A DNA stretch of 35,394 nucleotides from Candidatus Nezhaarchaeales archaeon. Its GTDB lineage: Archaea > Thermoproteota > Methanomethylicia > Nezhaarchaeales > JAWCJE01. The stretch is taken from positions 4,805 through 40,198 of the forward strand of contig JAWCJE010000014.1 of assembly GCA_038853715.1 (NCBI GenBank). The letters run 5' to 3'. The notes beneath the pieces are model-generated. The model saw only the letters and a program-made list of their open reading frames with translations, did not search any database and was not told the origin of the DNA. Each line of letters opens with the position of its first letter. Within the stretch, counting starts at the first letter, position 1. Position numbers and translations under genes: made by a program. Shown here piece after piece: positions 1 to 35,394 of the stretch.

Positions 1-42
1 AACCTCTCTAAGGTACGTAGCCCGGCGTTTACTACTACTTTG

Positions 43-61
43 AAGCCGTCTACAACGGCTT
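43..61. other. small inverted repeat downstream of the pilus operon
   Basis: AAGCCGT and ACGGCTT form a 7-bp stem with a 5-base loop, 12 bases beyond the stop of the minus-strand platform gene. No T-tract follows on the minus strand, so a terminator role is unproven. The first 72 bases hold no gene I can support. Confidence 0.3.
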
Positions 62-72
62 AATGGAGAAAC

Positions 73-915
73 TCAAGGCGGAGGGGCTAACCAGTTGAAG
101 ATCGCGAAAGCGGCTACGACGAGTACGCATACATGTTTAACTCCAGCTACTATACTACCGGTGGACATTTTACCAGCGGCTAACCCGCTCATAACGGCCT
201 GTATGAGCGCCATGTGGAAGAAGAGCCTACGTATTTGGCCCGCCGGTATCATCATCCCCGCTACGAAGCCGGTCGCAACAGGGCTTACGCGGTAGAAGAA
301 CGTAGTTAGAAGGATTACTACGCAGTAAGCGAATACTAGGAAGGCTACGTATATTATTATCACGTAGATACGGAGTTCAGCAGCCCTCTCCTTCTCGAGT
401 AGGTGTACGCTTCTAACGTAGTTAGCCGCTAGATCCATGACGTCCGAGGTAATAGCCCCGAACCTAAGGGCGTCGCTCATTAAGTTCGCCATCCTCCTAG
501 CTAACATGGTTCCTACGCGGTTAGCTAGTAGCTGTAAAGCATTCTCCAAGGTAGCCCCCCAAGACATTTGAACAACCAGTTTTCTAACCTCCCTACTTAA
601 GGGCCCGTAGTGCTTCTTAGCCGCCGCTTCGAAAGCCGTAGGCAATGTCATACCTGTTCTCTGCGCCTCAGCTATATCTGAGAGAAGCTCGGGTAGGTAC
701 TCGTCGATTTTACGCCTCCACGAAGTATCTACGTAGTCGAGAACCCCGTAAGGTGCTAAAGCTACGAGTATTATAAGGACTACGTAGTTATCGAAGGCCA
801 CCGGTTGACTTGTAAGGAGTACGTGGAACCATACGTTAACCGCTAGTAATGTTAAAGCGGCGAGTAGTGAAGCCGCTAATACCGCTTTTTTAACCCTCTT
901 AGGGATACCCGGCAT
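73..915 (-). CDS. type II/IV pilus platform protein, TadC-like (T2SSF domain)
   Basis: Inner-membrane platform component of a type IV filament or Tad-like machine. The 280-residue protein has an N-terminal hydrophobic pair (about 10-60), a cytoplasmic helical part with the F-domain pattern ELLSDIAEAQRTGMTLPTAF near residue 75-95, and hydrophobic stretches near 185-215 and at the C-terminus. ATG at 915 is supported by GGTGTGA just upstream. It follows the other platform gene by 3 bases, so the two are co-transcribed. Canonical archaellum FlaJ is one longer protein with two F domains; here each domain is its own gene, as in Tad and the archaeal Epd pili. Family assignment is from the F-domain pattern and the neighbouring ATPase; what the filament does is unknown. 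Confidence 0.8.
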   Translation of the reverse strand: MPGIPKRVKKAVLAASLLAALTLLAVNVWFHVLLTSQPVAFDNYVVLIILVALAPYGVLDYVDTSWRRKIDEYLPELLSDIAEAQRTGMTLPTAFEAAAKKHYGPLSREVRKLVVQMSWGATLENALQLLANRVGTMLARRMANLMSDALRFGAITSDVMDLAANYVRSVHLLEKERAAELRIYVIIIYVAFLVFAYCVVILLTTFFYRVSPVATGFVAGMMIPAGQIRRLFFHMALIQAVMSGLAAGKMSTGSIVAGVKHVCVLVVAAFAIFNWLAPPP

Positions 916-918
916 TCT

Positions 919-1830
919 TCACACCTTAACCATGAAGGCGTCCATTAGGATAAGCATTATAACTAGAATAGCGGGGGTTAAAACGTAGACGACGATCATC
1001 ATGATCAACTCCAAGCTTAACCCGAAAACGGCGGCTCCTACTAGGGACATCATGGAGAGCATAAGTATCAATATGAGCGGTCCTATCACCGCGCCTCCTA
1101 TATATACCTCTGAAACTACGGATAGACTAGTGATACTACGTCTAATCTCTATCCTCTTCAGCCTCATGAAGCGCCTAGCCTCCGTTAATAGGTACCTTTT
1201 AAGGTCGCCTCCGGCGCTCGAAGTCGATACTACGCCTCGAAGGACCTCCGCGAAGCCCGATGAAGGGGAGCGTTTAGCTGCTCTACTAATGGCTTCGAGT
1301 ACGTCGTAACCGAAGAGCTCCACGTCCCTAATGATGTTCCTAGCCTCATCGGATATCGCCTTAATGTTTAAGTCGGCCAACGACTTAAAAATCCTCTCAG
1401 GAGTTATCCCGGCCGCGGCTAATACGGCCATATGGCTAACTACGAAGGGTAGCTCAACCTCCATATACCTCCTCCTAGTCGAAGCAACACCCTTCGGGTA
1501 TATGTATGAGGCGTAGAAAACCACTACCCAAACGATAAGTGAGAAGCCGAAGCTTAATAGGATTTTCTGCGTTAAAACCTTAATAAACAGGTCGAGGATG
1601 AAGTAGCTCGAGACGAACGTAGTTGTAGCCGCTAAAAACGATAGGAGAACCATTAAGCTGACGTAAGCCCTCAGCGTAATCCTCATACCCGCCTTCCTTA
1701 AGGCGTCGTCAAGCCCGGTTAACTGGGCTTCTAGCCAGCTAACCCTTCCCCCAAGCACTCTAAAGGCGAAGGCGTGGAACCCCTTAGCCCCGGCTTCAAC
1801 CCTTCCGCGGCGCCTTGAAAACCTCTTCAT
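919..1830 (-). CDS. type II/IV pilus platform protein, TadB-like (T2SSF domain)
   Basis: Second platform protein, about 303 residues. A basic N-terminus precedes two hydrophobic segments near 55-115, a cytoplasmic F-domain part with ELPFVVSHMAVLAAAGITPE near 135-155, and two C-terminal hydrophobic segments near 245-300. ATG at 1830 is preferred over the TTG one codon upstream. It lies between the ATPase gene (gap about 40 bases) and the TadC-like gene (gap 3 bases), all on the minus strand. It should form a heteromeric base with the TadC-like protein that the ATPase drives. TadB versus TadC naming is by position and size only. Confidence 0.8.
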   Translation of the reverse strand: MKRFSRRRGRVEAGAKGFHAFAFRVLGGRVSWLEAQLTGLDDALRKAGMRITLRAYVSLMVLLSFLAATTTFVSSYFILDLFIKVLTQKILLSFGFSLIVWVVVFYASYIYPKGVASTRRRYMEVELPFVVSHMAVLAAAGITPERIFKSLADLNIKAISDEARNIIRDVELFGYDVLEAISRAAKRSPSSGFAEVLRGVVSTSSAGGDLKRYLLTEARRFMRLKRIEIRRSITSLSVVSEVYIGGAVIGPLILILMLSMMSLVGAAVFGLSLELIMMIVVYVLTPAILVIMLILMDAFMVKV

Positions 1831-1872
1831 CAAGGATATCCGAGCTCCTACCCCCTTTAAGCGGCATAACCA

Positions 1873-3411
1873 TTAAGTTAGATCCATCCTCGCCCTTCTA
1901 TACGTTTTCGCCGGATCCGCGTAATACTCCTTTACGACTGCGCCTACCTCCTTAAAGCTCCTTATACCCTTCCTAACCATCCATTCCAAAACGAGCCGAC
2001 GCCTAGCTAGCTCCTCCCTAACTTCGTCTAGGCTTAAGTTACTCATCTTCACTATCTTCTCTAGGACATAGCTCCTACCGCTAAAAGTATAGGTATCGCC
2101 ATGCGGGTTCCACGTATACGTATCGCTAGTTAATATCTCCTTGGTTTTAGGGTCTAAAGCTACTATCTCTGTGTTAACGGCAATACGTCTAACCGGTTTC
2201 CCGCCTACCTGAACCCTCTTAAGGAGTATAACGTCGTCTAGGAGGGTTAGTAGGGACCTAGGGATGTTCATAGGCTCCGACTCCAACCTATGTATAACGG
2301 CTTGAACACTATCCGCGTGAATGGAGCATAGGCCTCCGTGGCCGGTGGCCATAGCGTGGAACAACGTATAGGCTTCAGCCCCCCTCACCTCGCCTACCAC
2401 TACGTAGTCCGGGCGTTGCCTTAACGCCGTTTTTAGGAGGTCGAAGATCGTAACTTCAGCTACACCGGTAGCCCACCCGGTCCTAGTAACCATTGAAAGC
2501 CAGTTCTCATGCGGAATGTTAAGTTCAGCCGTATCCTCAACAGTTATGATCTTATAGTCGGGCTTAATAAACATGGCTAAGCAGTTTAGAAGCGTAGTTT
2601 TACCCGTCGCCGTACCTCCAGCTACTATTAAGGATAGCTTATGCTCAATAAGCATCCAGTAGTAAGCCGCCATCTCGGCTGATAGCGTATTAAACATTAT
2701 TAGGTCGCTAATGGTTAGCGGATCGGACCTAAACCTCCTTATGGTGAACGAGGAACCCCTACGTGAAACCTCCCTACTATAGGTTATATTGACGCGGCTA
2801 CCATCAGGTAGGGCGGCGTCAAGTATGGGTTGCGCTATCGATACGTGTTTACCGCAGCGATAAGCTAACCTAATAACGAAGGAGTTAAGTTCTTCATCGC
2901 TCTCGAAAACCACGTTCGTTGGAAGCGATTCGTATTCACGATGCCAAACGTATATAGGTATACCTACACCGTCGCAGCTTATATCCTCAACCATATGGTC
3001 ACGCATGAAAGCGTCGATCTTACCGTACCCTACGAAGTCCCGAATGGCGTAGTATAGGAGCTTGTTTAAAGTTTCAGGGTATGGTAGTTTAATTTTATAC
3101 TTTTTAACAATCCGCTCAACGGCGTCTCTAAGGTATTTCTCAGCCGATTTAATATCGGCTAGCGACTTCAAATCCACGTCGAGCTCATCCATTAACGCCT
3201 CCTTTATCCTAGCTAGGATCCTCTTCTCATCATCAAGTAGTGTTGGCTCGATCACCACGTAGTTCATCTTCTTAGTGGCCGGGTCAATAGCTATAGCCGT
3301 ATACGCGTAAGGCTCGTAGACGGGGCTCATACTAATTATGTTTAGCTGCCGCCTAACTACAGCTACACTAGCTTCACCTTTAGCTTCATTCAAGCGCTCC
3401 ACCAGTAACAT
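1873..3411 (-). CDS. type II/IV secretion system ATPase (TadA/FlaI/GspE family)
   Basis: Hexameric motor ATPase that powers assembly of a type IV filament. The 512-residue protein shows Walker A GGTATGKT at 265-272 (K271), an Asp box ITVEDTAEL at 289-297, Walker B DYVVVGEVRG at 335-344, and a His box GHGGLCSIHAD at 357-367. An N-terminal domain of about 240 residues precedes the motor core. ATG at 3411 fits a leaderless transcript: a TATA-like TCTTATAG lies about 26 bases upstream on the minus strand. It heads the operon with the two platform genes. No prepilin, prepilin peptidase or archaellum-specific fla gene is in the window, so pilus, Tad-like or secretion roles are all possible. Confidence 0.92.
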   Translation of the reverse strand: MLLVERLNEAKGEASVAVVRRQLNIISMSPVYEPYAYTAIAIDPATKKMNYVVIEPTLLDDEKRILARIKEALMDELDVDLKSLADIKSAEKYLRDAVERIVKKYKIKLPYPETLNKLLYYAIRDFVGYGKIDAFMRDHMVEDISCDGVGIPIYVWHREYESLPTNVVFESDEELNSFVIRLAYRCGKHVSIAQPILDAALPDGSRVNITYSREVSRRGSSFTIRRFRSDPLTISDLIMFNTLSAEMAAYYWMLIEHKLSLIVAGGTATGKTTLLNCLAMFIKPDYKIITVEDTAELNIPHENWLSMVTRTGWATGVAEVTIFDLLKTALRQRPDYVVVGEVRGAEAYTLFHAMATGHGGLCSIHADSVQAVIHRLESEPMNIPRSLLTLLDDVILLKRVQVGGKPVRRIAVNTEIVALDPKTKEILTSDTYTWNPHGDTYTFSGRSYVLEKIVKMSNLSLDEVREELARRRLVLEWMVRKGIRSFKEVGAVVKEYYADPAKTYRRARMDLT

Positions 3412-3435
3412 TAAAAGACGCAGTAACCTCTATAA

Positions 3436-3582
3436 GACTTACCGTCTAAGTTTAATGTTGCCTCCGAGGTGCCGATCGCGTGGAAGGCGCTCGACACATT
3501 AAAGGCGAAGTAGGATGAAAGGCTTAAAAAGCTTGAAAGACTTATCGAGGCTTACCTCCTAGCCCAAAAAGCCCCTCCCTAG
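3436..3582 (+). pseudogene. possible gene remnant with in-frame TAG
   Basis: A plus-strand frame reads ASEVPIAWKALDTLKAK, then TAG at 3511-3513, then DERLKKLERLIEAYLLAQKA and a final TAG at 3580. The amphipathic, lysine/leucine-rich text on both sides of the stop looks like protein rather than noise, but there is no good start codon. No family is recognised. The rest of 3412-3966 holds a second remnant (3733-3870) and the promoter at 3933. Confidence 0.2.
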
Positions 3583-3732
3583 ACCTTAAAAGGCGCGGAG
3601 GAACCCGGTTGTAAGCTAAAATCCGTAGGTTCGCTTTCAGCTTCTAGTTTAAGCCTAGGTTTAAAACCGTTTTAAGCCGTTCCCCGCCCACGCCTTAATG
3701 GGGGGAAGCTCGCAGTTTGGAACCTTTTAGGC

Positions 3733-3870
3733 TTAAAGGTAGTCTTCAATCCATTCTTCTAAGCCGCTGAATACCTTATCGGCGTCTTGCTTTAGGCATA
3801 ACGTCTTCACGAAGAGCCTGTTTTCACCCGGTAGTCCGCCATGGATCGCGTTTACTTTAACGTACGCGGC
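3733..3870 (-). pseudogene. C-terminal remnant of an unknown gene
   Basis: The minus-strand frame encodes about 45 residues including VNAIHGGLPGENRLFVKTLC and then a KQDADKVFSGLEEWIEDYL tail before TAA at 3733-3735. The frame contains no ATG, GTG or TTG and is closed upstream by TAA at 3871-3873. The composition is protein-like and the piece reads like the end of a longer protein whose front is lost. I do not recognise the family. Confidence 0.3.
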
Positions 3871-3932
3871 TTAACACTCTCTCAGCGTATAGGCTTCTTA
3901 AGCTTAGGGCGAATTCAACTAGGTAAGCCCTA

Positions 3933-3946
3933 AGTCTTTTAAGACT
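3933..3946 (+). promoter_or_regulatory. TATA-like box inside an inverted repeat, Lrp-type gene
   Basis: AGTCTT-TT-AAGACT is a 6-bp inverted repeat whose centre CTTTTAAG is TATA-like. Its centre is about 26 bases before the GTG at 3967, the archaeal TATA-to-start distance, which supports a leaderless mRNA from that codon. An inverted repeat over the TATA box could be a repressor site; that is inference. Confidence 0.4.
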
Positions 3947-3966
3947 GTCCCCCTAAATATTTAAGG

Positions 3967-4218
3967 GTGGATGGGTTGACATTAGCCTTCGTACTTATAA
4001 ATAGTGAAACGGGTGCTGAGGAGGAGGTCTTAAAGGAGCTCGTCAAGGTAGATGAGGTTAAGGAGGCGTATAGCGTTTACGGCGTTTACGACATAATAGT
4101 AAAGGTGGAGGCCCCAGACCTAGATAAGCTTAAGGAGGTAGTACACTCCAAGATTAGGAGGATCGCCAAGGTTAGATCCACGCTAACCATGATCGCGATG
4201 GAAACGGCTAAGAAGTAA
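3967..4218 (+). CDS. stand-alone Lrp/AsnC ligand-binding (RAM) domain protein
   Basis: An 83-residue protein made up only of the RAM (regulation of amino-acid metabolism) fold: a beta strand TLAFVLINSE, a helix EEEVLKELVKV, the stretch VKEAYSVYGVYDIIVKVEA, then KLKEVVHSKIRRIAKVRSTL. Full Lrp/AsnC regulators carry an N-terminal HTH, which is absent. Stand-alone RAM proteins are common in archaea and are thought to bind amino acids or pair with full-length Lrp proteins. The GTG start is chosen from the TATA position; TTG at 3976 behind GGTGG is an alternative. It is convergent with the GTPase gene, leaving 2 bases between. The argG/lysW locus close by makes an amino-acid-sensing role attractive but unproven. 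Confidence 0.85.
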   Translation: MDGLTLAFVLINSETGAEEEVLKELVKVDEVKEAYSVYGVYDIIVKVEAPDLDKLKEVVHSKIRRIAKVRSTLTMIAMETAKK

Positions 4219-4220
4219 CG

Positions 4221-5432
4221 CTACTTCTTCTTTACCGTTGTTACGATTTTTACCACGTCACGATCCCTTAATACGTACTCCTTAGGTAGGCGTACTCCGC
4301 TTCTAACGTCGATGGCGTACATCATACTCTTCGCTAGCTCCGTATGGATCTGTTCGGCTAGGTTAAAGACCGTGGAGTCCGGGGGCATTAGGTAGGCGTC
4401 CGGAAGAACGTTCCCCTTCCCGTCCGAAAGCCTTCCTTCATCCTCTACGGGGTAGACCACGTTCATACGTAGTAGTTTAAAGATGGCGAAGTTAATTGCG
4501 AACTGAACCCCTGTTCTAAAGTACCTATCGAAAACCCTCCGCTGAACGTAGTCTAAAGCCCACCTCTGCTTACTAGTTAGCTTCGACTCCTCAACAACCT
4601 TAAACAGCTCGTCTCCAGGTATATACCTTATTAAGCCCGCCAGCTCAGCCCGCCTTAAGGCTAGTTCAGCCTCGGCGGAGCAACTAACCACCATGGTGTA
4701 CCCGAAGGCCTCCACTAGCCTCTTATAGTTCTCATCAGCTTGGGGTAGGTCCATCTTATTAGCCACTATAAGGGTTGGCTTAGATATCCACCTTAACTCC
4801 TTAACGAACTGCTTTAACTCCTCCCTACTCCACTCCTTAAAGTCCTTCTCTTGAAGCCCTGCTTTAACCAACGCCTTAACTACATCCACCTCCCTGATCT
4901 TCAGCCCTGAAAGCACAGCGCTAAGCGCCCCGGCTAAGCCTTTACCTGAGGATAGCATCCTTAGGATTTTACCCTTATTCCCCTCGACTACGCGAAGTAG
5001 CCAAATTAGTATTTCCTCCTCAATATCGTAGGCGTCCTTTAACGGATCGCCGGTTCCCGGTTCAGCTATTTCGCCGTCCTCATCTATACTCCCGGAGGCG
5101 TCGACAATATGTAGTAAGGCGTCGGCGGACATAGCCGCGCTTAAGAACTGATTACCTAGCCCCCTACCAGTCCAAGCCCCTTTTATTAAGCCCGGTAAAT
5201 CCATTATCTGGATAGGTATAAAGCGCCATCCATCTATACAGGTCGAGTTACGGGGATTATCCTTAACCTTAAACTCGCGGCATACGCACGGGGTTTGTAC
5301 GTAGGCTATCCCTACTTCGGGCCGCTTCGTGGTAAAGGGGTATGTAGATACCTCGGCGCTAAGCAAGGTCGCGGCGTTAAAAAACGTAGTTTTACCCGTA
5401 TTAGTCTTACCTATGAGGCCTATTAAAACCAT
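4221..5432 (-). CDS. OBG/YchF-type GTPase with C-terminal TGS domain
   Basis: Translation-factor-class P-loop NTPase of the OBG/YchF group. With ATG at 5432 (behind GGTGG; a GTG three codons earlier is the alternative) it has 403 residues. G1 is GKTNTGKT at 8-15, G3 is DLPGL at 78-82, G4 is NKMD at 225-228, and the C-terminal 80 or so residues form a TGS-type domain ending in RDVVKIVTTVKKK. The G4 motif NKMD is the guanine-specific form, unlike the altered motif of bacterial YchF, so GTP is the expected nucleotide. The archaeal members probably act at the ribosome; the exact function is unknown. Confidence 0.9.
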   Translation of the reverse strand: MVLIGLIGKTNTGKTTFFNAATLLSAEVSTYPFTTKRPEVGIAYVQTPCVCREFKVKDNPRNSTCIDGWRFIPIQIMDLPGLIKGAWTGRGLGNQFLSAAMSADALLHIVDASGSIDEDGEIAEPGTGDPLKDAYDIEEEILIWLLRVVEGNKGKILRMLSSGKGLAGALSAVLSGLKIREVDVVKALVKAGLQEKDFKEWSREELKQFVKELRWISKPTLIVANKMDLPQADENYKRLVEAFGYTMVVSCSAEAELALRRAELAGLIRYIPGDELFKVVEESKLTSKQRWALDYVQRRVFDRYFRTGVQFAINFAIFKLLRMNVVYPVEDEGRLSDGKGNVLPDAYLMPPDSTVFNLAEQIHTELAKSMMYAIDVRSGVRLPKEYVLRDRDVVKIVTTVKKK

Positions 5433-5496
5433 TAAGGCCACCTTAACCTAGGAAAGATTAGGCTAGCTAAGATATTAACTTTAAGCTAGGAGGCTT

Positions 5497-5871
5497 CTAG
5501 CTTAAAGCCCTATAAAGCCGCTCCTTCAACTCGTTTAAGGAGGCCTTCATAAAGTAGTTTTCACTCCAAGGAAGCCAGTCGACCCTAGCTACGACCCTCC
5601 AAAAAGATGCTAACTCCTCCTTACTAGTTAGCTTAGCTAACGCCTCGCTTAGGCTTAACCTACCCTTTAAGTAGGCATCGTAGATCGTTAACGCCTTATA
5701 CGAGCTTCGCGTTTTAAGTATCGCTTCCAGCTTTTTCGCGTATCTAACAGCGCTTCTTACCGCTTCAATAGCCTCAAACCTAGCCACGTGGTTAAATAAG
5801 CCTCCCTCTAGGCGTAAAGCCTCAACCGTAAACTGTTGAGGAGGTATATGGCCGCGACGCTTCAACGCCAT
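5497..5871 (-). CDS. conserved-looking hypothetical protein
   Basis: A 124-residue helical, mostly soluble protein that I do not recognise. ATG at 5871 is preferred over TTG at 5877 because GAGG lies at a usable distance upstream. It is rich in Ala, Leu, Arg and Lys, has no cysteine cluster and no membrane segment, and ends with a helix MKASLNELKERLYRAL. Codon use matches the neighbours. It lies divergent from argG across a 198-base gap and follows no operon partner closely. A small helical adaptor or DNA-associated protein is possible, but that is a guess. Confidence 0.6.
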   Translation of the reverse strand: MALKRRGHIPPQQFTVEALRLEGGLFNHVARFEAIEAVRSAVRYAKKLEAILKTRSSYKALTIYDAYLKGRLSLSEALAKLTSKEELASFWRVVARVDWLPWSENYFMKASLNELKERLYRALS

Positions 5872-6029
5872 ATACAACCCTCAAACCGTTAAGATCCGCC
5901 TTCCGACAACGTTTTACCACGCCTAACTAATGAGCTTAACGCTATTTAAAGCGAACATTATTAACAACCATGTGGGTAGGTAGGCCGGAACCCTTCCCGG
6001 CTTTAATAACCCCTACATAATACGAAAGG

Positions 6030-6035
6030 TTTAAG
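6030..6035 (+). promoter_or_regulatory. TATA-like box for argG
   Basis: GAAAGGTTTAAGGG contains TTTAAG with a purine-rich BRE-like lead. It predicts a start of transcription near 6059, about 11 bases before the GTG of argG. The same GGTTTAAG form recurs before lysY/argC. Confidence 0.4.
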
Positions 6036-6069
6036 GGCTACTTTAGCGGCTTAAATTCCATCACCGAGC

Positions 6070-7284
6070 GTGAAGCCGGTGAAGGTAGTACTCGCCTTTT
6101 CAGGGGGTTTAGATACCAGCGTTATGGTGAAATGGCTTCAGGAGAAGTATCAAGCCGAGGTTATTACGGTTACCTTGGATCTAGGGCAGCGTGAGGATTT
6201 AAAGCCCATTGAGGAGAAGGCGGGGATGCTCGGAGTTTTAAAACACTACTCAATGGACGTTAGGGAGGAGTTCGCGGAAGGCTACATAGCGCTAGCCATT
6301 AGGGCTAACGCGCTCTACGAAGGTAAATACCCCGTTAGTACCGCTCTTTCAAGGCCTTTAATCGCTAAGAAGCTCGTCGAAGTCGCTAAGAAGGAGGACG
6401 CTAACGCGATAGCCCATGGATGCACCGGTAAGGGTAATGACCAGGTACGTATAGAGGTTACCGTTAAAGCGTTAGCTCCAGACCTAAAGGTTATAGCGCC
6501 TATACGTGAATGGGGCCTTACTAGGGAGCAGGAGTATGAATACGCTAAGAGGCACGGGATCCCGATTAAAGCTACGAGTAGCCTTTACAGTATAGATCAA
6601 AACCTCTGGGGTCGATCCGTGGAATGCGGCCCGCTCGAGGATCCAAGCCAAGAGCCGCCCGAAGACGCCTTCGAATGGACAACGCCGCCTGAGAAAGCGC
6701 CTAATACGCCTGAGTACGTAACGTTAAGCTTCGAGGATGGGCTACCCGTAGCTATTAACGGTGAACGTTTAAAGCTAGCGGAGCTTATAAGTAGGCTAAA
6801 CGTATTGGCCGGTAGGCACGGCGTTGGAAGGATAGACCACGTGGAGGATCGACTAGTAGGTATAAAATCGCGTGAAGTATATGAGTGTCCAGCGGCAGTC
6901 TGCATCTTAGAGGCTCATAAGGACCTTGAGAAGCTTACACTAACAAAGCATGAGTTATTCTTTAAGGAGCTCGTCGACAGTCAATGGTCCAACCTGGTCT
7001 ATAACGGCCTCTGGGAGGACCCGTTAAGGAAGGACCTCGACGCCTTCATAGCTGAGAGCCAAAGCCGCGTAAACGGCGACGTACGCCTTAAACTATTTAA
7101 GGGATCCGTTAAGGTAGTGGGGCGTACATCCCCTAATTCGCTCTACGAGTTAAAGCTAGCTACCTACGAGGCTTGGAGTACCTTCGACCAGTCATGGGCT
7201 AAAGGCTTCATAGAGCTTTGGGGCCTTCAAACAGGGATCGCGAACCGAATGGTTAAAAGGAAGGTGGATTATTGGAAATCTTAA
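6070..7284 (+). CDS. argG: argininosuccinate synthase
   Basis: Ligates citrulline and aspartate with ATP to argininosuccinate, the next-to-last step of arginine synthesis in the cytoplasm. The 404-residue length is normal. The N-type ATP pyrophosphatase motif AFSGGLDTS sits at about residues 8-16, followed by HGCTGKGNDQVR near 117-128 and the SVECGPLEDP segment, all typical of the family. GTG at 6070 is the only start that gives the full N-terminal strand. The gene overlaps argH by 13 bases, which points to translational coupling. Confidence 0.97.
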   Translation: MKPVKVVLAFSGGLDTSVMVKWLQEKYQAEVITVTLDLGQREDLKPIEEKAGMLGVLKHYSMDVREEFAEGYIALAIRANALYEGKYPVSTALSRPLIAKKLVEVAKKEDANAIAHGCTGKGNDQVRIEVTVKALAPDLKVIAPIREWGLTREQEYEYAKRHGIPIKATSSLYSIDQNLWGRSVECGPLEDPSQEPPEDAFEWTTPPEKAPNTPEYVTLSFEDGLPVAINGERLKLAELISRLNVLAGRHGVGRIDHVEDRLVGIKSREVYECPAAVCILEAHKDLEKLTLTKHELFFKELVDSQWSNLVYNGLWEDPLRKDLDAFIAESQSRVNGDVRLKLFKGSVKVVGRTSPNSLYELKLATYEAWSTFDQSWAKGFIELWGLQTGIANRMVKRKVDYWKS

Positions 7285-8747
7285 GAGGTAGCCGCCTCCA
7301 GCCACAACCCTTAGACGTAGCCTCCTTCACGTCGTCCGTAGCTAGCGATACTTGGCTTATCCAGGCGGTTATACGCATAAACCAAGCCCACGTTTTAATG
7401 CTATTCGAGCAGGGCCTACTTAACGCCCATGAAGCCTCAAGCCTCCTAAAGGCCCTTGAAGAAGTACCGCCCGACCTACCGCTCGACCCAAGCCTCGAAG
7501 ACGTACATATGAACGTAGAGCTCTTCGTAACCAAGAAGCTAGGAGAGGAAGTAGGCGGTAAGCTCCATTTAGCTAAGAGTAGGAACGACCAGGTAGCTAC
7601 CGCCATAAGGATGGTTCTACGGGAGCAGCTATTAGGCATCGTGGAGAAAACCATAAGCCTAGTGGAAACCCTACTTAAACGAGCTGAAGAACATCTAAAC
7701 ACCCCTATGCCTGGTTATACCCACCTACAACATGCTCAACCCGTTACCTTAGCCCACTACCTACTAGCTTACGCCGACTCCTTTACGCGGAGCTCCGAGA
7801 GGCTAATGGATTCCTATAGGCGTGTAAATAGGTGCCCTATGGGGGCCGCTGCTTTAGCAACCACTAGCTTTAAACTAGATAGGTTTAGGGTCGCCGAGCT
7901 CTTAGGCTTCGAAGGGCTTATCGAGAACTCCATGGATGCCGTTAGCGCTAGGGATTTCGCCGTGGAGGTCTTAGCCGGGATGGCCGTGTTGATGACCGAT
8001 TTAAGTAGGTTATGCGAAGAGTTAATCCTATGGAGTACGGCGGAGTTCGGCTTCGTCGATATACCGGACGAATACGCTTCAACGAGCAGTATAATGCCGC
8101 ATAAGAAGAACCCGGTTGTAGCGGAGCTTATAAGGGCGAAGGCCGGTACGGTTTACGGCAGCTTAATGGCCGCCCTATCAATCCTTAAAGCCCTCCCCAT
8201 GAGCTACAACCTAGACCTTCAGGAGCTAACCCCACACCTCTGGGAGGCTTGTAGAAATACCTCCTCATCGGTTTCAATGGCCGTCGGCATGCTTAAATCT
8301 ATTAGGTTTAATGTTAAGCGGCTAAGGGAGGTTTTAAACAGGAGCCAGGTGGAAGCTACAGAACTAGCCAACCTATTAGTTCGAAGCTTAGGCATCCCGT
8401 TTAGGCAGGCGCATAAAGCCGTAGGTAGCCTCGTAAGGTACGCTGAATCCAAGAGTACCCTCATAAAGGACCTACCGTTAAACGAGGTTAAGGATGTTTT
8501 AAGTAGGGAGTTAAACCGCCCCGTTAAACTGGACGATGAACTCGTTAAGGTCTTAAACCCGGAGTTCAACCTAGACCTTTACCGCGTAACCGGTGGACCG
8601 GCACCGGTCGAGGTTAGAAGGATGCTGGATCAACGCGTTAGGGTCTTAAGCGATTTAAGCGCTACAGTTAAAAGTAAGCGTTCCCATATTAGTGACTCCT
8701 TAGCAAAGCTTAAGAGCCTCGTAAACTCCTTGACCTCCGCCCCTTAG
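7272..8747 (+). CDS. argH: argininosuccinate lyase
   Basis: Splits argininosuccinate to arginine and fumarate. The 491-residue protein belongs to the fumarase/aspartase superfamily; the signature SSIMPHKKNP lies near residues 275-284, with the HLAKSRNDQVAT and PGYTHLQHAQP segments before it. The TTG start at 7272 lies inside the end of argG, preceded by AGGTGG. lysW follows 12 bases after the stop, so argG-argH-lysW is probably one transcript. Confidence 0.97.
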   Translation: MEILRGSRLQPQPLDVASFTSSVASDTWLIQAVIRINQAHVLMLFEQGLLNAHEASSLLKALEEVPPDLPLDPSLEDVHMNVELFVTKKLGEEVGGKLHLAKSRNDQVATAIRMVLREQLLGIVEKTISLVETLLKRAEEHLNTPMPGYTHLQHAQPVTLAHYLLAYADSFTRSSERLMDSYRRVNRCPMGAAALATTSFKLDRFRVAELLGFEGLIENSMDAVSARDFAVEVLAGMAVLMTDLSRLCEELILWSTAEFGFVDIPDEYASTSSIMPHKKNPVVAELIRAKAGTVYGSLMAALSILKALPMSYNLDLQELTPHLWEACRNTSSSVSMAVGMLKSIRFNVKRLREVLNRSQVEATELANLLVRSLGIPFRQAHKAVGSLVRYAESKSTLIKDLPLNEVKDVLSRELNRPVKLDDELVKVLNPEFNLDLYRVTGGPAPVEVRRMLDQRVRVLSDLSATVKSKRSHISDSLAKLKSLVNSLTSAP

Positions 8748-8759
8748 GAGGAGGCTTAA

Positions 8760-8933
8760 TTGAAGGTTAAATGCCCCGAATGTGATGGCGAGATTAACGT
8801 CCCCGAGGACGTAGTAGTGGGTGAAATCATCTCATGCCCTGATTGCGGCCGTGAGTACGAAGTGTACGAAGTAAGCCCGAACGGAGTATCCATAAGGCCA
8901 GCCGAGGTTGAAGGTGAAGATTGGGGCCAGTAA
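8760..8933 (+). CDS. lysW: amino-group carrier protein LysW, with C-terminal Gln
   Basis: A 57-residue acidic carrier protein. LysX joins the amino group of glutamate or aminoadipate to its C-terminal Glu, and the later enzymes act on the carried substrate. Zinc ligands C5-x2-C8 and C26-x2-C29 (CPEC and CPDC) are present. TTG at 8760 follows the strong ribosome site AGGAGGAGG. The family normally ends in EDWGE; here the last codons are GAA GAT TGG GGC CAG TAA, giving EDWGQ. The residue that should accept the substrate is therefore Gln. Either it is deamidated, this variant works differently, or the G-to-C difference is a sequence error. Identity as LysW is firm from size, cysteines, EDWG and the neighbours. 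Confidence 0.93.
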   Translation: MKVKCPECDGEINVPEDVVVGEIISCPDCGREYEVYEVSPNGVSIRPAEVEGEDWGQ

Positions 8934-9323
8934 GATAGGATTTAATCAGCCTTATTAGGCGTAGTGAGCTTCTTTTAAGCCTTGACTTTCTTAACTGTTA
9001 CGATTATGGGCTTACGAACTACGGTAAGGTAGGCTCTTCGAGGCTGCGAATAGGTACGTAGAGTTCCTAGCCATTGTACGCTATTTATTCTCAATACCCT
9101 TTGAACCCGTCTGAAAACCTTAAGTTGATCCTTAAAACCTAACACGTTAAGTTAACCGGTCGATTAGTCGTTAGGAGTTTTCAAACGGGTTAAGGTGAAG
9201 CATCAACACTTAGCATTCACATCGTTAAAGCATAGGCTAAAGAGGTTTCACGGCTTTAAACGTTATAAGGTAGCACCCCTCAAATACCGTGGAAGTGACG
9301 GATTTGACACTAGCCTTTATGTC
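8934..9323. other. non-coding gap between lysW and lysX
   Basis: About 390 bases with no supported gene. A plus-strand frame is open from 9195 into lysX, but its text is rich in Lys and His and unlike any ATP-grasp N-terminus, so it is taken as untranslated. A small hairpin GCCT-TATT-AGGC lies near 8949, just after lysW. Confidence 0.5.
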
Positions 9324-9330
9324 TATAAAA
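9324..9330 (+). promoter_or_regulatory. TATA box for lysX
   Basis: TCTATAAAAC has the strong TATA core TATAAAA. Its centre is about 24 bases before ATG 9351, so the transcript should be nearly leaderless. This decides the lysX start. Confidence 0.6.
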
Positions 9331-9350
9331 CAATGGGGCGGGTGCTAAGT

Positions 9351-10199
9351 ATGAAGATATTACTACTCCAAGATAGGGTTCGCTGGGAGGAGAAGCAGAT
9401 AATGGCCGCGGCGCAAAGTAGAGGGGTTAACCTTAAGCCCTTAGACGCTAAGGACGTAGTGGTTGACTTCGACTTCTTAAGGGAGGTTAAAGCTGACATA
9501 GCGCTACAGAGGTGCGTAAGCCATTTTAGAGGCCTCTACTTAACGGCAGCTTTAGAGGCAGCTAATCTTAGGGTGGTAAATAGCTTCGCCACGATGCACG
9601 TATGCGGCGATAAACTATTATCCTCCATAGCCCTATTTAAGGCCGGGGTACCTAGCCCTAGCTTCGCGGCTACCTTCACCGTGGAGTCAGCCTTAAAGGC
9701 GTTAACTAGGTTAAACTACCCAGCAGTTTCAAAACCGGTGGTAGGTAGCCACGGCCGCCTCCTCTCCCTAGTGAAGGATCGGGACGCGGCGATAGCCATA
9801 CTTGAACACGAGGAAGCATTAGGTAGCGCGTTACACCGTATCCACTACTTCCAAGAGTTTATAGATAAACCCTCAAGGGACATAAGGATCGTGGTTGTAG
9901 GCGGTAAAGCCGTAGCCGCCATCTACAGGTACGCGCCTCAGGGTGAATGGAGGACGAACGTAGCCATAGGTGGTACCGCTAAACCCTGCCCCCTCACTAA
10001 TGAGCTTGAGGGGTTAGCCCTTAAAGCCGCTAAAGCAATGAACGCCGAGGTAGCCGGCGTAGACATAATGGAGAAGGGCGACGAACTCCTAGTTAACGAG
10101 GTAAACCCAACGGTTGAGTTTAGGGGGGCATCCTTAGCGACCAACGTCGATATAGCCGGTGAAATAGTAGACTACCTTATTAGGGAGGTAAAGCGTTAA
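9351..10199 (+). CDS. lysX: LysW ligase, RimK-type ATP-grasp (LysX/ArgX)
   Basis: ATP-dependent ligase that joins the amino group of glutamate (ArgX activity) or alpha-aminoadipate (LysX activity) to the C-terminal side chain of LysW. Starting at ATG 9351 it has 282 residues, the usual family size. The ATP-grasp fold shows KPVVGSHGRL near residues 128-137, the QEFI hinge strand, and the metal/ATP-binding end VNEVNPTVEFRGAS. The longer frame from 9195 adds 52 residues unlike the family and is rejected. Only one such ligase is in the window while argG and argH are adjacent, so it either serves arginine alone or both arginine and lysine, as bifunctional LysX enzymes do in some archaea. Substrate choice cannot be read from the sequence with confidence. 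Confidence 0.92.
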   Translation: MKILLLQDRVRWEEKQIMAAAQSRGVNLKPLDAKDVVVDFDFLREVKADIALQRCVSHFRGLYLTAALEAANLRVVNSFATMHVCGDKLLSSIALFKAGVPSPSFAATFTVESALKALTRLNYPAVSKPVVGSHGRLLSLVKDRDAAIAILEHEEALGSALHRIHYFQEFIDKPSRDIRIVVVGGKAVAAIYRYAPQGEWRTNVAIGGTAKPCPLTNELEGLALKAAKAMNAEVAGVDIMEKGDELLVNEVNPTVEFRGASLATNVDIAGEIVDYLIREVKR

Positions 10200-10236
10200 C
10201 GACCGTATTAATGAAGGAGGCTCATACCTTCCTTTA

Positions 10237-10320
10237 GGCCTAGCCCGCCCATTCCGCTCCCGTACGGCTTTGAAGATTGCTACGAGGATTTCGTCGCGAT
10301 CCTGTTTCTAGCCGACGCGT
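10237..10320. repeat. decayed copy of the 29975-30064 repeat
   Basis: About 84 bases resemble 29975-30064 at very roughly three-quarters identity by eye, including CCCATTCCGCT, TACGGC and GAGGATTT at matching positions. On the minus strand the better copy encodes SASAKNRLATKILIAIFKAV; here the same text is split by a frameshift, with the second part reading EILVAIFKAV. It lies in the 304-base gap between lysX and lysY/argC, which otherwise holds only the promoter at 10471. A relic of a duplicated or mobile gene. Confidence 0.5.
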
Positions 10321-10470
10321 TAAGGTAAGTAGCATGCCGCGATAAGGCTTAACACGTAAGACTACGTAGGAATCCTTAGCTCGGTAAAACCGTTAAGGGC
10401 GATAGTTAAAGCTTAAAAGCACCGGTCCTAGACATTGAAACCTAGGAACCACTATGGGGCAGCGGACAGG

Positions 10471-10477
10471 TTTAAGC
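10471..10477 (+). promoter_or_regulatory. TATA-like box for lysY/argC
   Basis: GGTTTAAGC centred near 10474 is about 30 bases before ATG 10504, so transcription should begin just before the start codon. It would drive lysY, lysZ and lysJ. Confidence 0.4.
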
Positions 10478-10503
10478 TATGAGCGTAAGGCGGGGATCGG
10501 TCC

Positions 10504-11583
10504 ATGGAAGTAGAGAAGAAATCGGCAAGCGTAAAGGTGGGAATAATAGGGGCTTCGGGGTATACTGGCGGAGAACTATTAAGGATCCTACTCGGACATC
10601 CCGAGGTTGAAGTTAAAATCGCTACTTCTAGGGAGTACGCTGGCGAATACCTATTTAGGGTTCACCCTAACCTAAGGGGTTTAACCGACCTTAAGTTTAC
10701 CCCCCTCGACCTAAAAACCATTATTAGTACGTGTGACGTAGTATTTACTTCAACACCCCATGGCGCATCAGCTAAGCTAATCCCTCAGCTCCTAGAGGCT
10801 GGATTAAAGGTTATTGATTTAAGCGCGGACTTCAGGTTGAAGGACCCTAAGAAGTACGAGGAATGGTATGGCTGGAAGCATCCTAAACCGGAACTCCTCC
10901 AGGAGGCGGTTTTAGGACTACCGGAGCTTCACCGTGAGGAGTTGAAAAGGGCGAAGCTTATAGCTTGCCCAGGCTGTATAGCGACGGCTTCCATCCTAGC
11001 TTTAGCCCCCCTCGTTAAAGCTGGGTTGATAGCATTGGACCGTATAATTATCGACGCGAAAATGGGTTCATCCGGCGGTGGAGCCAAGCCTTCACCCGCT
11101 ACACATCACGCGGAGCGCTTCGGAGTTATAAGGCCTTACGCGGCGGCTAAGCATAGGCATTGCGCTGAAATAGAGCAGGAGTTAAGCCTAATAGCTAGTA
11201 GGGAGGTTAAGGTGGCTATGTCGGCGCACGCAGTAAACATAGTTAGAGGTATCCTAGTAACAGCCCATACCTTCGCCTCTAAGCAGGTATCCCAACCTGA
11301 GCTATGGAGGGCCTATAGGGGGATGTATGGTAAGGAGCCCTTCGTAAGGATCGTTAAGGATAGAAAGGGGGTTTACCGCCTCCCAGACCCTAAAGTAGTA
11401 GTAGGTACAAACTTCTGCGACGTAGGCTTCGAGCTTGATGAACGCCTAAATAGGATTGTAGCTTTATCGGCGATCGACAACATGGTTAAAGGCGCCTCAG
11501 GCCAAGCAGTACAATGCTTCAACATAACCCTCGGAATAGATGAACGTACGGCGCTCAACCTCCCCGGCTTCCACCCGATTTAA
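10504..11583 (+). CDS. lysY: LysW-glutamyl/aminoadipyl phosphate reductase (LysY/ArgC)
   Basis: NADPH-dependent reductase that converts the LysW-bound acyl phosphate to the semialdehyde. The 359-residue protein has the Rossmann motif GASGYTGGEL near 16-25 and the nucleophile motif CPGCIAT with C158 as the catalytic cysteine; a conserved HAVNIVRG segment follows. ATG 10504 is supported by the TATA position. It is followed by lysZ after 9 bases and lysJ after that. ArgC enzymes acting on N-acetylglutamate are close relatives; the LysW context points to the carrier-protein route. Confidence 0.95.
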   Translation: MEVEKKSASVKVGIIGASGYTGGELLRILLGHPEVEVKIATSREYAGEYLFRVHPNLRGLTDLKFTPLDLKTIISTCDVVFTSTPHGASAKLIPQLLEAGLKVIDLSADFRLKDPKKYEEWYGWKHPKPELLQEAVLGLPELHREELKRAKLIACPGCIATASILALAPLVKAGLIALDRIIIDAKMGSSGGGAKPSPATHHAERFGVIRPYAAAKHRHCAEIEQELSLIASREVKVAMSAHAVNIVRGILVTAHTFASKQVSQPELWRAYRGMYGKEPFVRIVKDRKGVYRLPDPKVVVGTNFCDVGFELDERLNRIVALSAIDNMVKGASGQAVQCFNITLGIDERTALNLPGFHPI

Positions 11584-11592
11584 ACCTTAAGC

Positions 11593-12411
11593 GTGATAGT
11601 AGTGGTTATCGTAATTAAGATAGGCGGCGACCTTTTAAAGGGTGGGAAGCTAAACGAGGACCTTATTAACGATATGAAGAGCGTTAAGAGCGGCGAAAAC
11701 ATCGTGGTAGTGCATGGAGGCGGCGATATAGTTACGGAGATAGCTGAAAAACTAGGTAAGAAGCAGGTTTTCGTAACAAGCCCTGAAGGCTTTAAAAGCA
11801 GGTATACCGATAGGGAAACGGCCGCGATATACGCCATGGTGATGGCCGGCAAGCTGAATAAGGAGATCACCGTCGCCCTTCAAAGTAGGGGTCTACCAGC
11901 CCTAGGTATATCGGGGCTTGACGGCGGGCTGCTAAAAGCTGAACGTAAGAAGAAGCTCGTCATCATCGATGAGCGTGGGCGTAAACGAATAATAGAAGGT
12001 GGATATACGGGCCGTATTATTAGCGTTGATACTCAAGTATTAACCCCATTAATGGAAGCGGGCTTCATACCCGTCGTAGCCCCGGTAGCTCTAGGCGATG
12101 AATATGAAATACTTAACGTCGACGGGGATCGGGCCGCTGCTAATATAGCTGGCGCGCTTAAAGCTAACGCCTTAATCCTCCTAACGGACGTAGAAGGAGT
12201 TATGGTGAACGAAGTACTCGTAAAGGAGGTACACTTAAACGATGTTGACTCCTTAATAAGGAAGCTAGGGCCCGGAATGATAACTAAGATGTACGCCGCC
12301 GCCGAAGCCGTAAGGCTAGGCGCCTCCAAATCCATAATAACCTCAGGTTTAAAAGCCGCACCGATTACATCAGCCCTAGCCGGAAGAACCGGTACGTTCG
12401 TGGTGCCTTAA
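11593..12411 (+). CDS. lysZ: LysW-glutamate/aminoadipate kinase (LysZ/ArgB)
   Basis: Amino-acid-kinase-family enzyme that phosphorylates the side-chain carboxylate of the LysW-bound substrate. The 272-residue protein has the N-terminal strand VIKIGGDLL, the glycine-rich VVHGGGD loop near 35-41, a nucleotide-binding LLTDVEGV segment near 195-202, and the GPGMITKM motif. GTG 11593 gives three extra residues before the strand; GTG 11602 is an equally good start. It lies 9 bases after lysY and 2 bases before lysJ, so the genes form one operon. The carrier-protein substrate is inferred from context. Confidence 0.94.
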   Translation: MIVVVIVIKIGGDLLKGGKLNEDLINDMKSVKSGENIVVVHGGGDIVTEIAEKLGKKQVFVTSPEGFKSRYTDRETAAIYAMVMAGKLNKEITVALQSRGLPALGISGLDGGLLKAERKKKLVIIDERGRKRIIEGGYTGRIISVDTQVLTPLMEAGFIPVVAPVALGDEYEILNVDGDRAAANIAGALKANALILLTDVEGVMVNEVLVKEVHLNDVDSLIRKLGPGMITKMYAAAEAVRLGASKSIITSGLKAAPITSALAGRTGTFVVP

Positions 12412-12413
12412 AC

Positions 12414-13619
12414 ATGGACGTGGAATCCTTAAAGAAGGTGGAGGATACATTCCTAGCTGGCGTCTATCAAAAACTCCCAGTAGTACTCGTTAAGGGTAGG
12501 GGGGTAACGGTTTGGGATACGGATGGCAACGAGTACGTAGACTGCATGGGCGGCTACGGCGTAGCCTTAGCCGGCCATTGCCACCCGAAAATAGTTGAAG
12601 CCATAAAGAATCAAGCTGAGCAATTAATAACCTGCCACGGCTCCATCTATAACGATGCTAGAGCGCGCTTCTTAGAGAAGCTATTTAAGCTAACGCCTAA
12701 AGGGCTTGATAAGGCCTACCTATGTAATAGTGGTGCTGAAGCCGTAGAGTGCGCTTTAAAGCTAGCTCGTAGGTATACTGGTAAACGCGGCTTCATAGCT
12801 ATGAATAGGGCTTACCACGGTAAAACCATGGGCGCCCTCTCCGCTACCTGGGACGCGAAGTATAGGGCGGCCTTCGAACCGTTACTCCAAGGATTTAAGT
12901 TCGTACCCTACGGAAGGATTGATAAGCTACGCGAAGCCTTAACAGGCGAGGAAGCAGCAGTCATAGTTGAACCGATACAAGGTGAAAGCGGCGTAATAAT
13001 ACCGCCGAACGACTACTTAAAGCAGGTTAGGGAGCTATGCGATGAGAAAGGGGTTCTACTCATCTGTGATGAGGTTCAAACCGGTTTCGGTAGGACGGGG
13101 AGGATATGGGCCTCGGAGCATTGGGGCGTAGTACCGGATATAATGTGCTTAGCTAAACCGGTTGGAGGCGGAATCCCCATGGGGGTTACGTTAGCTAAAA
13201 GCGAAGTAATGGACTCCTTTAAGAAAGGCGAGCATACTTCAACCTTCGGCGGAAACCCCTTAGCCTGCGCAGCTGCTTCAGCCTTCCTCGACGTCCTCAT
13301 CGAGGAAAAACTAGTGGAACGAGCTAAGGAGCAAGGAGACTACTTTAAGGCTAAACTGGAAAGCCTTAAGCAACGCTTCAACATAGTAAGGGAGGTACGT
13401 GGACTAGGCTTAATGCTCGCTTCGGAGTTAAGGTTCAACCTCGTTCAAAACGTAGTATTAGGAATGCTATCAAAACGCGTCCTAATACTCTACTCCGGAT
13501 TAAACACCTTACGCTTCCTCCCACCCTTAGTTATAACTAAGGAGCAGATAGATAAAGCATGCATAGCCCTTGAAGAAGTACTCGAAGAGCAAAGCGCCTC
13601 GCTAAAAGCAGGTATATAA
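12414..13619 (+). CDS. lysJ: LysW-lysine/ornithine aminotransferase (LysJ/ArgD)
   Basis: PLP-dependent class III aminotransferase that turns the LysW-bound semialdehyde into LysW-ornithine or LysW-lysine with glutamate as amino donor. The 401-residue length is normal. It shows CNSGAEAVECALKLAR near 102-117, the cofactor-binding LLICDEVQTGFGRTG near 212-226, the PLP lysine in LAKPVGGGIP near 246-255, and STFGGNPLAC. ATG at 12414 follows lysZ by 2 bases. Acetylornithine or gamma-aminobutyrate aminotransferases are relatives, but the position inside the lys/arg cluster settles the role. Confidence 0.94.
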   Translation: MDVESLKKVEDTFLAGVYQKLPVVLVKGRGVTVWDTDGNEYVDCMGGYGVALAGHCHPKIVEAIKNQAEQLITCHGSIYNDARARFLEKLFKLTPKGLDKAYLCNSGAEAVECALKLARRYTGKRGFIAMNRAYHGKTMGALSATWDAKYRAAFEPLLQGFKFVPYGRIDKLREALTGEEAAVIVEPIQGESGVIIPPNDYLKQVRELCDEKGVLLICDEVQTGFGRTGRIWASEHWGVVPDIMCLAKPVGGGIPMGVTLAKSEVMDSFKKGEHTSTFGGNPLACAAASAFLDVLIEEKLVERAKEQGDYFKAKLESLKQRFNIVREVRGLGLMLASELRFNLVQNVVLGMLSKRVLILYSGLNTLRFLPPLVITKEQIDKACIALEEVLEEQSASLKAGI

Positions 13620-13776
13620 GCATGGATTAATGCCACACAACCCTTAAGACTACGCCTTCAACACTCGAACCGCCCCATACGTAGTTTCAACCCAACTCAA
13701 AACCGTTTCGAAACCCTGAAAACGTTTTAAGCCGATCTATAGTTCGTAGGAGGCTTGAAGAGGAGAACGTTTACAC

Positions 13777-14904
13777 ATGAAGCCTTCAAGCTACGCTTTA
13801 AACCTATTAAAGGGTATGCTTGAAATATATAGTCCCTCCGGAAGGGAGGCTAGTATAGCTAGCTTCCTTAAGGATGAAATGGAGAAGCTAGGCTACCGGG
13901 CTCATATTGACGGCGTCGGTAACGTCGTAGGGACCGTTGAAGGCTCGGGTAGAGGGCCAAACGTACTACTATGTGGCCATATGGATACCGTTCCCGGCTT
14001 CATACCGGTTAAGGAGGTTAACGGCAATATTTATGGGAGGGGGGCTGTTGACGCTAAATCGCCCCTAGCGGCCATGATCATCGCGGGTAGCCGCTACGCC
14101 GAGAAAGGTACCGGTAGGATAACGTTAGCCGCGGTCGTAGATGAGGAGGGGCTAAGTAAGGGTATAAAATACCTCATCGAAACCATGCCGCAGCCTGACT
14201 ACGCCCTCTTCGGAGAGCCGGGTGGAGCTTCAAGCGTAACCATAGGGTATAAGGGTAGCATATCGGTAAGTGTTAAGCTTAAAACTAGAACCGGCCATAC
14301 CGCCGCCTCATGGCTATACGATAACGCCGTTGAGAAAGGGTATGAGCTCTGGCAACTCTTAAGGGCTCAACTAGCTAAATACGTAGTTAAGGGAAGCTAC
14401 TATAAGAGTCTAACCTGGTGTTTAACGAGCGTTAAAACCATTACCCGGCCCGGCCTAGTTCCATACGGCTCCCTATTAAACTTCAACCTAAGGTTGCCCC
14501 CAGGCCTCACCGTGGAGGAAGCGGTAAGCCTCGTTGAAGGCGTCATTCAGGACTTTAAACGGATTAACCCAAGGGTTAAAGTCGGGTTTAACGTTTTAGA
14601 CGCCGTTGAACCCGTCGAAGTTAAACCATCCTCGATACTAGTAAGAGCCTTTCAAAGGGCCGTGATGAAGAAACTCGGGGTTAAAGCCATCCTAGTTAGG
14701 AAGACCGGTACCGGAGATATGAACGTAGCCGCCTCCAAGTGGCGTATACCCATGGTTACCTACGGCCCCGGGGATCCTAAGCTTGACCATACCCCGGACG
14801 AACACGTAAACCTAAACGATTACTTAAACTCAATAGAGGTCCTAGTTGAAGCGCTACACACCTTAAGCGGACTACACGGATCAATAAACCCGGTAAAAGC
14901 TTAA
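13777..14904 (+). CDS. lysK: LysW-lysine/ornithine hydrolase (LysK/ArgE, M20 family)
   Basis: Metal-dependent amidase that frees lysine or ornithine from LysW and regenerates the carrier. The 375-residue M20-type protein has the metal site LLCGHMDTVPG near 67-77, RGAVDAKSPLAAM with its metal-bridging Asp, the catalytic base region VDEEG near 120-124, and EPGGA after it. A 157-base gap with a TATA-like GTTTTAAG near 13725 separates it from lysJ, so it may have its own promoter. If LysW truly ends in Gln, this enzyme is the one whose product would reset the modified terminus. Confidence 0.93.
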   Translation: MKPSSYALNLLKGMLEIYSPSGREASIASFLKDEMEKLGYRAHIDGVGNVVGTVEGSGRGPNVLLCGHMDTVPGFIPVKEVNGNIYGRGAVDAKSPLAAMIIAGSRYAEKGTGRITLAAVVDEEGLSKGIKYLIETMPQPDYALFGEPGGASSVTIGYKGSISVSVKLKTRTGHTAASWLYDNAVEKGYELWQLLRAQLAKYVVKGSYYKSLTWCLTSVKTITRPGLVPYGSLLNFNLRLPPGLTVEEAVSLVEGVIQDFKRINPRVKVGFNVLDAVEPVEVKPSSILVRAFQRAVMKKLGVKAILVRKTGTGDMNVAASKWRIPMVTYGPGDPKLDHTPDEHVNLNDYLNSIEVLVEALHTLSGLHGSINPVKA

Positions 14905-14978
14905 ATCTTTAAATCGTCATTAACCGAAACTTTAAAGCGTAGCGATTAAGGAAACCGTGCAGGGTAGGTTTTAAGGCG

Positions 14979-15680
14979 TTGGATGCTGAGCTACTCTACG
15001 AGCTAGTCGTAAGGTACGGTTACCCAGCCTCCTTCATAGCCGGCCTCCTATCCCACGTCATCCCCTTCATAGCCTTACCCTACCTAACCGTGGTTTGGAC
15101 CCTATCCAAGACCCTAAACCCCGTAATCCTCGGCGTGTTAAGCGGGCTAGGCGCTGGCATCGGTAAGTTATCCTCCTACTACGTGGGGCTTCAAGGAGGT
15201 AGGCTTATAGCCGGCTCTAAACGTAGTATTCAACTCGACGCGCTTAAAGGCCTCATTAAGAATTACGGGGCCCTAGCTGCCTTCATAGCCTCGATTACAC
15301 CGCTACCCGACGACGTGTTCCTAATACCGCTAGGCATGATGAAGTACGAGCTATGGAAATACCTAGCGGCAACGATATCCGGAAAGGTACTCCTATGCCT
15401 CACGGTAGCTACAGCCGGCCGCTTAATGGGCGGTTTACTCGACATCATCCTAGGTGAAGGAGGGGTTTACAGCTTCCTAGCCTCGATCTTGATTGTAGCG
15501 GCACTAATCTACCTCGTGTTTAAAATAGACTGGGTTAAATTAACAGGGGTACTTAGCGTTCAGGGATGGCAAGGCCTAGTAAACCTAGTAGCTAAGGAGG
15601 GTTTAAAGGCCCTCATCGTTAAGAAGCAACCGTTACACAGCCCAGAACCCGCGAAGGCCCGGCCGGAAAACCGGGAATAA
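14979..15680 (+). CDS. DedA/VTT-domain integral membrane protein
   Basis: A 233-residue membrane protein of the SNARE-associated/DedA (VTT) type. Hydrophobic stretches lie near 15-60, 85-115, 125-160 and 160-185; the re-entrant GLGAGIGKLSSYYVGLQGGR and TPLPDDVFLIPLGMM segments are the family's conserved parts. The last 50 residues are a soluble, basic tail. TTG at 14979 is chosen because the first helix begins directly after it. DedA relatives move phospholipid carriers or small solutes; the substrate here is unknown. It follows lysK by 74 bases with a TATA-like ACTTTAAAG between. Confidence 0.8.
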   Translation: MDAELLYELVVRYGYPASFIAGLLSHVIPFIALPYLTVVWTLSKTLNPVILGVLSGLGAGIGKLSSYYVGLQGGRLIAGSKRSIQLDALKGLIKNYGALAAFIASITPLPDDVFLIPLGMMKYELWKYLAATISGKVLLCLTVATAGRLMGGLLDIILGEGGVYSFLASILIVAALIYLVFKIDWVKLTGVLSVQGWQGLVNLVAKEGLKALIVKKQPLHSPEPAKARPENRE

Positions 15681-15769
15681 TCCTAGCTTTAGCCGTAGAG
15701 AACGGGTTTAGGGAAGAATTTCAAAAGGCTCATCCCCCTCTAAACTAGCCGAAGGGCTATCCGACGCGC

Positions 15770-16004
15770 TTAAAAGGGTCTATCCTTCTTAGTTAGAAGG
15801 ATGCCCATGCTTTTTATAAGTTCTCTAAGACCTTTCTCCAGCTGAAAAGCTGGAGTAGACTCTAGAAGCCTGTGAACTTGCTCCGGTAAAAGGGTTCCTC
15901 CTTTTTACGCTCCTTCAAATAGTCCACCATGACCGAATATCGGCATTATCCTTAGACGTTTTCCCCTCCAACACCTTCTCAAACTCATAGACGCAAACCC
16001 AACA
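15770..16004 (-). pseudogene. decayed gene with two frameshifts, unknown family
   Basis: Three minus-strand frames read on from each other: VCVYEFEKVLEGKTSKDNAD (to about 15925), VDYLKERKK (from about 15930), and GGTLLPEQVHRLLESTPAFQ then LEKGLRELIKSMGILLTKKD before TAA at 15770-15772. Two single-frame breaks join them into one protein of roughly 75 residues, so this is a broken gene and not chance. I do not recognise the family. The rest of 15681-16111 shows nothing else. Confidence 0.45.
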
Positions 16005-16111
16005 CTAAAAACAAAGAAGCGAACACGCAACAATAATTAAGCAACAAAGCTCTTGAAATTATTTAGCTAAGAGGGCAGACGTTTATTTCGGATTTACCTT
16101 CGTAAAGGGTA

Positions 16112-16449
16112 TTGATCAGAAGAGAGCGGCGGGCATCAGCAAATGGTTATATAAACATACTTCGTAGCTCGAAGCGGCAGGACGAGCGAAAGGAGGAGTT
16201 CGCAGAAGATGTTCGGCATAGCTTCGTCGTCACCAGCGTGAAGTATGCTCAAATCCAGATAATCCTCTTTGAAGGCGCCTTCCGGGATATCGCACAATAT
16301 TTTATGGAACAATTCTTCTGTTCGGAAGCTAACTGGATAGCAGAAAATTACATGAGCTCATAAAGCTATCTCTCAGTGAGAATATAGAAGATTGCGGGAG
16401 AATCTTTGTTAAAGCTATTGTTGAGCTAGAGGGAAAATCCTCAAAATAA
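16112..16449 (+). pseudogene. frameshifted remnant of a helical protein
   Basis: The first frame carries DERKEEFAEDVRHSFVVTSV, then KYAQIQIILFEGAFRDIAQY and FMEQFFCSEANWIAEN. Around 16330-16360 the protein-like text moves to another frame, RKLHELIKLSLSENIEDCGR then IFVKAIVELEGKSSK, ending at TAA 16447-16449. The join implies one frameshift. The upstream frame GIDQKRAAGISKWLYKH near 16110-16170 may be its beginning with a second break. It looks like a helical cytoplasmic protein; no family is recognised. Confidence 0.45.
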
Positions 16450-16618
16450 AGGAGGGATTGGATAAAGCGTTATGCGGATGTCCCGGTCTATACTGGGTTT
16501 TCAATTAAGTGGAGAAAGGGGGTTTGCAAGTAATTACTTAATCCGCGTTGGCGGAAAGAGGCGTAAACCCAACCGAAACGGCTTAAGGTGGGGTAATGCG
16601 TCTAAATGCCGTCGTTAG

Positions 16619-16753
16619 GCTTTAATCGGTGGGCTTAACGGTTCGCGATGGGCTGCTAATGGGTTTGAGGCTGAGAAGCAGAGGCTTCGCGAGGAGGTTT
16701 GGAGTAGGCTTGAACGCGAAGGTTTAACGTTTAGCCTACCTTGCACTCGTTAA
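16619..16753 (+). pseudogene. possible N-terminal remnant of a 5-formyl-THF cyclo-ligase
   Basis: A short plus-strand frame contains EAEKQRLREEVWSRLEREGL before a stop at 16751-16753. This resembles the first helix of archaeal 5-formyltetrahydrofolate cyclo-ligases (a KQxLRxxVWxxLEE pattern), but everything after it is missing. No start codon is obvious. The family call is an impression from one helix. Between 16450 and 16618 nothing else was seen. Confidence 0.25.
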
Positions 16754-16774
16754 AGCGGGATAAGCATGGCCTTA

Positions 16775-17128
16775 TTAAGGTGTCTGTGCTAATGTTAAGC
16801 CTAAGGTTGTTAGTTTTTTGAAGTGTTCGTCTTTTGTTTTTAAAGGTAGGTTGTGGGCTATCGCTATTGCGGCTATGAGGAGGTCGGCGTCAGGTATTAG
16901 TTTGCCCTCTTCCCTAAGTTTGCTGTAGAGGGCGCAATAAGCCTCTATGGTCTTGTTGTCTACGCTTAATAGGGTGAAGCTTTCCTCGAGGAGTCGCTTA
17001 ACCTTAGGCCTTTTTTCAGCCCCTATCCCCCTCAATATTTCCATAAGCGTTATGGGCGAGATCGCCCCAGCCTCGTATTCCTTCTTCCTCAGCATTTCAA
17101 TTACTACGTTCGTGTCTAAGAGCTTCAT
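16775..17128 (-). CDS. vapC: VapC-type PIN-domain toxin
   Basis: A 117-residue PIN-domain ribonuclease, the toxin half of a type II toxin-antitoxin pair. The acidic site is complete: D5 in LLDTNV, E30 in ITLMEIL, D82 in PDADLLIAA and D100 in KTKDEHF. The start overlaps the antitoxin stop by 4 bases (ATGA), the usual coupling. VapC toxins cut tRNA or rRNA; the target here is unknown. It sits in a stretch of decayed genes, so it may be the surviving part of an exchanged region. Confidence 0.93.
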   Translation of the reverse strand: MKLLDTNVVIEMLRKKEYEAGAISPITLMEILRGIGAEKRPKVKRLLEESFTLLSVDNKTIEAYCALYSKLREEGKLIPDADLLIAAIAIAHNLPLKTKDEHFKKLTTLGLTLAQTP

Positions 17129-17358
17129 CTGAAAGTGAACCTCTCCCTAAACTCCCTGCTGGACTCCGCTATGGCTTTAAGATCGTCTTCGCTAAGGGTT
17201 TTGATTAACTCCTCAAAAGCCCTCATACCCCTTAACCTCTGCACCTCGGTGTACAGCCTTAAAATGAACACGCCCCACTCCATATCACCCTTAGCCTTCT
17301 CCAAAACCTTTTTGACCTCGACGGGAACGGATATCGTTGCGTACTTCGTCACCACCAT
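17125..17358 (-). CDS. vapB: VapB-type antitoxin
   Basis: Antitoxin paired with the downstream PIN toxin. With ATG 17358 it has 77 residues starting MVVTKYATISVPVEVKKVLE, typical of archaeal VapB N-terminal DNA-binding segments, followed by an acidic helical tail (EELIKTLSEDDLKAIAESS) that should wrap the toxin. An ATG at 17382 adds eight residues, but the TATA box at 17387-17393 predicts transcription from about 17364, which favours 17358. The last codons overlap vapC by 4 bases. Confidence 0.88.
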   Translation of the reverse strand: MVVTKYATISVPVEVKKVLEKAKGDMEWGVFILRLYTEVQRLRGMRAFEELIKTLSEDDLKAIAESSREFRERFTFR

Positions 17359-17367
17359 CACCGTATA

Positions 17368-17385
17368 ACTATGTAATTGCATAGT
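17368..17385 (-). promoter_or_regulatory. vapBC operator between TATA box and start
   Basis: ACTATG-TAATTG-CATAGT is an inverted repeat with 6-bp arms. It lies directly between the minus-strand TATA box (GGTATAAATC, core 17387-17393) and the vapB start, over the predicted transcription start. This is where VapB-VapC would bind to repress their own operon; binding is inferred. Confidence 0.5.
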
Positions 17386-17713
17386 GATTTATACCTTTCC
17401 ATCGTGACCCCGCCCCCTTTAGCGGAGGCGGGCCTCGTAAAGAAGTAGGGCGAAAAGCTACAATCAGGTCGAAAACCGCCTCCTTACCTCTCCTAGCCCC
17501 GTGAAGGTATGCGTAGCTTACCCTCCTAAGGGGGTCCTGCCACTTTATTACCATTGAGGCGCTGAAGCCAAGCCGTTGAGTAACGGGAGGCTTAAGGTAA
17601 GCATCGCTAATAACCCTTCTTACCGCCCTAAGTCACCCTTTCAAACGCTGGAAGGACCGGTAAAATACACGCTCCCCGCCATTAAACAGGGGACTAGAAC
17701 GCGTTTACCTCCA

Positions 17714-18025
17714 CTATCCTTGAAGCTCACTAATCAAGGTTGGCCCCTTCACATCCTGTGCACTTATCGTTGCTAAGGCCCCCTCGCCCACCCCTATCGT
17801 TTCCCCCGCTCTATAAACTCGTCTTCGTACGTGCTTAATACTTTCTTCGAGCTCTCTATCGACGTGTTAAGCCCTTCACGCCAGCCTCCAAATATAGAGC
17901 TTACCTCAAAATCGGACTAAAATAGATTTTACCTCATCGTTAAAGGGTATCTTTCCGGCGTGCGCCTTCCTCTTGTAGGTAAAGGTCCCCGCGTTTTTAA
18001 CAAAGAGTCCGTTGCAAAACCCCAT
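17714..18025 (-). pseudogene. decayed gene of about 105 codons, unknown family
   Basis: Three minus-strand frames continue each other. Frame one (18025-17906) starts at an ATG and includes NGLFVKNAGTFTYKRKAHAG. Frame two (17916-17794) includes SSIFGGWREGLNTSIESSKK then VLSTYEDEFIERG. Frame three (17791-17714) reads GEGALATISAQDVKGPTLIS and ends ELQG. Two frameshifts are needed. The text is strongly protein-like. No family is recognised. Its promoter and first codons are duplicated, inverted, at 18111-18190. The remainder of 17383-18245 has only short frames that I consider spurious. Confidence 0.45.
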
Positions 18026-18069
18026 TACTTAAGTCGACTAGTTAAAGCGTTTACTAAGAGTTTTGCAAC
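17998..18069 (-). repeat. promoter/start module, copy 1 (of the 17714-18025 remnant)
   Basis: The region before and over the first codons of the decayed minus-strand gene. 10-bp arms GTTGCAAAAC (18011-18020) and GTTTTGCAAC (18060-18069) face each other across 39 bases that contain a TATA-like CTTTAACTAG and the ATG. It matches copy 2 at 18111-18190 in inverted orientation. Confidence 0.6.
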
Positions 18070-18110
18070 GACTTCAAAGTAAACCTCCCTAGGACGTTTT
18101 TAATGAACTT

Positions 18111-18190
18111 ATTGCGAAAACTCTAAGCGGGCGATTAACTGGGCAACTTAAGCGATGGATTTTCGCAACGAGCTCGATGTTAACTCGTAA
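18111..18190 (+). repeat. promoter/start module, copy 2, truncated gene start
   Basis: A diverged inverted copy of 17998-18069. Arms TTGCGAAAA (18112-18120) and TTTTCGCAA (18160-18168) keep the pairing seen in copy 1 although the sequence changed. The matching ATG at 18155 reads MDFRNELDVNS and then stops at TAA, against MGFCNGLFVKN in copy 1. So copy 2 is the head of a paralogous gene whose body is gone. It lies 55-135 bases before the helicase gene. Confidence 0.6.
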
Positions 18191-18245
18191 AGCTTTAAGT
18201 CGATGCGTTTAAATGGGGCTTAGCCTTTGATTAGGATGATGTAGC

Positions 18246-20246
18246 GTGGATAAAGCTGCGCTTGAAGAGAGGGTTAAGGCTTTCTTTCCCTATCCCGGGT
18301 TTAGGCCTCATCAGCTCGAGCTAATATCGTTCGCTTACCGCGTTTTTAAGAGCGGGAGGATAGGGCTTGTTTCCTCGCCCTGCGGAACGGGCAAGTCGAT
18401 ATCCGTGTTAACCGCCTACTTAATGGCTAGGAGCGAGGGATACGCAGGTAGGCTTTTAGCGCTTACGAGGACTAAAAACCAGCTTGAAATATACTGCCGC
18501 GAGATTAAGAGGGTTAAGGAGTATAGCGGGTTGAGTATTACTGCCGCCATGTTTAAGAGTAAGCGGGAGATGTGTCCAAGGGTTAAACTCGACGCGAAGC
18601 TTAAAGACGTAAGCTACCACGACTTCTTAAGGTATTGTAGAGGGTTGAAGAGCGGAGCTTATAGGGCTTCCTGCCAATTCTACGAGAATACGCTACTTAA
18701 CGGTTGGAAACCTACCGGTAGGGCTAGAGCGGTAGTCGACCTTATAGTAAGGAGGGGCCCATTAATGCCGAACGAGGTGTATTCGCTATGCGAAAGCTAC
18801 GGTCTATGCCCATACGAGGTTACTAAGCTTCTATCAAGCCGAGCCGACCTAATAGTCGGTAGCTATAATTATGCGTTGCTAACGCCCATTAGATCGTCGA
18901 TAATGGCTAAAGCTAGGCTTAAACCATTAATAGTGGACGCCGTATTCGATGAAGCGCACTCACTACCTAGATACGCTATCGATATACTCTCCGATGAGCT
19001 ATCCACGAGGAGTATGCGTATGGCTGAGGATGAAGCTAGAAACTACGGGGTTAAAGGATTCGAAGTCCTAAGGCTATTAGCTAGGAAGGTGGTAGGGGAG
19101 GGTAGGAAGGCTTTAAGCAGGGTGAAGCTTGACGAGGAAGCCTTAATCAGTAGGGATAAGCTGACCTCATGGATTATAAGGAAGGCTAAGCTAAAGGACC
19201 TCGACGACCTATTAGAACAACTCTCCTTCCTAGAGGATGAAGGTGAAAGAATACGTCACGTTAAGGTTGAAGAGGGTAAAGCGCCTACCTCCTACCTAGC
19301 TAGATGTGCATCCTTCCTAACCGATTGGATTAGGGCTACACCGCCAGCCTACGTTCACTACGTGAAAGCGGTGGAAGGCGTTAACGGTGAAACCTATTGG
19401 AAGCTAGGGTTAAAGTGTTTAGATTCCTCCTCGGCTACATCAATAGTTAATAGGTTTAGGTCAGCCATATTAATGTCCGGGACCCTTTGGGGCTTTGACT
19501 ACTACGTAGAGGTTTTAGGCTTGGATAAGGCTAGGGTATCCTCCCTAAGCCTACCCTACCCTTTCCCGCGTGAGAATAGGCTCATCCTCGTAGATTTATC
19601 CTCGACAAGTAAGTACGAGAAGCGCTGCGATGAACTATGGGCTAAGATTGCTTCAAGGCTTACCGAGCTCCTTAAAGCCATAGGGGGTAGGGTTGCCGTT
19701 TACACACCCTCCTACGAGGTTTTAAAGGCTATACTCGGAAGGCTTAAGGTCGATAGGCCGGCCATCGTTGAAGAGGAGCATACTAGGATCGATGAGGTGA
19801 TCGAGAAGGTTAAAGCCTTCAACGAATGCGTAGTGTTCGGCGTAGCCGGCGGGAAGCTTAGTGAAGGAGTCGATATAACCGATGATAAGGGTAGGGGGCT
19901 ACTATCCGCCGTAGTGATCGTAGGATTGCCTTACCCTAAGAAGACGGAGGTTCATGAAGCCCTCATCAACTACTACAAGGATAGGTTCGGGGCTAGGGCT
20001 GTGGAGTACGCTAATGAAGCCCCTTGCATTAATACCTTAGCTCAAACGGCCGGCAGGCTGATTAGGGGGCCTGAGGATAAGGGCTTCATCGTGTTAATGG
20101 ATTATCGAGCGGCTAAACCTAGGTTTAAGGAGAAGCTACCAAGCGATTGGAGGGAGGATTTACGCTGTCATAGAAGCGTTGAGAAACTAGTGGTTGAAGT
20201 ACAGCAGGCTTACTTAAAGTGGGATAAAAAGGGTAGGGTTAACTAG
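18246..20246 (+). CDS. XPD/Rad3-family Fe-S DNA helicase
   Basis: Superfamily 2, 5'-to-3' DNA helicase of the XPD/DinG/Rad3 type, 666 residues. Walker A is SSPCGTGKS at 43-51 (K50); the DEAH box lies in AVFDEAHSLP near 234-243. Between them, C110, C131, C143 and C188 (in GLCPYE) are the probable ligands of the [4Fe-4S] cluster that marks the family. Later motifs include LMSGTLWGF, EGVDITDD and QTAGRLIRGPED. GTG 18246 follows a TATA-like GTTTAAAT near 18206. It is about 100 residues longer than the crystallised archaeal XPDs. A repair role is likely; XPB and Bax1 lie 6.5 kb downstream. Confidence 0.92.
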   Translation: MDKAALEERVKAFFPYPGFRPHQLELISFAYRVFKSGRIGLVSSPCGTGKSISVLTAYLMARSEGYAGRLLALTRTKNQLEIYCREIKRVKEYSGLSITAAMFKSKREMCPRVKLDAKLKDVSYHDFLRYCRGLKSGAYRASCQFYENTLLNGWKPTGRARAVVDLIVRRGPLMPNEVYSLCESYGLCPYEVTKLLSSRADLIVGSYNYALLTPIRSSIMAKARLKPLIVDAVFDEAHSLPRYAIDILSDELSTRSMRMAEDEARNYGVKGFEVLRLLARKVVGEGRKALSRVKLDEEALISRDKLTSWIIRKAKLKDLDDLLEQLSFLEDEGERIRHVKVEEGKAPTSYLARCASFLTDWIRATPPAYVHYVKAVEGVNGETYWKLGLKCLDSSSATSIVNRFRSAILMSGTLWGFDYYVEVLGLDKARVSSLSLPYPFPRENRLILVDLSSTSKYEKRCDELWAKIASRLTELLKAIGGRVAVYTPSYEVLKAILGRLKVDRPAIVEEEHTRIDEVIEKVKAFNECVVFGVAGGKLSEGVDITDDKGRGLLSAVVIVGLPYPKKTEVHEALINYYKDRFGARAVEYANEAPCINTLAQTAGRLIRGPEDKGFIVLMDYRAAKPRFKEKLPSDWREDLRCHRSVEKLVVEVQQAYLKWDKKGRVN

Positions 20247-21128
20247 CTACTTCCTATACTCGTAGAAGCCGCGACCCGTTTTCCTACCGAGCCAGCCGGC
20301 GCGTACCATCTGCTTAAGTATTGTCGGAGGCGCGTACTTAGCGTCTAAGGTCTCCCTATACATCGACTCTAGGACGTTTAACGTGGTATCATGGCCTATT
20401 AGGTCTAAAAGCTCCAAGGGCCCCATGGGGAAGCCGTAGCCAAGCTTCATAGCGGTATCTATATCCTCCTTCGAGGCTATACCCTGTTCGTAGACGCGCA
20501 TAGCCTCAACTAGGTATGGAAGCGCTATCCTATTGGCTATGAAGCCGGGTACATCCTTACAAACCACCGGGGTTTTACCGATCCTAACAGCTAACTCCTT
20601 AACGGTATTAACCGTTTCCTGCGAAGTACCAAGCCCCACTACTATTTCTACAAGCCTCATAGCCGGTACGGGGTTAAAGAAATGCATTCCAACCACCTTA
20701 TCAGGCCTTTTAGTAGCGCCGCCTATGGCGGTTATACTCAACGTTGAAGTATTACTAGCTAGAATGGCGCGTGGAGGGCATAGTTCATCGAGCTCCTTAA
20801 ATAGCTGCCTTTTAACGTCGAGATCCTCTATTATCGCCTCAATAACCAAGTCCGCCCCCTTAACCGCTTCGCGTAGATCGGTATACGTCCTTATCCTCGA
20901 AAACGCAGCCTCGGCCTGTTCCTTCGTTAATTTACCCTTCTCCACGGCCTTCATAAGTCCGAAGGGCCCCGACTTAATAACCTCCAAGCCTCGCTTCAGC
21001 GTTTCCTCCTTTAAATCCCGAACAGACACTTCATAGCCATACTGCGCGAACACCTGCGCTATACCTGTCCCCATGACGCCGAAGCCTATAACGCATACCT
21101 TCCTAACTTCGTCCGCCCTTAACGCCAA
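20247..21128 (-). CDS. 3-hydroxyacyl-CoA dehydrogenase (3-hydroxybutyryl-CoA type)
   Basis: NAD-dependent oxidation of a 3-hydroxyacyl-CoA to the 3-oxoacyl-CoA, or the reverse. The 293-residue single-function length fits 3-hydroxybutyryl-CoA dehydrogenases. It has VIGFGVMGTGIAQVF near 13-27 for NAD, ASNTSTLSI near 124-132, the catalytic histidine in MHFFNPVPAM near 148-157, and the C-terminal family part GFPMGPLELLDLIGHD. The TTG start at 21128 is behind GGTGTGGAG and a strong TATA box. It is convergent and abutting with the helicase gene. It could serve the reductase at 22558-26736 as a downstream beta-oxidation step; that link is inference. Confidence 0.93.
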   Translation of the reverse strand: MALRADEVRKVCVIGFGVMGTGIAQVFAQYGYEVSVRDLKEETLKRGLEVIKSGPFGLMKAVEKGKLTKEQAEAAFSRIRTYTDLREAVKGADLVIEAIIEDLDVKRQLFKELDELCPPRAILASNTSTLSITAIGGATKRPDKVVGMHFFNPVPAMRLVEIVVGLGTSQETVNTVKELAVRIGKTPVVCKDVPGFIANRIALPYLVEAMRVYEQGIASKEDIDTAMKLGYGFPMGPLELLDLIGHDTTLNVLESMYRETLDAKYAPPTILKQMVRAGWLGRKTGRGFYEYRK

Positions 21129-21158
21129 TACTCCACACCAAGGGGGAAGGTAAACCCC

Positions 21159-21167
21159 TATTTATAA
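21159..21167 (-). promoter_or_regulatory. TATA box for the 3-hydroxyacyl-CoA dehydrogenase gene
   Basis: On the minus strand AAAGCTTATAAATAGG gives a textbook archaeal BRE/TATA. It predicts transcription from near 21137, a leader of about 9 bases before the TTG at 21128. Confidence 0.6.
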
Positions 21168-21450
21168 GCTTTAAGCAGTCTTAAGGTGCTACAGGCATCC
21201 ATAGTTTTTACGCCTATAGGGAGATGTAACCTTTAAAGGCGTCTAGTTTTATCGAAGCGAACCGGGTAAGGAGGATTTAAGGGCTCCACGCGGCCACGAT
21301 AAACATCGATTCAATCCAGTAGCCTAAAGTAATATTGTAAGCGTTAACGAGCACCGCCTAAACCCATGGTTCAAAGCCAACCCATCTCCTCGGCGGTATT
21401 CCACATCCTTGAAACGCAGCGTACCGCCGCATCCCTTAACAACCTTTACC

Positions 21451-21470
21451 ACTCCCATTCTAATGGGAGT
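21451..21470 (+). promoter_or_regulatory. perfect hairpin over the ribosome site of the 21478 gene
   Basis: ACTCCCATT-CT-AATGGGAGT has 9-bp perfect arms and a 2-base centre. The right arm contains GGGAG, the likely ribosome-binding sequence for the GTG at 21478. It could be a repressor operator, or an RNA hairpin that hides the ribosome site. The rest of the 349-base gap 21129-21477 holds only the minus-strand promoter at 21159. Confidence 0.45.
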
Positions 21471-21477
21471 GGTAGGC

Positions 21478-22179
21478 GTGGATAAACGCTTAACCCTACT
21501 AGCGACGACGGCAACGATCCTAACAATACTACTAGTATATTCGGTTTGCGTAGCGAAAGCCAACGAAGAGGGGGATCACGTTTTCAGGTTAACAGGTAAC
21601 GCCGCCAAGCCCCTTAAAGGGAACCCTATAGAGGGGTTTAAACACCTTAAGAAGACTACGGTTAACCTTGTTAAGCCGCCTAACGCTAGCGGGGAGAAAC
21701 GAGTCATACCGCCGTCATGCTTCGGCCTCGCATGGCTAACAGCCAATGGTACGGCGGTTAAGCTAGATGGAAAGGAGGAGGCGAAGGCAGGCGTTGAGGC
21801 GTTCGGCACCTACTTTGGCCTCGGTAGAGGCGTAAGGCACGTAACCGTGGACTACGTACTCGTAAACGTTAACGGCGAGACCTACGTATTCGACATCGGT
21901 AAGGCCTACATAGGTAGAAGGATACTACTCTTAACAGCTACGGAGAGGACAATGGATGGAAGGCAGGTAAGCTTATGGAAACTAGTCTTAACGGCTACGC
22001 TTAAAGCTGAGAAGTGGCCACCAGCCGAAGAAGCGTTCGACATCCCGATTAAATGTAAAGGGATACTAATAGTCATGGGGCCGTGGGGAAAGGCCGTATG
22101 GAGGCTAAACCTAGAGGGAACACTAAAGCTGGAACAGGGGGACTTCGAACAAATAATACAGCCATTACCGAAGCCGTAA
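21478..22179 (+). CDS. exported or membrane-anchored hypothetical protein
   Basis: A protein of 233 residues from GTG 21478. One hydrophobic segment near residues 5-26 (TLLATTATILTILLVYSVCV) acts as signal or anchor, followed by an extracytoplasmic domain of about 205 residues rich in beta-prone text (VTVDYVLVNVNGETYVFDIG). There is no lipobox. The longer frame from 21409 adds 23 residues with no hydrophobic logic and is rejected; GGGAG at 21465 supports 21478. No family is recognised. It lies alone between the dehydrogenase promoter and the reductase operon, with a palindrome at its ribosome site. Confidence 0.65.
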   Translation: MDKRLTLLATTATILTILLVYSVCVAKANEEGDHVFRLTGNAAKPLKGNPIEGFKHLKKTTVNLVKPPNASGEKRVIPPSCFGLAWLTANGTAVKLDGKEEAKAGVEAFGTYFGLGRGVRHVTVDYVLVNVNGETYVFDIGKAYIGRRILLLTATERTMDGRQVSLWKLVLTATLKAEKWPPAEEAFDIPIKCKGILIVMGPWGKAVWRLNLEGTLKLEQGDFEQIIQPLPKP

Positions 22180-22463
22180 TAGGCTAGCCGGCCAATCAGT
22201 AAACCTCCTTCCCTTTTTCCCCTTAGAGGCGTATTAGCAGCCGTTCTCGTTCTCTACGGCTTAAGTCGGGAGGATTTTTCGGTTCATCGAGGCTAAGCCT
22301 TCCATCATACCTAGCTCCGGGCTATGTCGAGACTAAAGCATATGTTCCACTTAGTCCTTAGGTAGGACTTATAGCTCAATCCTCGCCTACTGGAACCCCT
22401 CGGCTTAGAGCCTTATTCCAGCCTTTAGACGTCTAAGCCATATACAAGTAACTCGTTTAAACC
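22180..22463. other. non-coding gap before the reductase operon
   Basis: About 285 bases with no protein-like frame longer than a few codons and no tRNA-like fold seen. It contains several short direct and inverted motifs (for example CGTTCTCGTTCTC near 22240), none convincing. It serves as the upstream region of the operon that begins at 22558. Confidence 0.4.
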
Positions 22464-22470
22464 ATATATA
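22464..22470 (+). promoter_or_regulatory. TATA box of the four-gene reductase operon
   Basis: ACCATATATAGATC carries ATATATA. Transcription would begin near 22494 and leave a leader of about 64 bases with AAGGAGG at 22539-22545 before GTG 22558. The long leader is unusual among the near-leaderless genes here. Confidence 0.45.
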
Positions 22471-22557
22471 GATCCCCTAGAAATTTGTTAGAAAAGCTTT
22501 AACTAATTTAGACTAGGCTCGTATTCTCCTAGAAGTTTAAGGAGGCTTGTCCTACAG

Positions 22558-23700
22558 GTGGAAGCTGAAGCCATACTTCAACGGTTTAAGGAATGGGTCG
22601 ATAAACGCCACGAGTACGCTAAGGCTTGGAAGGAGCGAACCGGCGGTAAGGTTGTAGGCTACTTCTGCACCTACGTACCCGAGGAAATACTATACGCAGC
22701 CGGAGTTCTACCGGTTAGAGTTCTAGGTAGCCATGAGCCTCCCACCATGACCGAGCCCTACATATTCGCCATGTACTGCCCCTTCTGCCGAGATTGTCTT
22801 CAGCAGGGTTTAAAGGGGAGGTTTAACTACCTAGACGGCATCGTTGAAGGCCAGTCCTGCCTACACTTAAGGCAGGCCTTCATGGCTTGGAGGCTCTACA
22901 TACCCACCGAGTACGCCTATTGGATATACGTACCACACGGCGTTCAAACGCCTAGAGCTATACCCTACCTAGCTAAGGAGTACGCTAAGTTTAAGGAGTC
23001 CCTCGAGAAGTGGCTAGGTAAACGTATAACCAATGAGGATCTTGATAGGGGGATAAGGATCCTTAATAGGAATAGGCAACTCCTACGAAAAGTATACGAG
23101 TATAGGAAGCTTGATAGGCCGAAGATAACCGGCCTCGAAGCGATGGAGATAGCTTTATCCAGCCAAATGACCGATAAAGAGGAGCATTCACAGCTATTAG
23201 AAAAACTTTTAGAAGCCTTACCCAATAGGGAGATGGATCGAGACCCCGGCGTTAGGCTAATGATAATAGGTAGCGAAGACGATGATCGCGAGTTCATAAG
23301 TAACGTGGAAAGCCTCGGCGCCACCTTCGTTATCGAGGAGCATTGTACCGGTACTAGGTACTTCTGGAACGACGTAGTACCTCAAGAGGATAGGCTCATG
23401 GCTATAGCTGAACGCTACGTTAAAAGGGTCCCGTGCCCAAGTAAGGATTGGCCCGAGCTCACGAGGATAAAGCACGCCGTTAACCTAGCTAAGGAGTATA
23501 AGGCTCAAGGGGCTATCGTAATGCAGATGAAGTTCTGCGACCCCCACGGTATTGAGATACCGCCCTTAAGGGAGTCCCTTGAAGAAGCGGGCGTTAAAAC
23601 CTATCCGCTCGAGTTCGACGTAACCGTACCGTGGGGCCAGTTTAGAACTAGGGTTGAGGCCTTCATGGAGACCTTAACGGGCCTCGAGGAGCTATTCTAA
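22558..23700 (+). CDS. benzoyl-CoA reductase/2-hydroxyacyl-CoA dehydratase-type subunit, BcrC/BzdN-like
   Basis: Smaller catalytic subunit of an ATP-driven, low-potential CoA-thioester reductase or dehydratase (HgdB/BcrC family). The 380-residue length fits BcrC/BzdN. Candidate Fe-S ligands are C37 in YFCTYVPEE, the cluster C74-P-F-C77-R-D-C80, and C101 in EGQSCLH; the Y-x-P-E-E-I-L-Y-A-A-G segment is a family hallmark. The GTG start is 12 bases after GGAGG. It is the first of four plus-strand genes; the gaps are small and each next gene has its own GGAGGTG ribosome site. Its substrate cannot be told from sequence: benzoyl-CoA, another aromatic thioester or a 2-hydroxyacyl-CoA are all possible. 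Confidence 0.88.
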   Translation: MEAEAILQRFKEWVDKRHEYAKAWKERTGGKVVGYFCTYVPEEILYAAGVLPVRVLGSHEPPTMTEPYIFAMYCPFCRDCLQQGLKGRFNYLDGIVEGQSCLHLRQAFMAWRLYIPTEYAYWIYVPHGVQTPRAIPYLAKEYAKFKESLEKWLGKRITNEDLDRGIRILNRNRQLLRKVYEYRKLDRPKITGLEAMEIALSSQMTDKEEHSQLLEKLLEALPNREMDRDPGVRLMIIGSEDDDREFISNVESLGATFVIEEHCTGTRYFWNDVVPQEDRLMAIAERYVKRVPCPSKDWPELTRIKHAVNLAKEYKAQGAIVMQMKFCDPHGIEIPPLRESLEEAGVKTYPLEFDVTVPWGQFRTRVEAFMETLTGLEELF

Positions 23701-23714
23701 GGAGGTGAAGACAT

Positions 23715-25049
23715 ACGTCCGAGAAGATTAAGGAATACCCAACCGAGCCTTTAAAGGTATGGGAGGAGGCGAAGGCTTTAAGGAGGAAGTACTACGAAGA
23801 CTACCTAACAGCCCATGAGAAGGGCGCTATTAGATGGGCCGGTGGAGCATGGACCTTTAGCGCTATACCGGAAGGCCTAGGTAGAGACGTATACTGTATA
23901 ACCAGTGAACCTTACGGAGCAACCATAGCCTTCTTTAAGGAGTTCGCCGCTAAATGTCACGACGCTACTGAAGCAGCGGGCTTTCCGAGGACGTTATGCG
24001 CCTACATGAGGAACTACTGGGGCTCAATACTCCTCGATAAGTATATCCTCGCCGACGGAAGAGTCGTAGACGGCTTCCCAGCCCCAGACTTCATATGGCA
24101 GGACCATATATGCTGTAGCCACGCTAAATGGTATCAGATCGTTAAATGGCTTGAGAAGAAGAAGGGAAAAGAGATACCGATGTACTGCGTAGACGTCTCG
24201 GTCGGGCCCTTCAACGAGATCGAGGACTACAAGATCGACTACATAGTCCAACAGCTCAACGACGGCATAGAATGGATGGAGAAAGTCACCGGGAGGCGTT
24301 ATCAGGATAAACTCCTATGCGAAGCCGTATGGAACGAGATGAAATCAACCTCCCTATGGGCTGAGATATGCGCCCTCAACCAGAACGTACCGGCGCCGTT
24401 AGACGAAAAAACCATGTATTCGCTCTACGTAATGGGGACCCTGATGAAGCATAAGAAGGAATGCGTCGATTTCTACGATAAGCTAAAGAAGGAGGTTGAA
24501 GATAGGGTTAGAAGGGGTATAGCCGCCGTCCGCTACGAAAGGTTTAGGGTTATAACGGATACACAGCCCCCATGGGGCTTCCTAAGCGTATTCAGGGAGA
24601 TGGAGAAGTTCGGAGTAGTATCGGTAGGCTCCCTCTACACGTTCGGGCTCATAGGGATGTGGGAGTATAAGCCCGACGGCACCTGGGCCCCCAAACAGCC
24701 CCCTCCAAGACCTCCGAAGGATAGGGATGAAGCCTTAAAGTGGATCGTCGAATGGACCCTCTATAGGCCTGAATGGGCCCACTTCTATAAGCCTGAGCTT
24801 AAAACGAAGATGATTGCTAGCATCTATAGGCAGTGGAAGCTTAACGCAGTACTTCTCCACTACAATAGGGGCTGTGAAGGATTATCCTGCGGTATAGCCT
24901 TAAACCGGTTGGGGCTCGTGGAGCAAGGTATCCCCGTGTTCCCCTTCGAGGGTAACATGGGTGACGAGCGCGAATTCGACTACGCCGGAACCCTTGCGAG
25001 GCTAACCGCCTTCTTCGAGAGTATGGGCTTAAAAAAGATCGTAAGTTAG
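23715..25049 (+). CDS. benzoyl-CoA reductase/2-hydroxyacyl-CoA dehydratase-type subunit, BcrB/BzdO-like, apparent ACG start
   Basis: Larger catalytic subunit of the same enzyme. The first ATG in frame is at 24006, but protein-like text runs back to 23709 without a stop (EYPTEPLKVWEEAKALRRKY, then WAGGAWTFSAIPEGLGRDVY). No ATG, GTG or TTG lies in that part. ACG at 23715 begins MSEKIKEYP (if read as Met) and sits 6 bases after GGAGGTGA, the same spacing as the two following genes. From ACG the protein has 444 residues, the expected size for BcrB/BzdO. Cysteines in DHICCSHAKW and NRGCEGLSCG are candidate Fe-S ligands. An assembly error turning ATG into ACG is the main alternative. Confidence 0.87.
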   Translation, partial: TSEKIKEYPTEPLKVWEEAKALRRKYYEDYLTAHEKGAIRWAGGAWTFSAIPEGLGRDVYCITSEPYGATIAFFKEFAAKCHDATEAAGFPRTLCAYMRNYWGSILLDKYILADGRVVDGFPAPDFIWQDHICCSHAKWYQIVKWLEKKKGKEIPMYCVDVSVGPFNEIEDYKIDYIVQQLNDGIEWMEKVTGRRYQDKLLCEAVWNEMKSTSLWAEICALNQNVPAPLDEKTMYSLYVMGTLMKHKKECVDFYDKLKKEVEDRVRRGIAAVRYERFRVITDTQPPWGFLSVFREMEKFGVVSVGSLYTFGLIGMWEYKPDGTWAPKQPPPRPPKDRDEALKWIVEWTLYRPEWAHFYKPELKTKMIASIYRQWKLNAVLLHYNRGCEGLSCGIALNRLGLVEQGIPVFPFEGNMGDEREFDYAGTLARLTAFFESMGLKKIVS

Positions 25050-25062
25050 GAGGTGGGAAAGG

Positions 25063-25848
25063 TTGATAACAGCCGGTGTGGATATAGGAGCTAAGTACGT
25101 AAAGGTCGTAGTACTAAAGGATAAGCAGCCCATATCTAAAGTTAGGGGGACGGTAGGGTTCGACGTAGCTAAATCCGCCTTAGACGCGTTCGAACAAGCG
25201 TTAAAAGGAGCAGGTATAACGAGAGGCGACGTAGAACGCGTCTTTGCAACCGGCATGGGTAGGAAGGCCGTACATTTAAAGCCTCCGATAAACGCTGATG
25301 AAGCGGTACCCGAAGTAGTAGCTGACGCCGCGGGCGTAATACACGTAGTGCCAACGGCTAGAACCGTTATAGACGTAGGCGCTGAGGAAGGGCGAGGCGT
25401 TAAAGTAGATCCTACGGGGAAGGTTAAGGACTTCGTAATTAACGAGAGGTGTGCAGCTGGCGCCGGCACCTTCGTTGAGGCCATGGCTAGAGCGCTCGAA
25501 GTACCCTTAGAGCAGATGGGTCCTCTATCGCTTAAATCGCAAAGAACCATACCTATGAACGCGCAATGCACCATCTTCGCCGAGTCCGAGGTAGTCTCGT
25601 TAATACACGCCAAGGTATCAAAGGAGGATATAGCTAGAGCCATCCACGACGCTATGGCCGGTAGGATAGGCTCCATGGTGCGTAGGATCGGCATAGAGAA
25701 GGACGTAGTCCTAGTTGGCGGCGTAGGTAACAACGTGGGCTTCGTAGCTTCACTGAAGAGGGAGCTAGGCGTAGACATAATAGTCCCTGAGGGACCTGAA
25801 TACATAAGCGCCTTAGGGGCGGCCCTAATAGCCTCAAGTAAGGCTTAA
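25063..25848 (+). CDS. ASKHA ATPase/activator subunit of the reductase (BadF/BadG/BcrA/BcrD family), first copy
   Basis: ATP-hydrolysing electron-activation subunit that passes a low-potential electron to the catalytic pair. The 261-residue protein starts with the phosphate loop AGVDIGAKYVKVVVL, has cysteine-containing NERCAAGAGTF and NAQCTIFAESEV as the two probable ligands of the inter-subunit [4Fe-4S] cluster, and ends in VLVGGVGNNVGF and the adenosine region. The middle ASKHA motif reads IDVGAEEGRG, where the sister subunit keeps DIGGQD. TTG 25063 is 6 bases after GGAGGTGG. It is short for the family (BcrA is about 435 residues), closer to BcrD/BzdP/BzdQ sizes. Confidence 0.9.
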   Translation: MITAGVDIGAKYVKVVVLKDKQPISKVRGTVGFDVAKSALDAFEQALKGAGITRGDVERVFATGMGRKAVHLKPPINADEAVPEVVADAAGVIHVVPTARTVIDVGAEEGRGVKVDPTGKVKDFVINERCAAGAGTFVEAMARALEVPLEQMGPLSLKSQRTIPMNAQCTIFAESEVVSLIHAKVSKEDIARAIHDAMAGRIGSMVRRIGIEKDVVLVGGVGNNVGFVASLKRELGVDIIVPEGPEYISALGAALIASSKA

Positions 25849-25863
25849 GGAGGTGAAGAAGTC

Positions 25864-26736
25864 GTGTCCCAGGAGTATTGGAGATGGCCCGAGTATAGGT
25901 ATACGATGCCGGGCCTAGATCCTAAGAGGGCTAAGGTAATAACCGCCGGCGTCGACATAGGTTCAGTTGGTAGTAAGGCCGTCATCATGCTCGACGGCAA
26001 CCTCTACGCCTACGCGGTGATGCGAACAGGTGGTGAAAGCGCGGCTACCGCCCTAAAGGTTACGAACTGGGCCCTTGAAGGAACGGGGCTTACGATAAAC
26101 GATCTACATTACACCGTCGGAACCGGGTATGGACGCGTTAACGTACCTTTCGCGAAGAAAACCATAACCGAGATAGCTTGCCACGCTAGAGGAGCACACT
26201 ACATATATGGACCAACGGTTAGAACGGTCTTAGATATAGGCGGGCAGGACTGCAAAGCCATAAGGTGCGACGAGAAGGGTAAAGTAGTATCCTTCCTAAT
26301 GAACGATAAATGCGCAGCTGGTACCGGAAGAGGGTTAGAGGTGTTCGCCGACCTCATAGCCGTTCCCATACAGGACTTAGGCACTACCTCGCTACAAGTG
26401 GATCAGGAGCCACCGCCAGTAAGTAATACTTGCGTCGTATTCGCTAAGGCCGAGTCGCTCGCCTTATTAAGGCAGGGATGGCCGAAGGAAAAGGTAGCAG
26501 CAGCCTACCACTTAGCCATGGTGGATCGTATCGTCGACCTACTTAACCGCGTAGGGATCGAGAAGGACTTCGTAGTAACCGGAGGCGTATCAAAGAACCC
26601 GGGCATAGTTAAAAGGCTTGAAAAGGCGTTAGGGTTAAAACCATTAACGCCTAAACTGGATCCAATACTTGCAGGAGCTATAGGAGCGGGGCTATTCGCT
26701 AAGGCCCTCTACGAGAAGGAGAAGGGCTTAAGGTAG
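25864..26736 (+). CDS. ASKHA ATPase/activator subunit of the reductase, second copy
   Basis: Second ATPase subunit, 290 residues. After a 25-residue lead (EYWRWPEYRYTMPGLDP) it shows AGVDIGSVGSKAVIML, the intact second phosphate motif VLDIGGQDCKAI, NDKCAAGTGRGLEVF and SNTCVVFAKAESLAL with the two cluster cysteines, and FVVTGGVSKNPG for adenosine. GTG 25864 follows GGAGGTGA by 7 bases. Two unequal ATPases in one operon mark four-subunit class I benzoyl-CoA-reductase-like enzymes; 2-hydroxyacyl-CoA dehydratases normally use one homodimeric activator. This is the best evidence for the reductase reading. Confidence 0.9.
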   Translation: MSQEYWRWPEYRYTMPGLDPKRAKVITAGVDIGSVGSKAVIMLDGNLYAYAVMRTGGESAATALKVTNWALEGTGLTINDLHYTVGTGYGRVNVPFAKKTITEIACHARGAHYIYGPTVRTVLDIGGQDCKAIRCDEKGKVVSFLMNDKCAAGTGRGLEVFADLIAVPIQDLGTTSLQVDQEPPPVSNTCVVFAKAESLALLRQGWPKEKVAAAYHLAMVDRIVDLLNRVGIEKDFVVTGGVSKNPGIVKRLEKALGLKPLTPKLDPILAGAIGAGLFAKALYEKEKGLR

Positions 26737-26779
26737 CTTAAAAAGCTAAACCTCCACTTTTTTGTTTTAAGCCTTCCAC

Positions 26780-28024
26780 CTAAGAAGTGATTAGGCTTAT
26801 TATAGCTCCGTAAGGAGCGTCAAGCTTACCACCCCTCATCCTATAAGTGAAAACCGGGAAACCTAATCCTTTAAAGTGTTCTACGTACTTCTCATCAACC
26901 AGGAGTATAAGCCTCTTAAACCCAGCTTTTCTAAGCTCTTCAAGCTTAACCCTCTTCTTAACCGTGTACTCAGGCCTCCAAAAACCTATTAACTCGACAT
27001 ACCATTTAACGCCGTCAGGCCTCGTAAAGGCGTAGTCAGGGATTAGCAACGTGCTTCCAACGATTAAAGGTTCAGGCTCCCTCTCAACCCTATACTTATC
27101 CACGCAGCTCATCACTAGGTAGAATCTACGTTCAACCTCACTATCAAATATAGGTTCTACGGCTTCCTCCTGCCTAACATCCATAAGTAGGCTCGGCACA
27201 TCTTCAGATGTTAAAACGCAGGGTAAATCACGCCTCTTTAAACGTACTAATATCTTCACCCTCCACCTTTTACAGGCCCTTAAAACAGTTAAGATCCTAT
27301 CGAATAGAGCCGAAAGCCTCCAAGCGAACCGCGTAACCCTACCGAAGAGCTCTACGGGGCCGTATACGTCTACCGTTACCTCTCCGCCTTCAAGCCTAGC
27401 GTCATAAATTAGCCCAAGCCTTTTAACCTCTCTAACCAACGCTTTAACGAAGGCCCCCTTAGGCATAGTTAAGCTACCAGTACTAGTAAAGCTAATCATC
27501 CTTGAATTGGAGAGTAACGTATCCAATAATTCAAAGTTGTATAGCTTAACTACGCGGTCAACATCCACCCGCTCCATAGCTCTAGCCAGTAGGTAACCCC
27601 TCGGATCATCACTCCAAAGGAACTCTTCAAGCTCCACGGGATCCTTAAACCCGTGCTCCAACGCAAACCGTTTAAGTACGGATATCCTATCCTTAGCGAA
27701 ACCATCTAGCTCGGAGTTAACAAGCTTAAACAGCTTAAGCCTAAGTTCGGAGGGGTTACATTTAAACCGTTGAAGGCTTACGGGTGGCTTCCAGCTGTAA
27801 ACGTGCTCTAAGGCGTACCTTAAACCATCCGCCAACCTATCATCGCCGACCTCATACCTAAACTCGTCCCAGTCGATCTTACATTTCTCCACGCCTAAAT
27901 GCGCCTCGTAGAAAGCTATAGCCCTCTCCACCGCTGATACATACTCCGGGTTATCGGTGTTCAGCCATAGAGGAACCATTAAGCCGCGTCTAACCCTAAA
28001 CCTTAAAAGCCGCCGTGGTAGCAT
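26780..28024 (-). CDS. bax1: Bax1, XPB-associated nuclease (DUF790)
   Basis: Structure-specific endonuclease that works with archaeal XPB in DNA repair. The 414-residue protein begins MLPRRLLRFRVRRG as the family does. The C-terminal nuclease core shows SEVERRFY near 295-302, then D330 in LLIPDYAF and E344 in WYVELIGFW, followed by KKRVKLEEL, a PD-(D/E)XK arrangement. It is downstream of xpb by 31 bases on the same strand, the usual order for the pair. Confidence 0.93.
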   Translation of the reverse strand: MLPRRLLRFRVRRGLMVPLWLNTDNPEYVSAVERAIAFYEAHLGVEKCKIDWDEFRYEVGDDRLADGLRYALEHVYSWKPPVSLQRFKCNPSELRLKLFKLVNSELDGFAKDRISVLKRFALEHGFKDPVELEEFLWSDDPRGYLLARAMERVDVDRVVKLYNFELLDTLLSNSRMISFTSTGSLTMPKGAFVKALVREVKRLGLIYDARLEGGEVTVDVYGPVELFGRVTRFAWRLSALFDRILTVLRACKRWRVKILVRLKRRDLPCVLTSEDVPSLLMDVRQEEAVEPIFDSEVERRFYLVMSCVDKYRVEREPEPLIVGSTLLIPDYAFTRPDGVKWYVELIGFWRPEYTVKKRVKLEELRKAGFKRLILLVDEKYVEHFKGLGFPVFTYRMRGGKLDAPYGAIISLITS

Positions 28025-28055
28025 TGACCTACATCCCGATCAACATACCTTTAAG

Positions 28056-29714
28056 CTACGTAATCCACTCTTTAAACTTCCTCCTTCGAAGGCTTAACTG
28101 CTGATCCATAGTACCCCTAGTTACGAGTTCAATCATTAAAGCCGGCTCGTTCTTAGGCCTAAGAAGCCTACCTATCCTCTGAAGGTATTCACGGTTACTA
28201 CCGGAGCCGCTAATAATAATACCTACCTGCGCGTCAGGTACGTCCACGCCTTCCTCCAACGTCATCCCGGAGGCCAGCTTAGTAACTTCACCCCTCCTAA
28301 ACATTTCGAGGATAGCCTTCCTCTCATCATTATTCGTTTCAGCTACGATTAACGGTATTAAGTAGCGCCTACTTACCTCCCTAACGACGTCTACGTAGCG
28401 GCTAAAGATTAAAACCTTCTTCCCCCTATACTTAGAGAGTAATTCGCCTACAAGTTCAACCTTCTTATCGGCGTTTAAAGCCAACCTCCTAGCTCGGCTC
28501 CTAGCCCTTAAAGCGACCCTAGCCTGAGGATCCTTAGCGGCGTACTTTAAACATAGCTTAAACCTCCTCCTAGGGTCACGTACCTCGGGTATAACCCTAT
28601 CGCAGTAATCGTTATAGGCTTTAACGTAACGCCGGTACTCCTCCATCTCCTCAGGGTCCAAATCGACGTAGACTCTTTTAACCCTACAGCTGGCTATATA
28701 GCCTTGACGCCGAAGCTCATCCTCAGATACCAACTGGATGAGGGGGCCTAGAACCCCGTCGTAGTACTTATGGAGGCCGTCACTCCTCAACGGCGTCCCC
28801 GTTAAACCCATCCTATACTTAGCTACGTTAAGCTCAAACCCCCTCCTAAACCCTTCAGCGACGGCGTGATGGGCTTCATCGGCTACGAGCAGCATGAAAC
28901 GCCCGCCGATCTCCTCAGCGTTTAAGTAGGCGGATTCATAGGTGATAATGGTAACCTCCCTAACCTCCTTAAAGCCGCCTCCATAAACCCCCACCTTATC
29001 TACGGGTGCGTTAAGGTACCTGTAGATATTCCTCCTCCATTGATGTAGTAGCTCGATCGACGGAACAACTATTAACGTTCTAACCTTTAAATCTGCTATA
29101 GCTTGAAGGGCTAAAAACGTCTTACCAGCAGCAGTCGGTAGGGCGATTACACCGCGAAAACCGTTAAGCCTCCAAGCCTCATAACACTTAGCCTGATAGC
29201 CTCTAAGCTTAAAGCTTGCTTCAGGCTTAAAGGATAATCGCATCTCCAAGTCGAAGTCCACGTTAAACCTACACTTACCCCTTAAAGATTCGAGAAGACT
29301 CCAAAGCATACATGGCTTAACCCTATACGTACGCGTCTTAGGCTCAAAGATGGCGTAACTAGGCAGTAATCCTTCAGCGCTCGGCGTAACCGTTAATACT
29401 AAGTCGCTACCTTTAAGCGAAACGTTAACAATACTACTAGACCTAATATTCTCGATTTCACGTAACACTTCATCCGATAATTGTACGCCATACCTCCTAA
29501 GCCTACCTAAATCGTCGGGGTTAAGGGAAGCACACTTAGCTAAGTTCAACCGGTAGACGCTAACCCCTTCACTACGCCCTAGGTAGTCGGCGAAGCGTAA
29601 TACTTCGTTAAACGAGGCTTCATCAAGCTTAGGCAAGCTAAAGAAAGGATCTGAAAGCCTAACTAGCTTAAACGTTGAAGACATTCCGGCGGCAACCATT
29701 AAACGCTGCTTCAA
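28056..29714 (-). CDS. xpb: archaeal XPB-type DNA helicase/translocase
   Basis: 3'-to-5' superfamily 2 helicase. With TTG 29714 it has 552 residues; ATG 29699 (M6) fits a leaderless transcript from the TATA-like GCTTAAAAGC near 29730 and is an equal choice. Walker A is LPTAAGKT at 192-199 (K198), the DEAH box is at 279-282, and motif VI is QRIGRLLRP near the C-terminus. The N-terminal 160 residues correspond to the damage-recognition part. It forms an operon with bax1. The divergent promoter side faces a 690-base gap with repeat remnants. Confidence 0.93.
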   Translation of the reverse strand: MKQRLMVAAGMSSTFKLVRLSDPFFSLPKLDEASFNEVLRFADYLGRSEGVSVYRLNLAKCASLNPDDLGRLRRYGVQLSDEVLREIENIRSSSIVNVSLKGSDLVLTVTPSAEGLLPSYAIFEPKTRTYRVKPCMLWSLLESLRGKCRFNVDFDLEMRLSFKPEASFKLRGYQAKCYEAWRLNGFRGVIALPTAAGKTFLALQAIADLKVRTLIVVPSIELLHQWRRNIYRYLNAPVDKVGVYGGGFKEVREVTIITYESAYLNAEEIGGRFMLLVADEAHHAVAEGFRRGFELNVAKYRMGLTGTPLRSDGLHKYYDGVLGPLIQLVSEDELRRQGYIASCRVKRVYVDLDPEEMEEYRRYVKAYNDYCDRVIPEVRDPRRRFKLCLKYAAKDPQARVALRARSRARRLALNADKKVELVGELLSKYRGKKVLIFSRYVDVVREVSRRYLIPLIVAETNNDERKAILEMFRRGEVTKLASGMTLEEGVDVPDAQVGIIISGSGSNREYLQRIGRLLRPKNEPALMIELVTRGTMDQQLSLRRRKFKEWIT

Positions 29715-29873
29715 CCCGGCTTTTAAGCGTCACGCTAAGGCGTAGTACAAACAAGGCTGAACACTAACCCTCCGAAGATTAACTTGTTTAAGGTTATTGG
29801 GCTTTTAATAGTTACGGACACATTAACCATTAAGGGTTTGTCCCGGAGTAAGCGTGGACGGGTAAGAAGGGGT

Positions 29874-29887
29874 CAAAGCTTATAGAA
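29874..29887. repeat. 14-bp direct repeat, left copy (right copy 30350-30363)
   Basis: CAAAGCTTATAGAA occurs at 29874 and again at 30350, bounding a 463-base interval that holds the small gene at 30002 and the dispersed repeat. The AT-rich word resembles local promoter sequence, so chance or shared promoter form is possible. The remainder of 29715-30001 has an inverted pair GGCAGGC/GCCTGCC near 29903 and 29976 and no gene. Confidence 0.3.
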
Positions 29888-29974
29888 GTCCTACCTTCAA
29901 GGCAGGCCCTCATAGGCTTATCCATTGCCTCGCCCTAGAGGTCTGCCCTGAAAAAGGGTTCATTTAGCATTCAA

Positions 29975-30064
29975 GGCCTGCCCAGCCCACCCATTCCGCT
30001 CTTATACGGCCTTAAAGATCGCTATGAGGATTTTAGTTGCGAGCCTATTCTTCGCTGACGCGCT
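29975..30064. repeat. better copy of the dispersed repeat at 10237-10320
   Basis: About 90 bases matching the decayed piece near lysY/argC. It covers the C-terminal coding end of the 30002-30244 gene and about 25 bases beyond its stop. Beyond-stop similarity (GGCC...CCCATTCCGCT) means the duplicated unit is larger than the open frame. Confidence 0.5.
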
Positions 30065-30244
30065 TAGACGTCGTTTGCCCCGTGCTTTAAGTCCAGCCTT
30101 AATTTCTGTGTAAAGGGCCTTCCACGCTTCAATATCCCTCATTATCGCTGTACCGCCAAAGTTGTATGCCACACCATGTAGCCTTCTATCATATTGCCCA
30201 TGCCGACACGCACCCGTACACTTATGCATAACGAGTCGGAGCAC
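30002..30244 (-). CDS. small hypothetical protein, member of a dispersed repeat
   Basis: An 80-residue basic protein (75 if it starts at ATG 30229). The C-terminal half WKALYTEIKAGLKARGKRRL then SASAKNRLATKILIAIFKAV is helical and positively charged, suiting nucleic-acid binding. A TATA-like TTATAG near 30261 on the minus strand predicts a start near 30236, and a palindrome sits immediately upstream of it, so the gene may be live. A frameshifted second copy exists at 10237-10320. In that copy the frame continues past the point where this one stops (AVRERNGRAR), so this gene may itself be truncated. No family is recognised; a mobile-element fragment is possible. Confidence 0.4.
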   Translation of the reverse strand: MLRLVMHKCTGACRHGQYDRRLHGVAYNFGGTAIMRDIEAWKALYTEIKAGLKARGKRRLSASAKNRLATKILIAIFKAV

Positions 30245-30267
30245 AACGACATAACATGCTATAATAC

Positions 30268-30282
30268 GTCCGTATTACGGAC
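30268..30282. promoter_or_regulatory. palindrome upstream of the 30002-30244 gene
   Basis: GTCCGTA-T-TACGGAC is perfect over 7-bp arms. It adjoins the minus-strand TATA-like box on its upstream side, where a BRE-blocking repressor or an activator would sit. It is also about 120 bases before the ferredoxin gene. Confidence 0.45.
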
Positions 30283-30350
30283 TATAACACGCCAATACTT
30301 CACGCTTAACGTCAAACTACGAACTTAAACCGCTTAAAGAATTAAGCCAC

Positions 30351-30371
30351 AAAGCTTATAGAAAGCTTATA
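30351..30371 (+). repeat. tandem repeat in the ferredoxin upstream region
   Basis: AAAGCTTATA is repeated exactly with one base between. Each unit contains a TATA-like GCTTATA; the second, followed by the TTTAAAATTT at 30380, may give alternative promoters for the ferredoxin gene at 30405. Confidence 0.4.
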
Positions 30372-30404
30372 ACGAGGGTTTAAAATTTGGGTTTTTAATG
30401 TTTC

Positions 30405-30704
30405 ATGCTGGGATTCGTCTTGAAGGCTATGTACGGCTATAAGGATGGTTCAGGGGACTACTTCATCGTGATCGATACCGATAGGTGTAATGGCTGCGGT
30501 GATTGCGTTAAAGCCTGCCCCTATAACGTTTTAGAGCTCATACCTAACGAGTACGATATAGAGGGCGGCGTAATGGCCGCGGTTAGGGAGGAGCATCGAA
30601 AGAAGATTAAGTATAGTTGCGCCCCCTGTAAGCCCGTAAGCGGTGAACGTAGGCTTCCATGCCTAGTAGCCTGTAAGCTTAACGCGATTGAACACTCCTG
30701 GTAG
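30405..30704 (+). CDS. ferredoxin with two [4Fe-4S] clusters
   Basis: A 99-residue electron carrier. The first cluster motif is complete (C28-x2-C31-x2-C34-x3-C38-P). C72-x2-C75, C86 and C90 give a second set in a looser spacing, with a long insertion between the two halves. ATG 30405 has no good ribosome site; ATG 30429 (MYGYKDGSG) is a plausible shorter start. It precedes the large oxidoreductase gene by 82 bases on the same strand. In Bzd-type benzoyl-CoA reductase clusters a dedicated ferredoxin and a large oxidoreductase supply electrons; this pair is the natural candidate here, 3.7 kb from the reductase genes. Confidence 0.88.
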   Translation: MLGFVLKAMYGYKDGSGDYFIVIDTDRCNGCGDCVKACPYNVLELIPNEYDIEGGVMAAVREEHRKKIKYSCAPCKPVSGERRLPCLVACKLNAIEHSW

Positions 30705-30786
30705 TAACTAGCTACCTTTAAGCGTTAAAGCCTACGTCCTAGGTGGATCTAGGAAAGTGAGGGGCTCCTCCTCGAGGTGAGGCGGT

Positions 30787-33309
30787 TTGGAGATGGTTAC
30801 GCTAACCATTAACGGTAGGACGGTCGAAGTCCCGGTCGGCTCCACGATACTTGAAGCCGCTAGGAGGCTTGAAATATACGTACCGACGCTCTGCTACCAT
30901 CCAGATCTACCTAGATCTCGTTCAACCACCTCAATCGACGCTGTCTACAGGGGAACCCTACGTATCGAGGGGGATGGGGTAGGTAGGCAGTTTGAAGGTT
31001 GCAACATATGCCTCGTCGAAGTCGAAGGCCGAGACGAACTCGTTCCAGCTTGCGATACGCAGGCCACCAACGGTATGATCGTTAAAACCGATACGGAAAG
31101 AGTTCTAGAGGCTAGAAAGGAGCGGTTAATGCGTATATTAGCTGATCATCCTCATGCGTGTCTAACTTGCGCTCAAAGGGAGGGATGCGATAGGGAACGA
31201 TGCTCAACAAACGTACCGGTGGTAGAGCGATGCTGCCCTAAGTTCGGGTACTGTGAACTCGAAAAAATAGCTTACTACGTAGGCATACGGGAGGATACGC
31301 CTCGCTACGTACCCGCTAGTCTACCGGTGGTTCGGGACGAGCCTCTCTTCGATAGGGACTATAACCTATGCATAGGCTGTTTAAGATGCGTTAGGGTCTG
31401 TAAGGAGGTAAGGGGTGTTGGAGCGCTTGGCTTCGTCTATAGGAACGGTAGGGTGATTGTTGGAACTCTAGCGCCTACGCTTAAGGATTCAGGGTGTAAG
31501 TTCTGTACCGCCTGCGTTGAAGTTTGTCCAACCGGAGCCTTACTAGATAAGGGGCTAAAGGCGGGTGAACGTGAACGTTCACTAGTACCATGTAAATACG
31601 CTTGTCCAGCCGGCGTCGACATCCCCCGCTACGTACGCCTAATCTCCATGGGTAGGTATGCTGAAGCAGCGGCCGTAGTAAGGGAGAAGCTACCCTTACC
31701 ACTAGTCTTAGCCCATGCCTGCGCTAAGCCTTGTGAAGCGGAATGCCGAAGAGGCCAGGTTAACGAGCCCATAGCTATATGCGCGCTTAAACGCTTCGCC
31801 ATGAATAGGGACGAGGAAGTATGGAAGGCGAACCTTAAGATCGCTCCGCCTACGGGTAGGAAGGTAGCTATCGTAGGCTCCGGGCCCGCTGGTTTAACGG
31901 CGGCCTACTACCTAGCTAAGCTAGGCCATAAGGTAACGATCCTCGAAGCCATGCCCGAGGTCGGCGGTATGCTTCGCTACGGCGTACCTGAGTATAGGCT
32001 TCCGTCTGAAGTATTGAAGAAGGACGTCGACTTTATCCTAAGCCTCGGGGTTGACGTTAAAACCGGGGTTAAGGTTGGCGTTGATATAACCATCAACGGC
32101 CTACTAGCCCAAGGCTACGACGCAGTCCTTCTAGCGATCGGGCTTCAAACCGGTAGGAAGCCTAAGGTTGAAGGAGCCGAGTTAAACGGCGTTTTAAGCG
32201 GCTTAGAATTCCTAAGGGATGTAAGGCTTGGGAAACCGGTAAGCGTAGGAAGTAGGGTCATAGTGGTAGGCGGCGGGAACGTAGCTATGGATGTAGCCCT
32301 CACGGCTTTAAGGCTCGGCGCTAAGGACGTACAGGTTGTTTGCCTTGAGCGGAAGCACCAGATGCCGGCCTTTACGTGGGAGGTTGAACAGGCGATTGAG
32401 GAAGGCGTTACGATAAACGACGGTTACGGGGTTAAGAGAATAATAGGTAGCGATGGAAGGGTGGCCGGCGTTGAGCTCGTTAGGTGCGTATCGATATTCG
32501 ACGAGCAGGGTAGGTTTAACCCGGCCTTCGACGAAGCCTCGGTTAAAACCCTACCAGCCGATACCGTTATATTCGCCATTGGACAGGAGGCAGACCTTAA
32601 AGCTTTAGCGGAGCTTAAGGACCAAGCCGTTGAGAAGGGGTTATTAAAGGTAGACCCTTCAACCATGCAGACCCAGATACCAGGTGTTTTCGCCTGCGGC
32701 GACATCGTTAACGGCCCTACTTCAATAGTGGAAGCAGTAGCATCAGGTAGGAGGGCTGCAGCGGCCATCGATAAGTACCTAGGTGGTCAAGGCCTCCTCG
32801 AAGAGGTTTTAGCCCCAATAGAAAAGCCTAACCCATGGCTAGGACGTGAGGAAGGCTTCGCTTATAAGCCCCGCGTTAAAATGCCTATGCTACCGGTCGA
32901 GAAGCGTCGGTTGAACTTCATGGAGGTTGAACTCGGCTTTAATGAAGAACAGGCCCTCGAGGAGGCGAAAAGGTGTTTACAGTGTGATTTAAGGCTTCAA
33001 ATATCGCAGCCCATCATGCCTCCTGAGAAGTGGCTTAAGCTTGATGAAGGCAACGTAGCCAAAGTCCCCGAAGCCGAGGGCGTCTACCAGCTCCTCGACG
33101 AGAATAAAGCTATCATCTATATTAAGGGGACCGTAAACCTTAGGCAGGAGCTACAGGAACAACTAGTAAGTAATCCGAAGGCTAAGTACTTCATTTACGA
33201 GGAGGCGAAGATGTTCACCATGAGGGAGAGCGAACTACTACAAGCATTCCTTAAACGTTACGGAAGGCTCCCGGAGCAGAACGTAGGCGTCGAGGAGGAA
33301 CTCTACTAA
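30787..33309 (+). CDS. multidomain Fe-S/flavin NAD(P)H:ferredoxin-type oxidoreductase (BzdV/GltD-like) with C-terminal GIY-YIG-like domain
   Basis: An 840-residue cytoplasmic electron-transfer protein. Domains in order: NuoG-type [2Fe-2S] domain (about 1-90; CYHPDL, GCNICLVEV, PACDTQ); His/Cys cluster region HPHACLTCAQREGC near 118-131; two [4Fe-4S] motifs (CIGCLRCVRVC, CKFCTACVEVC) near 195-255; then a GltD-like part with CKYACPAG and CAKPCEAECRRG, FAD motif VAIVGSGPAGLTAAYYLAK near 359-377, NAD(P) motif VIVVGGGNVAMD near 490-501, and ACGDIVNGPTSIVEA near 636-650. Residues about 760-835 form a separate domain (EGVYQLLDENKAIIYIKGT to FTMRESELLQAFL) resembling a GIY-YIG fold. TTG 30787 follows GAGGTGA. 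It should pass NAD(P)H electrons to the adjacent ferredoxin; direction and partner are inferred. Confidence 0.88.
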   Translation: MEMVTLTINGRTVEVPVGSTILEAARRLEIYVPTLCYHPDLPRSRSTTSIDAVYRGTLRIEGDGVGRQFEGCNICLVEVEGRDELVPACDTQATNGMIVKTDTERVLEARKERLMRILADHPHACLTCAQREGCDRERCSTNVPVVERCCPKFGYCELEKIAYYVGIREDTPRYVPASLPVVRDEPLFDRDYNLCIGCLRCVRVCKEVRGVGALGFVYRNGRVIVGTLAPTLKDSGCKFCTACVEVCPTGALLDKGLKAGERERSLVPCKYACPAGVDIPRYVRLISMGRYAEAAAVVREKLPLPLVLAHACAKPCEAECRRGQVNEPIAICALKRFAMNRDEEVWKANLKIAPPTGRKVAIVGSGPAGLTAAYYLAKLGHKVTILEAMPEVGGMLRYGVPEYRLPSEVLKKDVDFILSLGVDVKTGVKVGVDITINGLLAQGYDAVLLAIGLQTGRKPKVEGAELNGVLSGLEFLRDVRLGKPVSVGSRVIVVGGGNVAMDVALTALRLGAKDVQVVCLERKHQMPAFTWEVEQAIEEGVTINDGYGVKRIIGSDGRVAGVELVRCVSIFDEQGRFNPAFDEASVKTLPADTVIFAIGQEADLKALAELKDQAVEKGLLKVDPSTMQTQIPGVFACGDIVNGPTSIVEAVASGRRAAAAIDKYLGGQGLLEEVLAPIEKPNPWLGREEGFAYKPRVKMPMLPVEKRRLNFMEVELGFNEEQALEEAKRCLQCDLRLQISQPIMPPEKWLKLDEGNVAKVPEAEGVYQLLDENKAIIYIKGTVNLRQELQEQLVSNPKAKYFIYEEAKMFTMRESELLQAFLKRYGRLPEQNVGVEEELY

Positions 33310-33310
33310 G

Positions 33311-33967
33311 CTAGCCTATGAAGTGCCTCTTAACAAGATAAACGATTAGACCGATCACCGCTAGAATTACGAAGGCTAGGGGGAAGCTTAAAACTAAGTA
33401 GAGTAGGGAGGGCTGCAGGTTTAACGATACTACGATGGCTACGGTTAACGCCGTTAAAGCCGAAGCCCCTAGGAGTTCGCGGACCGATCCACCGATAACG
33501 CCTACAATTAAACCTATGAAAACCGCCGCGATATAGTAGCTCAACGGGTAAACGTAGAAGTTTATAAAGCCGTAGAGGACCCCTAAAAGGAGGCTTAAAA
33601 CGTAGAGGTTAATGGTTGACCGTTTAAAGAGGTTTAAGCCCAACTTCTTAACGGGGACTTCGAGGAGGGTTCGACCAGCCTTCTCCGTAGAAACATCCTC
33701 ACTAGGCTTAAAGGTGCCCTCCATTACGTCTATAAGCGTTCTAGCTACCCCGGTAGCTTCGTATACGTAGCGTTTATCCTCCCTCCTACGAGTTACCAGT
33801 TTAGCCTCCAAAAGGACGCTTAAATGCTCCTCAACGGTACTTCTAGCCTTACCTACCGCTTTAACTAGGTCGTCGGTAGCCATAGGCCCCTCTATAAGTA
33901 GCTTAATTATCCTATAGCGGGTTTGATCCGCTAGAGCCGCGAAAACCTTCGCCCCTTGACCGCTCAC
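33311..33967 (-). CDS. membrane-anchored ArsR-type winged-helix regulator
   Basis: A 218-residue protein with an N-terminal winged HTH (about 1-95: ALADQTRYRIIKLLIEG, then ARSTVEEHLSVLLEAKLVTR, and the wing RREDKRYVYEA) and a C-terminal membrane domain of about four helices between 115 and 215. No metal-binding cysteines are present, so it is not a classical arsenic or metal sensor. Such proteins read a membrane or envelope signal and act directly at DNA. GTG 33967 has a TATA-like AAAATTATT upstream on the minus strand. It diverges from the 34169 gene across a 201-base region with two palindromes, its probable targets. It is convergent with the oxidoreductase gene, 1 base apart. Confidence 0.85.
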   Translation of the reverse strand: MSGQGAKVFAALADQTRYRIIKLLIEGPMATDDLVKAVGKARSTVEEHLSVLLEAKLVTRRREDKRYVYEATGVARTLIDVMEGTFKPSEDVSTEKAGRTLLEVPVKKLGLNLFKRSTINLYVLSLLLGVLYGFINFYVYPLSYYIAAVFIGLIVGVIGGSVRELLGASALTALTVAIVVSLNLQPSLLYLVLSFPLAFVILAVIGLIVYLVKRHFIG

Positions 33968-34053
33968 CGGTATCCACTACGAAAATATCGGTGTGAGGGG
34001 GAGAATAATTTTGCTATTAACGGCTAAAGCCGTAGTTAAACTATGAATAAGCA

Positions 34054-34067
34054 TCGGTATATACCGA
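34054..34067. promoter_or_regulatory. 14-bp perfect palindrome, divergent promoter region
   Basis: TCGGTATATACCGA is symmetric through a TATATA centre, so it may be both TATA box for the 34169 gene and an operator. It lies about 87 bases from the regulator start and 102 from the other start. Confidence 0.45.
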
Positions 34068-34102
34068 CGCCAACGTCGTTAAAGCACGGTATGCTTCGAA
34101 AC

Positions 34103-34114
34103 GCCGACGTCGGC
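34103..34114. promoter_or_regulatory. 12-bp perfect palindrome, divergent promoter region
   Basis: GCCGACGTCGGC lies 37 bases downstream of the first palindrome, between it and ATG 34169. It differs in sequence from the first, so it is a second type of site or part of the leader. Confidence 0.4.
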
Positions 34115-34168
34115 CTCCACCTGGAAATACTTTAACTAGACGTTAAGCGGTGAACGCCTCGATTAGCC

Positions 34169-34822
34169 ATGGGCAGGAGGATAAAATGGCTACTAATACC
34201 GGTAGCCCTTACGGCTATAAGCCTACTACCCTTACTAGCGGTACCGCTAGGGCTTTACGCCGCCTATAAGCTAGTAGTCCGCGTTCGAGCTAGGCTTAAG
34301 GTGGAGGGGCGAACCCTTAAGGATCTACGTAGCCTATATACCTCGTTAAAACCAGTAAAGGCTAACTGCGTTTTAAAGGTACAAATACTTCAAGGCTACG
34401 AGGCGTTCCTACCTAGCCCTAATGCTCCATGCCTCCTCCTCTTAAAGGGGTTCACCATAATATGTCGAGGCGCTATAGCCGTTAAACCCCCCATCATACA
34501 TATGGAGGGCGACGAATACGTTAACGTTTTAAACGCCGCCTACTGCATGGATAAACCGCTAGTCTACGTATTCTTCCAAAACCCGGCCGACGGTGAAGCC
34601 GTACGGGGCTTTTCAACGCTACTCTTCATAGGCGTTAGGAGGAAATGCCTAAGGGTGAACGCCATCCTAATAGAAGAACTAGTTCAGGAAACGTTGAAAG
34701 CGATTGAAACCCTCCAACTAGTCCTACTGGCTAGCGGTAAGCCGTTCGAGCTTAAGGTTCTTAGAGGCGATGAACTGGTTAAGGCTTACGAGGGGGTAAT
34801 CGCTAATGGCTTCTACCCTTGA
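34169..34822 (+). CDS. membrane-anchored hypothetical protein, partner of the HerA-like gene
   Basis: A 217-residue protein with an N-terminal hydrophobic hairpin (about 7-36, IPVALTAISLLPLLAVPLGL then YAAYKLVV) and a cytoplasmic domain of alternating strands and helices ending with EELVQETLKAIETLQLVLLA. Cysteines in LPSPNAPCLLLL, FTIICRGA, NAAYCMDK and VRRKCLR are scattered, not a cluster. Its last 17 bases overlap the start of the next gene, so the two are translationally coupled and probably work together. No family is recognised. Confidence 0.7.
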   Translation: MGRRIKWLLIPVALTAISLLPLLAVPLGLYAAYKLVVRVRARLKVEGRTLKDLRSLYTSLKPVKANCVLKVQILQGYEAFLPSPNAPCLLLLKGFTIICRGAIAVKPPIIHMEGDEYVNVLNAAYCMDKPLVYVFFQNPADGEAVRGFSTLLFIGVRRKCLRVNAILIEELVQETLKAIETLQLVLLASGKPFELKVLRGDELVKAYEGVIANGFYP

Positions 34823-35394
34823 AGGCGGGAAGCTAGCTAGGTTACTTGAACGTTTAACCCTAACGCAGATCCAACGCGGAGGCGTTAAGCTAGGTCGAAG
34901 GATAGGTCGAAGCTTAGGGGATTACGTATTACCGATGGATTCGCTAAGGCTCGTATTAATCCTAGGGTCTAGGCAATGGAGGGTTGAAGTATCTACGTCC
35001 ATGCTATACAACGTCTACGCTAAATGTGGAAGCTGCCTAGTACTGGATAGCTATGGCGACTATAGGCAAATCCTATCTGCCATCGACCGCGCTAAGGAGT
35101 TCAGGGTCGGGGTTAACGCCACCTTAGACCCCTTCACCCCGGGTAGGGGTATTAACGTTGAGGACTACGCCCTTATACTCTGCGAGGCTTTAAGGATCTA
35201 CCTAGGCCTCGGCCAGGTTCAAGCCGCCCTACTTTTAAGGGCCTTACTAGCGGCCTACCAAGAGTCTTCAAGCGTAACTTTAAAGCTGGTTTTAGACAGC
35301 GTTGAAGGTGAAGCTGGAGCCATACCTCCGAGGACCGTCGAGGAGCTTAAAGGCGCCCTACTAGAACTCGAAGCTGGAAGGGTTGGATTATGCC
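34806..35394 (+). CDS. HerA/VirB4-like (DUF87-type) ATPase with degenerate P-loop, cut by the window edge
   Basis: An open frame of 196 codons from ATG 34806 to the window end. After about 45 residues it reads LRLVLILGSRQWRVEVSTSM, in the place where HerA/VirB4-type ATPases have a LILGxxGxGKS P-loop, then CLVLDSYGDYRQIL, matching their VLDxHGEY Walker B. It continues with DPFTPGRGINVEDYALILCE and YLGLGQVQAALLLRALLAAY, like the helical insertion of these proteins. The Walker A lysine and glycines are absent, so this subunit is probably not an ATPase on its own. The order and spacing of these features support the family; the missing C-terminal half prevents a firm call. It overlaps the membrane-protein gene by 17 bases. 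Confidence 0.6.
   Translation, partial: MASTLEGGKLARLLERLTLTQIQRGGVKLGRRIGRSLGDYVLPMDSLRLVLILGSRQWRVEVSTSMLYNVYAKCGSCLVLDSYGDYRQILSAIDRAKEFRVGVNATLDPFTPGRGINVEDYALILCEALRIYLGLGQVQAALLLRALLAAYQESSSVTLKLVLDSVEGEAGAIPPRTVEELKGALLELEAGRVGLC

Follow-up and report, generated by a model that had tools for sequence, protein, structure and literature searches.

The LysW carrier encoded in an arginine operon of a Candidatus Nezhaarchaeales archaeon ended in glutamine instead of the glutamate that serves as the acceptor in characterised LysW proteins, and the same ending recurred in other families of its phylum. Arginine synthesis and, in many archaea, lysine synthesis depend on LysW, and its terminal Glu has been treated as indispensable. 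We infer that the terminal Gln is deamidated. The reading that we somewhat favoured was that Gln-ending LysW is a real and functional carrier made as a pro-form and deamidated to Glu, for which LysK/ArgE would be the most economical deamidase.

The LysW gene and its arginine operon

The window, that is, the whole stretch of 35,394 nucleotides that was analysed, came from a genome of 30 contigs that was 95% complete. Its bases 8919-8933 read GAT TGG GGC CAG TAA, which gave the C-terminus EDWGQ to a protein of the form MKVKCPEC...AEVEGEDWGQ. Thus, the Gln end claimed by the original prediction was confirmed in the bases themselves, and its description of intact zinc ligands, size and operon was borne out by the four cysteines, the length of 57 aa and the complete arginine gene set around the gene (Table 1). 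All four zinc-binding cysteines (C5, C8, C26 and C29) were kept and the LysW zinc-ribbon domain was present. In a profile search, the protein passed the archaeal LysW model NF041070 (carrier_LysW_Arch) with 85.8 bits at a cut-off of 75, and other Gln-ending LysW copies scored 80.7-93.9 with this model; its score with the LysW equivalog model TIGR01206 was 40.8 bits, under the curated cut-off of 53.2. It could be aligned to the last residue with the LysW chains of the structures 3vpb, 3wwl and 5k2m, all three of which end in Glu. The terminal Glu acceptor that otherwise marks a LysW protein was replaced by the residue of a CAG codon. Judged by homology and context, the predicted product is a LysW/ArgW protein whose chain, as encoded, is without an acceptor carboxylate.

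Table 1. Genes of the arginine operon in the window and the terminal codon of its LysW carrier
Feature	Position	Strand	Remarks
argG, argininosuccinate synthase	6070-7284	+	
argH, argininosuccinate lyase	7272-8747	+	
argW/lysW carrier	8760-8933	+	57 aa, TTG start, four zinc Cys, EDWGQ end
Terminal Gln codon CAG, acceptor position (Glu in characterised LysW)	8928-8930	+	read from the sequence
argX, ATP-grasp carrier ligase	9351-10199	+	LysX_arch 309 bits; GSHGR in place of GSWGR; start set by homology, open frame from 9195
argC, reductase	10504-11583	+	
argB, [LysW]-aminoadipate/[LysW]-glutamate kinase	11593-12411	+	NF010662, 300.8 bits, cut-off 194
argD/lysJ, aminotransferase	12414-13619	+	
argE/lysK, [LysW]-lysine/ornithine hydrolase (M20)	13777-14904	+	candidate LysW deamidase (putative role)

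The gene was located between argH and the ArgX/LysX ligase gene, followed by argC, argB, argD and argE, and the LysX/ArgX, kinase, reductase, aminotransferase and hydrolase genes that characterise a LysW locus were therefore all adjoining. Positions 8934-9350, between argW and argX, comprised about 400 bases that had no evident gene and no Rfam match; RNA families and tRNAs were absent from the whole window. The GSWGR motif of the ligases has a reported role in recognition of the LysW tail. Its counterpart in the window ArgX, GSHGR, was found at 9744-9758 (residues 184-188, counted from the ORF start at 9195), and nearly all other ligases of our set had Trp at this position. We rejected GSHGR as an adaptation to Gln because it was shared by the sister ArgX proteins of two genomes from the same order (G001 and G003), where LysW ends in Glu.

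Distribution and evolution of the glutamine ending

The original prediction had proposed to tabulate the last LysW residue in related genomes, and this tabulation revealed the Gln end in 85 genomes including that of the window. Among 398 genomes of the phylum, 86 matched the pattern of EDWGQ followed by a stop, compared with 3 for the reversed-pattern control and 246 for the Glu-ending pattern. All but one of the 86 matches were counted as LysW by inspection of positions and loci, with sequence-level reading of 19 of 20 loci from the scan and of all larger regions that were extracted. The exception was G067, where the match was not LysW and the LysW ended in Glu. The Gln matches were found in families f12 (61 of 62 genomes), f44 (4 of 4), f48 (6 of 6), f17 (8), f22 (4) and f38 (1 of 2), in addition to the window. 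Base error or a local oddity was thus ruled out by the scan as a general explanation.

Archaeal amoA was present in those genomes of f12, f44 and f48 that were tested, and these three families were therefore considered to be ammonia-oxidizing archaea, probably Nitrosopumilaceae, Nitrosocaldaceae and Nitrososphaeraceae. The 38 distinct Gln-ending LysW genes that were read used both CAG and CAA, all four Gly codons and all three stops. Archaeal Gln-tRNA is made by amidating Glu-tRNA(Gln) via GatDE, and it could be argued that a small share of CAG is read as Glu through this intermediate, where a trace of Glu-LysW would be enough because the carrier is catalytic and recycles. This explanation was extremely improbable because it gives no reason for conservation of the Gln codon over the three ammonia-oxidizer families, and Glu-tRNA(Gln) is normally withheld from the ribosome.

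The Gln-ending copy was not the only LysW of the window genome, and the original prediction, correct about this copy, had missed the second one. The latter was located on another contig (C29) and ended in EDWGE; in its vicinity were a regulator of the AsnC type and another LysX-type ligase. In the same order, G001 and G003 of family f2 possessed two LysW copies each, all of them Glu-ending, and the window was the sole Gln case in this order, with its family represented by this genome alone. As an outcome that would refute it, the original prediction had named a Glu end in every relative and a Gln end in this genome alone. Within the order this was what we found (the nearest relatives, f2 and f3, had Glu), but beyond it 84 other genomes from six more families ended in Gln.

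It is conceivable that the window copy has no function or reflects a base error, and that the Glu-ending LysW on contig C29, which could serve both pathways, does so in the manner of the single LysW in Sulfolobus. The Glu ends of this second copy and of both copies in the f2 relatives agree with this explanation; moreover, GAG to CAG is a single-base change and one genome of the family was in the sample. Nevertheless, we consider it very unlikely since the exact EDWGQ ending recurred widely and was conserved, the zinc ribbon and the operon were intact, and decay would yield other end residues, none of which was found among the LysW genes of the pathway. In particular, the recurrence of the same ending in the phylum made the single-base error that the original prediction had allowed for unlikely at the CAG codon.

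Other genomes provided insights into what the Gln copies do. In f12, the gene order was argG-LysW(Glu)-X-argC-argB-argD-(AsnC)-homocitrate-synthase-like-LysW(Gln)-X-argE, and the Gln copy of this family was therefore assigned to the lysine part; the Gln copy of the window sits in the arginine part. Both LysW copies were Gln-ending in two f48 genomes (G389 and G232). Furthermore, the single-contig genomes G222, G325 and G353 had one LysW each, which ended in Gln and was clustered with two LysX/ArgX-type ligases and with argC, B, D and E. Cultured ammonia oxidizers grow autotrophically; if these three ammonia oxidizers are autotrophic as well, then their Gln carrier must support both pathways. 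The median dN/dS was about 0.12 for the Gln copies of f12 and 0.10 for Glu copies, and the Gln copies are under purifying selection. Together with the sole-carrier genomes, this ruled out a decayed paralogue as a general explanation.

The two endings were exchanged repeatedly. We placed 55 ligases on a tree (a quick method, with one long branch flagged) and gave each the end residue of the LysW next to it as a label. The Glu/Gln label changed at least nine times, and seven of the changes were forced by well-supported branches, the window among them. Both end states were present within one genus in g71 of f38 (G122 and G157, the Glu/Gln pair of that family) and in g55 of f17, and G262 had Glu where the other f12 genomes have Gln, which represented a reversal. 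A third terminal residue did not occur among the LysW genes of the pathway. This restriction to Glu and Gln suggested a specific equivalence, since random loss of Glu should also yield Lys or Gly by single transitions. The GTGA overlap with the following gene in the ammonia oxidizers was rejected as a coding constraint, since such an overlap would also be possible with GAG TGA, and in the window the next gene is some 400 bases away. Further upstream in the tail, the LysW proteins of f18 and f30 (L161-L168) had EDYGE instead of EDWGE. Separately, family f4 (L169, L170 and L171) encoded zinc ribbons resembling LysW, whose long tails were rich in glutamate and ended in Trp; no pathway genes were nearby.

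Proposed maturation of the carrier and candidate deamidases

In Natrinema gari, glutamate was found attached to the terminal Glu of ArgW, and the E54A replacement of this residue by Ala abolished arginine synthesis, making the strain auxotrophic (PMC10433800). Since the terminal Glu was needed there, a Gln end must be either converted or bypassed. The statement of the original prediction that Gln needs deamidation fit both this mutant and the unchanged pathway enzymes described below, from which we infer the conversion itself.

According to the pro-form reading, the terminal Gln of LysW would be hydrolysed to Glu with release of NH3, and the ATP-grasp ligase would then attach its usual substrate, glutamate for ArgX and aminoadipate for LysX, to the gamma-carboxylate so formed. 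Each carrier molecule would need a single deamidation: later cycles would end with LysK/ArgE freeing ornithine or lysine and leaving LysW-Glu. Because LysW would be recycled in this way, a slow reaction that takes place once on each molecule would be enough. LysK/ArgE is already a hydrolase of LysW-gamma-CO-NH-R, for which Gln would be the case of R = H. Tentatively, it may be the LysW deamidase, and the undescribed deamidase of the original prediction, right as to the need for conversion, may not have to be a new enzyme. A weakness of this step of the reading is that an M20 hydrolase normally recognises the amino acid that it releases, and ammonia as a leaving group offers little to recognise. 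In each of the 23 genomes that were checked, with Gln-ending or Glu-ending LysW, LysK/ArgE scored over the cut-off, and thus its presence had no discriminating power. The frequent switching between Glu and Gln, also within genera, and the reversal in G262 fit an activity for handling Gln that is always present.

The ligases beside Gln carriers had no Gln-linked substitution common to the seven Gln/Glu contrasts and kept all conserved ATP-grasp residues, and specificity-position scans of argE, argB, argC and argD revealed no convergent Gln-linked change, where the contrasts were small enough for a change of few residues to escape notice. An absence of Gln-linked changes is expected if the pathway enzymes see the usual Glu substrate. 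Alternatively, the ligase might use Gln directly, either by amide exchange, in which the amine of Glu or aminoadipate replaces NH3, or by ATP-dependent joining to the alpha-carboxyl group of the terminal Gln. The second route would resemble RimK, the S6:glutamate ligase of the family to which LysX/ArgX belong, which extends the alpha-carboxyl C-terminus of ribosomal protein S6, whereas LysX/ArgX act on the gamma-carboxyl group of LysW. Although no extra enzyme would be required, direct use was unlikely, since no substitution followed Gln in the seven contrasts and the ATP-grasp residues were kept even though amide exchange would not need them; thus, a LysX accepting the amide, as the original prediction had suggested, found no support. 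Moreover, the product of alpha-linkage would not be the one that is formed on Glu, yet in f12 and G282 a single argC/B/D set was present in the cluster, which holds a Glu-ending as well as a Gln-ending carrier. As an observation on the ligases in general, the second LysX-type ligase in genus g28 of f17 (L080:13077-13931, with matching genes in L140 and L143) had no recognisable GSWGR and still scored as LysX_arch.

Comparison of the neighbourhoods revealed no extra gene family common to the Gln clusters beyond homocitrate-synthase-type genes and unrelated families, and the window contained no deamidase candidate other than argE/lysK. A deamidase encoded elsewhere in the genomes would escape such a comparison, and a dedicated or general deamidase away from the clusters could turn Gln-LysW into Glu-LysW. 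This possibility meets the same need for conversion and is compatible with every result, including the lack of a candidate common to the Gln neighbourhoods or in the window. We considered it rather unlikely because a separate enzyme would be required in at least seven families and would have to persist while the end residue switched repeatedly between Glu and Gln, also in genera where both occur, and LysK already has the right chemistry.

Known systems and implications

The known LysW/ArgW carriers (NF041070, TIGR01206; Thermus, Sulfolobus, Thermococcus and Natrinema) resemble the window protein in size, zinc ribbon and acidic EDWG tail as well as in the operon with LysX/ArgX, LysZ/ArgB, LysY/ArgC, LysJ/ArgD and LysK/ArgE. 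However, the solved structures and characterised examples that we compared end in Glu, whereas the window encodes Gln and would have no acceptor carboxylate until converted. In the open-licence literature (with subscription papers outside the search), we found no report of a Gln-ending LysW and no mention of EDWGQ. A published Nitrosopumilus maritimus model assigned LysW-mediated synthesis of both arginine and lysine, and the terminal residue was unmentioned in the excerpted part of that paper (PMC6038301).

The parallel with Pup and Dop that was drawn in the original prediction holds. Pup, which acts with Dop and PafA in actinobacteria, is also a small carrier whose attachment point is the side chain of a terminal Glu that is often encoded as Gln, with the Gln form in some lineages and the Glu form in others; Dop both cleaves the Pup isopeptide and deamidates Pup-Gln, and it is kept in some lineages where Pup ends in Glu (PMC3511204). 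LysK/ArgE is a candidate counterpart of Dop. On the other hand, the two carriers are unrelated in fold and purpose, since Pup tags proteins for the proteasome and LysW carries a biosynthetic intermediate; the Pup ligase is glutamine-synthetase-like and that of LysW is an ATP-grasp enzyme, and the candidate LysW deamidase is an M20 hydrolase. Even more tentatively, the hydrolase that releases the product may also mature the carrier, which would constitute a second, independently evolved Pup/Dop-like arrangement, this time in amino acid biosynthesis and conserved across ammonia-oxidizing archaea. If true, this would be a convergent case of a modifier's reactive Glu being encoded as Gln. Ammonia-oxidizing archaea are abundant microbes of the nitrogen cycle, and if nearly all of them encode Gln, then their central metabolism includes an activation step that has gone unnoticed, and pathway models built from genomes are short of a reaction.

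Several other genes of the window were of separate interest. A short protein at 3967-4218 matched only the C-terminal part of Lrp/AsnC and was without the DNA-binding domain. Genes of the 2-hydroxyacyl-CoA dehydratase type, namely two HGD-D subunits and a BadF/BcrA-type ATPase, were located at 22558-26736, and a DUF790 protein adjoined an XPB-like helicase at 26780-29714.
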